Shown here piece after piece: positions 1 through 64,000 of a stretch of DNA of 64,000 nucleotides (position 1 is its first letter; the number at the start of each line of letters is the position of its first letter). The translations under genes and the position numbers were made by a program. The notes below the pieces were generated by a model. That model was not told where the DNA came from. It ran no database searches and saw nothing but the letters and a program-made list of their open reading frames with translations. This DNA is from a virus: IMG/VR virus record IMGVR_UViG_3300049484_000177, positions 34,384 through 98,383 of that record; one strand, written 5' to 3'.

Positions 1-2
1 CT

Positions 3-74
3 CACGGCAAGCATCCCAACCGCCACTTTCACTCTACCGACGATGGGGATCATGTGAAATCGTTACTAAGCTAA
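3..74 (+). CDS. Possible C-terminal end of a gene entering from the left edge
   Basis: An open frame runs in from the left edge and stops at TAA 72-74. The 23 visible residues are rich in His and Lys (HGKHPNRHFH near the start). No start codon lies inside the window. The only support is openness and the same direction as the genes that follow. I see no other feature in bases 75-170. Confidence 0.25.
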   Translation, partial: HGKHPNRHFHSTDDGDHVKSLLS

Positions 75-182
75 CAATTAGTCCGAACCGTTTATCTCTG
101 TGCCCACTTGAAACTTCCGGCCAGTTATAGTAAACTCCCACAGTAGACTTTCCCCTCTAACACCTTTGGCGAGGAGTTGGTG

Positions 183-677
183 GTGACAAAATCTCTGTGC
201 CACAGTGCTTGGTCTAAGCACGAAGGATTAGCTAGAACTATAACATGGCGTGTTGTTAGGGAGTACGGTGGGGATTATGAGGAACTATTCTCAGAATCAC
301 TCGTCCTCTTCGTCCAAGCCTGCAAAACGTGGGAGAAGGACAAGGGGTCGTTATCCAATTGGTTAGCCTGGAAGATATACCGAGGTCTCCAGGAGCGTAA
401 GCGAACAGAGGCTAGGCATAAGTCCATAACCGGGCCGATTGCAGATGGTGAATTGCTTGGTTCACTCTTTCACCACGATAAGAACATCGACCTAATTTGG
501 AAGGACCTCTCGGACGATAGCAGGCTCGTCTTACATATATTGTTCGGCATGGACGTTAAGTTCCGCAACACTAGTTTGGTGAGGATGTCGCTGAGGCTGA
601 AAGTACAGAAGGAGACTGGATGGGGCAATCATAAGGTAACTAACTGCTTTCGAGAGATTGAAGCAGCTCTCACTTGA
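183..677 (+). CDS. Sigma-70 region 2-like small protein
   Basis: About 164 residues. Residues roughly 30-75 (YEELFSESLVLFVQACKTW, then NWLAWKIYRGLQERKR) read like sigma-70 region 2: an acidic helix followed by an aromatic helix and a basic run. A clear region 4 is not visible; the C-terminus holds a helical segment that could be a reduced HTH. It may be a phage transcription factor, or a DNA-binding protein that only shares the fold. The frame is open from TTG 177, but GAGGAG at 171-176 fits GTG 183 best. A terminator follows directly, so it is a single-gene unit. Confidence 0.5.
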   Translation: MTKSLCHSAWSKHEGLARTITWRVVREYGGDYEELFSESLVLFVQACKTWEKDKGSLSNWLAWKIYRGLQERKRTEARHKSITGPIADGELLGSLFHHDKNIDLIWKDLSDDSRLVLHILFGMDVKFRNTSLVRMSLRLKVQKETGWGNHKVTNCFREIEAALT

Positions 678-691
678 CTCCTCGCCAATGA

Positions 692-721
692 GGGACCGGT
701 AGGATACGGTCCCTTCTTTTT
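692..721 (+). terminator. Rho-independent terminator after the sigma-like gene
   Basis: GGGACCG (692-698) pairs with CGGTCCC (707-713) over an 8-base loop and is followed by a T-rich run (714-721). Confidence 0.8.
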
Positions 722-743
722 GTTATGTGGCTAGAGGTTATCT

Positions 744-2144
744 ATGGGCATTAATGGCAATGGTAGGATGATCGCCTTCCCTTTCCAACGAAGGACTGTA
801 TATGAAGTGGAAAGGAAGTTCAAAGGCAGATCACTCATTGCTAACGACATGGGTCTTGGTAAGACGAACTGTTCGCTTTGGATAGTAAAGCGCAAACGTC
901 TTGGGGAAATGCTACCCGCCCTAGTCATCTGCCCGCGGGTAGTTAGACCACAATGGATCAAGGCAATAGAGGATACTCTAGGCATATACCCAGACGTCCT
1001 TGAAACCCGCAAACCATCCTGGCACCGTAAGGGTGGGCAGGTAGCCATCATTAACTACGATATCATAGCGTGGTGGAGAGACTACCTAGAGGCACAGAAC
1101 TTCCAGACGCTGATACTAGACGAGTGCCAATACCTAATCAATGGTAAACGTAAGCGGACGAGAACAGCTACATCGTTAGCCAAAGAAATACCATACTGCT
1201 TAGCCCTTAGCGGCACCCCTCTAACTAATCGTCCCATCGAACTATTCCCAGTCATCAATGCCCTTCGTCCCCGTGAATGGCCTAACCGGGGATCGTTTGC
1301 TCATAGGTATTGTGGCCCTAAGTTCACCCGCTTTGGTTGGGACTTCACCGGGGCATCTCATATCGATGAGTTGCACGTTAGGCTTAAGCAAACGTGTATG
1401 GTTAGATTTCGCAAGGACGAGGTACTCCGTGAATTGCCCGAGAAGGTTCGAACTATCATACCTGTCGAACTATCTAACCCACAGGAATACCGCAGGGCAA
1501 GGGACGACTTCATCGGTTGGATGAAGCAACGATACCCAGAGAGGCTTAACAAAGCAGTTAAGGCTGCGGCATTAGTTCGCTCTGGGCATCTGTTACGTCT
1601 AGCAGCTAGGCTCAAGCTTCGTAGTGCCATAGATTGGATCAACTACCGATTCGAGACTAACCCAAACGAAAAGATGGTTGTGTTCGCCGTACATAGGAAG
1701 TGTATTGCTGCATTGAAACGTCGTATCAAGGTCAAGAGCATAGTAGTGGATGGTTCAGTGGTAGGCAGACACAGAGATAATGCAGTAGCACAATTCCAGA
1801 ACGACCGGAACACTCGTTGCTTCATCGGCAACATAGCAGCAGCAGGCATTGGATTGAATCTAACCCAAGCATCAACTCTCTGTGTAGTTGAGTTAGCTCA
1901 AAAACCCGGCCCATTGCTGCAAATCGAAGATCGCATCCATCGGATTGGTCAGGAAAAGGTTTCGTGGATCTACTACTTCATTGCTACTGACACTATCGAG
2001 GAAAGTGTTAGTAAGCTAGTCCAACGAAAGCAGAAAGTAATCACGGGTACATTGGATGGTGGAAATGTCGAAGATGACTTTGATCTCTATGATCAATTGC
2101 TAGAAGAACTAGAGAACGAGATTGTTAGATCCAAAACCAAATAG
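744..2144 (+). CDS. SNF2/SF2-type DNA helicase-translocase
   Basis: 466 residues, the size of the phage-type SNF2 proteins without extra domains. It shows the N-terminal Q-like segment (FPFQRRTV), Walker A (DMGLGKT, about residues 35-41), motif II DECQ (about 126-129), motif III SGTP, and in the second RecA-like lobe GIGLNLTQA and the motif VI QxxxRxxRIGQ pattern (QIEDRIHRIGQ). Family members couple ATP hydrolysis to translocation on double-stranded DNA; in phages they are thought to act in replication or recombination. The start ATG 744 has GAGG a few bases upstream. The next frame begins 23 bases before its stop. Confident of family, not of exact role. Confidence 0.9.
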   Translation: MGINGNGRMIAFPFQRRTVYEVERKFKGRSLIANDMGLGKTNCSLWIVKRKRLGEMLPALVICPRVVRPQWIKAIEDTLGIYPDVLETRKPSWHRKGGQVAIINYDIIAWWRDYLEAQNFQTLILDECQYLINGKRKRTRTATSLAKEIPYCLALSGTPLTNRPIELFPVINALRPREWPNRGSFAHRYCGPKFTRFGWDFTGASHIDELHVRLKQTCMVRFRKDEVLRELPEKVRTIIPVELSNPQEYRRARDDFIGWMKQRYPERLNKAVKAAALVRSGHLLRLAARLKLRSAIDWINYRFETNPNEKMVVFAVHRKCIAALKRRIKVKSIVVDGSVVGRHRDNAVAQFQNDRNTRCFIGNIAAAGIGLNLTQASTLCVVELAQKPGPLLQIEDRIHRIGQEKVSWIYYFIATDTIEESVSKLVQRKQKVITGTLDGGNVEDDFDLYDQLLEELENEIVRSKTK

Positions 2145-2391
2145 ACCCAGACCAGAATACGCTCCAGATGGAATACTAGCTGGGGACTATCGACTGGTTA
2201 GAAAGTCTGGCAGATCCGCGCGTCTTAAATGCTTCGGTGATTGGTGGGAGTCAGATAAACTAATCCCCTTCATCGGAAAATGGGTTTGGGTAGATGCTGG
2301 CGGATATTGGATTGTCTCTATAAGAGTCTACAGCAAAGCCTACACCCCAGAGAACTTCATTTGTGAAATAGGAGAAAGAAGAAGAAGATGA
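2122..2391 (+). CDS. Hypothetical protein
   Basis: 89 residues, not recognised. It starts at TTG 2122 inside the end of the helicase gene and overlaps the primase start by 4 bases (ATGA), which argues for translation within one operon. It is rich in Trp, Tyr and Arg (for example KWVWVDAGGYWIVS), giving a beta-rich look, and ends in a run of Arg. The TTG start and weak ribosome binding site keep the exact N-terminus uncertain. Confidence 0.55.
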   Translation: MLDPKPNRPRPEYAPDGILAGDYRLVRKSGRSARLKCFGDWWESDKLIPFIGKWVWVDAGGYWIVSIRVYSKAYTPENFICEIGERRRR

Positions 2392-3275
2392 ACCTAACCA
2401 GTGTGTTAGACGAACTAGGCATTAAGTATTGTACTGCCGGTCAACATCACCACGTCCGCGAAGGGTGGATTGGCACTTCGTGTTGTTGGTGCCCTCCACC
2501 AATCAACGGCAAAGGTCTCTACCGTCTAGGAATTCAGGTAGCAACCGGAAGGTGTAACTGTTGGGTCTGTGGTCATCATTCCTTAGAATCTGCTCTCGTA
2601 GCTCTCGCCAAGACAACATACCGTAACATACGGTCACTCCTCAAGAACATCTCCCTGCAGAAGTTCCATCTGCGAGATGGTAAGTCATCTGGCACTCTAG
2701 TTATACCAAAGCACGTCGAGCTGTTAGGCCCAGCACACAGAGACTACCTAGCCGAGAGGGGATTCAACCCAGACAAGATCGAAAAGCTCTGGGGTGTTGG
2801 AGGGATAGGGCTTTCCAACAGACTAGCCTGGAGGCTATTCATTCCGGTGAACACCAACGGTGAGACTGTCTCCTGGACGACCAGAAGCATAGGCCGAAAC
2901 AATCCCCGACGTTATGTAAATGCATCGCCCAACGAAGAGAAAGTACCCATCAAAAATACGTTATATGGCATCGACCTAGTCCGCAACAATATAGTTATAA
3001 CCGAAGGTCCTACCGACGTTTGGCGGATCGGACCAGGGGCAGTAGCTACGTTTGGATTGATCGTTAGCCCAATGCAAATCAAGCAAATCAGTCAGTTCCC
3101 ATATCGAACCATCTGCTTCGACAATGAGCCCGCGGCACAGAAAAGGGCAACGTGGTTATGCGAGACGTTATCTACTTACCCAGGCAAAACACATAATGCC
3201 GTGCTTGACTCCGAAGATCCAGGGTCAGCATCAGTTCGTGAGATTCGAAGGTTACGAGAAGCGGTGTTAGACTAG
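2388..3275 (+). CDS. DNA primase with zinc motif and TOPRIM domain
   Basis: 295 residues. The N-terminal 70 residues carry a Cys/His cluster (CCWCPPP, then CNCWVCGHH) like a CHC2-type zinc finger used to read the template. Residues about 203-225 (VITEGPTDVW, then TFG) are the TOPRIM motif with the catalytic Glu, and CFDNEPA about 35 residues later fits the second acidic motif (normally DxD). It is shorter than bacterial DnaG (about 600) but normal for phage primases without a helicase domain. It would prime the lagging strand for the polymerase at 14836. It overlaps the preceding gene by 4 bases and is followed 9 bases later by the initiator-like gene. Confidence 0.85.
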   Translation: MNLTSVLDELGIKYCTAGQHHHVREGWIGTSCCWCPPPINGKGLYRLGIQVATGRCNCWVCGHHSLESALVALAKTTYRNIRSLLKNISLQKFHLRDGKSSGTLVIPKHVELLGPAHRDYLAERGFNPDKIEKLWGVGGIGLSNRLAWRLFIPVNTNGETVSWTTRSIGRNNPRRYVNASPNEEKVPIKNTLYGIDLVRNNIVITEGPTDVWRIGPGAVATFGLIVSPMQIKQISQFPYRTICFDNEPAAQKRATWLCETLSTYPGKTHNAVLDSEDPGSASVREIRRLREAVLD

Positions 3276-3284
3276 AGGTAAATC

Positions 3285-4412
3285 ATGATACAGGAACAAC
3301 CACACCGACCAGATTTCTATAGGGACATATCTACTATGTACCCAAACATAATTGGTATATTCAACGGGAATGTACTTTCAGTCTACCTGTATATCTGTTT
3401 TTACTACTGCCTAGGCAGAAGAACATATATCAAACTAACATATGAACAGATACGAAACGGCACACAACTGACACATGGGTTGCCCATTTCGAGAGGCACC
3501 CTATCCAAAGCAATAAGCGAACTTAAGAAGCTGAAGTTGCTAGAAGTTAAACGCAAGAGGTATAAAGACCCTTATGGAGAAAGAGGAGGTAAGAAAGGAA
3601 AGATAACATCCCATTGGTATAAACCATTCATACCTGGAGTAGCAGAAGGTCATGTAATGGAGTTTCCCCTTGTGTCGGAAACGGGAAAAAGTCCGGTCGA
3701 AAATTTAGACCCTGGGGGCCGGGTACAGTCCAAAAATTCGACCGAAGTCCAGTCCAAAAATTCGACCGATAATTCGGTCCAAATTTTGACCGAAAGTCCG
3801 GTCGAAAATTTAGACCCTTTGTATTGTTCTCTAAACAATACAACTCTTCCGGAAAATCCGGAAAAGAAGACAATACATAAGTTAAGACCTAAAAAGAAAA
3901 CCACCAAAAGTAAACTTCCAGAAGTTACTTTGAAACACAGGTCATCATCGCAGAGTAACAAGCTACCACTAATATCCTCGTCAGATAAGAATGAGGTGCC
4001 CTCGATAGACATATATCAAGAAGCAGTGACTTTATTATGGGACACTATAGCATCACATAACTTGCTCAGTAGAAAGTCCTCGCCTACTTCGTGGAAACAC
4101 ACTTTCAAGTATTACCATACAACTAAGAACATCAATTGGAATGAACTCCTCGCCGTACTCAAATGGTACTGCAACAACTATGATATTGTTATAGCAGATA
4201 AATACTTCCCACAAGCATATTCCGCCGAAGGCTTCTGCGAGAAATACCCTAGAATAGTGATGGCCATTAAAAGACGCGAAGATCAATCATTAAACATAGA
4301 TGCTCTAGAAACTGCTTATGATCCCGCCCCCACGAGACCAGAGGAGATTACCGAAGAGGAGAAAACAAGACGCAAGATACTACACAACGCTTCCATCGCT
4401 CACTTGTTGTAA
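3285..4412 (+). CDS. Replication initiator-like protein with winged-helix N-terminus
   Basis: 375 residues. Residues about 45-115 form a winged-helix-like unit (YIKLTYEQIRNG, SRGTLSKAISELKKLKLLEV), as in DnaD-, RepA- and lambda-O-like initiators. The middle (about 135-180) is a low-complexity stretch rich in Ser, Pro, Asn and Glu that is encoded by the iterons. The C-terminus is helical and resembles the helicase-loading part of DnaD/DnaB-like phage proteins. Its position between primase and replicative helicase, and the iterons inside its own gene, both fit initiator function by analogy with lambda O. The function is inferred. Confidence 0.65.
   Translation: MIQEQPHRPDFYRDISTMYPNIIGIFNGNVLSVYLYICFYYCLGRRTYIKLTYEQIRNGTQLTHGLPISRGTLSKAISELKKLKLLEVKRKRYKDPYGERGGKKGKITSHWYKPFIPGVAEGHVMEFPLVSETGKSPVENLDPGGRVQSKNSTEVQSKNSTDNSVQILTESPVENLDPLYCSLNNTTLPENPEKKTIHKLRPKKKTTKSKLPEVTLKHRSSSQSNKLPLISSSDKNEVPSIDIYQEAVTLLWDTIASHNLLSRKSSPTSWKHTFKYYHTTKNINWNELLAVLKWYCNNYDIVIADKYFPQAYSAEGFCEKYPRIVMAIKRREDQSLNIDALETAYDPAPTRPEEITEEEKTRRKILHNASIAHLL
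3691..3818 (+). repeat. Iteron cluster inside the initiator gene, probable replication origin
   Basis: Five imperfect copies of a 17-base dyad, GTC-(A/T-rich 9-10)-GACC, start near 3695, 3727, 3751, 3776 and 3800, so the last four are spaced 24-25 bases apart. The first and last copies are inside an identical 23-base direct repeat (3691-3713 and 3796-3818); copies two and three share an identical 20-base segment (3726-3745 and 3750-3769). The following 100 bases are A/T-rich (TTGTATTG...AACAATACAA is also an inverted repeat). The arrangement matches lambdoid origins embedded in gene O. Confidence 0.65.
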
Positions 4413-4509
4413 CATGACACGGTGACAAATGAAAATATCCCGATTCGATTCGAGTAGCATGCGGCTTATACTGATTGGTATGATAACCAATATCAAGGTG
4501 TGTAGTCGT

Positions 4510-5886
4510 ATGGCCTCTATAATGAATAGCAATAAAAGCATAAGGTTCAATGACGCGTACTCCAAGTTGATAGCTAAGTGGTGCATAGATCACCTAAAAA
4601 AGTTCGGTACGGTTATAGGTGATAACATAACCACGGTATTTCATCATTGGGCAGAAAACAGTGCTACTGATAAAGCCACGATAGATCAGATAGAAGATAT
4701 ACTAGAGTTTCTCTCGAACGAATACAGCGGATCTGCCGACCAATCACCAGATTATATTCTGAGTCTAGCTACTGAGTATTTCAATACCCGCATCATTAAG
4801 AATAGAATTGAAGAAGCGGAAGGCAGCATCACATCAGGGCAGGTTGATGAAGCTTACAAACAGCTAAACTCAACACCGCGAATAGACTTTAGTGTCACCA
4901 GTATCATAAAGCCGCTGGAGGATCACGAAGAGTTACTAGAGGTATTCAATGAAGAACGAGTCAAGCCACTGTTTGAGTATCCAGGTGACCTCGGAAAGCT
5001 TATAGGTCAATCATTCACCCGTGGAACATTATTTGCCTTTATGGGCATTGAGAAAGCAGGCAAGTCCTACTATCTACTTGATGCAGCATACAGAGCACTT
5101 AAACAACGTCATAGGGTAGCTTACTTTGAGGTAGGTGATCTCGGCAAGCGAAAGACGATAGAGCGATTGGGACAGAGGATACTAAGGCAACCCGTCAACA
5201 GTGAAGATGTAAGCTGGCCGATAGGGTGGGACAAAGAAGACAAGCCTACAACTGAACTCATTCACAAGGATGGAGTCTCGGTAGCACACCTAATGAAGAG
5301 AATCAGACGATATACAAGGGGCAGGGATTTACTTAGGTTATCTGTTCACACCAACTCAAGTATCAATGTAACTGGTATCGAATCCTATCTACAAGAGTGG
5401 GCGAGGATTGAGTGTTGGACTCCAGATGTAGTAGTCATCGATTATGCAGACATTCTGGCTCCTCCAAGTGGATTTATGGAACTGAAGGATCAGATAGATG
5501 AAACGTGGAAGCAGTTACGACGTATGTCACAGACATATGATTGTCTAGTCCTGACTGCTACACAAACTGGCGCCCAAGCGTACAAGAAGAATGGTAGATA
5601 CATAACACGTCATGACTTCTCCGGTCGCAAAACTAAGTTGGCTCATGTCAATGGTATACTTGGGCTTAATGCTAGTGCTGAAGATATGAGACGTAATATA
5701 ACTAGGGTGAACTGGGTTGTACGAAGAGAGGGTGGGGGTTCTGAATCTCTCCAGGTGTTAGTAGCTGGATGCTTCGCTGCTGGCATGCCTATAGTCCTCT
5801 CTAAGTTCCCGAAGCCGTTCGTATCACCCAATGGTCAAAATGGCAAGGAATCATCCGAACATAAGGGAAAGGAAAAACCGGAATGA
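4510..5886 (+). CDS. DnaB-family replicative DNA helicase
   Basis: About 458 residues from ATG 4510. A helical N-terminal domain is followed by a RecA-like ATPase: Walker A variant GIEKAGKS, a hydrophobic strand ending in DYAD (VVVIDYADIL) as Walker B, and LTATQTG as the switch segment. Phage DnaB-like helicases unwind the fork as hexamers and work with the primase (here 2388) and clamp/polymerase. The frame is open from ATG 4429, but the 27 extra residues look unlike the family, and AAGGTG lies 10 bases before ATG 4510. A structured, apparently untranslated tract follows. Confidence 0.85.
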   Translation: MASIMNSNKSIRFNDAYSKLIAKWCIDHLKKFGTVIGDNITTVFHHWAENSATDKATIDQIEDILEFLSNEYSGSADQSPDYILSLATEYFNTRIIKNRIEEAEGSITSGQVDEAYKQLNSTPRIDFSVTSIIKPLEDHEELLEVFNEERVKPLFEYPGDLGKLIGQSFTRGTLFAFMGIEKAGKSYYLLDAAYRALKQRHRVAYFEVGDLGKRKTIERLGQRILRQPVNSEDVSWPIGWDKEDKPTTELIHKDGVSVAHLMKRIRRYTRGRDLLRLSVHTNSSINVTGIESYLQEWARIECWTPDVVVIDYADILAPPSGFMELKDQIDETWKQLRRMSQTYDCLVLTATQTGAQAYKKNGRYITRHDFSGRKTKLAHVNGILGLNASAEDMRRNITRVNWVVRREGGGSESLQVLVAGCFAAGMPIVLSKFPKPFVSPNGQNGKESSEHKGKEKPE

Positions 5887-6073
5887 GAACCGAAACCAAA
5901 CTTCAAAGCCTTGGGGCCAGGCTCCCCGAATTTCGGGGCTTGGAAGAAGGGTTCGGGTTCCGGTCGGGGAATCCGAGAGTCCCGTAAACGGGGACGTGGT
6001 GGGTTTGGTGGGGTCCGTCTTGTGGGGAAGGAAACATTCCCCATTGTAACTATTTGTGGCGAGGAGTGATTGC
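5887..6073 (+). promoter_or_regulatory. Structured leader RNA before the first YDWN-domain gene
   Basis: No credible gene lies here. Visible hairpins: CCAGG/CTTGG enclosing CCCCGA/TCGGGG (5917-5943), GTCCC/GGGAC (5979-5995), and GGGGAA/TTCCCC with loop GGAAACA (6024-6042). GAGGAG at 6061-6066 is the ribosome binding site for ATG 6074. It shares the 16-mer TGGTGGGTTTGGTGGG (5997-6012) and several flanking elements in the same order with the very large RNA at 31.5 kb. Whether it is a 5' leader, a separate RNA or both is not known. Confidence 0.6.
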
Positions 6074-6556
6074 ATGACAACGATCAAACGTGGATTGGTA
6101 GTGAAGGTAATGGAGTCTGCCGGGTTCACTACAGCAGGAGCATTGTCTACCGGACGTCTAACGAAAAAGATCAACCGCATCAATCGGGTAGTGAAGACAC
6201 CGAAGGATCTAATGGACAACACGGAGGAATCAGTCATCAGTGCATTCAAGGTTATCATGCGATGCATTGAGATAGGTGACAGAATCATCGTACAGGAAGA
6301 CCGGGAGAATATCCCAGTGGTAGAGCACGAGCCACAAGCAAAAAGGGCCTATGTGTCTCACTTCGATCAAGGGAGGGGCAAGTACGATTGGAACACCATA
6401 CTATCCGGCAGGATAGTCCAGTTAGTTCAGGGAGAGGATTACGATTGCAAGACCTCGGCATTTGGTGTGCAGGTCAGGACACACGCAAAGAAGTTAGGTG
6501 TAGGGGTTCGTATATCAATCAGCAAGAGCAAGATCGTCGTCCAGGCAATTAGGTAG
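6074..6556 (+). CDS. YDWN-domain protein, paralogue 1
   Basis: 160 residues. The N-terminal half is helical and basic (MTTIKRGLVVKVMESAG; RLTKKINRINRVVKTPKDL). The C-terminal 55 residues form a domain shared with the proteins at 33514 and 37122: KYDWNTILSGRIVQLVQGED, then a basic helix containing HAKKLG, then a strand ending VVQA. Proteins with this signature occur in other phages; I believe they have no assigned function, and the basic helix suggests nucleic acid binding. The start ATG 6074 is preceded by GAGGAG at 8 bases. A structured leader precedes it, as for both paralogues. Confidence 0.75.
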   Translation: MTTIKRGLVVKVMESAGFTTAGALSTGRLTKKINRINRVVKTPKDLMDNTEESVISAFKVIMRCIEIGDRIIVQEDRENIPVVEHEPQAKRAYVSHFDQGRGKYDWNTILSGRIVQLVQGEDYDCKTSAFGVQVRTHAKKLGVGVRISISKSKIVVQAIR

Positions 6557-6570
6557 ATGGAGGCTAATCA

Positions 6571-6975
6571 ATGTGGACGCCTAGAGGTAAGGACGAAAAG
6601 AAGCCGGTTGGAATTCTCCAAGCTACGTTCGAGCGGCTTCACGAGGCTGGGTGCATTCAAACCCTTGCAGATCAAGAAGCAGACGTAATTGAAGCCCGGA
6701 GAAAGCACGGGGTTGTTTTCAGTGGTCTCATGTTCATAACCAATCAGAACCCCTGTGATGGCTGCCCTGAATACAAGAACGGGACCTGTCAAGCCTTCCT
6801 CAAGTATCACACCCAAGCCGCCCGCGATGAGAATGACCGAAGGGTTCGGAAGCTTGAGTCCACAGCTCCCAAGGGCACAGAGAAATACCCCGGTCTAAGT
6901 GTTGCCCAGATCGCTGATGAGTTGCACATCTCCAAGAGTGAAGTGAGACGTAGAAAGGCGGCTGGGACTCTGTAA
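6571..6975 (+). CDS. Hypothetical protein with Cys cluster and C-terminal HTH
   Basis: 134 residues. The middle contains a four-Cys pattern (NPCDGCPEYKNGTCQAF) that could bind a metal. The last 30 residues (LSVAQIADELHISKSEVRRR) are a textbook helix-turn-helix of the kind that recruits DNA. It could be a small phage transcription regulator. GGAGG lies 7 bases upstream of ATG 6571. The family was not recognised. Confidence 0.7.
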   Translation: MWTPRGKDEKKPVGILQATFERLHEAGCIQTLADQEADVIEARRKHGVVFSGLMFITNQNPCDGCPEYKNGTCQAFLKYHTQAARDENDRRVRKLESTAPKGTEKYPGLSVAQIADELHISKSEVRRRKAAGTL

Positions 6976-6986
6976 GGGGATAGGTG

Positions 6987-7373
6987 ATGGGTTGGTCCCT
7001 CCTACTTGGGGTAATCCTCATATTGTACATTCTTGAACTAATCCACGATCTGAGGATGAGGAACAGGTCACCCAAACCAGTACACACCATAAAGTGGAAG
7101 TCGGTAGGAGATGAAAGACCTAGACATATGGGATTAACAACTCGGGTATCCATCAAATTGTCCGAAGAGGGAAAAGGGAAACGTTGGCTTGCTGCTACGT
7201 TAACAACGAATACACCAGATGGCGTGGCCGTTATTCGTAGGGCTGGTTGGTGTCATCCTCCTGCAAGTATACTAGTTGTACGCATAACTTCCGACTGTCC
7301 AGTTGAACTACTGGATGCAGCGGTTGAAGCGGGTTACTACGTTGTTGGCAAACCAATAGACAAAAGGATCTAA
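6987..7373 (+). CDS. Hypothetical membrane-anchored protein
   Basis: 128 residues from ATG 6987 (AGGGGA 7 bases upstream; GTG 6984 is an alternative). A single transmembrane helix spans residues 3-19 (WSLLLGVILILYILELI), followed by a basic stretch and a soluble domain of about 95 residues with no motif I recognise. It lies immediately before the clamp gene. Confidence 0.6.
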   Translation: MGWSLLLGVILILYILELIHDLRMRNRSPKPVHTIKWKSVGDERPRHMGLTTRVSIKLSEEGKGKRWLAATLTTNTPDGVAVIRRAGWCHPPASILVVRITSDCPVELLDAAVEAGYYVVGKPIDKRI

Positions 7374-7376
7374 CCA

Positions 7377-8441
7377 ATGCGAATCAATCGCGAGTATTTG
7401 CTCCACAAACTCCAACAGGTATCCCCTGGATTAGCAAGCCGGGAAATTGTTGAACAGTCCGCATCGTTTGTGTTCAATGAAGGTTCTATAGCTACATTCA
7501 ACGATGAGGTACTGTGTATTGCCGATCTTGAATGTGATATTGTAGGGGCTGTGCATGCAGCTCCACTGAGCAGTCTCTTATCGAAGCTGGCAGAAGATGA
7601 ATTGGACATTTCATCTAATGGGTCAGAGTTGCTCGTCAAGGGCAAAAGAAGCCGATCTGGCATTAGGATGCAGAAGGACATACTTCTGCCTATCTCCAGC
7701 GTCGAGCTGCCAGACGATTCATCATGGTCTGATCTTCATGGTGAGTTTGTGGAGGCACTAACCATCGTTGAGGGATCGGCATCGAAGGATGATTCCACCT
7801 TCAACCTTACCTGCATCCATGTCAGTCCCAAATATCTCGAAGCCTGCGATGGTTACCAACTCACCCGATACAAACTGAAGACCGGTATAACTAACGAATG
7901 CCTCATCAAACGGGACGCAGCGAAGTCCCTCATTGGATCATCAGTCAATCAGGTCAGCGAAGGTAAGAATTGGATTCATTTCAGGGGCAAGGAGATTCGC
8001 ATATCCTTCCGCAAGTGGATTCAGGACTACGTTGATCTTAGTCAGCTCATCAGTGCACGCGGGCAAAAGACAACACTGCCGGGAGGGTTAGCTGAGGCTG
8101 TGGACAAGGCTGAAATATTCTCGGCCGACAATTCGGTTAGGAATGAGGTCACAGTACAAATCAGACAGGGAAGGCTGAGACTGAAGGGTGAGGGTGGCCA
8201 CGGGTGGTACGAGGAACGAAAGAAGATCGAGTACACTGGTGAGCCCATCTCTTTCATGATCTCGCCCAAGCTGTTAACTGAGATCACCAAACGAACGAAT
8301 GACTGTGAAATCACTAGGGGCTGTTTGAGAATCGATGCAGGCAAGTTCATCTTTGTGGCAGCACTTGGTGAGATAGAGGAAAAGGAAGAGGTAGTAGCCG
8401 AACAGGAAGAGACACAGGGACAAGCAGAGGAGCAAGAATGA
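7377..8441 (+). CDS. dnaN: DNA polymerase sliding clamp (DnaN-like)
   Basis: 354 residues, close to the 366 of bacterial beta clamp. Repeated beta-alpha-beta units are visible; residues about 255-330 (EVTVQIRQGRLRLKGEG, then FMISPKLLTEITKR) match the third clamp domain, and the N-terminus (INREYLLHKLQQVSPGLAS) the first. The last 25 residues are a Glu/Gln-rich tail not found in bacterial clamps. It should form the ring that tethers the family A polymerase, loaded by the DnaX-like protein at 16964. It overlaps the next gene by ATGA. Confidence 0.85.
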   Translation: MRINREYLLHKLQQVSPGLASREIVEQSASFVFNEGSIATFNDEVLCIADLECDIVGAVHAAPLSSLLSKLAEDELDISSNGSELLVKGKRSRSGIRMQKDILLPISSVELPDDSSWSDLHGEFVEALTIVEGSASKDDSTFNLTCIHVSPKYLEACDGYQLTRYKLKTGITNECLIKRDAAKSLIGSSVNQVSEGKNWIHFRGKEIRISFRKWIQDYVDLSQLISARGQKTTLPGGLAEAVDKAEIFSADNSVRNEVTVQIRQGRLRLKGEGGHGWYEERKKIEYTGEPISFMISPKLLTEITKRTNDCEITRGCLRIDAGKFIFVAALGEIEEKEEVVAEQEETQGQAEEQE

Positions 8442-8761
8442 TATATCTTGCTAGTCCGTATTCTGATCCCAATCCGGTTGTTATGGAGGAAAGATTCAGG
8501 GCTGCTTGTATTGCCGCTGGGGAACTCATGAACCAAGGATTGGTAGTTTTCAGTCCTATTGCTCATACCCATCCAATAGCTGTTGCCTGCAATCTACCAA
8601 GGGGCTGGGATTATTGGCATCAGTTCGACTTGGAATTCATTAGGGCAGCAGATGCTTTAATCGTCCTACGATTGCCTGGATGGAACAAGTCAAAAGGTAT
8701 AGATGGTGAACTGTCGATAGCTAGGGATTTGTGTATCCCAATAGACTTCATTGATCCTTAA
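8438..8761 (+). CDS. DUF1937-like nucleoside deoxyribosyltransferase-fold protein
   Basis: 107 residues beginning MIYLASPYSDPNPVVMEERF, with VVFSPIAHTHPIA and a central WDYWHQFDLEFIRAADALIVLRLPGW split over the fold. This is the DUF1937 pattern, related to nucleoside 2-deoxyribosyltransferases (a Rossmann-like fold that cleaves N-glycosidic bonds of deoxynucleosides). The acidic Asp/Glu of the active site appear present (FDLEF; DGELSIA). It overlaps the clamp gene stop by 4 bases. A role in nucleotide pools is plausible but not shown. Confidence 0.75.
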   Translation: MIYLASPYSDPNPVVMEERFRAACIAAGELMNQGLVVFSPIAHTHPIAVACNLPRGWDYWHQFDLEFIRAADALIVLRLPGWNKSKGIDGELSIARDLCIPIDFIDP

Positions 8762-8930
8762 CGCCCTCCACAGGCTTACCCGTTCCGAAGATTAGGCTGG
8801 TTCCTAACGCAAGAGTCGTGGTGCCACCGCAGAGAAAGAGGGTACTGGAAACGCAGAGTAGAATCGACAATCCGATAAGGTCTTCTGTATCTCCAAAGGG
8901 GACGTTCCCCAACTGTGGAGGGTGTTTTTA
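8762..8930 (+). ncRNA. Candidate structured RNA closed by a 12-base stem with terminator tail
   Basis: CGCCCTCCACAG (8762-8773), immediately after the DUF1937 stop, pairs with CTGTGGAGGGTG (8913-8924), 11 Watson-Crick pairs and one G-U, and is followed by TTTTTATTTT. Inside are TTAGG/CCTAA (8792-8807), GTG/CAC around 8818-8827, and GGGGA/TCCCC (8898-8910). The layout is a roughly 165-base multi-branched RNA ending as an intrinsic terminator. No match to a known class was recognised. Confidence 0.5.
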
Positions 8931-8949
8931 TTTTCAAGGGAGCCAACAA

Positions 8950-9144
8950 ATGAGTGATGAAGAAAAAGCAAGAGTGAGAAAGATGCAGGAGGAGGATCAG
9001 GCCCTAGCCAGGATGGCAGATACTCTACCTGCCGTATTCTGGAGGATGTACAAGAATCTATGTGAGGAAGGATTCAGTGAAGGACAAGCTATGTCCTTAC
9101 TCCAGACGTTTATTGCGAGTGCTATAGGTGCGATCAAGCCATGA
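8950..9144 (+). CDS. Small helical hypothetical protein
   Basis: 64 residues from ATG 8950 (AAGGGAG about 9 bases upstream). It begins with a charged helix (MSDEEKARVRKMQEEDQALA) and continues with an amphipathic helix (FWRMYKNLCEEGFSEGQAM), as in small phage proteins with a Met/Leu-rich C-terminal helix. The frame is open from further upstream (8818), but that extension lies in the structured RNA and lacks a ribosome binding site. It overlaps the next gene by 4 bases. Confidence 0.65.
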   Translation: MSDEEKARVRKMQEEDQALARMADTLPAVFWRMYKNLCEEGFSEGQAMSLLQTFIASAIGAIKP

Positions 9145-9335
9145 GTTATCCCTACTACTACGCATGGAATAACAATAGCAAGAGAAGGACTCTCTACATG
9201 CGACCATGCAGACTAGTTGCTAAGGGATCAAGGAACTCGGTGCTCATTGAGTTCGAAGGGGGCCAACAGGAATGTGTTAGTAGGTTCTCTATCAGGAAAC
9301 AACCAAGGAGGCCGGCATTGCCGTTGTTCAAATGA
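9141..9335 (+). CDS. Small basic hypothetical protein
   Basis: 64 residues, basic and beta-rich (PCRLVAKGSRNSVLIEFEGG), with an aromatic N-terminus (SYPYYYAW). This looks like a small SH3-like barrel but was not recognised. ATGA overlaps on both sides place it in the operon. Confidence 0.6.
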   Translation: MSYPYYYAWNNNSKRRTLYMRPCRLVAKGSRNSVLIEFEGGQQECVSRFSIRKQPRRPALPLFK

Positions 9336-9571
9336 GTATTCCGCTAAAGCCAGATGATCCGGCTATGTGTTTGTTGAAGGACAACGTTCACTCTCGTCCA
9401 AAGATATTCAGACCAGACTGCTACATTTGTACGGACCCAGAATTTGCTCTGATGGGTTTACCTCTGTGTCAGCCATGCCCGAAGTGTGGTGGCCACGTAG
9501 CGGCAGATGATACAATTTGTGATGAATGCGGATTTGATACCCTTCCCATACCTCCCGACTACTTCGAGTGA
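9332..9571 (+). CDS. Small zinc-ribbon protein
   Basis: 79 residues. The C-terminal half has CPKCGGHV and CDECGFD, a classic treble-clef/zinc ribbon pair; an upstream CYIC adds a possible third site. Start ATG overlaps the previous stop. Probably a small nucleic-acid or protein-binding phage protein. Confidence 0.65.
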   Translation: MSIPLKPDDPAMCLLKDNVHSRPKIFRPDCYICTDPEFALMGLPLCQPCPKCGGHVAADDTICDECGFDTLPIPPDYFE

Positions 9572-9574
9572 TAT

Positions 9575-10057
9575 ATGAGCAAATGCTTCATCGTTACCAC
9601 GGGAGAGTATTCAGACTACAGCATAGAGGCTGTATTCACCAAAGAAGATTCTGCTAACGAGTACTCCAGTAACTTGCCGGGGTCTCGGGTAGAAGAGCAG
9701 GAACTTGATCCTAAGTACTCCATCTGTACGGAGAAGAGATGGAGTGTATACATCAGACTCAATTCAGGTGAGGTTCTCTGCATAGTTAAGCATAAGGAAG
9801 TCGTTTGTGACGGTGAACCTGAAGAGCAATTGAGACTGAGAACATGGATTGACTCAGATCCTACAAGCATTTGTTGTATGGACAGAATGACTTGTTATGA
9901 TAGTCTTAGTGGTATAGTAAAAGCCAAATCAGAGGAACACGCTCGCAGGCACGTAGAGGAGATTCGTAGGCAGATCCTAGCCGGTCAGTTACCGTCTGGA
10001 GTTGAAAATGTTGATTCTTACCAAAGGTGTCTAGCAATAACAAACCAACAACGGTGA
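9575..10057 (+). CDS. Hypothetical protein of the 'VTTGEYSDY' type
   Basis: 160 residues beginning KCFIVTTGEYSDYSIEAVFT, a signature I associate with small phage and bacterial proteins (DUF7336-like) of unknown function. The rest is mixed alpha/beta with several Cys (SICCMDRMTCYD). A basic helix near the C-terminus (KSEEHARRHVEEIRRQI) ends it. It overlaps the frame of the next gene slightly depending on the start. Confidence 0.6.
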   Translation: MSKCFIVTTGEYSDYSIEAVFTKEDSANEYSSNLPGSRVEEQELDPKYSICTEKRWSVYIRLNSGEVLCIVKHKEVVCDGEPEEQLRLRTWIDSDPTSICCMDRMTCYDSLSGIVKAKSEEHARRHVEEIRRQILAGQLPSGVENVDSYQRCLAITNQQR

Positions 10058-10062
10058 GGCCA

Positions 10063-10317
10063 ATGTCCCCAGAACCAGCTTATGCGTACTGCAAGAAGGT
10101 AAAGTTGTCTGTTTGTACCACCCCAGCAAATGGCACCTTCAATATCTATGTAAGGCATTGGTGGATAGTAACCCCAGACGACGAGATTCTTCTCTACAGA
10201 GGATACTCACCCCAATGCAACTCTAACGAATCTGTAGCGAGGGGCATTCGAGATCGTCTCTACCCCGATATGGATGTTCGCCGGTTGGACCAAGTATTTC
10301 TGCCCCACCACGGATAG
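10063..10317 (+). CDS. Small hypothetical protein
   Basis: About 84 residues from ATG 10063, which has GTGAGG just upstream; an upstream GTG at 10027 is also open. The sequence is beta-rich with aromatic pairs (FNIYVRHWWIVTPDDEILL). Not recognised. Confidence 0.55.
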   Translation: MSPEPAYAYCKKVKLSVCTTPANGTFNIYVRHWWIVTPDDEILLYRGYSPQCNSNESVARGIRDRLYPDMDVRRLDQVFLPHHG

Positions 10318-10322
10318 CTATA

Positions 10323-10577
10323 ATGGATCACTACAACAAACTCTCGTACCAAGAGATCGAGAAGCTGGTCGATTATATTGACAAGGGGATGCGGACAATG
10401 AATGGTGATACCACCATGATCCCTTTGACAGCAAGGCAGGTAGCCATTCTATTGTGGACCTACGCAAAGAGAACAAGGCCAATGCCAGGGGCTTATATCT
10501 TCGCTGATATTCAGTGTATGCTGAGGGAAGGCCAGCTCTCAAACATTTCTCCGGATGAAAGGAGTCCTTTTGAGTGA
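10323..10577 (+). CDS. Small helical hypothetical protein
   Basis: 84 residues, all-helical in appearance (YNKLSYQEIEKLVDYIDKGM; TARQVAILLWTYAKRTRP). It ends with TGA overlapping the GTG start of the next gene. Not recognised. Confidence 0.55.
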   Translation: MDHYNKLSYQEIEKLVDYIDKGMRTMNGDTTMIPLTARQVAILLWTYAKRTRPMPGAYIFADIQCMLREGQLSNISPDERSPFE

Positions 10578-12805
10578 AAGGATTCTTCAAACGATCTGAT
10601 TTGTTATTGATGGGCAGCAAGCCTGCTAATCTAGCCCCTCGCTGTAAAGTGTGTCGGTTGTATAGGGGATGCAATAGCCCCAAAATGCCGGTTACAGGTG
10701 AGGGTCGGTTAGGTGTGTTAGTGATTGCGGAAGCGCCGGGAGCGAAAGAGGATGAGCGAAACGAGCAGCTTATAGGTAAGGCTGGTCAGCGGCTACGGAG
10801 TACACTCGAACCGTTAGGGGTTGATCTAGACGAGGACTGCTGGAAGACCAATGCAATCATTTGTTTTATAAGTCCAAAAGTGACAATTTATACAAGCAAA
10901 GGTTACAAACAGATAAGTAGAATACAAGTAGGGGATCTCGTGTTAACTGACAAGGGAAGATTCAAGCGAGTAATATCAAGATCTGTGGATCTCCCTTTGC
11001 ATCAAAGACAGAATAAAAGAAAGCTGGTAGATATCAGATTCGCAAACCATAAGTTAACAGTCACGGCAGATCACTTATTTTATACTAGAGATGGATGGAA
11101 AAGAGCAGATCAACTATTAACTGGTGAAGAAGTAAGAGCGCTGGGAGAAAAATGCATAGTTTGTGGTGTTGTGTATTTCAAACAACCAGGTAGGTTCGAT
11201 ACCGCAGAGAGTACATGCTCTCCTTGTTGTCATAACATAATGGTAAGTAGAAAGAACGGACCAGCTATATCAAAGAGCTTGAGACAACAATACGAGACAG
11301 GACAACGTGACCCAATATTAATCACTAACAAAGCTCATTTAGCAGTCAAGAAGCTTATGCTAGATGGTAAATGGGCTGATATGACTGCACGAACTGATGA
11401 AGGAAAAAAGAGGGCCTATAGGACAAATGCACAACTGAGACAAGGACATAATAATCTTAAACCAGGACAATGGATAGGTGATTGGGAGCAAACGATAGCT
11501 AATTATCTAAAATCAGAGAACATAGAATACTTCTCGCAATATGCTATAGGTTCCAGAAATGTAGATTTTTATTTACCTGACCACAAGCTCATGATCGAGG
11601 TAGAAAATAACAATAGACCAGAATCGTACTTCTCCAGAAGAATTAAATTAGCAGAATCAATGGGTTGTAAACTAGTCTTTTTGCAATCAACTAACCCATT
11701 GAGAGAATTGCAGAGATTACTAAAGAATGACACACACAACTATTACTTTACATGGATGCCACTCAAATCAGTAACAATAAGACTCCCCGCACGGCAGGAG
11801 TATCTTTATTGTATCGAAGTAGAGGAGGATGCCAGTTATGTAGCCAAAGGATTAGTCAGCCACAATTGTCGCCCCCCAAATAATAGAACACCAACCGAAG
11901 AGGAGTTAGATTGCTGCCGTCCTAACCTAGTAAAAACCATCGAGGAGTTGCAACCTCATACAATCATTGTATTAGGGGAGGTAGCACTCAGGCAGCTCAT
12001 CAATCCGTGGTGGCACAGAGATATTGGTGGTATAGGAAGGTGGGCCGGATTTAGGATACCACTACAATCGTTGAATGCTTGGGTCTGCCCCACCTGGCAC
12101 CCGTCGTATCTTGAGCGGGAAGGTGCTAAGGATGGTAACGTTCTTCAGTTATGGTTTAGTAAGCATCTAGAATCGGCATTTGAAAAGAAGGAACGTCCTT
12201 GGTCTATAGTACCTAACTACCAAGCCATAGTGGAACAGGCACTCGATCCATCTAGCATCATGGAAGAGATGAAAGACTATAGTGGCATGGCCAGTTTCGA
12301 TTATGAAACAAACATGCTGAAGCCCGATAACAATAAGGCTGCTTGTGTTAGCTGTTCGATTGCTTGGGGTAAGGGTAGAGTATCACGTTGTATTGCTTAT
12401 GTTATGACCGCAGAGAACAAAAGGCTCACCCGATCCTTCTTACGCTCCCCTATTCCGAAGATAGGAGCATCAATCAAGTTCGAAGAGCGTTGGTCGCTGC
12501 GTCATTTCGGAACTAGGGTTCGTAACTGGTTCTGGGACACAATGCTATGTGCTCACGTTTTAGACAATCGGCCAGGCATAACATCCCTTGATTTCCAAGC
12601 ATTCGTTCGATTAGGATTACCAACATACAGTGCTCATATATCTCCGTTGCTCAAAACTAAGGATGGGACAACCGTCAACCAGATCCTAACGGAGATTAGT
12701 ACCTCAGAGCTACTCAAGTATAATGGGCTGGATGCCATATCGGAATTTGAGGTAGCGGTTAGTCAGATGAAGGAGTTGGGTCAACGTCCACCATGGATCT
12801 CTTAG
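10574..12805 (+). CDS. Uracil-DNA glycosylase (family 4-like) / 3'-5' exonuclease fusion, interrupted by an intein
   Basis: 743 residues before splicing, 408 after. The N-terminal extein is a UDG superfamily domain: [22 protein letters not shown] and, after the intein, [20 protein letters not shown] and WHPSYLE. The Cys residues match the iron-sulfur ligands of family 4 enzymes, and the Cys after the intein is one of them. From about residue 555 follows a DnaQ-like proofreading exonuclease of the polymerase I type ([45 protein letters not shown]). It stops exactly where a family A polymerase would enter its thumb; that part is the gene at 14836. SPO1-like phages have UDG-polymerase fusions, so this is a split version. 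GTG 10574 has AAGGAG 9 bases upstream. Confidence 0.85.
10862..11866 (+). mobile_element. Intein with a PD-(D/E)XK-like homing endonuclease domain
   Basis: 335 codons. The first residue is Cys ([17 protein letters not shown]), then VGDLVLTD and the TxxH block ([20 protein letters not shown]). The end is [19 protein letters not shown] followed by Cys, so class 1 splicing is expected. Between the halves lie a four-Cys zinc-finger-like segment (CIVCG...CSPCC) and a nuclease-like domain with [19 protein letters not shown], the Vsr/DUF559-like PD-(D/E)XK pattern, rather than LAGLIDADG. The DNA is visibly more A/T-rich than the flanks. Removal leaves ...NAII joined to CRPPNN. Confidence 0.85.
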
Positions 12806-12821
12806 AGAAAGGAGATGGACA

Positions 12822-13037
12822 ATGTTAGTGCTATCGAGGAAACGGGGAGAATCGATAATCATTGGGGATGGCATCAAGATCGTCATTGTTGACGTCCGGG
12901 GAGACAAAGTTCGCTTAGGAGTTCAAGCGTCACCAGAAATCCCAGTTCACAGGGAAGAGGTTTACAATGCCATTCAGAGGGAGAAACAAGCCAATACCAA
13001 ATGTGGTGAGGGTTGGTCAGGTAGCCTTTTATTATGA
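12822..13037 (+). CDS. csrA: CsrA-family RNA-binding regulator
   Basis: 71 residues. Residues 1-52 ([20 protein letters not shown], then [20 protein letters not shown], then [10 protein letters not shown]) match CsrA/RsmA from end to end, including the Arg near position 7 and the VHREE segment that contacts GGA in RNA. CsrA dimers bind GGA in hairpin loops and at ribosome binding sites, usually blocking translation. AAGGAGA lies 7 bases before ATG. The last 15 residues are a non-conserved tail. It sits between the two halves of the DNA polymerase, next to a tRNA-like gene. Confidence 0.9.
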
Positions 13038-13048
13038 TAATCTACTAC

Positions 13049-13160
13049 GACCGAGTGGCGGAAATACCGGGCGATGAGTCCTGTCGGCAGACGCGCCAGC
13101 CTATAGCTGGTGTCTAGGTGCAAATCCTGGGACGTATGGGTTCGAATCCCATCTCGGTCA
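13049..13160 (+). tRNA. Class II tRNA-like RNA with an enlarged D-loop and abnormal anticodon loop
   Basis: Acceptor GACCGAG (13049-13055) pairs perfectly with CTCGGTC (13153-13159), and the T-arm is ATGGG/CCCAT around TTCGAAT. The body resembles tRNA-Leu (TGGCGGAA...GGCAGACGCGCCAGC). The D-loop carries about 20 extra bases. The variable arm is long, about 7 pairs (13112-13133). The anticodon stem CCAGC/GCTGG leaves only a 5-base loop, CTATA; forcing a 7-base loop (CCTATAG) puts C instead of U at position 33 and reads UAU. CCA is not encoded. It could be a decoding oddity, a decayed tRNA or a tRNA mimic. Confidence 0.6.
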
Positions 13161-13176
13161 CTGAATGAAGTAGTTA

Positions 13177-13430
13177 TGAGCAGCCGTACATCATATAACC
13201 GACCTCATGGTAAATCGCGAAAGCGATGGTCGGGAATTGGTGTTCATGGTTGTCGTAACTGGTGGGCTGAATGGTTGGTATGGGAGGAACCCGCGGGGAA
13301 GGCCCGGCGGTTCCGGATAGTTTCTTCAACGCCATTAGCTCCAACCGGGATAAGCTCCGGTGGCTGTGGGAGAACGCTCGTTAGTAGGCGGGTGCTTCCA
13401 CCTAACATATTCACGAGTGGCTTTGGCTAA
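13177..13430 (+). CDS. Doubtful small basic protein, possibly frameshifted
   Basis: 84 residues from ATG 13177. The first half looks protein-like (CRNWWAEWLVWEEPAGKARR), the second does not. In another frame the segment about 13317-13384 reads DSFFNAISSNRDKLRWLWEN before a stop, which looks like a genuine C-terminus. This suggests either a 1-base indel near 13310 or a short remnant. Not recognised. Confidence 0.3.
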
Positions 13431-13438
13431 ACACACGT

Positions 13439-13572
13439 CCCGGCACGGTAGCATTGCCGGGCATTTCCGTTAGAGCGACACGGCAATAACGTCGTGTGGC
13501 AGCGATGTCAACGTACCCACTGACTCGCTGCAAAAAGCAGTGTGGCCCCGAGCTGCTTGTACAATCTCGGGG
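13439..13572 (+). other. Row of strong stem-loops before the adenine methyltransferase
   Basis: Three 7-base-pair stems in sequence: CCCGGCA/TGCCGGG (13439-13461), GCAGCGA/TCGCTGC (13499-13531), CCCCGAG/CTCGGGG (13546-13572). The last is followed by CTTATT, so it may terminate weakly. They separate the csrA/tRNA unit from the methyltransferase. They could be terminators or processing signals. Confidence 0.5.
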
Positions 13573-13609
13573 CTTATTCAATACTTACCCTTACAAGCAA
13601 AGACTACCT

Positions 13610-14833
13610 ATGGACAATAAACCATCCAAATACAAAGCACCGTTCCCATACTTCGGCAGCAAGAGCATCATAGCTGGGGAGGTATGGAAGAGGTTTGGGA
13701 AGGTGCATAACTATATCGAGCCGTTCTTTGGGTCTGGGGCAGTGTTGTTAGCTCGACCCCTTCCGTTCTCAGGTAAAGAAATATGCAATGACAAGGATGG
13801 CATGGTGAGTAATTTCTGGAGGGCAGTTGCCCACGATCCAGAAAAGGTGGCTCATTATGCTGATTGGCCAATTAACGAAAATGACAAACACGCCCGTCAC
13901 ATATGGTTGGTTAACAGGAAAGATTCATTACAGACCAAACTAGAGGGAGATCCAAATTATTACAACGCGAAGATAGCTGGATGGTGGGTGTGGGGCCTGT
14001 GTCTACATATTGGGGGCGGATTCTGCTCAGGAGAAGGTGGATGGAGAATAATCGATGGAGAATTAACGAGAGGTAATAATGAAGAAGATTCTCCTACTAT
14101 AGATAGGTCGAGACAGCAAACTATAGGAAACAGAGGAGTAGCTAAGGCTGTAACTAGATCCAGGCAACATCTCAAAGGGAATAGAGGAGTAGCTAAGGCT
14201 GTAACTAGATCCAGGCAATATATGGTATCCAGACAAGGAATCATCAAAACAATCACAGAAGAGTGGGGGGTAAACAGGTCTGTTATAAATATAGGAGCCA
14301 AGAGAGGTGTACTAAGATCAAGTGAAAGAGGTAACTCAGAAGGGGCCGGACTAGGCAACGGTACTATTTATGAATGGTTTGATGCACTATGCGGACGTAT
14401 GAAATCGGTCCTGATTTGTTGTGGCGAATGGTATCGTGTGTGTGGGGGAAAGAGAGGGGATGCATTAGCTGCCATGTTATCTGGTGGTCCGACGTGTGGT
14501 GTGTTCTTGGACCCTCCTTATTCTTTTGATGCAGGTCGTGATATGAATCTCTATAGATACGAATCAGGTAGTGTAGCGTATGCCGTGCGTGAATGGTGTC
14601 TAAAATATGGAGACGACTCGCGATTTCGTATAGCGCTCTGTGGGTATGAAAGTGAGCATAATATGCCTGATTCATGGGAGTGTCTAGAGTGGAAAGGCAC
14701 AGGTGGAATGTCTAACATGGCCAAAAAGAAAACCAGAGCGAAAGATAACGCCATACGCGAACGTATATGGTTCTCACCACACTGTCTAAAAGCAAAGGAT
14801 CGTCTTCCACTACTTAAGATGTTAGATAAATAA
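13610..14833 (+). CDS. DNA adenine-N6 methyltransferase (Dam/D12 class)
   Basis: About 407 residues from ATG 13610. FPYFGSKS and YIEPFFGSGAVLL form the SAM-binding motif I; VFLDPPYSFD is the catalytic motif IV. The C-terminal part carries the target strand motif (GGMSNMAKKK). It is longer than usual (about 270) because of a Ser/Arg/Gly-rich insertion at residues about 165-255 that contains a 36-base direct repeat. Phage methyltransferases of this type protect DNA against restriction. ORF extension upstream of 13610 covers the stem-loops and is rejected. Confidence 0.85.
   Translation: MDNKPSKYKAPFPYFGSKSIIAGEVWKRFGKVHNYIEPFFGSGAVLLARPLPFSGKEICNDKDGMVSNFWRAVAHDPEKVAHYADWPINENDKHARHIWLVNRKDSLQTKLEGDPNYYNAKIAGWWVWGLCLHIGGGFCSGEGGWRIIDGELTRGNNEEDSPTIDRSRQQTIGNRGVAKAVTRSRQHLKGNRGVAKAVTRSRQYMVSRQGIIKTITEEWGVNRSVINIGAKRGVLRSSERGNSEGAGLGNGTIYEWFDALCGRMKSVLICCGEWYRVCGGKRGDALAAMLSGGPTCGVFLDPPYSFDAGRDMNLYRYESGSVAYAVREWCLKYGDDSRFRIALCGYESEHNMPDSWECLEWKGTGGMSNMAKKKTRAKDNAIRERIWFSPHCLKAKDRLPLLKMLDK
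14132..14218 (+). repeat. 36-bp direct repeat within the methyltransferase gene
   Basis: AGAGGAGTAGCTAAGGCTGT opens both 36-base copies, 14132-14167 and 14183-14218, which start 51 bases apart. Each encodes RGVAKAVTRSRQ. The unit is in frame, so copy number could change without breaking the gene. Confidence 0.85.
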
Positions 14834-14835
14834 CA

Positions 14836-16224
14836 ATGGCAAGTAATCCAACATCCTTAGATGCTTATAGGCTCATGCACGATGGGTCTATCGCTCTGTC
14901 TCAGTTGGAACATAATGGCATTCGGGTTGATATGGACCATCTCCGCAAAGCAAAGGCTGAAGTGGAGGAATCAATAAGACGTCTCAAAGCTAATCTATTA
15001 TCTAGTGACGTCTACCAAAGCCAGAGAAAGATGTTCGGAGACAAAGCAAAGATCACCAGCCGCCAGCAGTTAGCTAAGGTTCTAGAGAAAGATTATAAGG
15101 CAACCATACCAAAGACCGAAAGCGGTAAGAACTATAACCTGGACGAACTTGTCCTTCAGGCAGTTGCATCCAAACACGACGTCCAATACTGCCGGGACTT
15201 CATGGAACACGAAAGTCTCGTCAAGCTTAATGGTACATATCTGGATGGTGTAATACGGGAGGTTGTGGATGGTTACCTTCACGTTATATTCAATCTACAT
15301 TTGGCTAGGACGCACCGTTCAAGTTGCGATAGCCCAAACCTACAAAATGTACCAATTCGTGATCCTCTCATAGCTAAATACATTCGCACAGCATTCATCC
15401 CACGCCCTGGTCACGCTCTGGTAGAGATCGATTTCAGTGCGTTGGAGTTTCGTATTTGTGCTTGCTTTTATCGTGACCCAGCTATGGTCCAATATGCCAG
15501 CGATCCTGACAAAGACATTCACCGGGATTGTGCAGCTAAGATATTCAAAGCCAACCGGGATGACATAACGAAACAGGATCGTTTCTGTGCAAAGAACCTG
15601 TTCGTGTTCCCCGAGTTGTATGGGGATTTCTACTTACAGTGTGCTCAGAATCTGTGGGATGCTATGAGTAGGCATTCCCTAACCATACAAAACACGCCAG
15701 CAAAGGAGTGGCTGAGCAATAATGGGGTCACTAGGTTAGGTGAATGTGATTCGAAGAAGAAGCCTGTACCTGGCACCTTCGAACATCACATGAAGAAGTT
15801 CGAGGATGAATTCTATCAGTGGTTTCCGGTGCTAGATGAACGTAGGGACAAGTTCTGGGCTGAGTACAAGAAGACCGGTCAGTTCGATCTAATGACTGGG
15901 TTTGTTATTAGGGGTGTGTTCAAACGTAACTTCGTCCTTAACTGTATCATTCAAGGCCCGGCGTTTCACTTGTTGCTGTGGTCCCTGATACAGATAGTTA
16001 GGTGGACCCAAAAGCACAAGACCAAGACAAAGGTAGTGGCACAGATTCACGATAGTATACTGGCCGACGTCCATCTGAGTGAGCTAGATGAGTACATGGA
16101 ATTCGCCGTTAAGGTTATGACCCAAATGGTGAAAGAGCACTATCGTTGGGTTATAACTCCTTTGAATGTAGAGGCTGAAATTGGAAGATTGAACTGGTAC
16201 GAAAAGGAGAAGCTTGCAATATGA
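14836..16224 (+). CDS. polA: Family A DNA polymerase, polymerase domain only
   Basis: 462 residues covering thumb, fingers and palm. It opens where Pol I leaves the exonuclease domain (LSQLEHNGIRVDMDHLRKAK). THRSSCDSPNLQNVP is the template-binding strand, EIDFSALEFR motif A, RFCAKNLFVFPELYG motif B (one residue longer than Pol I), and QIHDSILADV motif C (HDS instead of HDE). No exonuclease domains are present: 3'-5' activity is in the protein at 10574 and 5'-3' in the one at 22320. It is 2 bases behind the methyltransferase and overlaps the next gene by 4. It is the replicative polymerase by context. Confidence 0.9.
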   Translation: MASNPTSLDAYRLMHDGSIALSQLEHNGIRVDMDHLRKAKAEVEESIRRLKANLLSSDVYQSQRKMFGDKAKITSRQQLAKVLEKDYKATIPKTESGKNYNLDELVLQAVASKHDVQYCRDFMEHESLVKLNGTYLDGVIREVVDGYLHVIFNLHLARTHRSSCDSPNLQNVPIRDPLIAKYIRTAFIPRPGHALVEIDFSALEFRICACFYRDPAMVQYASDPDKDIHRDCAAKIFKANRDDITKQDRFCAKNLFVFPELYGDFYLQCAQNLWDAMSRHSLTIQNTPAKEWLSNNGVTRLGECDSKKKPVPGTFEHHMKKFEDEFYQWFPVLDERRDKFWAEYKKTGQFDLMTGFVIRGVFKRNFVLNCIIQGPAFHLLLWSLIQIVRWTQKHKTKTKVVAQIHDSILADVHLSELDEYMEFAVKVMTQMVKEHYRWVITPLNVEAEIGRLNWYEKEKLAI

Positions 16225-16967
16225 CTAGTCCAATCAAGGATGAATGGATATCTAAGGATGGCAGGATTAGGTTACTGTTAGGTAACTGTCTGGAGATCCT
16301 ACCAACACTGAAGATCGGAAGTGTGAATATAGTAATTGATCCTCCTTACGGTATTAACGAGAAGTGGGGGTGTGGCAAAGGATGGGTATCAAATGGAATC
16401 AATGGACGTGGTCGACTGTGGAACGGCACACCAGACTGGGACAAAGAACCAGCATGGCGTGAAGTACAAGTTACTCTTGCATTAATACATCATTATGCAA
16501 TTATATGGGGAGGAAACTACTTTGACCTACCACCTGCCTCTGGTTGGTTGGTTTGGGACAAGATGCAAATACACACTGGAAGTCACGCAGAGTTAGCTTG
16601 GTCTAATATACCTCAACCAATACGAACATTCAGAATGAGCCGTATTGATGCTTATGTCAATATTGGGGAATATAAACAACACCCAAACCAGAAACCAACG
16701 AGGTTAATGTCATGGTGCCTGTCATTCATTAAGGGTGACTTGCCCATTCTTGATTCAATGATGGGTTCAGGAACAACTGGTGTGGCTTGTGTTTATGAAG
16801 ATCGTCGATTTATTGGAATTGAAATCGACCCCACCTATTATGAGATTGCTAAGAAGCGTATTCATAATGCAATGACAGATAAATCCAGACGATTTCAACT
16901 CACAAGCACCAAGAAGTTAACTACATCATCTCTGTTCCCAATAGAAAAGAACAAGAGGCCAAAATGA
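16221..16967 (+). CDS. DNA methyltransferase, beta-class N4/N6 type
   Basis: 248 residues. The catalytic motif DPPYG is near residue 40 (VNIVIDPPYGINEK) and the SAM motif near the C-terminus (MMGSGTTGVACVYEDRRFIG), the order of beta-class (N4-cytosine or N6-adenine) enzymes; HPNQKPTRL is the motif X-side strand. Paralogue of the gene at 17902. No cognate nuclease is adjacent, so it is an orphan, probably anti-restriction or replication-timing function. It overlaps the polymerase and dnaX-like genes by 4 bases each. Confidence 0.85.
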   Translation: MTSPIKDEWISKDGRIRLLLGNCLEILPTLKIGSVNIVIDPPYGINEKWGCGKGWVSNGINGRGRLWNGTPDWDKEPAWREVQVTLALIHHYAIIWGGNYFDLPPASGWLVWDKMQIHTGSHAELAWSNIPQPIRTFRMSRIDAYVNIGEYKQHPNQKPTRLMSWCLSFIKGDLPILDSMMGSGTTGVACVYEDRRFIGIEIDPTYYEIAKKRIHNAMTDKSRRFQLTSTKKLTTSSLFPIEKNKRPK

Positions 16968-17899
16968 CAACAGTAGAACTGTACCGCCGGTATCGTCCGA
17001 CCTCCCTGGAAGGTCTGATTGGTCAAGACAAGGTAGTCAAGATGGTAGGAGCTATGCTGGAGAAGGGCAAAATCCCGCATTGCATACTAGCCAGCGGTCC
17101 GTCTGGTTGTGGCAAAACCACTATCTTCAGAATATTACGAGCATCCCTGAATTGCTCTGACATGGATTTCAAGGAGATCAACGCTGCTGATTTCCGGGGC
17201 ATTGATTTCATACGTGACATAAGGCAAAGCCTTAACCTCAGTCCGATGAATGGGGATGCTAAGGTATGGTTAGTAGATGAATGTCACCAGCTAACCGCCC
17301 AGGCGCAGGAATCGTTCCTCAAGATGCTAGAGGACACACCATCTCATGTCTACTTCTTCCTGGCATCTACCGACCCACAGAAACTCAAGAAGACCATCAT
17401 CACCCGCAGCACCCACCTTCAGTTAGAGGCACTAAACGAGCAACAGTTAGCCGGGCTGGTTAGCTCTGTGTACCGCAAGGAAACGAAGCAGAAGCTACCG
17501 CAGGCTATCGTCGATAAGATTGCCAATCTATCCGATGGGTCAGCCCGTAAGTCATTGGTATTGTTACATCAGATCATTAACCTAGACATGGAAGACGAGG
17601 ACAAGATACTCGATGCTCTGCAATCTACCTCGTCCGAACGTCAGTCCATTGAAATATGCCGGGCATTACTCAACCCAAGAACTGACTGGAAGACAATGGC
17701 TGCTATACTCAAAGGTGTGACAGACGATCCGGAACAAATAAGGTGGTTAGTTTTAGGGTACATGAAGTCGGTGGCGTTATCCGGTGGTAAGATTAGTAAT
17801 AGGGCATGCAGCATCATCGACGAGTTCCGAGACAACTTCTACGATAGCAAGCATGCTGGTCTTGTAGTATCTTGCTATCGCGTTATCGAAGGTCACTAA
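16964..17899 (+). CDS. dnaX: Clamp loader ATPase (DnaX-like)
   Basis: 311 residues, AAA+. YRRYRPTSLEGLIGQ is the DnaX N-terminal signature, GPSGCGKT Walker A, VWLVDECHQL Walker B, and FLASTDPQKL sensor 1. The usual SRC trans-acting arginine motif is replaced by TRST, and the zinc module of bacterial DnaX is missing. It should load the clamp encoded at 7377; no second loader subunit is visible in the window. It lies between two paralogous methyltransferases. Confidence 0.85.
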   Translation: MTTVELYRRYRPTSLEGLIGQDKVVKMVGAMLEKGKIPHCILASGPSGCGKTTIFRILRASLNCSDMDFKEINAADFRGIDFIRDIRQSLNLSPMNGDAKVWLVDECHQLTAQAQESFLKMLEDTPSHVYFFLASTDPQKLKKTIITRSTHLQLEALNEQQLAGLVSSVYRKETKQKLPQAIVDKIANLSDGSARKSLVLLHQIINLDMEDEDKILDALQSTSSERQSIEICRALLNPRTDWKTMAAILKGVTDDPEQIRWLVLGYMKSVALSGGKISNRACSIIDEFRDNFYDSKHAGLVVSCYRVIEGH

Positions 17900-17901
17900 T
17901 A

Positions 17902-18591
17902 TTGGGTGCCATAAAAGACAAGTGGGAAAGCCCAGATGGTAGTATACGTTTGCTGTTAGGCAACAGCCTAGACATCGTGTCTGTCTTGGGATCTATAGAT
18001 ACCATCATAACAGATCCTCCTTACGGAATGTCTTACCGATCCAACCATAGAAAACCACAGACGAGGCATGACTATATCAGTGGGGATGAAGATACAGAAA
18101 TGTTGTTATGGGCATGCAACCTAAACGTCTCGTACAGTAAGTATGTTTTTTGTAGATGGGATAACATACCAAGTGTACCAAAACCCAATAGCATAGTAAC
18201 GTGGGTCAAGAACAACTGGTCTGGGGGAGATCTAAAACACGAACACGGCAGACAAACAGAAATCATTTTATTTTACGCTGGGGAAAACCATACTTTCCCT
18301 GATGGACGACCTCCGGACGTAGTTAACCATCGTAGAACCGATAACGAACATCACCCTAGCGAAAAGCCAGTAAGTCTAATGAGGAGAATCATCGAATGGA
18401 CAATAGGTACTGTGGTTGATCCATTTATGGGATCTGGATCAACGGGTCTAGCCTGCGTCATTACCAATCGACCATTTATAGGCATTGAAATCGATCCTTC
18501 CCATTTCAATACATCCAAAAAGCGTATTGTATCAGCATTGAAAGACAAGAGATCACAATTCAACCTGCTACCACGTCGTATGAAAGGTTAG
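17902..18591 (+). CDS. DNA methyltransferase, beta-class, paralogue 2
   Basis: About 229 residues. TDPPYGMSYR near the N-terminus and DPFMGSGSTGLACV near the C-terminus give the same beta-class order as at 16221, and the first residues (IKDKWESPDGSIRLLLGN) align with IKDEWISKDGRIRLLLGN there. This supports TTG 17902 as start (GAAGG about 9 bases upstream) over ATG 17872 inside dnaX. HPSEKPVSLM precedes the SAM motif. Duplication followed by divergence of target site is likely. Confidence 0.8.
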   Translation: MGAIKDKWESPDGSIRLLLGNSLDIVSVLGSIDTIITDPPYGMSYRSNHRKPQTRHDYISGDEDTEMLLWACNLNVSYSKYVFCRWDNIPSVPKPNSIVTWVKNNWSGGDLKHEHGRQTEIILFYAGENHTFPDGRPPDVVNHRRTDNEHHPSEKPVSLMRRIIEWTIGTVVDPFMGSGSTGLACVITNRPFIGIEIDPSHFNTSKKRIVSALKDKRSQFNLLPRRMKG

Positions 18592-18635
18592 ACTACATTC
18601 TGTCATATCACAGGAATTAATCCCGAAGATATGGT

Positions 18636-18899
18636 ATGAATGTGGTGTTTCCTATGTCGTTAGCGATCCAAATTCTGTGCTGGGTGATTGTTGGGTGGGT
18701 CGTAGTCCGCTACGTGATGCCCATTACAGCCTATCACATTTCCAAGGCCGTTGCCTTGGGTTGGCTCGCGGGTTTCCACGTGTTTGTTAATGCAATGGAG
18801 GAACGTAAGTATGGTCAGTCAACGAGAGAAACGGGAACAGCGGAAGAAGCTGAGCGGGAGGAAAAGAGCAGAGGAGCACAAGAGCGGGTTCGAGACTAA
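18636..18899 (+). CDS. Small membrane protein overlapping the SSB start
   Basis: 87 residues with one or two hydrophobic segments (AIQILCWVIVGWVVVRYVM; AVALGWLAGFHVFV) and a charged Glu/Arg tail. The last 89 bases overlap the ssDNA-binding gene in another frame, which is unusual, and GGAGGA for that gene lies within it. It may be a real coupled membrane peptide or a frame that is open by chance near its end. Confidence 0.45.
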   Translation: MNVVFPMSLAIQILCWVIVGWVVVRYVMPITAYHISKAVALGWLAGFHVFVNAMEERKYGQSTRETGTAEEAEREEKSRGAQERVRD

Positions 18900-20151
18900 G
18901 TGCTTCAAGCTGCCGGACGGCAAGCGGCTGTTCACGGTCAAGCAGGAGGGAGTCAAGCGGATCGACATTATCCCCTATGAAGTACCCGAGGGTGTCCGCA
19001 ATCCCAACGCCCGATCCGGCGAATTGCACATGGAACGGACCTACTACGCCCACCGGGACGTCGGGCCGGATGGTGACATGTACCCCTGCCTGAAGAAGAC
19101 ATTCAACAAGCCCTGCCCTATCTGTGATTACCGGGCCAGCATGCTCAAAGACCCAGACGCCGACGAAGACCTCGTCAAGAGTATGGCTCCCAAGGAACGG
19201 CAGTTGTGGAACGTGTTCGATCACGACGAGCCCGAACGTGGCGTGCAAATCTGGGATGTGTCATTTCATCTGTTCGGCAAGCAGTTAGATGCTCGTGTGC
19301 TGAACTCTGACGAAGAGGACAACTACGAGTTCTACGCCGACCCCGTTGATGGTATGACGCTGAAGGTGGGATTCAAGGAAGAGTCATTCGGTAGGGGCAC
19401 CTTCTACACAACGTCCACCCTCGACTTCAAGGCCAGGAAAACGCCACTGTCGGACGAGTTGTTAGAGCAGGCGTTAGTCCTCGACAGCCTGCTCACCGAG
19501 TACAAATACGACCAGCTCAAAGAGGTCTTCCTGCAAACGGCTGAATCGGATGAAGATGAACCCATCCGTGAGCCAAAGAAGAAGGGCAAACCTCCGGTCG
19601 AGGAAGAGGTCGAGGAAGAAGAGCCTGACGAGGACGTTGATGAGGACGAGGACAACGAGGAGGAGGAGTTAGAGGAGGACGATGAAGAACAGGAAGCAGA
19701 GGACGAAGAAGAGGAGGAAGAGGAGGAGGAGGCTCCCAAATCAAAAAAGGCAAGTGCCGCGACTGCGGCAAAGACTTCATCCCCACCAACGAAATCAACG
19801 ACTACTGCGAAAACTGCCTCCCCTTCTAAGTCTAAGCCATCCCCAAAGACGGCCAAAGACTTCGGCATCGCCGTGAAAGACATCGTTGATCACGAAGAGT
19901 TCGGTGAGTGCGAAGTGGTGGCCATTAGCAAGGATGGATCGGCCGTCTATGTCATGGACAAGAAGAACAAGAAGCATTCGGTCGGCCCGGAGGAGTTGAC
20001 CAAGGTCGAGTTCGAGGACGATGAACCAGAGGAGAAAGAAAAGCCCAAGGCCAAATCCAAACCCACGGCCACAACATCCAAGGGCAAGGGAATGCCCGCC
20101 GCCAAGGAGGAAGAGGAAGAGTGGGATGAGGATTGGGACGAGGAAGGATAG
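18811..20151 (+). CDS. gp32-like single-stranded DNA-binding protein with long acidic linker
   Basis: About 446 residues from ATG 18811 (GGAGGA 8 bases upstream). Residues 1-235 fit the T4 gp32-type core: basic N-terminus for cooperativity, Cys-containing zinc element (YPCLKKTFNKPCPICDYR), then APKERQLWNVFDH and beta strands. A very acidic Glu/Asp segment, a Lys/Ser/Thr/Pro-rich linker, a small beta domain (AVKDIVDHEEFGECEVVAIS, tudor/KOW-like) and a final acidic tip (EWDEDWDEEG) follow. Acidic tips of SSBs recruit replication partners. The gene is markedly GC-richer than its neighbours and ends in a strong terminator, consistent with high expression. Confidence 0.75.
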   Translation: MVSQREKREQRKKLSGRKRAEEHKSGFETKCFKLPDGKRLFTVKQEGVKRIDIIPYEVPEGVRNPNARSGELHMERTYYAHRDVGPDGDMYPCLKKTFNKPCPICDYRASMLKDPDADEDLVKSMAPKERQLWNVFDHDEPERGVQIWDVSFHLFGKQLDARVLNSDEEDNYEFYADPVDGMTLKVGFKEESFGRGTFYTTSTLDFKARKTPLSDELLEQALVLDSLLTEYKYDQLKEVFLQTAESDEDEPIREPKKKGKPPVEEEVEEEEPDEDVDEDEDNEEEELEEDDEEQEAEDEEEEEEEEEAPKSKKASAATAAKTSSPPTKSTTTAKTASPSKSKPSPKTAKDFGIAVKDIVDHEEFGECEVVAISKDGSAVYVMDKKNKKHSVGPEELTKVEFEDDEPEEKEKPKAKSKPTATTSKGKGMPAAKEEEEEWDEDWDEEG

Positions 20152-20171
20152 GAAGAGTAGTTCACACCCCT

Positions 20172-20235
20172 CCCAGCCGGTTGATCCTCCCGTTTAGAGG
20201 CCCTTCACGGTGGTTGATCCCGGCTGGGACTTTTT
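20172..20235 (+). terminator. Rho-independent terminator after the SSB gene
   Basis: CCCAGCCGG (20172-20180) pairs with CCGGCTGGG (20220-20228), followed by ACTTTTT. GGTTGATCC occurs twice between the arms (20179 and 20212), so the loop itself contains a short repeat. Confidence 0.85.
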
Positions 20236-20259
20236 GGTCCATGAGTGTAGGTATAACGG

Positions 20260-20385
20260 ATGGAACCAGAGACCTGGCACTGCTCCCATAACGACGTCTC
20301 AAACCTTCCGACGTATCTTTCACTCGATGCAAACTGGAAGCGTTATGACAACGTATGGAAGTACGAAAACGCTTGCGATGCGTAG
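20260..20385 (+). CDS. Possible 41-residue protein
   Basis: ATG 20260 to TAG 20383-20385. The sequence looks protein-like (WHCSHNDVSNLPTYLSLDAN, then WKRYDNVWKYENACDA) with an HCSH pair. There is no good ribosome binding site, and it lies between a terminator and a tRNA. The longer frame that overlaps it runs into the tRNA and was rejected. Confidence 0.3.
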   Translation: MEPETWHCSHNDVSNLPTYLSLDANWKRYDNVWKYENACDA

Positions 20386-20440
20386 TGCCGAACTATTTCG
20401 TCACGCTCCCGGCTGGGAATGGAACCAGTGCGGGAGTATT

Positions 20441-20514
<74 letters not shown>

Positions 20515-20533
20515 TTATTGAAGGGAGAGACAC

Positions 20534-21628
20534 ATGACAGAAGAACGAACGAAGGTTAGTGCAATCAAAGCAGCTAGACTTAAGTCACCGTTCACAGAGG
20601 ACGAGCTGCTTCATACTGGCAGTCTGCTACTCAACCTATCCGTATCAGGTAATCCAAATGGTGGCATCCTCAAGGGACGATACTTCTATCTTGTTGGGGA
20701 CAGTAGCAGCGGCAAGACTTTCTTCACGCTCACCGCGTTAGCAGAAGCATCCATCAACCCTGCTTTCGATGATTATCGTTTGATATACGATGACGTTGAG
20801 GGTGGGGCACTTATGGATGTAGAGAGGTACTTTGGAGGCAAACTAGCCGACCGCATTGAGCCTCCATCTGGCACTAAAGATCGTCCAATCTATTCAGCAT
20901 TAGTCGAGGAGTTCTACTTCCACCTGGACGATGCATTCAATCGTAGGGAACCGTTCATCTATGTCCTCGATTCGCAGGATGCTCTCGATAGTCTCTACTC
21001 ACAAAAGAAGTTCAGGCAGCTCAAAATAGCATCCCGCACGGACACTAAGGCGAAGGGTGACTATGGGGATGGTAAGGCCAAGTTCCACAGCACCCGTATT
21101 CGCAGCGTCGTATCCAAGCTGCGAGAGACTGGTTCGATTCTCATACTGGTGAACCAAACACGGGACGTTATAAGCACCACACCATTTGGACCTAAAACAC
21201 AAGCTAGTGGTGGTCGAGCATTGAAATTCTATGCTGCTGCCCAAATATGGACGTCGGTTAAGGGCAAGCTAGTTAGGACCATCAACAAGAAGAAACGTCA
21301 GGTAGGCATAGAAGCCAGGGTATCCATCAAGAAGAATCGCATCAGTGGCAAGGAATGGTCTGTTGTGGTTCCTATCTACTTCTCCCACGGCATCGACGAC
21401 ATAGGCTCTTGTGTGGAATTCCTAGCGGACGAGGGTAGGTGGGGACGAAACAAAAAGACTGGCATGATTAGGGCCAGCGACTTCGACGACATCTCTGGTA
21501 ATCTGGATACGGTAGTTAGGAAGATCGAGGAGTTAGGGTTGGAGAACGAGGTCCGTGAGATAACGGCAGAGGTCTTTCAGGAGATCGAAGAGGCCGCCCG
21601 TGTAGTAAGGAAGCGACGGTATGAATAA
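20534..21628 (+). CDS. RecA/UvsX-family recombinase
   Basis: 364 residues. GDSSSGKT is Walker A, YVLDSQDALD Walker B, ILILVNQTRDV the L1-preceding strand, and TQASGGRALKFYAA the L2-region. It is nearer to phage UvsX-like than bacterial RecA in the C-terminus. It pairs homologous DNA for recombination-dependent replication and repair, with the SSB at 18811 and Rad50/Mre11 nearby. GGGAGAG precedes ATG. It overlaps the next gene by 8 bases. Confidence 0.85.
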   Translation: MTEERTKVSAIKAARLKSPFTEDELLHTGSLLLNLSVSGNPNGGILKGRYFYLVGDSSSGKTFFTLTALAEASINPAFDDYRLIYDDVEGGALMDVERYFGGKLADRIEPPSGTKDRPIYSALVEEFYFHLDDAFNRREPFIYVLDSQDALDSLYSQKKFRQLKIASRTDTKAKGDYGDGKAKFHSTRIRSVVSKLRETGSILILVNQTRDVISTTPFGPKTQASGGRALKFYAAAQIWTSVKGKLVRTINKKKRQVGIEARVSIKKNRISGKEWSVVVPIYFSHGIDDIGSCVEFLADEGRWGRNKKTGMIRASDFDDISGNLDTVVRKIEELGLENEVREITAEVFQEIEEAARVVRKRRYE

Positions 21629-22097
21629 ACGGCGTTATCGGGAAGATGCTGATTTCCTGCGACCGTGGACACAAGACGAAATAGACTATGCTCTCAACAC
21701 AATTCTACCAGCCAACAGTGTTGAGCAGTTCCACGGTCTCTGTGATGTAGTAGGTAGTAAGCTAGGACGTAGCGGATCGGCCGTTAGTCGGTTCATGTGG
21801 GGTCTAGCTTCCCGTATTACTCATACTGAATACACCCCCGGTCCAGGTAGGATTCCCCGCTCGGATAAGTACACCTACTGCGACATTCGCATGACCGAGT
21901 TAGCATCGAAGGCTATCACTAAGGATAAGAATGCAAAGGCTGGTCGGTCCAATCCACAATATCTAGCAGGCATACTAGGTCACCCGGTCGAAATGGTAGA
22001 AGTGCTCTGGCGGAAGTATGGGTGGGGAGCGGGGAGGTCTAGGTTTCAGTTGGATCGGTATACTATATCCAACAAGCAAGTAGGACCAATGAAATGA
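21621..22097 (+). CDS. Hypothetical protein with Myb/SANT-like DNA-binding segment
   Basis: 158 residues. Residues about 14-60 (WTQDEIDYALNTI, GRSGSAVSRFMW) read like a Myb/SANT helix triplet seen in phage proteins that sort DNA targets. The rest is basic with GRSNPQYLAGILGHP, a second short helix pair. Not recognised further. It is between recA and an exonuclease, with overlaps on both sides. Confidence 0.55.
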   Translation: MNKRRYREDADFLRPWTQDEIDYALNTILPANSVEQFHGLCDVVGSKLGRSGSAVSRFMWGLASRITHTEYTPGPGRIPRSDKYTYCDIRMTELASKAITKDKNAKAGRSNPQYLAGILGHPVEMVEVLWRKYGWGAGRSRFQLDRYTISNKQVGPMK

Positions 22098-22318
22098 TGA
22101 TACCCAAAAAGATTCGCCAAGCCATTAATATTGCAATAGGCGAAGTGAGCAACGAGATCGGAAACTTTGGTAGTAGAAGTCGAGTTGCTGCAGGAATGGC
22201 ATCTGAAGGTTATAGTGGAGGTTACAGGGATGCTCTCCATGATGTGTTACTGTTACTGAATGGGAACATACCAAACCGACGTCACTACTGGTATCATCTA
22301 ACCGACAAAGGCAAGTGA
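22094..22318 (+). CDS. Small hypothetical protein
   Basis: 74 residues, helical, with a Gly/Ser-rich turn (ASEGYSGGYRDALHDVLLLL). Coupled to its neighbours by a start overlapping the previous stop and a 1-base gap to the next gene. Not recognised. Confidence 0.55.
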   Translation: MMIPKKIRQAINIAIGEVSNEIGNFGSRSRVAAGMASEGYSGGYRDALHDVLLLLNGNIPNRRHYWYHLTDKGK

Positions 22319-22319
22319 A

Positions 22320-23111
22320 ATGAGTACATGGCTAGTTCTAGATAGCTCTTATCTCGTGTATCGTGCTGCCTATGCCATGAGAGATGCTGGCGATCCTGTC
22401 TACGGGTTCCTAGCTACTGTAATGTCGCTCAGGGAACGGTTCGACACGGACAACTTCGTGTTCGCATTCGACCGGGGTAAGCTGAAACGCACTGAGATAC
22501 TACCTACATACAAAGACAGACCACCGAGGAGTCCAGACCACGAGGAAGAGCATAAGTTGGCCAAACAAACAATGGAGCAGCTACGTCGTAAGCTGCTACC
22601 ATTCTTTGGGTTCAAGAACATCTTGTCTCAACCCGGTTATGAGGCGGACGACGTTATTGCTAGTGTGGTTATCAACAGCCTACCGGAAGGTGATGATGCA
22701 GTTATAGTTTCTACTGACAACGATTTACTGCAACTACTAAGTACTGATCGGGTGGTGATATACAATCCCAATAAGGAACTTGTGTATAATGAGGCTAAGT
22801 TCTCGGAAGAGTGGTATGGTCTGCAACCAGGAGATTGGGCACTGGTGAAAGCAATCGCGGGATGCCGATCGGACAACGTTCCAGGTATACGAGGTATTGG
22901 AGAAACTACAGCAGCTAAGTTCGTAGCTGGTCAACTGCCGTGGCATAGCAGTGGTTATGAGAAGATCAAATCAACCAAGAAGTCAGTCTTCGAAGAAAGA
23001 CTCAAGCTAGTCAAACTTCCGTATGAGGGAACACAGACATTCACACTAGCTGAGGATGATAATGTGGATTGGAGGAGGGTGAGGACTTATGCTCCGAAGT
23101 CAGATGACTAA
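22320..23111 (+). CDS. 5'-3' exonuclease / flap endonuclease
   Basis: 263 residues, the size of T5 exonuclease and the Pol I N-terminal domain. LVLDSSYLVYRAAYA and FVFAFDRG hold the first acidic residues, PGYEADDVIAS and IVSTDNDLLQLL the central ones, and GCRSDNVPGIRGIGETTA the H3TH DNA-binding motif with its Asp. It removes RNA primers and flaps. It is the third Pol I-like activity found as a separate gene here. Its stop overlaps the RuvC-like start. Confidence 0.9.
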   Translation: MSTWLVLDSSYLVYRAAYAMRDAGDPVYGFLATVMSLRERFDTDNFVFAFDRGKLKRTEILPTYKDRPPRSPDHEEEHKLAKQTMEQLRRKLLPFFGFKNILSQPGYEADDVIASVVINSLPEGDDAVIVSTDNDLLQLLSTDRVVIYNPNKELVYNEAKFSEEWYGLQPGDWALVKAIAGCRSDNVPGIRGIGETTAAKFVAGQLPWHSSGYEKIKSTKKSVFEERLKLVKLPYEGTQTFTLAEDDNVDWRRVRTYAPKSDD

Positions 23112-23634
23112 ATTCATAGGCATCGACCCTGGCACGCACGGAGGCATAGCCGTTATCGATCTAAGTGGTCAGGTAGAGTACCTTCGTAAGATGCCAGAGA
23201 CAGAAGTAGATATATGGCAATTGATAGATGAGATTTCAATGGAGGCGTCACGCGCGGCTATTGAGAAGGTGCATTCCAGACCAGTATTCACACCAGGTAA
23301 ACCATGCCCATTATGTCACCGCCCACCCAACTTCAATCCAGGAATGAAATCGTCGTTCGCCTTTGGCCAAAACTACGGCTTCCTTCGTGCGTGCCTAACT
23401 GCGACAGAGGTCCGATTCCAAACCGTAGATCCGAAGATATGGCAGAGGGACGTTGGCATTATACCCAAGCAAAAGGGCGAAACAAACACTCACTGGAAGA
23501 ACAGACTCAAGGCTCATGCACAGCAGCTTTTCCCTCATGTGAACATAACCTTAGCAACGGCAGATGCGCTTCTTATAGCAGAGTTTTGCAGGATGCATTA
23601 TAATGTCACAACCAGCAGAAAACAAAATCATTGA
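23104..23634 (+). CDS. RuvC-like Holliday junction resolvase
   Basis: About 176 residues from ATG 23104. KFIGIDPGTHGGIAVI is the first RNase H-fold strand with catalytic Asp, AAIEKVHS the Glu strand, and ATADALLIAEFC the C-terminal Asp motif. A CPLCHRPP pair is an added zinc-like knuckle not found in bacterial RuvC. It cuts branched DNA to free genomes for packaging or repair. It overlaps the exonuclease stop by 8 bases and the next gene by 32. Confidence 0.85.
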   Translation: MTKFIGIDPGTHGGIAVIDLSGQVEYLRKMPETEVDIWQLIDEISMEASRAAIEKVHSRPVFTPGKPCPLCHRPPNFNPGMKSSFAFGQNYGFLRACLTATEVRFQTVDPKIWQRDVGIIPKQKGETNTHWKNRLKAHAQQLFPHVNITLATADALLIAEFCRMHYNVTTSRKQNH

Positions 23635-23881
23635 GGTAGTTGAGAATCTAGTTAACTGCACCACCCTATCTAACGCTAGGGATTTTGTAGGGCGGCCAAT
23701 AAAGCTAGTTCGCGGTATGTATACTGGGTACACTGGCACCATTAGTCATACATTCCTCGCTGACGTTTCTAACGACGAACGGTTGGGTAGGGGTGTCTAT
23801 CATACCGTGAAACTGGATGACTTCCCAATAGTATTGTTTGGCATAACGTGGCTTGACTATCTCAGGGTAGGTAAATGGTAG
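23603..23881 (+). CDS. Hypothetical small beta-rich protein
   Basis: 92 residues. RPIKLVRGMYTGYTGTIS resembles a KOW-like strand-turn-strand as in small RNA-binding barrels. It starts 32 bases inside the resolvase gene (AGGATG upstream). The function is unknown. Confidence 0.55.
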   Translation: MSQPAENKIIEVVENLVNCTTLSNARDFVGRPIKLVRGMYTGYTGTISHTFLADVSNDERLGRGVYHTVKLDDFPIVLFGITWLDYLRVGKW

Positions 23882-24078
23882 ACTCGAAAAACAAGACTCT
23901 GCTATGGCCTCACTGTCCTGTTTGTGGAATACCGATGTCAGAGTGGTTTACTTGGGGAGGTAAGATGTACTGCTACCCATGTGGTCCACTTAGCCCGAAA
24001 CGAGGAAAGGTCATTACGGAAGATCAAGCAGATTGGAAGGATAGATGTGATGGTAGACTGGAAGAAACTATCTCGTAA
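23875..24078 (+). CDS. Small zinc-binding protein
   Basis: 67 residues with HCPVCGIPMSEW and CYPCGPLSPK, a two-knuckle zinc ribbon. It overlaps the previous gene by 7 bases and ends 1 base before the next start. Not otherwise recognised. Confidence 0.6.
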   Translation: MVDSKNKTLLWPHCPVCGIPMSEWFTWGGKMYCYPCGPLSPKRGKVITEDQADWKDRCDGRLEETIS

Positions 24079-24079
24079 C

Positions 24080-24457
24080 ATGGACGTTCGGGTCAAAGCA
24101 GAGGAGATCAAGAAGCTCATCGACGAGATGTTTGATGAGGAGAAATTCACCGACGAAGAGAAGCAACGGGCTTGGGGTGTTATACTCAATGAGGTATTCG
24201 ACCGGGACGATGCAGATGAGAAGATGTCGGTTGCTCCTATGTCTTACAATGAGGCAAGGAGGTGGTATCATAATCACATCCTGACCTTTGGAAAGCACAA
24301 GGACAAGAAGATAGAAGATGTCCCATTTGAATACCTCTCTTGGTTAGCCTGGCAACCTGATTTTCGTAGGGATCTAAATAGATTCCTAGCATCGGAATTC
24401 GTCAAGACGCAGCAATATCTCAAGGGATCGAAGTCTGTCGAGGAAGATAGTGATTGA
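24080..24457 (+). CDS. DUF3820-like protein
   Basis: 125 residues from ATG 24080 (frame open further upstream but overlapping the zinc-ribbon gene). The second half has LTFGKHKDKKIEDVPFEYL followed by SWLAWQPDF, the DUF3820 motif found at the C-terminus of exonuclease X-type and small phage proteins. The N-terminal half is a charged helical segment. Probably linked with DNA metabolism by association. Confidence 0.65.
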   Translation: MDVRVKAEEIKKLIDEMFDEEKFTDEEKQRAWGVILNEVFDRDDADEKMSVAPMSYNEARRWYHNHILTFGKHKDKKIEDVPFEYLSWLAWQPDFRRDLNRFLASEFVKTQQYLKGSKSVEEDSD

Positions 24458-25358
24458 CTCCATTTCGTTGCAGAATTTCCAGACTCATCGTCGATTGCAT
24501 ATCGACCTAGACCCGCACATAACAATTGTCGTGGGTCCTAGTGACGTCGGTAAGTCTTCTATCATCCGAGCCCTTAACTACGTTGCCTTCAATTCACCGT
24601 CTGGAGATGCCTTCATTAGAGATGGATCAAAGGGCTGTACTGTAACCATCAGAACTAACGGTCATGTAGTAAAGAGGCGTAGGGGCAAGCAAGTAAACCA
24701 CTACGAAATAGACGGGCGTAAGCTAGAGGCCCTTCGCAAGGGTGAGGTTCCCGATGACGTACTAAATGCCTTGCAGCTAGACGAACTGAACATCCAGCAT
24801 CAGCACGATGCTCCTCTATGGTTATCCGAAAGTGCTGGGCAGGTAGCAAAGAATCTCAACGAGATAGTCAACCTGGATCTCATCGACCGTGTACTCACCA
24901 GGCTCAGCAGAGCAACCCGGCAAGTGTCTAGTGAGCTGACTGTTTGTGAGAATCGTCTACTAGCTGCCAAATCTACTGCTAAGGAACTCGAATGGGTTGA
25001 ACAGGCTATAGCTGACTATGAAGCTGTAGAGAGGGCAGAAGCTAAGATACAGGAAGCCCAACAAGAACATACTCAGTTACTCACTATCGTCCAGTCATTA
25101 GAAAAGCAGGAAGAAAAGATAACCAGGCTTGAAGGTATCGTTGAGCCTGCTCAAAAGGACTTAGATGATCTGCAAGAGACGAATAAGCAATGGAATGAAC
25201 TACAGGATTCAGCCGAGTCCTTGAGGAATCTGCTACTACAAATAGGACGACTAGAAGGTCAGATGTATGAAGCGGATCGTCAGGGTTCTCTTGTAGACAA
25301 GCAACTCAAATCAGTGAAGACATGCCCTCTATGCCAGCGACCAATAGGGAAGCAATAA
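24450..25358 (+). CDS. N-terminal half of a Rad50/SbcC-type ATPase
   Basis: 302 residues. ISLQNFQTHRRLHIDL and VVGPSDVGKSSIIRAL are the Rad50/SbcC N-terminus with Walker A; LNIQHQHDAPLWL is the Q-loop region. A coiled coil runs from about 145 to 290, and the protein ends directly after the zinc-hook motif KTCPLCQRPIG. Signature motif and Walker B are missing; they are in the separate protein at 30779. Mre11 is at 25952. Start GTG 24450 has GAGGAAG just upstream. Confidence 0.85.
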   Translation: MIDSISLQNFQTHRRLHIDLDPHITIVVGPSDVGKSSIIRALNYVAFNSPSGDAFIRDGSKGCTVTIRTNGHVVKRRRGKQVNHYEIDGRKLEALRKGEVPDDVLNALQLDELNIQHQHDAPLWLSESAGQVAKNLNEIVNLDLIDRVLTRLSRATRQVSSELTVCENRLLAAKSTAKELEWVEQAIADYEAVERAEAKIQEAQQEHTQLLTIVQSLEKQEEKITRLEGIVEPAQKDLDDLQETNKQWNELQDSAESLRNLLLQIGRLEGQMYEADRQGSLVDKQLKSVKTCPLCQRPIGKQ

Positions 25359-25658
25359 ATGAACGCTGAACAGAACCTCATTGAGAACCTCATTCCTCCC
25401 CTTGGAGTCTACGGCTATTGGTTGATTTTGTACGGGATGTTATTGGACAAAAACGATCCTGAAGTTCGTCGCATCATGGCTGTATATGAAATGTATTACA
25501 GGTCACCTGATAGTCCAACGGCTGGGATGTTGATGGGAGCTATCGACGTCTATGTTAGGAATCATCCTGACCAGTCTATACCAGCATCGATGGATGAAGG
25601 GGAACGACGCCTCAAACTACGCAACCAACCAACAGTCGATAAAAAGCTGATAGTCTGA
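25359..25658 (+). CDS. Hypothetical protein
   Basis: 99 residues, mostly helical (PPLGVYGYWLILYGMLLDK; RIMAVYEMYYRSPDSPTAG). ATG directly follows the Rad50-N stop. Not recognised. Confidence 0.55.
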   Translation: MNAEQNLIENLIPPLGVYGYWLILYGMLLDKNDPEVRRIMAVYEMYYRSPDSPTAGMLMGAIDVYVRNHPDQSIPASMDEGERRLKLRNQPTVDKKLIV

Positions 25659-25670
25659 AAGGGACTAACC

Positions 25671-25955
25671 ATGACTAGCAAAGCGCCCCAACAGCCTCCC
25701 GATAAACCGAGTCGTCCATCGATTCCACCACCTCTACCACCGAGAAAGCCACCAACCCTCGAACAAGCTGGTGTAAACAAAATGGATGAACTCAGAAGGG
25801 AGATTCTACTAACAGGAGTTCGTTGGACCAATAACATCTTGGTGGAGATTTTGTCTAAGCATGCTAGAGCTGTAAGTAATGAGGGGGCTGACTCTCTAGC
25901 CAAAGCTATTCAATATCTAGCAGAAGCAGAGAGAGCCTTTAGAAGAAACAAATGA
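25671..25955 (+). CDS. Hypothetical protein with Pro-rich N-terminus
   Basis: 94 residues. The first 32 are Pro/Ser/Arg-rich (PSRPSIPPPLPPRKPPT), the rest a helical segment. Overlaps the Mre11 start by 4 bases. Pro-rich tails often serve as protein-binding arms; a partner is not known. Confidence 0.55.
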   Translation: MTSKAPQQPPDKPSRPSIPPPLPPRKPPTLEQAGVNKMDELRREILLTGVRWTNNILVEILSKHARAVSNEGADSLAKAIQYLAEAERAFRRNK

Positions 25956-26869
25956 ACCCCAAACCAATAGCCATCTTTTGCTCCGACATTCATTTGTCGG
26001 TCAAACCACCGGCTCTACGTTTCAATGAGCCAGATTGGTATGAGGCTATGGAACGTCCCATCAAGGAGCTATGCAAACTACAAAGCAAATTGAAGGTCCC
26101 TATACTTTGTTGTGGTGACGTATTTGATCATTGGCGGAGTCCTCCTGAACTTGTTAACTTCGCTATACAGACATTACCCAAGATGTATGCTATACCTGGA
26201 CAACACGATCTACCAAATCACAGCTACGAAGACATAGAGAGATCGGCCTATTGGACGTTGACCGAGGCAGATATAGTTCGACACATTGAACCTGGCAAGC
26301 CAGTTAGACTAGAAGACGAAGGGTTAGAATTGTGGGGCTTCCCGTGGGGCTTTAATCCAGAACCTTGTCTATCTGATTGGACACGACGAGGAGAGTCGTC
26401 TCTGAAAATAGCCATCGTTCATCAATACTGTTGGTCTGGCAAACATAAGTACCCCACAGCCCCAGAACAAAATAACGTCCGGTCGTTCAAGCTGACTGGT
26501 TACGATGCTGTAGCTTTCGGTGATAACCACGATGGATTCATTAGAGGTCGTATATGTAATTGTGGGTCTATGATGCGTAGGCATTCACCTGACTTACAAC
26601 GGCATCCATTCCTATCTGTCCTTATGAGTGATATGTCATTCAAGCAACATATCCTCGATACCAGTAATGACGTCTACTCTACTGATTCCGAAGATGAAGT
26701 AGCAGAAGTAGGTTCGATAGACATTGCCAGTTTCACGGATGGTCTGTTAGAATTGAAAGATGCCAGGGACCTGGACTTCGGGAAGGTGTTACAACGTTAC
26801 TGTCAGAAGATGAAGGTGAGTAGTAGGGTCATAAGCATAATCAATCAAGCCGTGGATAGTGAACGATGA
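25952..26869 (+). CDS. Mre11/SbcD-type nuclease
   Basis: 305 residues. Metallophosphoesterase motifs in order: FCSDIHLS (motif I, DxH), CCGDVFDHW (II, GDxxD), IPGQHD (III, normally GNHD), VHQYCW (IV) and FGDNHDGF (V). It is short (SbcD is about 400) and lacks most of the capping domain. It forms the nuclease of a Rad50-Mre11 complex that processes DNA ends; both Rad50 halves are in this window. Overlaps its neighbours by 4 bases. Confidence 0.85.
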   Translation: MNPKPIAIFCSDIHLSVKPPALRFNEPDWYEAMERPIKELCKLQSKLKVPILCCGDVFDHWRSPPELVNFAIQTLPKMYAIPGQHDLPNHSYEDIERSAYWTLTEADIVRHIEPGKPVRLEDEGLELWGFPWGFNPEPCLSDWTRRGESSLKIAIVHQYCWSGKHKYPTAPEQNNVRSFKLTGYDAVAFGDNHDGFIRGRICNCGSMMRRHSPDLQRHPFLSVLMSDMSFKQHILDTSNDVYSTDSEDEVAEVGSIDIASFTDGLLELKDARDLDFGKVLQRYCQKMKVSSRVISIINQAVDSER

Positions 26870-27111
26870 TCACTGCCAAAGAATTCCTCAAGCTAAAGGA
26901 TCAGCTAGAGAAACTCAAGGAGGAGTACCACCAAGCTCAAGGGGCTAGAGACAATCTACTAGCTAGACTGCAATCAGATCACCAATGTAACTCAACGGAA
27001 GAAGGTCAAAAGAAGCTCATGGAACTAGAGGAGCAAATACGGCATCTCTCAAAGAGCAGGGATTCAAAACTGTCCAGGTTTGAAAAGAAGTGGTCAAGTA
27101 AATTGAAGTAG
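26866..27111 (+). CDS. Small coiled-coil protein next to Mre11
   Basis: 81 residues, almost entirely heptad-like (LKLKDQLEKLKEEYHQAQGA; KLMELEEQIRHLSKSRDSKL). Its place directly after Mre11, between the Rad50 halves, makes it a possible piece of the missing Rad50 coiled coil or an accessory clamp, but that is inference only. Confidence 0.6.
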   Translation: MITAKEFLKLKDQLEKLKEEYHQAQGARDNLLARLQSDHQCNSTEEGQKKLMELEEQIRHLSKSRDSKLSRFEKKWSSKLK

Positions 27112-27123
27112 GAGCCCTAGCAA

Positions 27124-27327
27124 ATGGCTGATGATATAATCACCAAGGATAATCTACGCAACTGGTACTGTCCCCATTGTAAAGAGTGGTTGGCATCGTG
27201 TGATGTCTCAGAGGGGCAAGGTGTATTTAACCAGCATCGCAAACATATAAAGTGTATGATCACAGCCAACGTAGATGTTGAATGGAGAGTATACCCAATC
27301 AACCTACAAACCGGTAAAGCGTTTTGA
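27124..27327 (+). CDS. Small zinc-finger protein
   Basis: 67 residues with WYCPHCKEWLASC and an HRKHIKC, giving a Cys/His metal-site pattern. Followed by an accessory GC-richer block. Confidence 0.6.
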   Translation: MADDIITKDNLRNWYCPHCKEWLASCDVSEGQGVFNQHRKHIKCMITANVDVEWRVYPINLQTGKAF

Positions 27328-27365
27328 GTGTTCTGTTAGTGTTCCAACCCTAGAGGAGTCGTGGC

Positions 27366-27863
27366 ATGATGAGAACATTTGTGTTTGTGGTGGCGGCGTT
27401 TCTGCCGTCGGTAGCGTTCTGTCAGTCTGTAGGCGAAACCTACTCGCGGAGTGCAGCCTACCAAGCCCAACAACGAGCCAGTGATTCCGCTGGAAACGCT
27501 CTCCAGTGTAGGCTGAAGGCGGAGCAGTGGCGGGATTTAGCGGTTCCACCATTTCGGGCGATTGGTGACCTCATTATGTCGGAGGGCGACCAGCTTGTGG
27601 ATGACGGAGACAACGAGCGGTCGATGGGAGGTCCAGCGTGTGCGAGTGGTGAGGCGTTCTGGGCGTTAGAGATGTACTCGGATGCAGTACCGCCCTTCAA
27701 TGAGGCCACACTGGACTATGTTGCTGCCGAGGTCGATTACGACTGCGCCGCCGCCAAATACGTCGAGGCGGCTAGGGTATACAGGTCGGTTGCCCTATTC
27801 CTGATGGCGGTGGGTATGGAGACCGACGAAGTGGGGGTGATATTACCGGCGTGTGCGTGGTGA
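27366..27863 (+). CDS. Secreted hypothetical protein
   Basis: 165 residues. A signal peptide is clear: MMRTFVFVVAAFLPSVAFC, then QS. The mature part is Ala/Glu/Asp-rich with five Cys, in helical repeats (AAYQAQQRASDSAGNAL; YDCAAAKYVEAARVY). GAGGAG precedes ATG. Base composition is higher in GC than the recombination genes. The target of secretion is unknown. Confidence 0.65.
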   Translation: MMRTFVFVVAAFLPSVAFCQSVGETYSRSAAYQAQQRASDSAGNALQCRLKAEQWRDLAVPPFRAIGDLIMSEGDQLVDDGDNERSMGGPACASGEAFWALEMYSDAVPPFNEATLDYVAAEVDYDCAAAKYVEAARVYRSVALFLMAVGMETDEVGVILPACAW

Positions 27864-27886
27864 ACAATGAAAGCAACGAGGTCAGT

Positions 27887-28336
27887 ATGTCCTGGCAATG
27901 TGTGTTGCTGCTAGTTGGTGCCGCAATCTGGCTAAGTTTCTTGGCTGGATGGTACGTGCGAGACAGTCGAACAATGGGAGAGACGACAATGCCGGATGAA
28001 GTTCTGACCGTGGGCGATCTGGTTGTTGGTATGAATGTGACGGTGCTGGAGTGGGGGCCCCTTACTCAAATTGTCGATGATGTTTCTGTCGTGACTCAGA
28101 GTCGCGGTTTATGTGGCGATGTGTTGGTGGTCAAGGCAATAGACCTGCCGTACATCGTGGTGGAGGAACAAAAGTATTTCGGACGGATTTCCTTGGACAC
28201 CAGGAAAGCGACGCTGATGAAGCTCACCGACGAGTACATGGCGGCCCTGAAACCTGACCAGCCCGCGAAGCGAATGAAACTCACTGATGAGCCTATTTCG
28301 CTGGGACCAGAATTGGAGATGGAATCAACCCCATGA
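27887..28336 (+). CDS. Membrane-anchored hypothetical protein
   Basis: About 149 residues from ATG 27887. One transmembrane helix (WQCVLLLVGAAIWLSFLAGW) at the N-terminus; the rest is soluble with KLTDEYMAALKPDQPAKRM, and KLTDE recurs as KLTDEP (a short repeat). The stop overlaps the next start (ATGA). Confidence 0.55.
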   Translation: MSWQCVLLLVGAAIWLSFLAGWYVRDSRTMGETTMPDEVLTVGDLVVGMNVTVLEWGPLTQIVDDVSVVTQSRGLCGDVLVVKAIDLPYIVVEEQKYFGRISLDTRKATLMKLTDEYMAALKPDQPAKRMKLTDEPISLGPELEMESTP

Positions 28337-28470
28337 CGTTCACCATCAACACACTCTCTGTCCGCGAGGTCCAGCCAGACGGCACGCTGGGGACAGAGTT
28401 GCTGGAGTCACCCAGAGAAGAAGACTTCTGGAAGTGGATCGAACCCGACGAGGAGCAAAGCAATGGCTGA
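28333..28470 (+). CDS. Small hypothetical protein
   Basis: 45 residues (MTFTINTLSVREVQPDGTLG, then TELLESPREEDFWKWIEPDE). Start ATG overlaps the preceding stop as ATGA and the end overlaps the next start by 8 bases, a coupling pattern that supports a real gene. Confidence 0.6.
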   Translation: MTFTINTLSVREVQPDGTLGTELLESPREEDFWKWIEPDEEQSNG

Positions 28471-28765
28471 CGAACGAACTCCGGGCCAAGTGGCATATGA
28501 TGTGTTCATGCGTTATGTACTGGGTGACCTTTCGGAATTTGCGGTACGGGCGCAAGCAACACCCAAGGTGCGCGAGGCGTGGGAGGTCGCTGCGAGGGCG
28601 GTCAGAGACAATCAACGGGTCGAGTGCCGGGAACTGCTGGAGACAGCCGTGAATGCGTTTGAGAGTGGTCACCAGTCGATAGAGGGAACTACCGTCTGGT
28701 GTCACGGACAGGTGACTCGGGATTGGCTGCAAAGGGCGAAGGAGGTGATGGATGGCAACGAATAG
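28463..28765 (+). CDS. Hypothetical protein
   Basis: 100 residues, all helical. Overlaps neighbours by 8 and 14 bases. No motif seen. Confidence 0.55.
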   Translation: MADERTPGQVAYDVFMRYVLGDLSEFAVRAQATPKVREAWEVAARAVRDNQRVECRELLETAVNAFESGHQSIEGTTVWCHGQVTRDWLQRAKEVMDGNE

Positions 28766-29087
28766 TCTACCTGACGGCTGGGAAGCAACGATTGTTGGTC
28801 AGCCGTGCATGATGTGCCGAAGGAAAGATACTGAGATCGAGCAGCTAAGAGAGGAGTTGAAACGCTCAGTCGATAGTCTGAGTATGCTGGACATTGCAGC
28901 CCGATCCGATGGGCTGCTACCGTCCGATTTTAAGGCTGAGATCGAGACGCTGCGAGATGTCATTAGGTTCGCTCTGTCCCACGTCGTTGCGCGAAACGCC
29001 GGAACTCTCAACGATCCGTTTTCCTATCTCTGGCAGAAAGACTGGGATGAGTTTGAGCGAATGGCGAAGGAGGTGACTGGTGAGTGA
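28752..29087 (+). CDS. Hypothetical protein with Cys knuckle and coiled coil
   Basis: 111 residues; CMMCRRKDTEIEQLREELKR couples a Cys pair to a short coiled coil. The preceding gene runs into its start by 14 bases and it overlaps the next start by 8. Not recognised. Confidence 0.55.
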   Translation: MATNSLPDGWEATIVGQPCMMCRRKDTEIEQLREELKRSVDSLSMLDIAARSDGLLPSDFKAEIETLRDVIRFALSHVVARNAGTLNDPFSYLWQKDWDEFERMAKEVTGE

Positions 29088-29256
29088 ACTGACTTGCCCA
29101 CACTGCGGAATACCGATTGAATCGGAGCGGGACATCATCACGTGCCCACGATGTGGTCGCGAAGGATGCGACGTTGCGAGAGGGTGTATGCCAGCGGGAA
29201 GGAATTGCCTATGCCCGGAATGTGAAGAAGGAGAGGGAGGTGACGAAAATGAGTGA
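29080..29256 (+). CDS. Small double zinc-ribbon protein
   Basis: 58 residues from GTG 29080 with AAGGAGG 6 bases upstream. Three Cys knuckles are visible: TCPHCGIP, TCPRCGREGC and CLCPECEE, with an acidic tail. It overlaps the previous stop and the next start by 8 bases each. The gene is short and unnamed but well supported by its ribosome site and Cys pattern. Confidence 0.65.
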   Translation: MSELTCPHCGIPIESERDIITCPRCGREGCDVARGCMPAGRNCLCPECEEGEGGDENE

Positions 29257-29827
29257 GCTAGCGTCGGTATGGTCTCAGAAGTTGGAGATCAGACGACTGA
29301 AAAAGAAGCTCGACGAGTACGAGCAGGCGACACGCGTAGCCTATTTAGAACCCTGCGGCGACGAACGGCATTGTGCGTGCGTACCGCTACTACGAGTCGA
29401 GATAGATCGCCTGCGGCATGAGAACGAGTATCTGCAGGGTGACGAGTACGGCGCGGCGCTGAAGGTGACCGCAGAGGCTCTTGACACAGAGCGGAAGCGT
29501 TTGGATTGGATCTTTGAGTGGTGCATCATCGATCCTGGAGAGGAGCACTATACGCCAGAAAATCGTGAGCAGATCGACGAGCTGATGGCGACCAGTGGGC
29601 CAGACCAGGGGACCGTCCGCAAGTCAATAGAGGACTATGAAGCTGGTCGGTGGAAAACAGCGGAGCAGCTCGTAGATGAATTGAGGTCGAAAACAGAAAC
29701 CGAAAAACTGTGCTCAACATGCGGTGGTTCTGGTTACACTCAATCCGATGGTGGCGGTGCGGTTTTGTGTCGCGACTGCGGGGGTATCACCGATCAGCGT
29801 CTGCGGCGTGAAGCGGGAGGTGAATGA
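29249..29827 (+). CDS. Hypothetical protein with coiled coil and C-terminal zinc knuckles
   Basis: About 192 residues from ATG 29249 (GGGAGGTG upstream). N-terminal coiled coil (KLEIRRLKKKLDEYEQ), then RHCACVPLLRVEIDRLRHEN, an acidic middle and, near the end, CSTCGGSGYTQS with CRDCGG, a DnaJ-type CxxCGGxG zinc knuckle pair. Confidence 0.6.
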   Translation: MSELASVWSQKLEIRRLKKKLDEYEQATRVAYLEPCGDERHCACVPLLRVEIDRLRHENEYLQGDEYGAALKVTAEALDTERKRLDWIFEWCIIDPGEEHYTPENREQIDELMATSGPDQGTVRKSIEDYEAGRWKTAEQLVDELRSKTETEKLCSTCGGSGYTQSDGGGAVLCRDCGGITDQRLRREAGGE

Positions 29828-29976
29828 TGTTCGCGAGGTTGTTGTGCTGGATGTTTGGCCATAGGTACAGCACTATTAGTCGTTGGGAGAATGAACGCAG
29901 CCAATGGGGCTACCGTGAGTGCGAAAGGTGTGGACACTGCGAGTCATGGCAGCATGACGGTGGAAGGGGTTTTTGA
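29827..29976 (+). CDS. Small Cys/His protein, DUF1660-like
   Basis: 49 residues beginning MFARLLCWMFGHRYSTISRW, then CERCGHCESW. The C..GH...CxxCG layout resembles the prophage protein family DUF1660. ATG overlaps the previous stop (TGATG). The role is unknown. Confidence 0.6.
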   Translation: MFARLLCWMFGHRYSTISRWENERSQWGYRECERCGHCESWQHDGGRGF

Positions 29977-30136
29977 CTGACACGGCTGCGGCGGCGTGGC
30001 GACGTACACGCAGGCATTTCGGAGCTTACCACAAAGCCAGAGTTACCTCCAATATCTCTGGCCGGTAAAGGATTCCGTTCGACTCGGAACCACGCACTGA
30101 GTAGTGTGTCTTGTTTCAATTAACATGAGGTGCAAT

Positions 30137-30400
30137 ATGTTTCAGCTTAGCCTGGAAGACATGCGGTCGTTGTGCGGCGGAAAGTCGCACTCGTTTGAGA
30201 TCGGTAAGGCGTATCTGATTTTCGTACGGTGACGATGCACTATACGAGACGTGTGGTTGCCGTGACGGACAGTGACGTGGTTCTTGAAGACGCAGCGTGG
30301 ATCGCAGATACAGGGAGGTACGCCAACTCACTATCGGAAGGTGTGCTCTCGGAAGTCGAGCCATATCCAGGGTGAGTGGCGGTTTGTCGAGGTGGCATGA
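30137..30400 (+). pseudogene. Frameshifted conserved phage gene
   Basis: Three pieces read as one protein: frame 1 from ATG 30137 (ending FEIGKAYLI before a stop at 30230), the middle in the next frame from about 30223 (RTVTMHYTRR; EDAAWIADTGRYANSL; EVEPYPG, TGA 30373), and the end back in the first frame (GEWRFVEVA, stop 30398-30400). AAWIADTGR and EVEPYP are hallmarks I know from a common small phage protein. Two offset indels, one near TTTT at 30219-30222 and one near 30367-30372, explain it. Decay, sequencing error or both is possible. Confidence 0.6.
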
Positions 30401-30478
30401 TCGACTTCGCGGAGTGAACATTTTCACTGCCGAGGAATCAGAAATGAATCAAGCATTTTTGAGAACCGGATTTGATAT

Positions 30479-30526
30479 GTCGTGGTCGCGGTCGCGGTCG
30501 TGGTCGTGGTCGTGGTCGTGGTCGGG
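30479..30526 (+). repeat. Hexanucleotide repeat GTCGYG x8
   Basis: Eight tandem hexamers (GTCGTG or GTCGCG, last GTCGGG). They lie in a 28-residue frame from ATG 30444 (reads as alternating Ser-Trp/Arg) and in a second frame from TTG 30472 that gives an (Arg-Gly)n N-terminus leading in frame into the gene at 30559. Confidence 0.85.
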
Positions 30527-30558
30527 GTAACTCCTACCCGCAGCGCTGGAGGTATAAA

Positions 30559-30768
30559 ATGATTGTTGTCATTCGAGCATTCAATAAACAAGGATACAAC
30601 AAAGATATCCTGGTGATGAGCGAACACCAGATACATCGGAGTGATAATCGGATAAAGTCACCTCTGTTGAGCACTCTTTCTGGGCTAATTGGAGTGGGTG
30701 CTGCCATCATACCTACTGATTTTCCAGAAATGGAACGTTTTGAAGTAGTGATCAAAACGGAATCGTGA
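30559..30768 (+). CDS. Small hypothetical protein
   Basis: 69 residues from ATG 30559 with GGAGG at 7 bases. It has a beta-alpha start (MIVVIRAFNKQGYNKDILVM) and a hydrophobic Gly-rich middle (LIGVGAAIIPTDFP). A longer form from TTG 30472 would add an Arg-Gly repeat arm. Not recognised. It directly precedes the Rad50 C-terminal half. Confidence 0.55.
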   Translation: MIVVIRAFNKQGYNKDILVMSEHQIHRSDNRIKSPLLSTLSGLIGVGAAIIPTDFPEMERFEVVIKTES

Positions 30769-30778
30769 AGGATAAACC

Positions 30779-31348
30779 ATGAGCAACATGAATATTCGAT
30801 CATCACTAGACAAAGCTAATTTCGACTATCAACGATCGCTGAAGGCAGTTGAGGAGGAGCAAACCAGGATACAGCAATTCCAACAATCCCTAGCCGACTG
30901 CCAGACAGCGGTTTCTATCGTTCAAACCGTGGCTCAGTCCATCGAGCAAGCCGTCCACAATAAGATAGCGGTCGTCGTGAGTAACTGCTTGGAGGCTATC
31001 TTCGACGATCCTTACACCTTCAAGATCACCTTCGAGCGGAAACGAAACCGAACAGAGGCCCAGCTACTCTTCACTCGCAACGGCATGGACGTTGATCCTA
31101 TGACCGCTGCGGGTGGGGGTGCTGTGGACGTAGCTGCCTTCGCTCTTCGGGTGGCGTGCCTCACAATCCAGAAGCATCTCCAGCAGGTCCTCATCTTGGA
31201 CGAGCCGTTTCGTTTTGTTAGTCGTGAATTTAGACCCAGGATACGTGCTTTAATCGAAAGTCTATCGCGGGACCTTGGTATTCAGTTCCTAATTGTGACG
31301 CACATGGACGTCCTCCGAACGGGCACCGTGGTCACCATAGGAACCTGA
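30779..31348 (+). CDS. C-terminal half of a Rad50/SbcC-type ATPase
   Basis: 189 residues. A coiled coil (about 1-65) leads into the ABC C-terminal lobe: AAGGGAVDVAAFALRVA takes the signature place, VLILDEPFRFVS is Walker B with D-loop region, and IVTHMD the H-loop. Walker A is absent. It complements the protein at 24450, which has Walker A and half a zinc hook; 5.4 kb and 13-14 genes lie between them. Two subunits could assemble as an ABC head, antiparallel at the coil. The gene ends 6 bases before the large RNA region. Confidence 0.85.
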   Translation: MSNMNIRSSLDKANFDYQRSLKAVEEEQTRIQQFQQSLADCQTAVSIVQTVAQSIEQAVHNKIAVVVSNCLEAIFDDPYTFKITFERKRNRTEAQLLFTRNGMDVDPMTAAGGGAVDVAAFALRVACLTIQKHLQQVLILDEPFRFVSREFRPRIRALIESLSRDLGIQFLIVTHMDVLRTGTVVTIGT

Positions 31349-32371
31349 CTGTCCATCCCGCCCCTACCTACTCACCCAAGCATACCCCTCCCTTAGTAGG
31401 TCACGGTCTCCCCAAAGGTAGCACGAAATGGACGGGCTGTTCCCCTTCCCCACATTTCCACGAACACGGGAGCCCTCCCGTCCAATCCTTCCCCGTGGGC
31501 ATAGGTGGCTTGCACAGGACACCGGGTCTGGGGGAGGTTGTGTGGTCCCGTACACAAGAGACCCCCGAATCGATTCTAGGGGCATCCTGGTGGGTTTGGT
31601 GGGACTCCCCCTTCCGGGGAGTAGCCATCCCAAGAGGCCCCCAAAGTAGCTATTTATTGACCACGGAACAATTCTGGGGATTCCAACCGGATTGGACTAC
31701 ACCTAAAGGCATATGGAGCCTAAACTTGCCATGGGCAAGGACGCCCCGCGGGGGACCGGCAGTGAGCCGGGGGTGGCAGGAAGCCGCCTCAATGCTCTTT
31801 GGCAACACGGGCTTGGGGGTCGATGAGGGATGCAAATCGCCCCACCCCAGCCCACGAACATTACGCAAAACTGGTCGAGAAGCGCGGCTGCTAATCACAG
31901 GTTCCTCCAAGGCCCTTTCAGGTCCCGGCAAGACCGGGCATAGCTAGGAAACCCGGAGAGAAGAGGACAGCCGGTCGAGCCCAGGGTGGTGCAAAAGATC
32001 CACTGCAACGCGAACCAGAAGTAGCGACGGGTCCCGAGCGGATCATGGAAACTGGATTTCCCTTCCCTAGTATCTCTTGCTAGTGCCGCTCGCGGAACGT
32101 AGGGTCGTCAAGACCCCAAAGAAGGTTGCCAAGCAACTGCACTGTAGTCCCTCTAGTCCAGGTGGGTGCAGTTGGACAGGGCATGATGCCACGTATTTAG
32201 CCATCCCTAACGTTGGTTCGTTAACTCAATTTGCCGACAGCGTCGAGCGGCAGGACGCCGCGATGGGAGGATGGCACCTGTGGATAAACGAAGGGTGGAC
32301 CCGCTCCGGTCCACCCCGTACGGCATTGGTAGCCGTGCCTAGTGAGTTACCATTTTCACAGGGAGCGAAAC
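31349..32371 (+). ncRNA. Very large structured RNA candidate
   Basis: About 1 kb with no frame that looks like a protein and no ribosome binding site. Fourteen or more clean stems line up: ACCTACT/AGTAGGT (31366-31401), GGACGGG/CCCGTCC (31430-31483), GGGTCT/AGACCC enclosing TTGTGT/ACACAA (31524-31564), ACTCCCC/GGGGAGT (31604-31622), CTTGCC/GGCAAG (31725-31739), CCGGC/GCCGG (31756-31770), GGGCTTGGGG with CCCCA...AGCCC (31809-31853), CCCGG/CCGGG (31924-31938), GGGTC/GACCC (32102-32116), CAACTGCAC/GTGCAGTTG (32134-32174), GCGTC/GACGC (32240-32258), GGGTGGACC/GGTCCACCC (32293-32316), ACGGC/GCCGT (32320-32336). Size and setting recall ROOL and GOLLD ornate phage RNAs, but I cannot assign a class. 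Its 3' end supplies the ribosome site of the next gene. Confidence 0.7.
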
Positions 32372-32785
32372 ATGCAGACTATGATGTTGGATCTACAGAA
32401 TGCACAGATGCTGCTAAACACCATACAGGAGACTGGCCGAGCAGCCGAGGTTGATTGGGTCAACCAAACGATCCGCGTCTTGTCAGAGGTCAAGACACAC
32501 CCAACCAAAGTGTTGTCGTCCGGCCCGATGACATACCAGGATATCCTGCTGGAGATTTCCGAACGGGGAATCACCCGCACGGGCATCAAGCCGAAGGTCA
32601 CCAACCACAAGATCGAATGTGGGCTGTGCAACACCACTATAACGAGTGTTGAGGCAGCCATCGATGCGGGTTGGTTACCATCCTACTACGATGGGGACGA
32701 CGAGGTGCTCGGCCCGGTGTGCCCAGAGTGCACCAAATCCAAACTGGAAATAGACCCAGAAACGGAGGAGTATTTCCTGCGATAA
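32372..32785 (+). CDS. Hypothetical protein with zinc knuckles
   Basis: About 137 residues from ATG 32372, which follows CACAGGGAGCGAAAC, the same ribosome site found in the leader family. N-terminal half helical (QTMMLDLQNAQMLLNTIQET); C-terminal half with ECGLCNTTIT and CPECTKSK, a zinc ribbon. Confidence 0.65.
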   Translation: MQTMMLDLQNAQMLLNTIQETGRAAEVDWVNQTIRVLSEVKTHPTKVLSSGPMTYQDILLEISERGITRTGIKPKVTNHKIECGLCNTTITSVEAAIDAGWLPSYYDGDDEVLGPVCPECTKSKLEIDPETEEYFLR

Positions 32786-32794
32786 TGAAATGAA

Positions 32795-32877
32795 CTGCTC
32801 GAATCCGAGGGGCTGCGGAACAGCCCTGAGGACCCGTGCAGTACGGGAGTTAGTAAACCATAGGTGAGGAGCGAACG
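32795..32877 (+). promoter_or_regulatory. Leader RNA motif, copy A
   Basis: Begins CTGCTCGAA 9 bases after the preceding stop (32783-32785). Stem 1 is GGGCTG (32810-32815) with CAGCCC (32821-32826) and loop CGGAA; stem 2 CCCGT/ACGGG (32833-32847); then GAGTTAGT and the ribosome site AGGAGCGAACG before ATG 32878. The spacer differs slightly from the other copies (AAACCATAGGTG). Confidence 0.75.
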
Positions 32878-33261
32878 ATGAAGACCACAGTAGAGAGAAC
32901 AATGAACCGAGCGATGACGGTTGGCGATCTGCTTTCCGAATTGGATGGCTTGCCGATGGACGCCCCGGTTGTGTTTGTGTGCGACTATGGAGACTACTGC
33001 CATACTCAACAAGCATTGCCGGTCAGCAGCATCGAGGTTGTCACAGCCGAACGGTTGTCAGACTCGGGGTACAGCAAATCGGGTGTTGAGCTGGTGGATG
33101 GACACAGTAATGTGTTCTACTGCCCCACCTGCGACGAGGAGTATGATGGGTTAGTGTGCTGCCCGAAATGCAAAACGGCATGTGTTACGGAGGATGGAAC
33201 CCCGGCAGAAACGGAAGAGGACGGGAGGAAAGTAGTGGTCCTGAAAATGGAACGGGACTAA
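32878..33261 (+). CDS. Hypothetical protein with zinc ribbon
   Basis: 127 residues. MTVGDLLSELDGLPMDAPVV and CDYGDYCHTQQALPV form an N-terminal domain I have seen in other phage and bacterial proteins of unknown function; CPTCDEEYDGLVCCPKC is a zinc ribbon. Expressed behind leader copy A. Confidence 0.7.
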   Translation: MKTTVERTMNRAMTVGDLLSELDGLPMDAPVVFVCDYGDYCHTQQALPVSSIEVVTAERLSDSGYSKSGVELVDGHSNVFYCPTCDEEYDGLVCCPKCKTACVTEDGTPAETEEDGRKVVVLKMERD

Positions 33262-33513
33262 CGGAAAGAAAGTTAGGGGAACTTTGGAAAAAGGGATTCC
33301 TAACTAGTTGACTCCCTACACCCAGTCGTTAGTATTGTGAATGACCGGGAAGGGAGTAGAAGGTCGGAATTTTCTCCCACGGACGGGAGCGGATTGAAAC
33401 CAGCCAGACCAGGCTGGTAGGAAAGGGAAAGAAAGGGGGCTGATCGGGAAGGGTTGTACTCTTCCGATTACGACAGCCTCCCACAGTGTAGGTTCTCCAC
33501 AAGGAGCGATGGT
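33262..33513 (+). promoter_or_regulatory. Long structured leader before YDWN paralogue 2
   Basis: 252 bases without a gene. Stems: AGTTAGG/CCTAACT (33271-33305), ACTCCC/GGGAGT (about 33311-33358), CTCCC/GGGAG (33374-33388), CCAGCC/GGCTGG (33400-33418), and GGGGGCTG with CAGCCTCCC enclosing ATCGGGAAG/CTTCCGAT (33436-33482). It ends CACAAGGAGCGATGGT before ATG 33514; ACAAGGAG fits a CsrA-type site overlapping the ribosome binding site. Confidence 0.6.
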
Positions 33514-33891
33514 ATGAAGACTCTCGAATCGTTTGATTTCGGATCGCGTGCGGTCAGCAGCAAGAAGTACAATTGGGACGAGATCCTGAGCGGCGAGATC
33601 GTGGTGCTCGAAGCCGGAAAGGACTTCGAGTGCAAGCCGGGAGGTATCCGGCTGACCGTGAAGAAGAACGCCGAGAAGTTGGGGTTGAAGGTGCGGTCGA
33701 AGGTGGTCGATGGCAATGTGGTCATCCAAGCCTTCAAGCCGACCGAGGAGGAGAAAGCCTTCTCCGCCGCAGCCAAGGGCAAGAAGGGTCGCAAGATGGG
33801 TGACGAAGACGAGGAGATCGAGGACGTCGAGGAGGAAGAGGACGAGGTCGATGTCGAGGAGAAGAAACCGACTCCCCGACGACGCAAGTAG
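33514..33891 (+). CDS. YDWN-domain protein, paralogue 2, with acidic tail
   Basis: 125 residues. The YDWN domain fills the first 75: KYNWDEILSGEIVVLEAGKD, a basic helix KKNAEKLGLKV, and a strand ending VVIQAFKP. The rest is low-complexity Lys/Glu/Asp ending in PRRRK, as in proteins that bind nucleic acid with a charged tail. Shares the domain with 6074 and 37122, and like them follows a long structured leader. A strong terminator follows. Confidence 0.75.
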   Translation: MKTLESFDFGSRAVSSKKYNWDEILSGEIVVLEAGKDFECKPGGIRLTVKKNAEKLGLKVRSKVVDGNVVIQAFKPTEEEKAFSAAAKGKKGRKMGDEDEEIEDVEEEEDEVDVEEKKPTPRRRK

Positions 33892-33927
33892 GTCCGTAAC
33901 TGGAACTGGACGGCGGGACGTACAAGA

Positions 33928-33954
33928 GGGGTGGGTGCAAACCCACCCCTTTTT
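33928..33954 (+). terminator. Strong Rho-independent terminator
   Basis: GGGGTGGGT (33928-33936), GCAA tetraloop, ACCCACCCC (33941-33949), T5 (33950-33954). Confidence 0.95.
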
Positions 33955-33978
33955 GCGTCTTGTAGACACAGGACAAAG

Positions 33979-34065
33979 TGCTCGAACACAATGGGCTGTA
34001 GGTTAGCTCATTGTGCCCGTGCATTTCGTGCGGGAGTTAGTGACACAGGTTTTAGGAGCGAAACG
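33979..34065 (+). promoter_or_regulatory. Leader RNA motif, copy B
   Basis: TGCTCGAA, then an 11-pair stem CACAATGGGCT/AGCTCATTGTG (33987-34015, one G-U), then CCCG/CGGG (34016-34034), GAGTTAGTGACACAGG and TTTTAGGAGCGAAACG before ATG 34066. The stem sequence differs entirely from copies A, C and D but pairing is preserved. Confidence 0.8.
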
Positions 34066-35265
34066 ATGAAGACTATGAAGAGGGAAGAGTTGGTTGCAAA
34101 GCGGGTAGGCAATGCAACGGTCGTCATGTCAGAGGCATTGGCTGATGAAACCAACGCCGAGGCATCCAGTATCACGCCCCAAGCCAAGTTCAAGATGGCA
34201 CGGGACGAGATGAACAAGAGCCTCATCGAACGGCATGACGAGATTGATTTGATACTGGTCGCTTTGCTGGCTGGGGAAAACCCGCTGCTCGTGGGTCCTC
34301 CTGGCACAGGCAAATCGCTGCTCATGGATTCGCTGATGCGATGGATGAGCAACGGGACCAAGAAGTTCAGCATACTACTCTCCAAGTTCTCGATGCCGGA
34401 CGAGGTCTTTGGACCTATCGACATCAACGGACTGAAGGCGGGAAAGTATGCAAGGGTCACGGTTGGTCGGCTGCCCGAGGCTCACGTGGCATTCATTGAC
34501 GAGGTATTCAAAGCCTCGCCCGCCATCCTGAATAGCCTGCTAAAGGTCCTCAACGAGCATCTGTTTCCGATTGGTGATGGCACCGAAAAGAAATGCCCGC
34601 TCAGAGAGGCATTGGCTGCGAGCAACGAATGGCCCGATGCATTGGAGTTGGGAGCCCTGTTCGATAGGTTCCTGCTTCGGAAAACGGTCCACTATGTGAG
34701 CCGGATCGGGCGGCGACGGTTGCTGCGGGAACGGAATCACGAACCCGTATTCAGCCACACCATCTCCCCCAATGAGCTAGACAAGGCTCATGACGAGGCG
34801 ATGGGACTGGAGTTGAGCGATCGGGCTTACGAAGTGCTGGACGAGATTCTGGCTGAACTGAATAAGGCTGGAATCGACCCTGGCGATCGCCGGATGAAGA
34901 AGGCGATCAACATTGCTCGTGCTTATGCCTACCTACGAGGGTCGGCATCGGTCGAGCCGGTTCATTTGGAAGTGCTGAAGTATGTGCTGTGGGTGGACCC
35001 AGAGCAGGAGATGAAAGCACACAAGATCGTCTGCTCGCTTTCCAATCCGGTCGGGTCGAAGATCACGGAGTTGCTTATGCAGGCTGCTTCGGTCGTGGAC
35101 GTTAGTGTTCCCGAAGAGGCGGTAAGCAAGCTGCAGGACATTCAGAAGCAGCTCAAGGAACTTCCGGATCACGATCGGCGGGAGTTGGCGGTACGGTTCG
35201 TCGGCAACGAGATTAAAAAGCAGTACAAAAAGATCACGGGGCTGGACGAACAATCATTCGAGTAA
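34066..35265 (+). CDS. MoxR-family AAA+ ATPase
   Basis: 399 residues from ATG 34066. LLVGPPGTGKSLLMDSLMRW is Walker A, HVAFIDEVFKASPAILNSL Walker B with its helix, and AASNEWPD sensor 1. The C-terminal lid (SDRAYEVLDEILAELNKA; RRMKKAINIARAYA) fits RavA/MoxR. MoxR ATPases act with VWA-domain proteins as chaperones for metal-loading or complex assembly. The partner follows at 35355, and both have the same leader RNA. In a phage the target is unknown. Confidence 0.9.
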   Translation: MKTMKREELVAKRVGNATVVMSEALADETNAEASSITPQAKFKMARDEMNKSLIERHDEIDLILVALLAGENPLLVGPPGTGKSLLMDSLMRWMSNGTKKFSILLSKFSMPDEVFGPIDINGLKAGKYARVTVGRLPEAHVAFIDEVFKASPAILNSLLKVLNEHLFPIGDGTEKKCPLREALAASNEWPDALELGALFDRFLLRKTVHYVSRIGRRRLLRERNHEPVFSHTISPNELDKAHDEAMGLELSDRAYEVLDEILAELNKAGIDPGDRRMKKAINIARAYAYLRGSASVEPVHLEVLKYVLWVDPEQEMKAHKIVCSLSNPVGSKITELLMQAASVVDVSVPEEAVSKLQDIQKQLKELPDHDRRELAVRFVGNEIKKQYKKITGLDEQSFE

Positions 35266-35266
35266 A

Positions 35267-35354
35267 CTGCTCGAACCTGACGAGCCTCATGGACGAGGCT
35301 CAGACGGCCCGTGCAGTACGGGAGTTAGTGACACAGGTATAGGGAGCGAAACGC
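35267..35354 (+). promoter_or_regulatory. Leader RNA motif, copy C
   Basis: CTGCTCGAACCTGA one base after the preceding stop, stem 1 GAGCCTC/GAGGCTC (35282-35301, loop ATGGAC), stem 2 CCCGT/ACGGG (35308-35322), GAGTTAGTGACACAGG, TATAGGGAGCGAAACG, ATG 35355. The GGA in the first loop and the GGA of the ribosome site are spaced as a possible dual CsrA site. Confidence 0.85.
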
Positions 35355-36779
35355 ATGACTAAAGAAACACAAGAGGAACTACTCAAAATGCTCGACATTG
35401 GTCTTTCCGATGTTGGGGATGAGGAGTTATTGGCGGAGGGTCTGTCCTTCGACGAGTTTGGTCCCGAAGATAGGGAAGAGGAGCTATCCGAAACGGTTCT
35501 TCGACAGGATGATTGGGATCGAGCAGTAGGGGAGGAAGTTATGAGGCGGCACAGCTTAGGCGACGACGCTAAAGCTGTGGCTGACTTCCACAGCGCCTCA
35601 TACCATCTGTCACCAGAGCCTGCTGGCAAATGTATCAACAAACGTCGGCAGGAATTCATGGACACACTGATGGAATCTCCCGAGTACAAGCAGCTACACG
35701 AATCTACTCGCCAGAATCGTCTGGCTAGTGAGGTGGCTGCTGTACGGTTCACAAGGCAATACCAAGCCTTGGTAGAGAAGGATAAGAAGAATCCACCTGC
35801 CGGGATGGGATTGCCTGGTGAGGGAGAGGGAGAACCGGATGGGAACGTCCTAGTGGCGGTTGGTAAGGCTGTGCAAGGGGCACAGGAGGAAGTGGATCAG
35901 ATCGAAGATATGACTTCCGCCTTGGGTGGGGATATCGGTGGCTTGGGACAGGGCGACGCAGCCCAGTCCGCGAACATCGATAAGATCCGCGATACCTACG
36001 AACGTCTCCGCGGTAGCAAACGGCTGCGGGACATCTTCGAGCGTGCTGGGGCTTACATTCGATCAGCCAAAGGATTGCAGAAAAACAAGACCCAGCACGG
36101 ATTCGACGATATCGTAGGAGTGGAACAGGCCGGAGACGTAGGACGTCTGCTGGCTAGTGAGTTAGCCTACCTCGACGACCCTGACTTGGAACTGGATCTG
36201 CTTCGGCGGATCGTGGAGAACCAAGCCATGTGCCAACTGTACCAAGGGGTCGAGGCACAAATGAAAGGTCCGGTCGTAGTAGTGGTTGACGAAAGCGGGT
36301 CGATGGCTGGTGCACCAATCGCCAATGCGAAAGCATTAGCATTGGCAATGGCATGGATCGCCAAGCACCAGAAACGGTGGTGTGCGTTGGTGGGATTCTC
36401 CGGTGGCACCAGTGGGACGATGTGTGTACTGAAGCCGGGTAAATGGGACCAATCAGACTTGTTAGATTGGTTGGATCATTTCTACGGCGGAGGCACCACA
36501 TTGGATGTACCGCTCGATAAGCTGCCCAATGAGCACTGGGCAGCAATGGACCCCCCACGAGGGAAAACGGACGTAATCATGGTCACGGATGCTATGGTTA
36601 CGGCTCCTCAGCGGATGGTGGAGCAGTTCAACGCGTGGAAGGTGAAGGAAAAGGTTCGTTGCATCTCCATAGTCCTTGGCTCACGGGCTGGGGACCTAGA
36701 GAAGGTTAGCAACGAAGTACATTGCATTCCGGGGTTGACCGTGGATTGCACGGCGGCTGCAAGTTGTATGTCAATCTAA
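35355..36779 (+). CDS. VWA-domain protein, partner of the MoxR ATPase
   Basis: 474 residues. The C-terminal third is a von Willebrand A domain with an intact MIDAS: VVVVDESGSMAGAPI (DxSxS), GGGTTLDVPL (Thr) and VIMVTDAM (Asp). The N-terminal 250 residues are helical and acidic, as in ViaA/CoxE-like partners. Together with the 34066 gene this gives a RavA-ViaA-like pair. It ends 17 bases before the next gene. Confidence 0.9.
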   Translation: MTKETQEELLKMLDIGLSDVGDEELLAEGLSFDEFGPEDREEELSETVLRQDDWDRAVGEEVMRRHSLGDDAKAVADFHSASYHLSPEPAGKCINKRRQEFMDTLMESPEYKQLHESTRQNRLASEVAAVRFTRQYQALVEKDKKNPPAGMGLPGEGEGEPDGNVLVAVGKAVQGAQEEVDQIEDMTSALGGDIGGLGQGDAAQSANIDKIRDTYERLRGSKRLRDIFERAGAYIRSAKGLQKNKTQHGFDDIVGVEQAGDVGRLLASELAYLDDPDLELDLLRRIVENQAMCQLYQGVEAQMKGPVVVVVDESGSMAGAPIANAKALALAMAWIAKHQKRWCALVGFSGGTSGTMCVLKPGKWDQSDLLDWLDHFYGGGTTLDVPLDKLPNEHWAAMDPPRGKTDVIMVTDAMVTAPQRMVEQFNAWKVKEKVRCISIVLGSRAGDLEKVSNEVHCIPGLTVDCTAAASCMSI

Positions 36780-36796
36780 CCAGGAGGAGAGAAACT

Positions 36797-37006
36797 ATGA
36801 ATGAAAGGACCAAGCAGATCGAGGAGATTTTGAGACAGGTGAGGGAGGAGGGATTTCAAAACGGACTGGCTGAGGGGTATAGAGCAGCAGAGAGGATCGC
36901 TATTCTGTGGGGTGTCAATCACAAACTGAAGGTGCCTCATTCGGTGGAATGGCTGATTGATGAATCCCGCAAGGAATTGGAAAACCTGAAGATCAAACTG
37001 ACATAG
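36797..37006 (+). CDS. Small helical hypothetical protein
   Basis: 69 residues from ATG 36797 (AGGAGGAG upstream). Charged helices (RTKQIEEILRQVREEGFQNG). The VWA gene stop is 17 bases before. Not recognised. Confidence 0.6.
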   Translation: MNERTKQIEEILRQVREEGFQNGLAEGYRAAERIAILWGVNHKLKVPHSVEWLIDESRKELENLKIKLT

Positions 37007-37011
37007 CAGAG

Positions 37012-37121
37012 GACGCCCGAAAGGGCGTAATGCCCTACGATTGGTTATGTTACCAATCGTAACCGTTCCAAGGCGGCATTCATACCTATGGGCTGGTAGG
37101 TACACAGGCGAGGAGCGAGAC
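37012..37121 (+). promoter_or_regulatory. Structured leader before YDWN paralogue 3
   Basis: ACGCCC-GAAA-GGGCGT (37013-37028, GNRA loop); AATGCC/GGCATT (37029-37080) encloses ACGATTGGT/ACCAATCGT (37037-37060, 9 pairs); TACCTA/TAGGTA (37083-37102); then CACAGGCGAGGAGCGAGAC before ATG 37122. Different from copies A-D upstream but shares the CACAGG...GGAGCGA end. Confidence 0.65.
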
Positions 37122-38237
37122 ATGAACAAGACAACGAAGAGAGCCAAGCACGTGCAGGCGAAGGAATTAACCGCCGGGCTGAAGGGCATGAAGTGGCTGG
37201 GGGTTGTGATCACGTGGAACAGTGGACCGGAGGGTGCTACCCACGGACACAGCAAGGTCATGAATGCTTTGGGCGTTGCTGGTCTGGATACGAAGTACGA
37301 GCGGGAACTGTTGCCGAGAAACGCCTTTCAACGGGCAGCTAAGAAGCTGTCCGACGAACGGATCATCGACGTCTTCCGCGAGGACGAACGGGAGTTAGTC
37401 TTCCAGTTCACACGGAAGCATTTGAATTCCCTACAGTGGGAATTCCGCAAGGAGACATTCGTCTCCCTGAACAAGAACACCGGCAAGGTCCTGTCGGACG
37501 ACAAAGCCATTGCATTGGAAGCACAGGCAGAGGTCGACAAGGCTATGGACCTTCGCACCAATGCGGACGTGACCCGCATAGTGAATCGGTTGTTCGAAGA
37601 CCACGCCGATCTGATCCCAATGCGGGATGCTGGTGGTGTGTATTTCGTGCCGCAAGAGCATTGCGGGTTTGTCGCGAGGGTCGAGACATTCCTAACTCAG
37701 CTCGGTGGGCGAATCGACCAGATCCCGGTGCCTGCTGGTACGGCTACTGGAGACCGCACGATCCAAAACGCGGTTAGTGCCACGATGGCGAAGCTGATTG
37801 AGGACCATATGGATGCGGTCAAGAAGTTCGAGCCTGCTACAAGGAAAGATACCATCCAACGGCAGGCGGACGAGATCAAGCACACCCGGATCAAGATCGA
37901 AGCGTATGCTCATTATCTCGGTGAGCGGCAGAGCGAACTGATCAAGAAGATCAGCGAGGCTAACAAACTCCTGAAGGAGCAAGTGGAAGCGATCGGCGGC
38001 GGAGCCGAAGCTTACTCCGAGTATGATTGGAATACCATACTCGATGGCAAGGTCCACAAACTGGTCCAGGGAGAGGACTACTTGGCAACGACCAGAACTT
38101 GCTTGGTTATGGCAAGGGCCCATGCGAAGAAGCAGGGCATGCGAATCCGGTCGCGGATCATGGACGAGGGGAAGGCGATCGTGATGCAGGCGGTTCCGAT
38201 GAAAGAGGGAGACAAAGAGGAGAGCGACGAGGAATAG
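37122..38237 (+). CDS. YDWN-domain protein, paralogue 3, with DUF6744-like core
   Basis: 371 residues. The body (about 1-300) resembles large phage proteins of the DUF6744 type, with a long helical region (DEIKHTRIKIEAYAHYLGER; LIKKISEANKLLKEQVEAIG). The last 70 residues are the YDWN domain: EYDWNTILDGKVHKLVQGED, basic helix AHAKKQGM, strand VMQAVP, then an acidic tail. It is the only paralogue with an extra large domain. It is followed by leader copy D. Confidence 0.75.
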   Translation: MNKTTKRAKHVQAKELTAGLKGMKWLGVVITWNSGPEGATHGHSKVMNALGVAGLDTKYERELLPRNAFQRAAKKLSDERIIDVFREDERELVFQFTRKHLNSLQWEFRKETFVSLNKNTGKVLSDDKAIALEAQAEVDKAMDLRTNADVTRIVNRLFEDHADLIPMRDAGGVYFVPQEHCGFVARVETFLTQLGGRIDQIPVPAGTATGDRTIQNAVSATMAKLIEDHMDAVKKFEPATRKDTIQRQADEIKHTRIKIEAYAHYLGERQSELIKKISEANKLLKEQVEAIGGGAEAYSEYDWNTILDGKVHKLVQGEDYLATTRTCLVMARAHAKKQGMRIRSRIMDEGKAIVMQAVPMKEGDKEESDEE

Positions 38238-38238
38238 A

Positions 38239-38328
38239 CTGCTCGAACCTGATGGGGCTCCAATGAGCCCCTGATGGCCCGTGCATTCTGTATGGGAGTT
38301 AGTGACACAGGTATAGGGAGCGAAACGT
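38239..38328 (+). promoter_or_regulatory. Leader RNA motif, copy D
   Basis: CTGCTCGAACCTGA one base after the preceding stop, stem 1 GGGGCTC/GAGCCCC (38254-38271), stem 2 CCCGTG with TATGGG (38278-38296, G-U pairs), GAGTTAGTGACACAGG, TATAGGGAGCGAAACG, ATG 38329. The 3' 30 bases are nearly identical to copy C although the stems differ. Confidence 0.85.
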
Positions 38329-38631
38329 ATGCTAACAGACAAAGAGAGAGATCGTATCCTGCAAGAGCGGGATCACGCTGGGTTCATCCGGCACCCGGAG
38401 TTGTGGCCCAGAACCTTCTTCCTGCCAGTCATCAAGGCTGGCGGGGCTATTCGCGACGGAGCGGATGGTGTAATCACCGCCCTCTACGGGTTCAATGTGG
38501 TTGTCCATGTTAACCTGTTCCTATTGCAGCGGTCCGGTAAGACACTACTGCAAGCAGTGAATGAGGGAGCGAAGATCAGCCGTTACGAAACAGTGGAGGC
38601 TCTGGTTGCGGATGGATGGGAGGTGGATTGA
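38329..38631 (+). CDS. Hypothetical protein
   Basis: 100 residues. The N-terminal part is charged (MLTDKERDRILQERDHAGFI), the middle hydrophobic (ADGVITALYGFNVVVHVNLF). Expressed behind leader copy D; stop overlaps the next start (TGATG). Confidence 0.6.
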   Translation: MLTDKERDRILQERDHAGFIRHPELWPRTFFLPVIKAGGAIRDGADGVITALYGFNVVVHVNLFLLQRSGKTLLQAVNEGAKISRYETVEALVADGWEVD

Positions 38632-38840
38632 TGACCTCATCCAAAGACGAGAGGATTTTCCGTGAGGCTTGTAATGGCTACGGATTCACCGAGGTGGAGC
38701 AATCCAGTGATGGACTCTATTGCACTGGTTGTATGATCATTCACAAGCGGCCGACGAAGATGTACTCAAACGGCCAGCGTGAAGTTCTATGCAAGACGCA
38801 GGTTATTAGACTCTACAATCCGGAGGAGGAGGTAGACTAA
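38631..38840 (+). CDS. Small Cys-containing hypothetical protein
   Basis: About 69 residues from ATG 38631 overlapping the preceding stop. Contains YCTGCMIIHKRP, a single Cys pair. Stop abuts the next start. Confidence 0.55.
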   Translation: MTSSKDERIFREACNGYGFTEVEQSSDGLYCTGCMIIHKRPTKMYSNGQREVLCKTQVIRLYNPEEEVD

Positions 38841-39046
38841 TGGAGTTACATCACTACGTTGTCGTGATGCGGGTGAGGCCACGGCTGGCCGTATCGAAGG
38901 AGGAGGGAGCTTTCGACGTGATCGTTGATATAGGTGCGGTTAACGATCTATCGGCCCGGAAGGGCTCGATGGAGTTGGCCTGGTACAATGGCCATCTGGT
39001 GAACGAGATCAAATGTGTTAGCGTAGCAAAGGAGGACGAAGAATGA
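38840..39046 (+). CDS. Small hypothetical protein
   Basis: 68 residues, beta-rich (HHYVVVMRVRPRLAVSKEEG; AFDVIVDIGAVNDLSARKGS). ATGA overlap at its end. Not recognised. Confidence 0.55.
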   Translation: MELHHYVVVMRVRPRLAVSKEEGAFDVIVDIGAVNDLSARKGSMELAWYNGHLVNEIKCVSVAKEDEE

Positions 39047-39228
39047 AGGACTGGATTATCTACTGCGATGCTACAAGGTTGCTGTGGGACGCGCAAGAGG
39101 ATGACAATGCTGGAGCTGTCAGTTCTAACTGGCAGCCGGTCACAAAGTCTCAGGCGATGAGATTCATCGCTGAGATGGAACACAGAGAGGGGTGGACGAG
39201 GGGCCATTGGAATGCCCCAAGGTTCTAG
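39043..39228 (+). CDS. Small hypothetical protein
   Basis: 61 residues (MKDWIIYCDATRLLWDAQED; TKSQAMRFIAEMEHREGW). Overlaps the previous gene by 4 bases. Followed by a leader-like hairpin. Confidence 0.55.
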   Translation: MKDWIIYCDATRLLWDAQEDDNAGAVSSNWQPVTKSQAMRFIAEMEHREGWTRGHWNAPRF

Positions 39229-39243
39229 GGAGGACATGAAAAC

Positions 39244-39349
39244 CGAAATAACTGGGCTTGGATAGCCCAGTTATAGCTGTGGGGTGAGAGCCTACAGCCT
39301 GATGAGGTATCTCATACAGTTACTCAATCACAGGACAAAGGAGCGAGAC
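39244..39349 (+). promoter_or_regulatory. Structured leader with 11-pair hairpin
   Basis: ATAACTGGGCT/AGCCCAGTTAT (39248-39274) with loop TGGAT is a perfect 11-pair stem. GCTGT/ACAGC and TGAG/CTCA follow. It ends ATCACAGGACAAAGGAGCGAGACATG, the same ending type as copies A-D and the leader at 37012. GGA in the hairpin loop and at the ribosome site. Confidence 0.6.
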
Positions 39350-39754
39350 ATGGAAATGCCAAGGATTGAATTCGTGGTACGGGATTTCACGTCGTTCGAG
39401 TCAGCAGGGGAGATCGCAGAGGCGCTCAACTTGGAGCTACCTCACCTGAAGTTCTCCGCCACCTACCTCAACGTTTGGGATGTACACCTTCTCATCGACG
39501 GGAGCATCGTAGTGCAGCAGAATTGCTCACACGAGCATCCTTGGGGGAGATGCTGTGTGAACCTGAATACCAAGTCGGTGTCGAGATCAACTCTCTGTTC
39601 ACTACTCACCCGTGCCGAACGGGCGGGTTGGGATGTTATTGTCGGAGGGGTGAGGCTGATCGAATACCCCGAGATGGTTTGGAGGAGACTGGCGTTGTGG
39701 ACCCAATTCCCCAAGTACAACGTCGAGAAGCATTACCATCTGATCAAGAAGTAG
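39350..39754 (+). CDS. Hypothetical protein
   Basis: 134 residues from ATG 39350. Mixed alpha/beta (IEFVVRDFTSFESAGEIAEA), with a Trp-rich C-terminus. Not recognised. Confidence 0.6.
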   Translation: MEMPRIEFVVRDFTSFESAGEIAEALNLELPHLKFSATYLNVWDVHLLIDGSIVVQQNCSHEHPWGRCCVNLNTKSVSRSTLCSLLTRAERAGWDVIVGGVRLIEYPEMVWRRLALWTQFPKYNVEKHYHLIKK

Positions 39755-39933
39755 TAAACCAAAACACCGACCGGGATTTCCAACACGATGTCATCGAAGG
39801 TCCACCGCTAAGTGCTCGTGCTTGGCTGATCTTTCATCCCGGTCGTTGTCGGGTCTGGGTGAACTCCAGATCCCTGATGATGGCAGTTCTTCCGAAGATA
39901 GGTTGGAGGGATTGCGTTTCGTTCTACAACTAA
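39697..39933 (+). CDS. Possible small gene overlapping the previous one
   Basis: From GTG 39697 an open frame gives about 78 residues, the last 40 of which look protein-like (LSARAWLIFHPGRCRVWVNS; LMMAVLPKIGWRDCVSF). No ATG start, and it overlaps 58 bases of the previous gene. Between its end and 40021 I see only a GGGAGG-rich run and a possible 16-residue peptide. Confidence 0.3.
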   Translation: MDPIPQVQRREALPSDQEVVNQNTDRDFQHDVIEGPPLSARAWLIFHPGRCRVWVNSRSLMMAVLPKIGWRDCVSFYN

Positions 39934-40021
39934 CAACTATGAAGGGAGGTGATGCCTTTGCACTACTACAACAACCTGCGGAAGTTAGCCAACAATAGCT
40001 GACCACCAACGGCGGCGGCCA

Positions 40022-40104
40022 GGGGCGAGCGATGACCCTAGTGCGGTGGACGCTTGGCATCGTCCCATTTGACAACTGCGACTAGTGGCTCGCTCGCCCC
40101 TTTT
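40022..40104 (+). ncRNA. Compact structured RNA with three nested stems
   Basis: P1 GGGGCGAGCGA (40022-40032) with TCGCTCGCCCC (40090-40100), a perfect 11-pair stem followed by TTTT. Inside, CTAGT/ACTAG (40038-40042, 40081-40085) and GGACG/CGTCC (40048-40065). The 80-base length and 3' T-run make a terminator with a complex loop, or a small RNA, equally possible. Confidence 0.6.
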
Positions 40105-40187
40105 ACCCTGACAAGAAGACATCATAGTGCGAGTCTATGACAGGGTACTGTTTCGTGTTTCAATACTTGCTACATAAGGACATTACC

Positions 40188-40472
40188 ATGAGTAGCGAGC
40201 GGGTGTTTGTGTCGAGAGGAGAAGGGGACGAGTTGCAGTTGAGTCTCAATGGAGCCACCATGTCTATCAGTGAACTTCGAGTGCGTCCGATGAGTAACTG
40301 GAAGACACCTCACCAGCTACTAGCAAAAGGAGGAGCGTCAATCGCTCTGACCGACGCCCAACTGATGCAGGTAGTGGGTGAGTACCTTCGTTACCGAATC
40401 AACGAGAGCTGCTCCCACAGCCAAAAGCAGGTAGGGTACGAATTCACCTGCACTGTGAAGAGAGGGGATTGA
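40188..40472 (+). CDS. Hypothetical protein
   Basis: 94 residues from ATG 40188 (AAGGA 7 bases upstream). Beta-rich N-terminus (RVFVSRGEGDELQLSLNGAT), helical C-terminal part. The frame extends upstream to 40137 but with no ribosome site. Confidence 0.6.
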   Translation: MSSERVFVSRGEGDELQLSLNGATMSISELRVRPMSNWKTPHQLLAKGGASIALTDAQLMQVVGEYLRYRINESCSHSQKQVGYEFTCTVKRGD

Positions 40473-40643
40473 ATGGATAGCGAACAAACAGACATCACAG
40501 GAGCCGCTATCGTTGAGGTCCGGGTACGGGCTGATGGTAGGGTCCTGTGGGTCAACGTAGACGGGATCTGCAGGCTGCGGGTCTGCCAGATCGATCAGAT
40601 TGAAGTGGAGGACGAACGAAGCATACCAATCAGTGACAACTGA
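40473..40643 (+). CDS. Small conserved-looking phage protein
   Basis: 56 residues: DITGAAIVEVRVRADGRVLW, then VNVDGICRLRVCQI. The phrase 'ADGRVLWVNVDG' type is familiar from small phage proteins of unknown function. ATG comes directly after the previous stop. Confidence 0.6.
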   Translation: MDSEQTDITGAAIVEVRVRADGRVLWVNVDGICRLRVCQIDQIEVEDERSIPISDN

Positions 40644-40660
40644 TTAGAAAGCGTGATGCT

Positions 40661-40882
40661 ATGAGTGTAAAACGACGCATTGTGAAGTGGTTGTTGGTTT
40701 CAATCACATTACTTGTGCTGCTCTGGATTGCTTGCATTCTGGGATCAGTGGCAATCAATCTCAGCCCGATAGGACAGGAACAACAACGACAGGTCAACAG
40801 GGCCCGCGAGTTGAGGGAAGAGCAAAGCACCCGTGACGAGAAGCACCTTGCCGAAGTGCGTATGGTTCTGCGGTCGAAGTAA
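40661..40882 (+). CDS. Small membrane protein
   Basis: 73 residues with a transmembrane helix at 10-32 (WLLVSITLLVLLWIACILGS) and a charged coil tail (ARELREEQSTRDEKHLAEV). Followed by a terminator. Could be a lysis or membrane factor; nothing decides it. Confidence 0.6.
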   Translation: MSVKRRIVKWLLVSITLLVLLWIACILGSVAINLSPIGQEQQRQVNRARELREEQSTRDEKHLAEVRMVLRSK

Positions 40883-40914
40883 CAATGACAATTCAAGAGA
40901 CAATCGTTTCGCTC

Positions 40915-40967
40915 GGGCGACGTGGCGCTTCCAGCTTGTAGCTGGCTCTGGTCACGTCGCCCTTTTT
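40915..40967 (+). terminator. Rho-independent terminator
   Basis: GGGCGACGTG (40915-40924) with CACGTCGCCC (40953-40962), enclosing CCAGC/GCTGG (40931-40945), then TTTTT. Confidence 0.92.
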
Positions 40968-40987
40968 AGTTGCTATAGGAGAGCTAA

Positions 40988-41176
40988 ATGAAAGAAGGTG
41001 ATACGGTCACATGGACCCACTATGCCAGAGGAGTAACCCTCCAAACCCGTGTGCGAATTATATCCATCTCACAGGATAAGGCTCGCGTCACGTTCTGGAA
41101 GGGACCAGACTACGCTAGGGTCCCGAAGTATCTGACGGTCCCGTTACGTTTGTTAGAGAAGATAGACAAAGAGTAG
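40988..41176 (+). CDS. Small hypothetical protein
   Basis: 62 residues (MKEGDTVTWTHYARGVTLQT), beta-barrel-like, GGAGAG upstream. Not recognised. Confidence 0.55.
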   Translation: MKEGDTVTWTHYARGVTLQTRVRIISISQDKARVTFWKGPDYARVPKYLTVPLRLLEKIDKE

Positions 41177-41205
41177 TTTCTATTCACTACAGAGAGGAAG
41201 ATAAC

Positions 41206-41391
41206 ATGAGTACATTCGCATCAGATAAGAAGCCGCAGTTCATGGTCAATGCTCCTATCCTCATTTCAATGAACGATGAGATGGCAATTGAGCTGATCAA
41301 GTTCTTCAAGCAGACACTGACCGGTGCTCCACTACCTCCGTCCGTGTTCGCGTTCATGAAGCAGTTGGAAAACGACCTGGACGACAAGTAG
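41206..41391 (+). CDS. Small hypothetical protein
   Basis: 61 residues. Helix-turn pattern (MAIELIKFFKQTLTGAPLPP), AGAGAGG ribosome site upstream. Not recognised. Confidence 0.55.
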   Translation: MSTFASDKKPQFMVNAPILISMNDEMAIELIKFFKQTLTGAPLPPSVFAFMKQLENDLDDK

Positions 41392-41413
41392 CCATTCAAC
41401 AAAGAAGTTGAAC

Positions 41414-41554
41414 GTGGTTATACTAATCGCCTTAATGACGGCTCTATGGGTGACTGGCATCACCATAGTCTGTGGAGAACGTCCCATTAATGAACCGGGC
41501 GTAGTGAATCGTCCCGCCTACCGAATAGGACGATTCATAAGCGGATTTACTTAG
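41414..41554 (+). CDS. Possible small membrane peptide
   Basis: 46 residues from GTG 41414: VILIALMTALWVTGITIVCG is a membrane helix, followed by a polar tail. The weak ribosome site leaves it uncertain. A hairpin follows at 41560. Confidence 0.4.
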   Translation: MVILIALMTALWVTGITIVCGERPINEPGVVNRPAYRIGRFISGFT

Positions 41555-41559
41555 TTGCT

Positions 41560-41581
41560 ATGGGGCTTGCCAGAGCCCCAT
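41560..41581 (+). other. 8-pair hairpin between small genes
   Basis: ATGGGGCT (41560-41567), TGCCAG, AGCCCCAT (41574-41581). No T-run follows, so it is a pause or processing hairpin rather than a clear terminator. Confidence 0.6.
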
Positions 41582-41628
41582 CAAGTCATTAGAGAACGGC
41601 CTAACCGACAAGAAGGAGCGATGTAGAG

Positions 41629-41878
41629 ATGAGAACATTAAGAATCACGTGGAGAAACGGCAGAGGCGGAAAGGACTAAGCGTGCCAGATGGTACGCGGA
41701 GGGGCCTAGCGATGATGTTGGTACTCACAATTTCCGCTTGGAGTTGGAAGACTCTACTATTGGGGAAGGGCAGAACTCCTTCGAAACCAGAGAAGGGGCT
41801 CAAGCAGTATGGGATCAGTTCAAAGCAGGAACTATTGATCCCTTTCGCAATCCAGTAGTGTCAGCATCGAAGGACTAA
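41629..41878 (+). pseudogene. Frameshifted small gene before the convergent terminator
   Basis: ATG 41629 has AAGGAGCG at 8 bases, but its frame stops after 16 codons at 41677-41679. The next frame is open over the same start region to TAA 41876-41878 and is clearly protein-like: ERTKRARWYAEGPSDDVGTH, then RLELEDSTIGEGQNSFETRE and GAQAVWDQFKAGTIDPFRN. One indel or a programmed +1 slip between 41653 and 41677 would join them. Confidence 0.45.
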
Positions 41879-41898
41879 CACAAGAGAGGAAAACAACA

Positions 41899-41955
41899 GC
41901 CGCAGCCACCCATCACGAACCGGAGCGAAAAGCCCGTGATGAGGTGGACTGCGGC
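41899..41955. terminator. Bidirectional terminator between the converging arms
   Basis: GCCGCAG (41899-41905) with CTGCGGC (41949-41955) and inner CATCACG/CGTGATG (41911-41941). T-rich on both exits: TTATTTC rightward, TGTTGTTTTCC on the leftward strand. The leftward cassette stops right at its edge. Confidence 0.85.
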
Positions 41956-42867
41956 TTATTTCGTTGCTACTGGATAGGGCTTCATAGCCTCTTGATAATC
42001 CGCTATCTTCTGCAGCATCTGCCTCACTCTAGCAGTATAAGTGAATTCACCACACCGCTCAAACCCGGCCCTTCTTATCCGCTCCCTCTCTTCATTGTGT
42101 TCCAAGTAGTAGTCTATCAACCAACGAAGTCTCTTGTAGTCATTTCGCGGGTAACTAACGTAATGAACACCATCTGTAAACTCCTCATCCAATCCTGGAG
42201 TCTCTGGGAACAACATAAACCCACCACGTCCTAGAATCTCGTAGATACGATTGGACCAATAGGATGGAGATGGGTGACTTGCTCCTACCACTATCTTAAC
42301 CTGTGAGAGGGCTTGATTCAAATCAAGCCCTCTAGTGCGAGTGTGCCAGACCACTCGTTTACCATAGTTGCTATTAAGCCAATGTGTTAGTATGCTGCGT
42401 TGCTTGGACGAATTGACGGTTCCTATAAACGCTAGATCATGCCTTATATCTAATGGACACATAACATGTTCTGGCTCGTGTATACCCTGACGTAAGGTTA
42501 TATGATTGGCTCCGTACTCCTGCCACTCTTCAACATGACCCCCATCCGTCGTGAATAGTATGTCAGCCAGAAATTGAAATGGACGCTCCTTGCGGTAGCC
42601 CCAATACAAATCCCAAATCCAAGCTACCGTTACAATACCCCGTCCCTTACACCACTCGATAAGCTCTGGGAAGGTTCGACTAGTTACCTTACTAAACAAC
42701 ACTATATCGCATTGATTTCGTTTGATCTCTAGAGCATAAGTCCTAACCTTATCAGTTGAAACTATCACCTTCTTAACTACCTCTACTCCATTCTGCTCCA
42801 AAGCATGAGTGACGTATGTTTCCGTACTCCAATCATAGAGAAACTTCCCGATGTAGTAGACCCTCAT
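41956..42867 (-). CDS. Glycosyltransferase, CgeB-like (GT-B)
   Basis: 303 residues from the ATG at 42867. The C-terminal domain (SYWSNRIYEILGRGGFMLFP, EEFTDGVHYVSYPRND, ERERIRRAGFER) is the glyco_trans_1_2/CgeB pattern; the N-terminal half is a Rossmann-like domain. Last gene of the leftward cassette; ATGA overlap with the gene upstream. Donor and acceptor sugars are not predictable. Confidence 0.85.
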   Translation of the reverse strand: MRVYYIGKFLYDWSTETYVTHALEQNGVEVVKKVIVSTDKVRTYALEIKRNQCDIVLFSKVTSRTFPELIEWCKGRGIVTVAWIWDLYWGYRKERPFQFLADILFTTDGGHVEEWQEYGANHITLRQGIHEPEHVMCPLDIRHDLAFIGTVNSSKQRSILTHWLNSNYGKRVVWHTRTRGLDLNQALSQVKIVVGASHPSPSYWSNRIYEILGRGGFMLFPETPGLDEEFTDGVHYVSYPRNDYKRLRWLIDYYLEHNEERERIRRAGFERCGEFTYTARVRQMLQKIADYQEAMKPYPVATK

Positions 42868-43874
42868 TGAAAGTTGTCCTCCATGAACTTGGTAAACGAG
42901 GCTACGTCCTGTTCCCTCTCCGATTGCCACATCAACTGAACAATCCTTCTGCGACCGGCTGCTCCTATGCGAGCATTCTCTTTTGGATCTTTCAAACGCT
43001 CGATGCTCTCGGTCAGCTGATCCATAAGATAATTCGTCCGGTCGGGGAACGATAGAGTAGCATCATCCTTAACTACTAGACAGGTCACATCATCTTCATA
43101 GAGATCATTGTATAGTGTTTGCTTCAAGAACAGGTCAGTTATAATAACCGGGCAGCCTGTTAGTAGTGATTCATATAACGCACAACCAGGGCAATCGTGG
43201 CTCTTAGCATGCACCAAGCAAAGAGCCGTCTCCAGCACTTCTGGAACTCTCGTAGTGTCTATCAGTCCGGTGGGTGAACCAAACCCTCCATAGAATCTAA
43301 CCCCATGAAATCGCATGAGGGGAGATACTAACCACCCATACCCCCAATGCTTGACATTATGTACAAGGCATACAGGAGATTGGGTTGGACGCCTCCTATG
43401 AGCAGCCTCAAGGAACTCGTAACGCTTAGTCAATGGAATGTAGCAAACATATCTAGGTCCAGATACCTCATGAGGCGATCCTTCGGCGTATCGTTTATTT
43501 GCACTGAGATAGGGAACAGGTACTTGTAGAGGATATGTCTTCCTGGGTTCCTGCGAAATGAATTGGCCGGGGTTTCCTCCATTGATATCGAACCAAAGAA
43601 CCTTGCCATTCAAGTGAGTGTATCGTTCAGCTATACTCGGCAGATTATAGTGCTTGACAGTCACGAACAAATTGCATTGTTCAAAGTGATGCAACTCAGC
43701 CTTCTTGATCAACCTAGATGCCACCACAGGCTTCATGTGAGTATTAAGTAAATGAGATACGTCACGACCAATACCAAAGACACTATAACCCGCAGAGGTG
43801 AGCATCTCCTCTATTGACTTTTCGCACTGTTCGTGTGGAACGTGTAATATAGCTAACTTGTAGTTTTTCGACAT
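42864..43874 (-). CDS. Glycosyltransferase-like (GT-B) protein
   Basis: 336 residues. C-terminal GT-B features: LCLVHAKSHDCPGCALYESL and LTGCPVIITDLFL with a basic AAGRRRIVQLMW tail. The N-terminal half is more divergent. Operon neighbour of 41956. Confidence 0.75.
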   Translation of the reverse strand: MSKNYKLAILHVPHEQCEKSIEEMLTSAGYSVFGIGRDVSHLLNTHMKPVVASRLIKKAELHHFEQCNLFVTVKHYNLPSIAERYTHLNGKVLWFDINGGNPGQFISQEPRKTYPLQVPVPYLSANKRYAEGSPHEVSGPRYVCYIPLTKRYEFLEAAHRRRPTQSPVCLVHNVKHWGYGWLVSPLMRFHGVRFYGGFGSPTGLIDTTRVPEVLETALCLVHAKSHDCPGCALYESLLTGCPVIITDLFLKQTLYNDLYEDDVTCLVVKDDATLSFPDRTNYLMDQLTESIERLKDPKENARIGAAGRRRIVQLMWQSEREQDVASFTKFMEDNFQ

Positions 43875-43886
43875 ACAACCCTCATT

Positions 43887-44390
43887 TCATTCACCCGTAA
43901 ACACTGCCAAGCGGCCTACTCTTTCCTTCCAAGAACCTAACAACTCCAAACAAGCCTTCTTCACTTGAAGTCCTCCCCCTCCATCGTTCACATCATGCAA
44001 AGCAATGTAGGTAGGGTGACATAGCTTAGCTACCTGAATCTGTCTCTTCGTTCCCTCGTAAGTATGGTCGCCATCTAAGTAAGCAAACCCAACTGGACAA
44101 GGAGTCCAATTCTCAACAGGACCAACGAACAGTTCTACATTAGGGAGATGTCTAGTGTTATCTAAGAAGCGTTTCTTAATATCCTCACCCGAAAGGTCAT
44201 ACTTAGCAAAGTCAGCAAACTTATCAACCGATAGTACCCTACGTCCTGTTTGTGCGAGTACAACTGTGCTACGTCCCTTATAGCAACCGACCTCAAGAAT
44301 ATCACCATCACATAACATGGCGTATTTGTACAGCAATTCCGCTTCATCCTTAACCAACCATCCAGGAGGCAGGTCTGTCATATCTAACAT
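43887..44390 (-). CDS. Class I SAM-dependent methyltransferase
   Basis: 167 residues. ILEVGCYKGRSTVVLAQTG is motif I, FAYLDGDHTYEGTKRQI the later acidic strand, and LHDVNDGGGGLQVKKA the C-terminal part, as in Methyltransf_24 enzymes that act on sugars or small molecules. Probably tailors a glycan made by the neighbouring transferases. Confidence 0.8.
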   Translation of the reverse strand: MLDMTDLPPGWLVKDEAELLYKYAMLCDGDILEVGCYKGRSTVVLAQTGRRVLSVDKFADFAKYDLSGEDIKKRFLDNTRHLPNVELFVGPVENWTPCPVGFAYLDGDHTYEGTKRQIQVAKLCHPTYIALHDVNDGGGGLQVKKACLELLGSWKERVGRLAVFTGE

Positions 44391-45121
44391 GTAACGAATA
44401 CCTCATGGGGTACGTTAGGATCAAATGGCTTGAGTTGTACCTTATCCAACTCGTTCACCAACCCTAACCAATAGTGAGATCCGTTTGTTCCATCCCACCG
44501 TTTGAAGTGCCATTGCCTAGATTCCTCATTCTGAAACCCCCAATGCAATATACGAAGTCCAGAGTCTCCTCGATGCCCCCAATGACCATTACGCTCGCGT
44601 AGTGAAGCAGTACCTACTTGATAATACCACTGATGATCCTTCGTAGGATAGAATCTGGCCTTATATCCAATATACCCATTATCTACTCTAATGATTGGCA
44701 CACCATCCTTCACATCCCATACGTTATACCACTGAACCACCCAATGCCAGTCAGTCTTTAGTATCTCCTGAAGTAAGGCCGGGGCATTGGGCTCTAAGGT
44801 TTCATCAGCATCATGTGGGCTTATCCAAGGAGAGCCTAAACCCAAAGCCATCTGAACAGCCCTATTACGGTCCTGATCTATAAACGGGCAGTTTATATCA
44901 TCCTGATAAGTATAGCCAACAGTTCGTCCCCAATCAGCAATCCGTTGGAATTGATCTCCATTCACTTCGATGCCGTTAATATGCCATACTACATCGAAGT
45001 TCAAACGGTCGAAGTCAGTCATTAGCTGATCGAGGAATAGATCAGCGTCCCGCTTGTGGATTGGCGTAATAGCTACCACTTGCTCATTGGACTTTCGCTT
45101 TATCACAGATCGAATGGTCAT
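44384..45121 (-). CDS. Glycosyltransferase-like protein (GT-A, family 2 type)
   Basis: 245 residues. Motifs of GT-A transferases: VVAITPIHKRDADLFLDQLM at the start, then WISPHDADETLEPNAPALLQ with a DxD-like acidic pair, then IGYKARFYP and HWGHRGDSGLRI. Overlaps neighbours on both sides. Confidence 0.7.
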   Translation of the reverse strand: MTIRSVIKRKSNEQVVAITPIHKRDADLFLDQLMTDFDRLNFDVVWHINGIEVNGDQFQRIADWGRTVGYTYQDDINCPFIDQDRNRAVQMALGLGSPWISPHDADETLEPNAPALLQEILKTDWHWVVQWYNVWDVKDGVPIIRVDNGYIGYKARFYPTKDHQWYYQVGTASLRERNGHWGHRGDSGLRILHWGFQNEESRQWHFKRWDGTNGSHYWLGLVNELDKVQLKPFDPNVPHEVFVTC

Positions 45122-45666
45122 TGAAATACCGCAATCCTTCCTGCCAAAGCTAACCGCTCCTTGAAGCGGTACTCTCTCACAGCCTGAGCTACCCCAGGAT
45201 GACTACCACCAAAGTCATGCAATGCTGTCTTGGCAGCCAATGGAGCCCAACGCTTGATAGCTCCTAGAGTAGCCTCAAAGCTATGGTTGCCGTCAATGTA
45301 GACCATATCCAACCTATGACCTTTATCCCAAATAGAGTAGAGGTCCTCTTCAAGCATACAACATAAATGAACCTGAAGAGCAGTACGAGTACTCAAGACG
45401 TGATGGGCTATGGAGGTGAGCATACCTTCCCTGGTAGGTGTATCTACACCATCAAACCCTTCGATGATTGGGTCACAGCAGTAGAGCCTGCGAAACTTCT
45501 GTACTCCAATAGCATTAGCCAACAACTTGGCCGATCGACCGCAATACGTACCAATCTCTAGAACATCTCCTTCTCCACAAGTAGCCTGCTCCCAAAGGAG
45601 TTTGGCTTCTATTAGAGTTAGCCAACCCGTCGTTGGTAGACTGTCGAAGACGTCTTGAAAGTTCAT
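45118..45666 (-). CDS. Class I SAM-dependent methyltransferase
   Basis: 182 residues. VLEIGTYCGRSAKLLANAIG motif I, LDMVYIDGNHSFEATLGAIK, TALHDFGGSHPGVAQAV. Same family as 43887 and about 30-40% alike by eye. ATGA overlap. Confidence 0.8.
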   Translation of the reverse strand: MNFQDVFDSLPTTGWLTLIEAKLLWEQATCGEGDVLEIGTYCGRSAKLLANAIGVQKFRRLYCCDPIIEGFDGVDTPTREGMLTSIAHHVLSTRTALQVHLCCMLEEDLYSIWDKGHRLDMVYIDGNHSFEATLGAIKRWAPLAAKTALHDFGGSHPGVAQAVREYRFKERLALAGRIAVFQ

Positions 45667-46199
45667 TGCACCACCAGTTCGAAACGAGGGGGGTAGTTTG
45701 GTTGAGCTAACATGAAGCGTATAGCTTGACTGGGAAACCTGCTCAAGTAGTAGCGCTTGCTCTCACCCGCCCATAAGGCAGACACTACTCTTCGGTTTAG
45801 TAACTTCGTGCAAAGCTCTTCATTCATCTCACCCTGTACGTAATAGGCGTCTAGGTAATGAAGAGCCTTGTTTGCAAACTGCATAGAGACCTCAGCCACT
45901 CTTCTATGGTCGGGGTGGCGAATGCCTAATGGAAAGACAAGTAGGTCTTCTGGCCCAGGTCTGATGCCCCAACTACCAAATGGTGGGATATTGTCCACCT
46001 CTAGCCAATCGCTGTCTGGAAAACCAAGAGAGGCATGATTGCAACCTACCGCTCTGGCATAGGAGGTAGCTTCTTTGGTGCGTTCTTCTACACCAGTAAC
46101 CGTGACTATGGTCTTGGGATGATTCTTCCACAACGTCGTTATGTGGGCATGAAGGGACATGAAGGCGTCATCGGGATGTGGTTCGATTATGTAGATCAT
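45663..46199 (-). CDS. PIG-L family deacetylase
   Basis: 178 residues. IEPHPDDAF is the zinc motif (PHPDD) and LGIRHPDHRRVAEVSMQFAN the second metal motif (HPDH). Family members remove N-acetyl groups from sugars, as in GPI, mycothiol and bacillithiol synthesis. It fits a glycan cassette. Confidence 0.85.
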   Translation of the reverse strand: MIYIIEPHPDDAFMSLHAHITTLWKNHPKTIVTVTGVEERTKEATSYARAVGCNHASLGFPDSDWLEVDNIPPFGSWGIRPGPEDLLVFPLGIRHPDHRRVAEVSMQFANKALHYLDAYYVQGEMNEELCTKLLNRRVVSALWAGESKRYYLSRFPSQAIRFMLAQPNYPPRFELVVQ

Positions 46200-46906
46200 T
46201 CAAACACCTTAGCCCAACTCTCGGACATCCAGGTATTGTACTTCTTTACAAGCCCTAACCCTTCTGGATCTGTTATCTCCAAAAACGACCCACAGTATGA
46301 GCAGATCCGTTGCTTAACATACTCCACCCATTCAGGGTCTTGTATCTTAGCCAGATCCCAAGTTCTAGTCTCTGGACACTGCCAATGAGAAATCATACAG
46401 CCCATCGTACAGGGCGAGTACCCGAACACATCTACACCATAACCACAGATAGTTTCCCAACTACAAGTAGCCCTACGTACTTGTGGTAAATCTCTAGGGG
46501 CACAGAATATAAACTGCTCTCCCTGATTATCCGCATTACCTTCTATCTTGAATGAAGAGGATGTATACCAAACTCTTGTCCTTAGAGAGTATAGCAACCT
46601 CCTAGATGCTGCTGTGTATCCATTAGAATATGTCTTGATAAAGAATCCACGACGAATTGCCACTAAAGCAAACTCTTCAAACTGGGGATGCAGTGTAGGT
46701 TCTCCTCCCACAAATACCAACAGCTTCCTGAAATCCAAACGCTCGATATCATCCATGACTCTTACAAATGTTGCCATATCCATATCCGGGGGCTGATTCT
46801 TTTTATAAAAGCAGCCTGCATTACAGCATCTGCAAGACAGGTTGCATTTATAAGTCAACTTCAGCTCGGCATTACGAGTCTTTGGATCTAAGAAGTAGTA
46901 GCCCAC
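46196..46906 (-). CDS. Radical SAM enzyme 1
   Basis: 236 residues. TYKCNLSCRCCNAGC gives the CxxxCxxC cluster motif; KLLVFVGGEPTLHP is the GGE motif. Further Cys (FGYSPCTMGCM; CSYCGSFLE) near the C-terminus may bind a second cluster. The substrate is unknown. It is paralogous to the gene at 46917 (ELKLTYKCNLSC and ELHLTYKCDLDC). Confidence 0.85.
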   Translation of the reverse strand: MGYYFLDPKTRNAELKLTYKCNLSCRCCNAGCFYKKNQPPDMDMATFVRVMDDIERLDFRKLLVFVGGEPTLHPQFEEFALVAIRRGFFIKTYSNGYTAASRRLLYSLRTRVWYTSSSFKIEGNADNQGEQFIFCAPRDLPQVRRATCSWETICGYGVDVFGYSPCTMGCMISHWQCPETRTWDLAKIQDPEWVEYVKQRICSYCGSFLEITDPEGLGLVKKYNTWMSESWAKVFE

Positions 46907-46916
46907 AGCACCATAC

Positions 46917-47639
46917 CTATGAAAAGATTACTTGCCATGTCTCTGTCATCTTCGTTCCATTGACATCCTTAATCTTAGACCGATCCACCTTCCCAAAGCA
47001 CACATCTAATGGAAGAAAGGACCCACAGTGTTTGCATAACTCCTGATACACAATATCCATATACAACGGGTCTACTAAGTCCTTCAGTTCATTAGCATAG
47101 GTAGCAGGAGCAGAGTAATGAGCTATCATCGTACCGATAGGACACGGTGAGAATCCCTGCTCATCCACACTATATCCCCAACTACCACTATCGTATCCCC
47201 ACTTACACGGTGAGCGAGTGACTCCCATATCCGCCGGGCTGCAGAAGATGTATGGGTTGTGAAAGCCAGCAACCGCTCCATTGAACTTATGAGTGCCTTC
47301 AGCCACTCTACCAAGATCCAACTCGCGAACCTTGACTATCGTATCCTTAGCCCGTTTACTGTAGGCATTGGACCATAACGTTTGCCTGAAATCCCGCTCA
47401 TGACTCAACTGCATAAACTTAACACATTGAGAATGAAGGGTAGGCTCACCGCCAATAAACACCAACTCCATACGAAACCCTAAACCCTCAATCTGATCCA
47501 ATACATCGAGGAATCTTTCCTCTGACATATCAGGCGGCAGATGCTTCTTGTTGAAGCAGGCTCGATTACATCCAGGGCAATCCAAGTCGCACTTGTAGGT
47601 AAGATGCAACTCCGCCTTGCGTATTCGTTGATCAAACAC
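46917..47639 (-). CDS. Radical SAM enzyme 2
   Basis: 240 residues. TYKCDLDCPGCNRACF cluster motif, ELVFIGGEPTLHSQCV GGE motif, C-terminal FSPCPIGTM and CKHCGSFL. The tandem pair points to duplication and either sequential or heteromeric action. Confidence 0.85.
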   Translation of the reverse strand: MFDQRIRKAELHLTYKCDLDCPGCNRACFNKKHLPPDMSEERFLDVLDQIEGLGFRMELVFIGGEPTLHSQCVKFMQLSHERDFRQTLWSNAYSKRAKDTIVKVRELDLGRVAEGTHKFNGAVAGFHNPYIFCSPADMGVTRSPCKWGYDSGSWGYSVDEQGFSPCPIGTMIAHYSAPATYANELKDLVDPLYMDIVYQELCKHCGSFLPLDVCFGKVDRSKIKDVNGTKMTETWQVIFS

Positions 47640-48240
47640 GGTCAGTCTCCTTCAGTAGGAATCCGCCCTTTTCAGAAATTATGATTGAATTGGCACTACG
47701 TCCATAAGTCCGCAAAGGGAGATTCGATCGCCAGTTCATTTCATCAAACCTGCTCAACGTTAGAACATTTATCCCTTCCGGTCTACCTAGCAGGTATTTC
47801 TGTAGAGGACCAACCTCTAGTCTACCTTGCTCCCAACCATAAGGTATTGTTATGAGAAAGTATTGAGACTCACCTTGTATCTTAAAGTAGGCATCCAATG
47901 GTGTTTTGCCCTCCAATGGTAAGCCATATCTACCATCATCTACATGCTCAATAGTAGAAATAGAAATGACAGCCTGCCCTCCGTAATTGACTGAGAATAA
48001 CGACGCCTTATCAGTAGCATGAGTGTCGATAGGATCTAAAATTCTATGAGACCATCCTCTGCTGAAATAAGGCAATACTGCACCAACTTCTATAATTGGT
48101 ATTCCAAGGCTGAGCATTAGACCATGCCAATACTCAGCGATGGGAACCTCGACCGCTCTTTCAGTAGTACCATTATTCTGATGGCGGTTGTATTTAAGCC
48201 AAACGCCGCCTTCTTCGTATTGAAACAACTCTTGGATCAT
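47632..48240 (-). CDS. Methyltransferase-like protein
   Basis: 202 residues. Although motif I is weak (IPIIEVGAVLPYF), VISISTIEHVDDGRYG and YFLITIPYGWEQGRLE match a DUF268-type/SAM-fold pattern. Some acidic residues needed for SAM binding are not obvious. Overlaps 46917 by 8 bases. Confidence 0.6.
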   Translation of the reverse strand: MIQELFQYEEGGVWLKYNRHQNNGTTERAVEVPIAEYWHGLMLSLGIPIIEVGAVLPYFSRGWSHRILDPIDTHATDKASLFSVNYGGQAVISISTIEHVDDGRYGLPLEGKTPLDAYFKIQGESQYFLITIPYGWEQGRLEVGPLQKYLLGRPEGINVLTLSRFDEMNWRSNLPLRTYGRSANSIIISEKGGFLLKETDRV

Positions 48241-49802
48241 ACTATACCTCTCCCTAACAAGACCTGACGTCCATTATCGTGAAGAACATCGAATCCCATA
48301 CGTAGGGCTTCTGGTATAGCAAGTTCTCCCTTACCTCTACCTACCCATCGTCCCGGCCAGAGATCACAATCATCCATGAGAACCAAACAACTGCCAGATA
48401 GAGGGGCCATCTTTAACGCTTTCAAATGAAACTCCGTCCCTCCCTTCTCCGCATCTGGCCCATCCAAATACAGGAGATCAATACTACCCTCAAACTCCCG
48501 TAGAAACTTGAACCCATCCCGACAGTGGTAGTGGACTCCGGTAGGTACTAACTTCTGAGCAGAGGCTATAGCCCTAGAATCATTGTCAATGCAATAGACC
48601 TCAAACCTTCCAGCCTGAGCCCAACGAACAGTAGACCATCCATCTGCATGTTCAGCAGCTGGTTTCAAATCACGTATAGCCCCTAATTCTACTATCACCT
48701 TCCCCCCAATTTTGTCCAAGGCTTGTATGGCCTCAGTAAACAAGAACTTGTCCCAACGCTCACGTCCTTTGAACGGAGGAGGAGCAACAGGTAGATTAGG
48801 AAGCGGAGACTCTGTTACTTGATTATCCTTCGCATCATAACTAGTCACCAACTCTACAAACGACTTAGCCCTATGAGACCAATCATTATCCTCTGCCCAC
48901 TCACGTCCTTGAAGACTGTGTTCCGATATATCCTTGCCCAACCAACTCTTGCATATGCTGACTAGATGCTCTGGGTCCGGCAAGTACCAATCCATTGGCC
49001 TTCGTACTTGTTGTTTTGTTACGACAGCTCGAATCCGATCCATAGCAGGATACTCCCGCCACGGTTCTCCATCAGTGCTGATGACAGGCATTCCACAGAC
49101 CATCGCCTCCATACATTCCAAACCTATACCATCAACGGAATGAGGGGCTATTAGAACATCACCCTGATTGTAGAGATCGTCATTGTCCTTGACCTTATCA
49201 AGAACTGGAATGCCCCAATCGGTAGCCGTCTGATCGTGTATTAGTAATGGCATCTCAGGCCATAACTCCAATGCCTTACGTATAACAGTGAATCCCTTTC
49301 TTCCCTTCCAGCCTCCATGACCATTGATGAACAAGAAGTGATCGCATGTTATGCGGGGGTCGAATTTGTACCTATTAACGTCGACAGGCCAGGAGAATGA
49401 AACTCGGGGTAGGTTGTCCCCCAGCTGATCATAGCACTGCTGGGTCGGGCAAATGAATAGATTAACTTGCTCCAACCAACCATGACTACCAAGCGAAGTC
49501 CATTCCAACATCGGCACACAAACTATTCTCTTTCCGTGAGTAACACAGAGATCAATGAGGTGGCTAAAGTGAGGGACCTCTGCAAACAGAACCACGTCTA
49601 CAGACTTGACGAAGTCCTCTACAGTAGAACCAGTTGCTTCACCAATAGTACACTCTACGTTCTCTGGTAGGCCACGCATCTCATACTTACTATGAGGTTT
49701 GATCAGCCAATGAGTAATGCCAGCATATTTAACCAACTGGCGATTCACCTCCCCTAAACCAGAGGCTACGTTACATCCAACGAGACCTATCTTTACAGAC
49801 AT
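48237..49802 (-). CDS. GT-B glycosyltransferase fused to a methyltransferase
   Basis: 521 residues from the ATG at 49802 (AGGAGCGA upstream on the minus strand). Residues 1-330: GT4-type transferase with FLFINGHGGWKGRKGFTVIR, VLIAPHSVDGIGLECMEAMV and MPVISTDGEPW. Residues about 350-520: class I methyltransferase (VIVELGAIRDLKPAAEHADG; LLYLDGPDAEKG; CLVLMDDCDLWPG). A short Pro-rich linker (SPLPNLPVAPPPFKG) joins them. The fusion implies that a newly added sugar is methylated at once. Confidence 0.8.
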   Translation of the reverse strand: MSVKIGLVGCNVASGLGEVNRQLVKYAGITHWLIKPHSKYEMRGLPENVECTIGEATGSTVEDFVKSVDVVLFAEVPHFSHLIDLCVTHGKRIVCVPMLEWTSLGSHGWLEQVNLFICPTQQCYDQLGDNLPRVSFSWPVDVNRYKFDPRITCDHFLFINGHGGWKGRKGFTVIRKALELWPEMPLLIHDQTATDWGIPVLDKVKDNDDLYNQGDVLIAPHSVDGIGLECMEAMVCGMPVISTDGEPWREYPAMDRIRAVVTKQQVRRPMDWYLPDPEHLVSICKSWLGKDISEHSLQGREWAEDNDWSHRAKSFVELVTSYDAKDNQVTESPLPNLPVAPPPFKGRERWDKFLFTEAIQALDKIGGKVIVELGAIRDLKPAAEHADGWSTVRWAQAGRFEVYCIDNDSRAIASAQKLVPTGVHYHCRDGFKFLREFEGSIDLLYLDGPDAEKGGTEFHLKALKMAPLSGSCLVLMDDCDLWPGRWVGRGKGELAIPEALRMGFDVLHDNGRQVLLGRGIV

Positions 49803-49816
49803 GCAATCGCTCCTGT

Positions 49817-50485
49817 CTACTTCTTCAGTAACTTCATGCAATCAAAGTCCTCGCCGCGGAACGAGCGAGGTAGTGGGTGTTGCAGATTCTCCATCATACT
49901 AACCTTCCCTGTATGCTGGATCAGCGTAGGTTGATGTACATACTCCCTAACATTCAACCTCCTGAAAGCACTAACGATACCACCATCAATACTCTTCCAT
50001 CCCCTATCGGACTGCATCCTATCAATCAAGTAGCGTTGTGACAATAGATTACGAAGTGTCTCTCCATCAAATATCAAAGCACAGGCCCCCTTACCTAACT
50101 GCTTAGCTAGAACCCAACCAGTTACCCCAGGTAGATCGTTAGTAGGTACTGTATAACAATTAAGATAGCCCCTAGCCGGATAGGAGCAACGCTCCAGGTA
50201 TTGCCGCAGGTTGCGGTAGACTACTATATCATCCTGAAACAAAGCATAGCGATCGGCCTTTGGGTAGCGGAGATTCAATTCACTAGCCGATAACCACCAA
50301 TTACCAAACGTCTTGATCCTCTCACCACGTAGAGTCTGTGCTAGAGAAGTATCAGGGTAGGGCTGACCGCCATCTATGAAGAGACGGGGCTTGTCAAATC
50401 CGCCGGCGGATAGACTAGCTATAGTCTTCGGTAGTAGATCACCAAACCGTTCGGGAACGGTTGTGATGCCGTAAGCCCACTCCAC
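49817..50485 (-). CDS. Glycosyltransferase (GT-A)
   Basis: 222 residues. ITTVPERFGDLLPKTIASL at the start, YALFQDDIVVYRNLRQYLER with a DDxxx acidic motif, and GKGACALIFDGETLRNLLSQ. A GT-A enzyme typical of the cassette. 20 bases downstream of the frameshifted gene. Confidence 0.75.
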   Translation of the reverse strand: MEWAYGITTVPERFGDLLPKTIASLSAGGFDKPRLFIDGGQPYPDTSLAQTLRGERIKTFGNWWLSASELNLRYPKADRYALFQDDIVVYRNLRQYLERCSYPARGYLNCYTVPTNDLPGVTGWVLAKQLGKGACALIFDGETLRNLLSQRYLIDRMQSDRGWKSIDGGIVSAFRRLNVREYVHQPTLIQHTGKVSMMENLQHPLPRSFRGEDFDCMKLLKK

Positions 50486-50505
50486 TTGTTCGCTCCTAAT
50501 GACTA

Positions 50506-51058
50506 CTAACTGATTCGTCTCATGACGAGTAGCTGTCCCCTATGAATTACCTCAACCCGACGATCATAAATAGAGAGGAAAGGGTCAATGCCCATAGCAG
50601 GTGTTTTGTATAGAGGCCACTCTTTATTGACAACCCACAAGTAGTCATCGAAGATTGTGATTCCACCTACCTTGAGCATCCAGAAACATAAGACAGCATC
50701 TACTATAACATCCTCTGCTTCATGAGATCCGTCGATATGGCAGAAATCAATCGTATCATCTTCTATCTCACGTAACCTATGTCTTGAAAACCCTTTCAGT
50801 TTCACTACCTTATAGGAGACTCCTGTATCGGCTATATTTCGATTGAAGCACTCCTCTCGTCCATGTCCTCCCTGCCAATGATCTATGCACCATAATTGAT
50901 TCTGGGTGTGTTAGGATATTCTCTAACCACCAGCAAGTAGATCCCCCTTCATGACACCCTATTTCAAGAGCAGTGATTTGCTTACCAACCAGATGCTTCA
51001 ATACCTCAGCCCATATCTTAGGCTTGTCTTTAACGAAGTCGTTATGGAACTCTCTCAT
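50506..51058 (-). pseudogene. Frameshifted SAM-dependent methyltransferase
   Basis: The upstream part from the ATG at 51058 carries motif I (ALEIGCHEGGSTCWWLEN) but runs into junk and stops at 50810. In the next frame the sequence continues as WCIDHWQGGHGREECFNRNI, then DTGVSYKVVKLKGFSRHR and FCHIDGSHEAEDVIVDAVLC. Removing one A in TCAATTATGG (about 50897-50906 on the plus strand) restores a single gene. The ATGA overlap with 51055 is intact. Either a real loss or a sequencing indel. Confidence 0.7.
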
Positions 51059-52212
51059 CGGAGCAGTTCCCAAGGCTTCGGCCGACCGAGCCAGTGGACC
51101 ACCTTAGCCCCCGGGTGACGTTCAATAGCCTCCCTAAGAAATACAGATGGGTCAGGAGATACCTTTCGACGTTGATTCAACTGATGCCTAGTAAGATTTT
51201 CCGCAGGGACATTCCATTCCGGAGAAAGTAACTTCAAATCCAGTCCGCCATTAAGATATTCGTCAATAAGACTGATTGCCATAGCCGACTGATCTCTAAC
51301 GTTGCATAACTCGACTTTCACCGGGTCTTCAATGACAAATGAACACACATCCCTCCATTTCATTATCAATGACTCCCCTCGTCTCCAACCAATAATACCC
51401 GTATTGATATCGAGTAACGTAGTCATAATATCTACGGCATGATGTTCACTTCCATACATATAGGAAACGATTGGATAATAGAGAGGCTTCCCCATATCAC
51501 CAAATAGTATTTGACTGGAAAGACAAAACTGATTCTCAGCCATCTCAAATAGAGGAGACAAATCACCCACAACTACAGCATCCGAATCTATCCATACTGA
51601 AGTATCAAATGGGGAGGCTAAACATACCCAGGGTTTCCACCAAGCGTTGATATGACTATGGATGATTGTCTCTCGTCTCGTCTTAGAAACTATAGGTTTA
51701 TCATGATACACCCAAACCACACCTACCCTATCCAATTCCATATGTTGCCAATATTCTAATCCATGATCTGCTACAGCTAAACCTACACCATTACTAACAG
51801 CCCCATATACTAAGGCCCCCAAACAACACCAATGATTGGATGACGCTCCAGTCACTACACCTCGTGACAAATCACTTGTTAGTATGTGATCCTCAAGAGA
51901 TAGCTTATACTGTACACTAGGCGAAGTGTTAGGTTTATATTCCCTCCACAAACCTAATGGACAATTACCTCCTAATATCAAAGCGTCTTCGTGCATACAC
52001 TCCTTCTCATGAAGACATGGATACTTATAACACGTAGAGCATACATTCTGCACAAATCTTCTAGCTGCCTCCCATCTACTACCAGGTTGTGTAGATGGGC
52101 AGTTACGATGAATATTGGAACTAGATAACGGGGGAGTAACAAACCCGCAATTACAGCAGGTGTAACGAATCCTCTTTCCTTTCTCGGCTGATGAGAAGAC
52201 GCAATCTGTCAT
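51055..52212 (-). CDS. Glycosyltransferase with N-terminal zinc ribbon
   Basis: 385 residues from the ATG at 52212. Begins with a Cys cluster (YTCCNCGFVTPPLSS; HRNCPSTQ). The remainder is a GT-A type domain: SPFDTSVWIDSDAVVVGDLS with DxD, DINTGIIGWRRGES and DQSAMAISLIDEYL, as in GT8-like enzymes. First glycan gene after the tail fibre-like gene, which it overlaps by ATGA. Confidence 0.75.
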   Translation of the reverse strand: MTDCVFSSAEKGKRIRYTCCNCGFVTPPLSSSNIHRNCPSTQPGSRWEAARRFVQNVCSTCYKYPCLHEKECMHEDALILGGNCPLGLWREYKPNTSPSVQYKLSLEDHILTSDLSRGVVTGASSNHWCCLGALVYGAVSNGVGLAVADHGLEYWQHMELDRVGVVWVYHDKPIVSKTRRETIIHSHINAWWKPWVCLASPFDTSVWIDSDAVVVGDLSPLFEMAENQFCLSSQILFGDMGKPLYYPIVSYMYGSEHHAVDIMTTLLDINTGIIGWRRGESLIMKWRDVCSFVIEDPVKVELCNVRDQSAMAISLIDEYLNGGLDLKLLSPEWNVPAENLTRHQLNQRRKVSPDPSVFLREAIERHPGAKVVHWLGRPKPWELLR

Positions 52213-53978
52213 GGTGGAACTACAGAACTTAAATATATCGATGTAGGAACAGTACAAGGTGTCGTATCGTCGATCTTAGTCAACTCAATGTTTTCCAACG
52301 TCAGGCAATCATTCAAAACACCAGGAGAGACATAATAAGGTAGGAGACCCTGCCAGATAGCACGCCCTGGTGGTACGTCCTTATCGTAAAGATACAAGAG
52401 GAATCGAAGTTTGGATGAGGGGCCTGGAGGAGAGGGCGAATCGGATCTGTCAATGAATAATTGCCACCCAGCCTGAACCTCCCCTGGAAAATAGTAAATA
52501 GCACCACAAGGATAAGACGTAAGAAAGAAGTTCCCATTGTAACGAGGACAGTATTCACTATATGGAGGGGAAGAACCAGAAACTCCACTAACCTCAATTA
52601 GCCATTGATCAGGCATAAGCTGATCTTTGCAAACGTCACAGAATATAATACATACGCAATCATTGCATAGCTGTAATGAAACATCATTCTTTTGTTGCAT
52701 ATACAAAAACTGATGACAAAGACCTGTAGTACCTGCCCCTATATTCTCGATGGCTGCATAAGCCCCTCCTACAACAGGAGGCTTATAACTACGAACACAA
52801 ATATAATCACCCCTATCAACATAGGATTTCTGAATCCCAAAGGACACCCCTGTTGGATAGACACACAAACGAATTTCGTATTCGTCAGTAAGTGGGTATA
52901 TCCAATCAGCTGTTCTCTCCTCACCTCCGTTGTTATTAACTCGAATAGTAATAAGACCCCCTGCTTTGAATTCTACCTCTCCCCACGGTCCATTACCACC
53001 TAACGCAGCACAAGCATATATCCTTATCTTCTGTCCTATAGTATCTGCCTGAATTCGAGCTATTACAGTAGCGTATTCATACCCACTCCCCACTACATAA
53101 TAGCTATGTTGAATCAGGCAATCAGAGCGAAGATTGCCCGCCAGTTCCATATAACCCGATGCAAATACCCCAGCACTCCATTCACACTCTGGGGTATGAT
53201 CTGGCCATCCACCACGATAAGAACCATATCCAACTATCTCACAACGAGCTGGGCATTCAGGACATTTAACATCTGTATCATGATGAGCTTGAACCTGGAA
53301 ATTATCGAAGTCTGCTGATCCCCCTGAAGTTCCAGAGAGATGAACTCCAGTGAACCCAAAGAACGTCTCATCTATTTGTTCGCTAGTAGCATAGGTCAAT
53401 TGAAACGAAACTGGAGTAGGTCGGGAAGTTGCTGTAACTACTACACGAATAGTAGCCCCACCAGGATAAGGTGTATCACGAACACAAACAACCACATCAT
53501 GCCAAACCCCCGTTTGCAGCCCTAATACATTCTGCTCTAATAGAACCGTATCCCCTCCATTGTGTCTAACTAGTTTGAACGACCCACAATAATCCTCAGT
53601 ATCTGAACATGTTATCGAGAGATACCAGTAATCATCCACATCAATATAACCAAATACCACACCTGCTTCATCTCCATCGTATTCAACTCGTATACTACCA
53701 CTTAGTATCCAACTTCTACCAGGAGCATTCACTCCACTACCAGTTCCAATACCTACCCCAGTCTCCTCTGTACGAACTATAACTGATCCCGAATCATTGG
53801 TAGACAAATAGTAGTTACTAGGATCACTAGGACTAGTTCCCGTACCTGGGCCAGTGAACTCCTGCTTTATTACCCAATCACCAGCCTCTTGAAACCACGA
53901 CGATAAATCCCCACCAAACGAATCGGCGGCTATAACACAACAGCATCCACAACCCCCTGCATTATGCTTCTTCGGCAT
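52209..53978 (-). CDS. Tail fibre or receptor-binding-like structural protein
   Basis: About 589 residues from the ATG at 53978. MPKKHNAGGCGCCCVIAADS, then a beta-sandwich of LamG/concanavalin type (ILSGSIRVEYDGDEAGVVFG; YWYLSITCSDTEDYCGSFKL; SADFDNFQVQAHHDTDVKCP), seen twice. Many Cys, uncommon for phage fibres. Position at the end of the tail genes suggests a distal tail or host-binding role. The stop/start with the upstream gene overlaps (TAATG). Confidence 0.65.
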   Translation of the reverse strand: MPKKHNAGGCGCCCVIAADSFGGDLSSWFQEAGDWVIKQEFTGPGTGTSPSDPSNYYLSTNDSGSVIVRTEETGVGIGTGSGVNAPGRSWILSGSIRVEYDGDEAGVVFGYIDVDDYWYLSITCSDTEDYCGSFKLVRHNGGDTVLLEQNVLGLQTGVWHDVVVCVRDTPYPGGATIRVVVTATSRPTPVSFQLTYATSEQIDETFFGFTGVHLSGTSGGSADFDNFQVQAHHDTDVKCPECPARCEIVGYGSYRGGWPDHTPECEWSAGVFASGYMELAGNLRSDCLIQHSYYVVGSGYEYATVIARIQADTIGQKIRIYACAALGGNGPWGEVEFKAGGLITIRVNNNGGEERTADWIYPLTDEYEIRLCVYPTGVSFGIQKSYVDRGDYICVRSYKPPVVGGAYAAIENIGAGTTGLCHQFLYMQQKNDVSLQLCNDCVCIIFCDVCKDQLMPDQWLIEVSGVSGSSPPYSEYCPRYNGNFFLTSYPCGAIYYFPGEVQAGWQLFIDRSDSPSPPGPSSKLRFLLYLYDKDVPPGRAIWQGLLPYYVSPGVLNDCLTLENIELTKIDDTTPCTVPTSIYLSSVVPP

Positions 53979-54358
53979 TAGCAGTCCTCCCAATCAACGA
54001 ATAGCTTATTACTAAGCGTTTCTCGTTTGCATTGGATATAACTGCTTCCTGCGACCGAAGACCTGCTCAGATTATAAACTGTCTCCTCATAATCTGTGTC
54101 ATCCCAATTCAACCTAGCAGTCAGTTCATCATCATCGTTTAGATAGTATAGAACACAGTCTGCCGAACCCGGTAGAAGTCCAATTCTAGCCGGTATTCCT
54201 CCTGCGGGTGTATAAGCAAGGTAGACAGATGTCTCCACTGCCCCCATAATCATCTCTTCGTCCGGGAACTTTCGCCCCTGTTCCCGCTTACGCTCCCGAT
54301 CAATGAGAGCACGAAACAGAACGGCATCTTCCGGCGACAAGGCAAAGAGATCAGCCAC
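53978..54358 (-). CDS. Putative tail protein
   Basis: 126 residues: LSPEDAVLFRALIDRERKRE, then beta strands. Small tail-region protein without a recognisable motif. Overlap of 1 base with the next start. Confidence 0.55.
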   Translation of the reverse strand: MADLFALSPEDAVLFRALIDRERKREQGRKFPDEEMIMGAVETSVYLAYTPAGGIPARIGLLPGSADCVLYYLNDDDELTARLNWDDTDYEETVYNLSRSSVAGSSYIQCKRETLSNKLFVDWEDC

Positions 54359-54360
54359 AA

Positions 54361-54843
54361 TTACCTCGGGAAGACAGTTATGCGGCAGAGGGCTTCACCA
54401 TGCTGACAACGTATAGAAAGCAAAGCCGCTTTAGCCGGACGAAGGATTGAGATTAGACCAGGTGAGCAAAGCTCGCACTCGTCACTATTCTGTGTATAGG
54501 ACAGTTCCAATACCTTCCGATCTATCTCATCCAACTCTTCCTTGGATGGATTAGTGACCGGAGATTTGCCCTCTAGGTTCTCTACTGTAATCGTACCTAC
54601 CTTATTGGACTCTACCCATCCAGTATCAACTGTCTTCCACATCACACCCACACGAATGCGACGGGTGTAGGGTTCTTCCTTCTCCTTGAGAATCTGGCTG
54701 CAAATGACCTGCACACCAAACGGTTGATCACCTCTGTGTTCGTGGTATATGTTCACCACTGTAGTTAGGCGATCTGGAGTTTCCTTTGCTGGATCAAGAG
54801 GAGCGACATTTACTCCAAGCAGCGGACTAGTTATCTGGCTCAT
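54361..54843 (-). CDS. Putative tail protein
   Basis: 160 residues from the ATG at 54843 (ATGA overlap with 54840). Beta-rich (DRLTTVVNIYHEHRGDQPFG) with a Cys-containing C-terminus (SDECELCSPGLISI). Not recognised. Confidence 0.55.
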   Translation of the reverse strand: MSQITSPLLGVNVAPLDPAKETPDRLTTVVNIYHEHRGDQPFGVQVICSQILKEKEEPYTRRIRVGVMWKTVDTGWVESNKVGTITVENLEGKSPVTNPSKEELDEIDRKVLELSYTQNSDECELCSPGLISILRPAKAALLSIRCQHGEALCRITVFPR

Positions 54844-55256
54844 GCGTCGAACGCCTCCACTATTACATAACAAGCGGCAGTGTCTGATCTAACACGTAGT
54901 TTGTTGACTACCCCAACAGTCCCAGTTCCAGCCCCATACTCAAACCTCAAGTTACGAGACAAACGAAGGATGTAGGCTTCCCCTGGCAGAACCTCACCCA
55001 ATGGATCGAAGTTAGCACCATCCCAAATGCCATACTCAATGAAGTTAGTAACATCCAAATTCATAATACGGCAGAGGGCGGGTAACATTAGTTCGCTGAA
55101 GTCCACGTCAGTGCCCGTTACCGATGCCGTAAATGCTCCTGGTACAGGCCCCTTGCCTATGGCCACATCCGCCCGGAAGTCGTTAGGATTGCTACGGTAG
55201 TTGAGGTTATCCTTGAGGATATTCAATTCAGAACGGAAGGTGGCTTCGTCACTCAT
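54840..55256 (-). CDS. Putative virion protein
   Basis: 138 residues. FRSELNILKDNLNYRSNPND, then beta strands (DGANFDPLGEVLPGEAYILR). Compatible with a small tail or baseplate component. Confidence 0.55.
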   Translation of the reverse strand: MSDEATFRSELNILKDNLNYRSNPNDFRADVAIGKGPVPGAFTASVTGTDVDFSELMLPALCRIMNLDVTNFIEYGIWDGANFDPLGEVLPGEAYILRLSRNLRFEYGAGTGTVGVVNKLRVRSDTAACYVIVEAFDA

Positions 55257-55268
55257 TTGTGTTTCGCC

Positions 55269-56201
55269 TTATAACCAGGTGGGTATGCCCAGTGTCAAGA
55301 AGTTGTACTCACCATACAACTCGATTGCTGCATGAAAGACTGGATTGGTAGGATCGGTAAGCGGGTCACCATTAGCTGTTAGCAAAATTCGAGTAGGAGT
55401 AGGTCGTTGACTCCATTCTTCTTTATACCAATCGAAATTCGTAGGATCTGCAGCACTAAGCGCTGAAGGCACCCAAACGTGAGTGACATTATTCCAAGTT
55501 CCCTTACGACATTTGTATCCTACCTGGGCCACTTCCTTCTCATCAAACCCATCAAACCTAACCTCAAACTCGAGGGTGCGAGTGTAGTAGTAATTGCAAG
55601 TACCATATACATTCCTTCTCCATGTAATGTTCGTCAGCATGACCTTACGCTTAGTCAAACCCCATAGATTACCATCATTCAACTTGTTGATAGCACCGGA
55701 GAGTGAATCTAACTGGAGAGCCGGGGTGTTCTGCTCGATAGTAACAGTAGGACGTACATCCTTCTTCTCTATCCCCTTAATACGTTCATGACTACTACTA
55801 AGAATCAGCTTCCCGAGACGATCCTTCTCAGCCTCCTTAGTATAGACAGCAAACGTCCCACTCACTTTTTGAGGCTCTGACAACGGATTACCTACCTGCG
55901 AGTCCTGACAACGTCTGATAGGTTTGGTACTGAAAGTCTGTTCCGTTGTCCAGTATACATTAGGCTCCTTCGACACTACAGGATTGATAGACAAGCTAGG
56001 GAGACAGAAAGCCCACGGGTCCGAATCATTACCAAACTGCCACGGAGCACCTACGGTAGGCAAGCCATAAGCAATAGATACAATAGCCGGACCATCACTA
56101 GGACTAGTAGTCTGAACCAAGCATTTCAACTTATACTCACGATGACCGTCCGAGTCCGTCGAACGGGACCAGTCTGTTCTTCCTAATACTACAGCCGACA
56201 T
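55269..56201 (-). CDS. Putative tail structural protein
   Basis: 310 residues with many aromatic beta strands (VNPTWY-like: PNVYWTTEQTFSTKPIRRC; NYYYTRTLEFEVRFDGFDEK). Directly downstream of the tape measure gene, where distal tail or tail-associated proteins normally lie. Confidence 0.6.
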   Translation of the reverse strand: MSAVVLGRTDWSRSTDSDGHREYKLKCLVQTTSPSDGPAIVSIAYGLPTVGAPWQFGNDSDPWAFCLPSLSINPVVSKEPNVYWTTEQTFSTKPIRRCQDSQVGNPLSEPQKVSGTFAVYTKEAEKDRLGKLILSSSHERIKGIEKKDVRPTVTIEQNTPALQLDSLSGAINKLNDGNLWGLTKRKVMLTNITWRRNVYGTCNYYYTRTLEFEVRFDGFDEKEVAQVGYKCRKGTWNNVTHVWVPSALSAADPTNFDWYKEEWSQRPTPTRILLTANGDPLTDPTNPVFHAAIELYGEYNFLTLGIPTWL

Positions 56202-56202
56202 A

Positions 56203-58887
56203 TCATGAGACTCCTAACGGACTGATGGTAATAGGAGGCACTCTTGACTGAGCCTCTACTGCTATTGCTATACGTTCAAGCAGTTGCTTAAACAGATCAT
56301 CAGTAGGTGGCTTGCCTCCACCAATCCCAGCTATACGAGGAGCATCAGCTATGGGAGCCCCTATACCTGCAGGCCCTCCAATTGCTGGTGCTATTACAGG
56401 AGGTGCTCCGGGAATGCCAGGAACAGGCATTCCCGCGGTGATATTTCTCATAGCCACATCAGCCAATAACTGATTGAACTCTTTTGTACCCTTGCGAACT
56501 GCTTCAAAGTCCCCTACCCCAAACTGGACTTCTACAAATGCTCTTGATTGAGCCTCTACCAACTCTTTATTCAAATCAACCAAAGCTCTCTGGTATAATT
56601 GCTGTCCCTTAACACCTTGACTTAGTAATGGCTGTAAATCATTTAACCCCTTATTAAACTTCTCCTGCGGAGTCATGTACTTCTCTGTCATATCTTTCAA
56701 CAACTTCATCCCGGTGGCCTGATCCATCAACTTCTTAGCAGAGTCTAACTGAGCAGCTCCAGCCCCCCGTAAGGATAGCTCATATAACTTGACCTCATCG
56801 GACGTCATACCAAATGTAGCTACTTGCTTCGCCAGTTCCTCGGTGAGTTTAGCTGTGTCCTTAACAACTTCAAGATTCCTCTTCTCCTCCATCTTATCTG
56901 CCATATCCATCAAATCCGCTAAATTAGCCCCTCGCTTATTAAGCCCTTCCAACTTCACTTCATCAGCTATAGTAGAAGCATCCGCTCCAGCCTCAATCAA
57001 CTCTGTCTCTACCTTCAATGCATCTATACTCTCTTGTAGACTATCAATAAACGATTTGGAATCGCTACTGAGCTTTTCTATCGCATCTGCCTTAGCCTTC
57101 GCTGCTTTGGCAGACGCTTCTAATACCGCCACCTCTTCTTGCAGGGATTCTACTAACACCCGTTGAGACTCTAGCATACCATCCGTTATCAATTTGCTAA
57201 GAACAGACTCATCATTAACCGCCTTCAGTTTATCCCTCTTTTCAGTAAGGGATTCTATGTAACTCGTTGCCTCTACCTCCCCCTTACTCATTGCAGCTTT
57301 GGAATCGGCTAACGGTCCCAATTCCTTACGCAAGGTAGCCAATGTATCTTTACTAGCCTTGAGCTTACCTTCAAGACTTTGCACTTCCTCCACCTGTCCC
57401 CGATAAACAAACTTACCAGCTTGCCATAACGATAAGACCGACGGGGCAAGTTCCTTTGCCCTATCCCTAGCATTAGTAAGAGTTTTCTCCATGCCCTTTT
57501 GATTCAATAAAAGAGCGTCATACTCCTTCTTCAAATAAGTGGTACGATCTACACCAGACAACTTAGCAGCGTTCTCCATAACAGACTGCAGATGCTCATT
57601 GTTGATCTTATCTAATTCCTCATTGATAGTACGAGCCTGATCCACCGTGACTTGTTCCGCTTCTATCTCTTTGCGTTCGTTAGTAGGCACAAGAGATCCA
57701 GCTTTATACCCTACATAAGCCGCTCCTGCTACAGCTCCCGCTACTCCCAAGGCCCTAGCAACCGCTTGAGCTTTAGACAACTTAGCAACCGATGAAGCTA
57801 AACCTAACGAGGCTAACGAAGCCGAGTTAGCCGTAGTAGAATAATAAACATTAGCCGCTGAAGCCGCGAGAGTAGAACCTGTCAAAGCTGTATAAGCAAC
57901 CCACAATTTACTAACTATAGCAATACCACCAGCCGCCATCGTGAAGACCGCTCCCAATACAGTAACAAGTCCTACAATAGTGCCTATAAGAGTCTTGTCA
58001 ACAGAAGACAAGCTACTAAACCACTCTACCAACTTAATGAACTGTTCAACTATCAATTTAGCAACAGGCAGGATACTCTCAGCCATCTCCCGACCAAGAA
58101 TACGCCAGGCGTCCTTGAGGGTGGACATCAAACCAAGATATGACTTAGATTGCTTCTCCATCAAATTGAAGAAGCGTCCTCCTTCACTAGATAACTCCTT
58201 AAATATATCCCGCACATCCGAGAAGGTGATTTTGCCTTCACTAAGCATCTGCTGAGCACCAGCTATGTTAGTCTTATAATGCTTGGCGAGATCCTCCAAT
58301 GATAGAATGCCCCTAGTAGACAACTGGCGGAAATCCTGGGTTAGTAATTTACCTACACCACGAATCTGATTGAAGATTAAAGCAACCATACCAAACTGAG
58401 AACTAGTACCTGAAGCAGCATTTCCTAATATTTTGAGCGTGTCCATCAACTCCTCTCCACGCTCACCAAACTGGACGAGACCTCTTGCTGCTTGTTCTAT
58501 CTCAGGCATTTCAAAGGGTGTCTTAGCAGCAAACTCCGTCAAACTGTTAAGCAATGCTGTTGTCTCTGAAGCACTACCTAGCATAGTTTCAAATGCAATG
58601 GTAGTCTGTTCAAACTTACCAGCCGCCTGTAGAGCTTCATTCCCCATCATCCCAAACACAGCCGTCAAAGCCCCTCCTACGACAGCGGCTGTTGTGCTTA
58701 GACTAGACAGACTATCCGCAAAACTTCTGGTTATAGCCGTACTCTGAGCCGTGAACTGCTTGGTCTGATTCTGAATGGCATTGGAAGCTGAAGCAGTCTG
58801 TTTGATAGCCTGATCCAACGTCTTCTGATAGTCCGATCCGTCTCCCATCAGACGAATGACCATCCTACCAAGTTCTGTCTCGTCCAT
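56203..58887 (-). CDS. Tail tape measure protein
   Basis: 894 residues from the ATG at 58887 (AGGGAAG upstream). N-terminal coil (KQTASASNAIQNQTKQFTAQ), the typical segment KFEQTTIAFETMLGSASETT and FAAKTPFEMPEIEQAARGLV, then hydrophobic helices (TLIGTIVGLVTVLGAVFTMA) and long helical repeats. It sets tail length; about 1.5 A per residue predicts roughly 130 nm (inference). Confidence 0.9.
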   Translation of the reverse strand: MDETELGRMVIRLMGDGSDYQKTLDQAIKQTASASNAIQNQTKQFTAQSTAITRSFADSLSSLSTTAAVVGGALTAVFGMMGNEALQAAGKFEQTTIAFETMLGSASETTALLNSLTEFAAKTPFEMPEIEQAARGLVQFGERGEELMDTLKILGNAASGTSSQFGMVALIFNQIRGVGKLLTQDFRQLSTRGILSLEDLAKHYKTNIAGAQQMLSEGKITFSDVRDIFKELSSEGGRFFNLMEKQSKSYLGLMSTLKDAWRILGREMAESILPVAKLIVEQFIKLVEWFSSLSSVDKTLIGTIVGLVTVLGAVFTMAAGGIAIVSKLWVAYTALTGSTLAASAANVYYSTTANSASLASLGLASSVAKLSKAQAVARALGVAGAVAGAAYVGYKAGSLVPTNERKEIEAEQVTVDQARTINEELDKINNEHLQSVMENAAKLSGVDRTTYLKKEYDALLLNQKGMEKTLTNARDRAKELAPSVLSLWQAGKFVYRGQVEEVQSLEGKLKASKDTLATLRKELGPLADSKAAMSKGEVEATSYIESLTEKRDKLKAVNDESVLSKLITDGMLESQRVLVESLQEEVAVLEASAKAAKAKADAIEKLSSDSKSFIDSLQESIDALKVETELIEAGADASTIADEVKLEGLNKRGANLADLMDMADKMEEKRNLEVVKDTAKLTEELAKQVATFGMTSDEVKLYELSLRGAGAAQLDSAKKLMDQATGMKLLKDMTEKYMTPQEKFNKGLNDLQPLLSQGVKGQQLYQRALVDLNKELVEAQSRAFVEVQFGVGDFEAVRKGTKEFNQLLADVAMRNITAGMPVPGIPGAPPVIAPAIGGPAGIGAPIADAPRIAGIGGGKPPTDDLFKQLLERIAIAVEAQSRVPPITISPLGVS

Positions 58888-58889
58888 AA

Positions 58890-59174
58890 CTACTTCTTCC
58901 CTAGTATAGCACCCCAAAAGGACTTAGAGTGTGCTACCATCCGCTCCTTGACCGATTGAGGTACAGCTACTAACTTCTTGAACAAGAACGGAATCTTGAA
59001 CATACCAACCTTCACCTGCCCCGGATTCTTATGCAGAACGCAATGAACCTCCCTAGCCACCTGCATCATGTAGTAGTCACTACGGCTAGGTTCATTCCAT
59101 TGCTTCTTCAACCATTCCATCCAAACTAGATACTGACGGTTGGATGTCTTCTCTTGACAGTCGTCAAGGGACAT
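58890..59174 (-). CDS. Tail assembly chaperone T part, translated by -1 frameshift
   Basis: 94 residues as an own frame (MSLDDCQEKTSNRQYLVWME). Read continuously with the G part at the slippery site it becomes AERYDGWLTLAGYLGMSLDD, giving an in-frame GT fusion; the independent ATG is then likely internal. It ends 2 bases before the tape measure start. Confidence 0.8.
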   Translation of the reverse strand: MSLDDCQEKTSNRQYLVWMEWLKKQWNEPSRSDYYMMQVAREVHCVLHKNPGQVKVGMFKIPFLFKKLVAVPQSVKERMVAHSKSFWGAILGKK

Positions 59175-59188
59175 ACCTAAGTAACCGG

Positions 59189-59740
59189 CTAAGGTGAGCC
59201 AGCCGTCGTATCTTTCTGCAAGTTTTTTGCTTTTTCCTCAGCCGTGGGCTCCAGCCACTTCTTCAGTGCTTCGTAATCATCTCCGAGGGTGTCCACAAAC
59301 TCCTTCAGATCAGACAAAGGCAATGGAGACACCGGACTTGATAGAGCCTTGCCTAGAAGTTCTCTCTCACTAGCCTCCTCCTGAAGCATTGAGACTTCTT
59401 TGATCTTGGCGAAGAGTGTTTTCTGAATGCGGCTGGGCCAGCTTTCGATGGTGGCCTGTGTCACGAGCTTGTCCGCCTTCAACTCACCATTACCATCTGA
59501 CTTGGTAGTATAAAGGCAGTGAGATACAAGAAGAGGCTCGACACTAGCCATACCCCGCAGAGAAGTCGGTTTACCATCCGGGCCCAACGTCATCGAGGCA
59601 AGCAGAGCATTGCGATAGATAGTAGCCGCCTTGCCACTAGCCTCCTTGAGAATGTAGGACTTACCCTGCACCATAACAGGGAGTTCTACTGGAGTCAGAG
59701 TATCAAAGTTCAGATCATCTTGTTGGATTTGGTCTTTCAC
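59189..59740 (-). CDS. Tail assembly chaperone G part
   Basis: 183 residues from GTG 59740 (AGGAGCGA upstream on the minus strand). Stops after the slippery site with DTTAGSP. Charged and helical C-terminus, N-terminal LTPVELPVMVQGKSYILKEA domain as in phage tail chaperones that bind tail tube and tape measure. GT is made at lower ratio by frameshift. Confidence 0.85.
   Translation of the reverse strand: MKDQIQQDDLNFDTLTPVELPVMVQGKSYILKEASGKAATIYRNALLASMTLGPDGKPTSLRGMASVEPLLVSHCLYTTKSDGNGELKADKLVTQATIESWPSRIQKTLFAKIKEVSMLQEEASERELLGKALSSPVSPLPLSDLKEFVDTLGDDYEALKKWLEPTAEEKAKNLQKDTTAGSP
59222..59228 (-). promoter_or_regulatory. Programmed -1 frameshift site A AAA AAC
   Basis: On the minus strand the codons GCA AAA AAC TTG contain the heptamer A AAA AAC. 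After a -1 slip the frame reads AAA CTT GCA GAA AGA TAC, joining directly to the T frame with no stop. The upstream frame otherwise ends 12 codons later. Confidence 0.85.
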
Positions 59741-59763
59741 TGGTCGCTCCTAAGCAGACATCG

Positions 59764-59806
59764 AAAATTGGCCCTCCCCGCCCGTCCGCTAAAGACAGGG
59801 AGGGCC
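59764..59806 (-). terminator. Minus-strand terminator after the major tail protein
   Basis: GGCCCTCCC (59798-59806 read from minus) with GGGAGGGCC (59770-59778) and AATTTTC after it on the minus strand. It lies between the tail tube and chaperone genes, a usual place for a partial stop limiting downstream expression. Confidence 0.85.
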
Positions 59807-59824
59807 TTGCAAGCCACAGGCAGA

Positions 59825-60289
59825 CTACGTGCCGCTGCCAGTAGCCGAATACTCAGCGAGAGTCTCCACTCCCGCTAACTGATTTGTAGCCACAATCGTT
59901 ATGGCTGCTTCCGGTTGGTTGCCTTCCTGCATTTCGTTGGGCTCGAAGGACTTCAGGTATCCAACGAAATTCCAACAGCTTCCATCCGAGAAGTGAACCG
60001 AGATCCACCCATTGACGTTGATCAGGGCGATTATCTGATCCAGCACCTGAGGATCATAGGCCACAGTGAGTTGGGCATCTGTCAACGTCTTCAGAACCCG
60101 CGGACCTCTTGTCCGGTAGGTAGTGTTGAACATGGTGGTAGTTTCCACCGCGTCTCCACCATCTACCCCAGGAGGCTTCACCGACTTCTCCCAGAACGAA
60201 ACGTCGGAGTCAGCTGCAAAGGCTATCTTTGCAGGAAATCCTTCGTCCAGTTTGGTCCCAGCAGGGGCCGAGCGAGTCGTAGCAGTCAT
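59825..60289 (-). CDS. Major tail (tube) protein
   Basis: 154 residues from the ATG at 60289, with AAAGGAGA 7 bases upstream, the strongest ribosome site in the arm. Beta-rich: AFAADSDVSFWEKSVKPPGV, RTRGPRVLKTLTDAQLTVAY, QPEAAITIVATNQLAGVETL. Small size, high-expression signals and gene order (before G/GT) support the tail tube. Confidence 0.75.
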   Translation of the reverse strand: MTATTRSAPAGTKLDEGFPAKIAFAADSDVSFWEKSVKPPGVDGGDAVETTTMFNTTYRTRGPRVLKTLTDAQLTVAYDPQVLDQIIALINVNGWISVHFSDGSCWNFVGYLKSFEPNEMQEGNQPEAAITIVATNQLAGVETLAEYSATGSGT

Positions 60290-60313
60290 GTTCAAATCTC
60301 CTTTCTGAGATTG

Positions 60314-60775
60314 TTATGTTCCAGTACCCGGAACTGTCATAGTCAAACTCATCAACGCATTTACTGTCCATAATTTCCTACGGCTTGAGCCATGTTCATA
60401 ACCCAACGAAAGGACACCTGATGTACGAGTAATAGCATTCACAGTATAGATAGCAGACCCAACTTCAACCGATGTCCTATTAACTGTCTTATCCAATCCC
60501 TGAGATATATTCATGGCCTTAGTGAACCCATTTTCACCATTAGAACGCACACGAATCTGAGTGCCGTAATGCTCTGCCATCTCCCCTTGAACGTGCTCTC
60601 TACCCCCTAACTTACTCTCGGTTGAGTAGACACAAACGGAATTGTCTGGAGTATCAGGATGGTTACCACTATAACAAGGCCAACTCCCTCCTGCACTGAT
60701 ATCGGTTACGTAACCTAAGTCAATGAGAAGTTGCTGAAGAACGTCAGCCGGTGAATGATCTAGGTCACCACTCAC
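60314..60775 (-). CDS. Putative tail terminator / minor tail protein
   Basis: 153 residues. ADVLQQLLIDLGYVTDISAG at the start, with VCVYSTESKLGGREHVQGEM following, resembles tail-terminator (neck) proteins located between gp10-like and tail tube genes. Overlaps the previous gene by 1 base. Confidence 0.6.
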   Translation of the reverse strand: MSGDLDHSPADVLQQLLIDLGYVTDISAGGSWPCYSGNHPDTPDNSVCVYSTESKLGGREHVQGEMAEHYGTQIRVRSNGENGFTKAMNISQGLDKTVNRTSVEVGSAIYTVNAITRTSGVLSLGYEHGSSRRKLWTVNALMSLTMTVPGTGT

Positions 60776-61281
60776 TACTTACGTCTCCTCTTACCAGATA
60801 CCTTCAATCCAGCCTTCCTAAGTGTCTCTACATCCTTACTCATTTGCTTAGTAGAACCTTCCCCTTTAGATAAGCGTCGTAGGGCCTGTGAACGGGCGAA
60901 TGCTGCTTTGGATTCTGTATCAACATCCTTCTCCAATGCCGTGAAGGCACTAGCCCTAAGAGCCGATGTATCAACAGGTACTATCATCTGACTCTCTCGT
61001 TGCAACCGAAGCCCAGCCATTAGAAGTGACTGAGCTATCGACCGTGTCTTCAAATAGACCTTTTGAACAATAGCCGCCAGTTCATGACGTAATCTACGGG
61101 CTGGGTCTTCTAGGTATTTAGCCTGCTTGCCCGGAGCATGCCTAGCATTGAGATCCTCATGAACATAGAGAGCATATTTCTGGGTATACCCTACCACTAC
61201 AGATTGATTCCCTTCAGCAGCGCTCTTCTTTAGTGCTGCTAGTTTCTGCATCACCTGATTTACACCTTCGATCTGAGCCAT
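60775..61281 (-). CDS. HK97-gp10-like head-tail connector protein
   Basis: 168 residues: VVVGYTQKYALYVHEDLNAR, HAPGKQAKYLEDPARRL and MIVPVDTSALRASAFT are the gp10-family signature. The C-terminus is Lys/Arg-rich. It joins head and tail. Confidence 0.8.
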   Translation of the reverse strand: MAQIEGVNQVMQKLAALKKSAAEGNQSVVVGYTQKYALYVHEDLNARHAPGKQAKYLEDPARRLRHELAAIVQKVYLKTRSIAQSLLMAGLRLQRESQMIVPVDTSALRASAFTALEKDVDTESKAAFARSQALRRLSKGEGSTKQMSKDVETLRKAGLKVSGKRRRK

Positions 61282-63725
61282 TAGGTATCCGATCCTACTA
61301 TACTGTCAATATCATAGGTAGCTGTATCCGGGATGAATGTTGCCCAAGGACTACGCTTACCCGTCCCCCTCCTCCACTCATAACCAGCATTTCTCCAGAG
61401 AGTAAGAGCTACTTGTCCATTAGCATCACTAACCTTAGTTTTTATCGTGCCATCCAATGAGCTGTTTATACTCCCAGAAGCAGGAGTAACCTGTCGATAT
61501 TGAATAGTAACCCCAGCCTCCAAAGTAGTGCTCTCGTTATAACAATAGATCGTTACATTGGACTTGGTTGCAACTGGTTCTGTTGGAACAGGAATGATAG
61601 TCATTGAGTAGGTAGCCGTCTCATTCCCATCCACAACCATTGTAGTCCCCGAATAGGTATAGTTGGCCAAAGTAATAGCTACTACCCAAGAACCGTCGTT
61701 TACGTTAAACGTAACATGACCCAACACATCAGTAGTCTGAAGGTAGGACTCATTGGCTTTAGTCATCCTTACTAATGCTCCCTCCAAGACTGTCGATCCG
61801 TCATTAACCGTAATAGTAACAGTGCGGGCACCAGTACCAGCAGAAGGACTAGCCGCCGTATCGAGAATTGTATCTAAACGTCCTCCATTAGCCCAGTCAG
61901 TTTGCAATTCGTTAGTATCCGCCAAAATAGCAGCAACCTCCGTGTCGAGGTAGCCAGCAACAGTGGCTAGATTTGTCGCCGTCGCCACGCCATAATCCAA
62001 CAATGACGCATCTACCTGGGTATTGATGTTCGCCAGTGATGTGGCGTCATTCGTCAGTGTCGTACCAGTGGCCGTATTCACAACGGTTCCGCACACGCCG
62101 GAGATGGTTACAATAGCCGAACCAGCTCCCGTACCGGCCACCGTGATTGGCCCCAGCACTCCGCGCAGTAGCACACTCGCCCCCGCGGCTACCGTGACGT
62201 TGATGCCCTCAAACGTACCTTGATATCTTGCAGCGCAACCGCCAGTGACGAGCGTTTGAACGGTAGCTGACACGACCTCCATGATGAGTGTTACGTTACT
62301 GTCGGCCGTAATTGTCGTTCCGCCGCTCCACCGCGAGAACCTCGCCGTCGTTGGTGCACCTGTTCCGACGAAGTTAAATACCGCCGCAACACCAGCCGTC
62401 GCCATTGCTCGGCAATCGACGAAATCATACTCACCAGCCGATCCGGTAGTGAATGTGCCGGACAAGTGTCCAAGTCCACAACTTATAAATTTGGATGGAC
62501 CCAATGTAACGGCACCAATGTCACAATCGAAAAACGTCGGATGTGTAGCACCCGTACCCGTTCCAATAACCGTTGCACCTTCGATATACGTTCCGCTGTA
62601 CGATTGTCCGTTGAGTGCGAGGTTCCAATTCTTACCGATGATCGACTTTCCATTAAATGCTGCAATCGGAGTGATGGTCTCTCCGTTCTGGATTCTAAAT
62701 CGCGTCAAACCCAACGCGGCAGCAATCACCAGGGCATCTGCAAACGGGCACGGGTTATCCGCCGTACCGTTAATGTAAGTGGTAGTTCCCGCTGTGCCAG
62801 AGGCTTTCACCCAAACAGCACCGTCAACATAGCCGACCGTGCGATTGGTAATCGTCTTGCCGACGAGAAGCTGGTCGATATTAAGTGTGGCATTTGACAG
62901 TGCGGCTAAGGGAGCTTCGTTAATGACTTGGATTCGCACCTTGCCGGCATTTACACCCGTTCCCGTATAGGTGGCTGTCAGTTCGGGCACAGAGACGGAA
63001 TTGGTGCTTCCGTTGGTCCCCGCTAATGTGTAAAAGTTCTTCCACTGCCCTCCACCAGTCACCCAATCCCAAACATTGACATGGACCGAATCGTTGGATG
63101 AGTTGATATAGCCCTTGAAGATGAATCCTGTGGCTTGCTCATCGCCAGCGAGCGTAAAATCAAAGATGAGGGAAATTCCACCGAGACCCGTTCCTGTCCA
63201 TGTCATGTAGTTTCCGGTTGCTGCAACAAGGTCGGCCAACACACCACCCGTTAGCACCCCAGCCGTCAGTGTGTACGTGGCGGGCGATGAATAAGACGGA
63301 GAGCCCGTAATGGCAATGTTGGAGACTTGACCACGGATGATATCCACCTCAGCGTCGATGTCGTCCTGTAATCCCTCCACCGATGCCGTGGTTCCGTTCC
63401 ACCAGACTCGCATCGACTTGAGCAGCGTATCGGAGATGGCAGGCGTAGCTCCCACTCGCTTGTAGATGTCGATGTCGTACCAGCCAACCGTAGTTAACGT
63501 CGCTGGCCAAGTGCCAACATAGAAGTACGATGAAGCGGGAGTCTCTGTCAACGCAATCCAGTAGTTTCCGTCCGTCGCTGCCGCGTTGTACCAGTTCAGT
63601 ACGGTCAGCGACTCAAACGCTGGCAGGTCCGTGTCCGTGTTCCACATCTGCCGAGATGAGTTGCGGATAGTCACGTACAAAACCTCACCCGTGGCACTGT
63701 GCCGGTAGCTCAACTCGCTGGCCAT
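61281..63725 (-). CDS. Large beta-helical/Ig-like structural protein
   Basis: 814 residues. The middle (about 330-560) has short repeated Gly/Thr/Val strands (CDIGAVTLGPSKFISCGLGH; TFTTGSAGEYDFVDCRAM) typical of a right-handed beta-helix. The C-terminal third has a carboxypeptidase-regulatory or Ig-like domain (VTITVNDGSTVLEGALVRMT). About 61.8-63.7 kb is GC-richer than the flanks, suggesting a swapped piece. It sits in head-tail position; a spike, capsid decoration or receptor-binding protein is possible. Confidence 0.6.
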   Translation of the reverse strand: MASELSYRHSATGEVLYVTIRNSSRQMWNTDTDLPAFESLTVLNWYNAAATDGNYWIALTETPASSYFYVGTWPATLTTVGWYDIDIYKRVGATPAISDTLLKSMRVWWNGTTASVEGLQDDIDAEVDIIRGQVSNIAITGSPSYSSPATYTLTAGVLTGGVLADLVAATGNYMTWTGTGLGGISLIFDFTLAGDEQATGFIFKGYINSSNDSVHVNVWDWVTGGGQWKNFYTLAGTNGSTNSVSVPELTATYTGTGVNAGKVRIQVINEAPLAALSNATLNIDQLLVGKTITNRTVGYVDGAVWVKASGTAGTTTYINGTADNPCPFADALVIAAALGLTRFRIQNGETITPIAAFNGKSIIGKNWNLALNGQSYSGTYIEGATVIGTGTGATHPTFFDCDIGAVTLGPSKFISCGLGHLSGTFTTGSAGEYDFVDCRAMATAGVAAVFNFVGTGAPTTARFSRWSGGTTITADSNVTLIMEVVSATVQTLVTGGCAARYQGTFEGINVTVAAGASVLLRGVLGPITVAGTGAGSAIVTISGVCGTVVNTATGTTLTNDATSLANINTQVDASLLDYGVATATNLATVAGYLDTEVAAILADTNELQTDWANGGRLDTILDTAASPSAGTGARTVTITVNDGSTVLEGALVRMTKANESYLQTTDVLGHVTFNVNDGSWVVAITLANYTYSGTTMVVDGNETATYSMTIIPVPTEPVATKSNVTIYCYNESTTLEAGVTIQYRQVTPASGSINSSLDGTIKTKVSDANGQVALTLWRNAGYEWRRGTGKRSPWATFIPDTATYDIDSIVGSDT

Positions 63726-63757
63726 CAGGCTATCCTATTCTTAATGTTGCTTGTATC

Positions 63758-64000
63758 TCAGCCGTCTTCCATTGGTTCTTCAATCACCGCCACGGCCGTT
63801 GCTGCCAGTGTTTTTAACGGGTTCATACACGGCTTCCCGGCCGTCGGCTTTTCAACCGTTACACCCGCGAGCTTCGCCAATTCTGTGGTCTTGGCTGACT
63901 CACAGGTAGCAAACACGTCGGTCTGGATCGGCTTGGCAGCGGTGCCCATCACCTTATGAAATGCTTCCAATCCGGCAAGCATGTCGTCAGTAGCCCGAAA
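63758..64000 (-). CDS. Partial virion protein at the right edge
   Basis: Reads from the right edge (FRATDDMLAGLEAFHKVMGT) to a stop at 63758; at least 80 residues. The C-terminus is CESAKTTELAKLAGV and AATAVAVIEEPMEDG. An ATG at 63982 is available, but the frame stays open to 64000, so the gene may begin outside. Confidence 0.5.
   Translation of the reverse strand, partial: FRATDDMLAGLEAFHKVMGTAAKPIQTDVFATCESAKTTELAKLAGVTVEKPTAGKPCMNPLKTLAATAVAVIEEPMEDG

What the first reader, a model, noticed from the sequence alone, without database searches (positions are those of the whole stretch)
32795..38328. A leader RNA motif repeated before four genes, with a covarying stem
Copies at 32795, 33979, 35267 and 38239 share CTGCTCGAA, then stem 1, CCCGT...GGG stem 2, GAGTTAGTGACACAGG and GGGAGCGAAACG before ATG. 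Stem 1 is GGGCTG/CAGCCC, CACAATGGGCT/AGCTCATTGTG, GAGCCTC/GAGGCTC and GGGGCTC/GAGCCCC: different sequence, same pairing. This is direct evidence for selection on RNA structure. Copies A, C and D start within 10 bases of the preceding stop codon.
Basis: seen in the sequence. Interest (0 to 1): 0.9.

Follow-up and report, generated by a model that had tools for sequence, protein, structure and literature searches.

The report
Repeated folded RNA before phage genes
A virus of planctomycete bacteria carries the same foldable stretch of RNA just before four of its genes, and distant relatives keep its shape while its letters change, which marks a new RNA control element whose job is still unproven.

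Summary
Four copies lie before the genes at 32878, 34066 (MoxR AAA ATPase), 35355 (vWA) and 38329, and stem 1 covaries. The "linear" CTGCTCGAA is not a linear motif: it is the 5' strand of a longer stem and pairs with CCCGTGCAG, so the core is one irregular hairpin of about 55 nt. A model built from the four copies finds a fifth copy in a different viral contig (E=0.0036). An extended-hairpin model built from those five finds a sixth in a Planctomycetaceae genome (E=1.9e-4). Both new copies sit at the DUF6744 stop codon, directly before MoxR. On six members, 13 of 18 pairs change on both sides (0 of 500 shuffles). Rfam has no match. No conserved promoter, U-tract terminator or Shine-Dalgarno sequestration was found. 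Best reading: an intercistronic RNA element of planctomycete phages acting on the mRNA (processing or insulation, possibly a switch). The mechanism is inferred. Several related phages use other repeated leaders here; at least one has clear promoters.

The parts
32791..32844 (+). Copy A: extended irregular hairpin core, before gene 32878-33261 (Zn-ribbon-like, 127 aa)
   Evidence: R3 70.8 bits (in training set); pairs counted
33974..34027 (+). Copy B: extended hairpin core, before the MoxR gene; 11 continuous pairs replace the G.A internal loop
   Evidence: R3 59.1 bits (training)
35263..35319 (+). Copy C: extended hairpin core, before the vWA gene; upstream stop TAA is at its first bases
   Evidence: R3 69.9 bits (training)
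38235..38289 (+). Copy D: extended hairpin core, before gene 38329; upstream stop TAG is at its first bases
   Evidence: R3 71.7 bits (training)
32833..32847 (+). Stem 2 (P2) of A, CCCGT-GCAGT-ACGGG; overlaps the 3' strand of the extended hairpin
34016..34034 (+). Stem 2 (P2) of B
35308..35322 (+). Stem 2 (P2) of C
38278..38296 (+). Stem 2 (P2) of D
34034..34049 (+). GAGTTAGTGACACAGG, conserved segment after P2 (B); also 35322-35337 (C) and 38296-38311 (D); altered in A, absent from L014/L092
34055..34064 (+). Shine-Dalgarno GGAGCGAAAC of B; the others are at 32868 (A), 35343 (C), 38317 (D)
33933..33955 (+). Intrinsic terminator between gene 33514-33891 and copy B; shows that B belongs to the downstream gene
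34066..35265 (+). MoxR AAA ATPase (bpMoxR PF20030, 2.8e-51)
35355..36779 (+). vWA-domain protein (weak VWA_2; phrog_24053 1.5e-25)
37122..38237 (+). DUF6744 protein; third gene of the conserved module
32290..32371 (+). Possible divergent relative (E): CGAA + hairpin + second hairpin + GAGTTA + CACAG + GGAGCGAAAC before gene 32372; not detected by the models
   Evidence: not met

Best explanation
The copies are members of one cis-acting RNA family of planctomycete phages and prophage-type loci: an irregular hairpin of about 55 nt that sits between an upstream stop codon and the Shine-Dalgarno of the next gene. Shown: the pairing, its covariation, its conserved inner mismatches, its place directly before MoxR in three genomes and before three further genes here. 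Inferred: it acts in the polycistronic mRNA as punctuation. The long helix is a likely site for host RNase III-type cleavage or a 5' stabiliser, so that each downstream gene gets its own 5' end and an open ribosome site, much like T7 intercistronic processing hairpins. The competing stem 2 may add control, since a ribosome ending translation at the upstream stop would cover the 5' strand and free the 3' strand to form stem 2.
For: Six members, 93.5% standard pairs, 13 of 18 pairs changed on both sides, 0/500 shuffles; slid structures pair 27-45% (this alignment was fitted to the structure, but the unfitted five-row alignment gives 92% and 12 of 18). Held-out detection: R2 from the four copies finds L014; R3 then finds L092, both at the DUF6744 stop, directly before MoxR. 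L092 keeps the fold with an unrelated 13-bp apical stem (MFE -72.4). Leaders A-D fold better than shuffles, z about -2.1 to -3.4. B lies after an intrinsic terminator, so the element goes with the downstream gene. Planctomycete genomes G023, G025 and G026 have RNase III. The Shine-Dalgarno of A-D is at least as open as in shuffles.
Against: No transcript data; processing is inferred from position, length and irregularity only. The conserved letters in the lower stem and inner loops suggest specific recognition, more than a generic RNase III site needs. The close relative L010 (64% identical DUF6744 to L014) has no copy at the same junction, and no homolog was found in about 20 other related viral contigs, so the element is gained or lost easily. 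Copy B lacks the G.A loop and a nearby upstream stop.
Confidence: 0.42

Rival explanations
1. Bistable or pseudoknotted regulatory leader: the extended hairpin and stem 2 are two conserved alternative folds, switched by a ribosome at the upstream stop, a ligand or a protein.
For: The pairs 10-49 and 11-48 of the extended fold are kept, the first with changes (C-G, U-A, U.G), while the same 3' strand forms stem 2 in all six members, CCCGC-GCTGTT-GCGGG in L092 and CCACG..CGTGG in L014. In A, B and D the two folds are within 2 kcal/mol. The stop codon lies in or next to the 5' strand in C, D, L014 and L092.
Against: Stem 2 could arise by chance in L014 (6%) and L092 (18%); in L014 it is shifted by one base. 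C clearly favours stem 2 and L092 clearly favours the hairpin. Neither fold hides the Shine-Dalgarno reliably.
Confidence: 0.22
2. Operator for an RNA-binding protein (for example a phage protein) that represses or activates translation of the genes behind it, a small regulon of four genes.
For: Conserved letters and fixed mismatches in the lower stem (U.U, A.C, tandem G.A) with free apical letters; four copies in one genome; conserved GAGTTAGTGACACAGG in B-D.
Against: No binding protein identified. B replaces the G.A loop with A-U pairs. GAGTTAGTGACACAGG is missing from A, L014 and L092.
Confidence: 0.18
3. Promoter or DNA operator repeated before genes, as in several related phages; the hairpin would be a side feature.
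For: Relative L013 has nine GTGT/TTG-N17-GATACT sites against 0.04 expected, most before genes of the same region, and L058 three TTGCAC-TATATA sites at promoter spacing. The phage encodes a sigma-70 region-2 protein.
Against: No -35/-10 pair at fixed spacing in the four copies. Letters of the apical stem change while pairing stays, which a DNA site does not require. A phage-type RNA polymerase gene was not found (but the control search found none anywhere, so that test is empty).
Confidence: 0.1
4. put-like or attenuator element acting on transcription (antitermination or termination).
Against: No U-tract after the hairpins; a terminator upstream of B cannot be acted on by RNA made after it; a repeat before each gene is not needed for processive antitermination.
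Confidence: 0.05

Closest known systems
Start-associated sequences (SAS/ESAS) of Cluster K mycobacteriophages (PMC3203893)
   Same: Repeated elements directly before the start codons of a subset of non-structural phage genes, with a Shine-Dalgarno-like part and, in about half, an inverted repeat with variable spacer upstream.
   Different: ESAS repeats conserve the letters of their 17-bp arms; here the apical stem letters change and pairing is kept. Consensus GGGATAGGAGCCC is not found; host phylum differs.
T7-type intercistronic RNase III processing hairpins (from general knowledge)
   Same: Irregular hairpins of about 60 nt between genes of a polycistronic phage mRNA, with inner loops, at several junctions.
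   Different: Cleavage is unknown here; conserved letters are stronger; not homologous.
Rfam cis-regulatory leaders and riboswitches
   Same: Structured leader before a coding region with possible alternative folds.
   Different: No Rfam family matches, even at relaxed threshold; no ligand logic is apparent.

Membership tests
Cluster K SAS/ESAS | 13-bp GGGATAGGAGCCC near the start codon | tested here: not met
   Sequence here is GGGAGCGAAACG / AGGAGCGAAACG
Cluster K SAS/ESAS | 17-bp inverted repeats with a shared consensus | tested here: not met
   Apical arms differ in sequence between copies
T7-type RNase III sites | Irregular intercistronic hairpin of two helical turns or more | tested here: met
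   About 25 layers, 18 canonical pairs
T7-type RNase III sites | Cleavage by host RNase III | not testable with these tools
   Only the presence of RNase III genes in planctomycete genomes was checked
Any Rfam family | Covariance-model score above the gathering threshold | tested here: not met
Intrinsic terminator | G+C stem followed by a U-tract | tested here: not met
   No U-tract after stem 1 or stem 2
Sigma-70 promoter repeat | Two hexamers at 16-18 nt in every copy | tested here: not met
Shine-Dalgarno-sequestering leader | Shine-Dalgarno paired in the stable fold | tested here: not met
   Unpaired probability A 0.64, B 0.93, C 0.62, D 0.51, not below shuffles
put-like antiterminator | Suppression of downstream terminators by nascent RNA | not testable with these tools
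   Only the adjacency of two hairpins was seen

The most novel reading that the evidence does not exclude
A new class of phage RNA switch placed on the upstream stop codon: two conserved, mutually exclusive folds read out whether a ribosome is finishing the previous gene and set expression of the next, reused at four junctions of one genome and found before MoxR in relatives.
Probability: 0.15. Interest if true: 0.75.

Novelty: new variant of a known kind. Interest (0 to 1): 0.55.

Why it matters
It is a structured RNA family absent from Rfam, supported by compensating changes across three genomes of poorly studied planctomycete viruses. Having four paralogous copies in one genome plus two outside gives a ready natural experiment on how an RNA shape is kept while its letters change. 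It also ties to a MoxR-vWA-DUF6744 module that several related phages control with quite different repeated leaders.

Tried and rejected
Shine-Dalgarno sequestration by TGCTC/GAGCG: seen in the minimum-energy fold when the 5' tail was cut off, but improbable with the tail included. Fully conserved ACCUG/CAGGU long-range helix: C and D only. Resemblance of GTTAGTGACACAGGTATAGGGAG to SP6/T7 promoters: spacing off, lost in A and B. Exact-pattern scans of viral contigs with the 3' part and the two-stem core: no hit. A core pattern scan gave L014 and ten hits that do not form the fold and look like coding sequence. R3 hits L093-L096, L098 and L099 in genomes: palindromes or other contexts, not before MoxR as far as examined; L019 lacks the apical stem. 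E, F, G and H leaders (32372, 33514, 37122, 39350) contain hairpins but are not recognised by the models. Phage database DNA search: none.

Full report
Check. The window is bases 34384-98383 of a 98,383-nt IMG/VR virus record. They precede a Zn-ribbon-like gene, a MoxR AAA ATPase, a vWA protein and a small unknown gene. Rfam has no matching family, even at relaxed threshold. No phage record matches at DNA level.

Chance. GAGTTAGTGACACAGG with up to three mismatches occurs four times against 0.6 expected. No shuffle of 500 reaches the covariation score, and slid structures pair under half of their cells. Leaders A-D are more stable than shuffles (z about -2.1 to -3.4), while random windows average z = -0.1.

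Homologs. Profile searches with MoxR, vWA and DUF6744 proteins brought in several dozen related viral and planctomycete loci. The vWA homologs in bacterial genomes with 38-42% identity are all from Planctomycetes, which suggests the host group. A model from the four copies alone (R2) has as its best non-training match, in 490 kb, L014:6477 (E=0.0036), between the DUF6744 stop and the MoxR start. L014 is a different viral contig with about 42% identity in vWA.

Revised structure. The 5' box is one strand of a longer stem: ACUGC-U-CG-AA-CC-UGA pairs with GA-U-GG-CC-CG-U-GCAGU around the variable apical stem. On five rows aligned without reference to this structure, 92% of cells pair, 12 of 18 pairs change on both sides and 0/500 shuffles reach this. 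Examples: col 6-53 is U-A in A-D and A-U in L014; col 10-49 is C-G in A-D and U-A in L014; the outer pairs 2-57 and 3-56 use A-U, G-C, C-G and G-U. R3, built on this fold, found a sixth member in a Planctomycetaceae genome: L092, 29.7 bits, E=1.9e-4 for the genome, exactly between DUF6744 and MoxR. It keeps the lower stem and the tandem G.A and has an unrelated 13-bp apical stem. The six-member count is 13 of 18 pairs, 0/500 (this alignment was fitted to the model, so it leans that way).

Second fold. So it is either an alternative fold or, with the lowest helix only, a pseudoknot. Its chance occurrence is 6% in L014 and 18% in L092, so support is moderate. In A, B and D both folds are within 2 kcal/mol.

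Function. Copy B lies 22 nt after an intrinsic terminator, so the element goes with the downstream gene. There is no U-tract, no promoter pair at fixed spacing and no hidden Shine-Dalgarno. Upstream stop codons lie in or within 9 nt of the motif's 5' end in five of six members. The most economical reading is an mRNA-level intercistronic element for processing or insulation; RNase III genes are present in the planctomycete genomes tested. A ribosome-coupled switch is the most interesting rival. None of this was tested by experiment.

Context. Several relatives carry other repeated leaders in the same region. L013 has nine GTGT/TTG-N17-GATACT promoter-like sites against 0.04 expected, and L058 has three TTGCAC-TATATA sites at promoter spacing. 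L016, L064 and L066 have further phage-specific repeats. The closest published kind is the SAS/ESAS elements of Cluster K mycobacteriophages, of unknown function (PMC3203893), from which this differs in letters and in covarying arms.

Noticed in passing
L013 3416-11500: Nine promoter-like sites GTGT/TTG-N17-GATACT (0.04 expected), several with a palindrome placed so that the -35 element is in its loop and the arm letters vary; most lie before genes of the MoxR-vWA-DUF6744 region.
   Followed up: partly
L058 5654, 7163, 9973; L016 7740 and 9230; L064; L066: Other phage-specific repeated leaders before genes in the same module of related phages; L058 looks like promoters.
   Followed up: partly
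window 34066-38237; L010, L011, L013, L014, L092: MoxR, vWA and DUF6744 form a conserved module in planctomycete viruses and prophage-type loci, in two gene orders.
   Followed up: partly
window 177-677; L013 12639-13181: Phage-encoded sigma-70 region-2 proteins (weak Pfam matches), which could read phage-specific promoters.
   Followed up: partly
window 10574-12805 and 14836-16224: DNA polymerase appears split in two frames with a methyltransferase-like ORF (13496-14833) and a predicted tRNA-Ile between them; the N part has an HNH-like patch.
   Followed up: no
window 31350-32280: About 0.9 kb with several inverted repeats and no convincing gene, just before the leader cluster.
   Followed up: no
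window 37066-37115: Leader of the DUF6744 gene has CGTTCC pairing with the Shine-Dalgarno GGAGCG (unpaired probability about 0; 1% of shuffles as low).
   Followed up: partly
window 32362-32386 and 34055-34080: Leaders E and B share bases into the coding region, GGAGCGAAAC(G)ATGmAGACTATGA; genes at 32878 and 33514 also start ATGAAGAC.
   Followed up: no
L064 1-130: Tandem 49-bp repeat with palindrome CGGCTGCTCGAA..CTGAGCAGCCG at the contig end.
   Followed up: no
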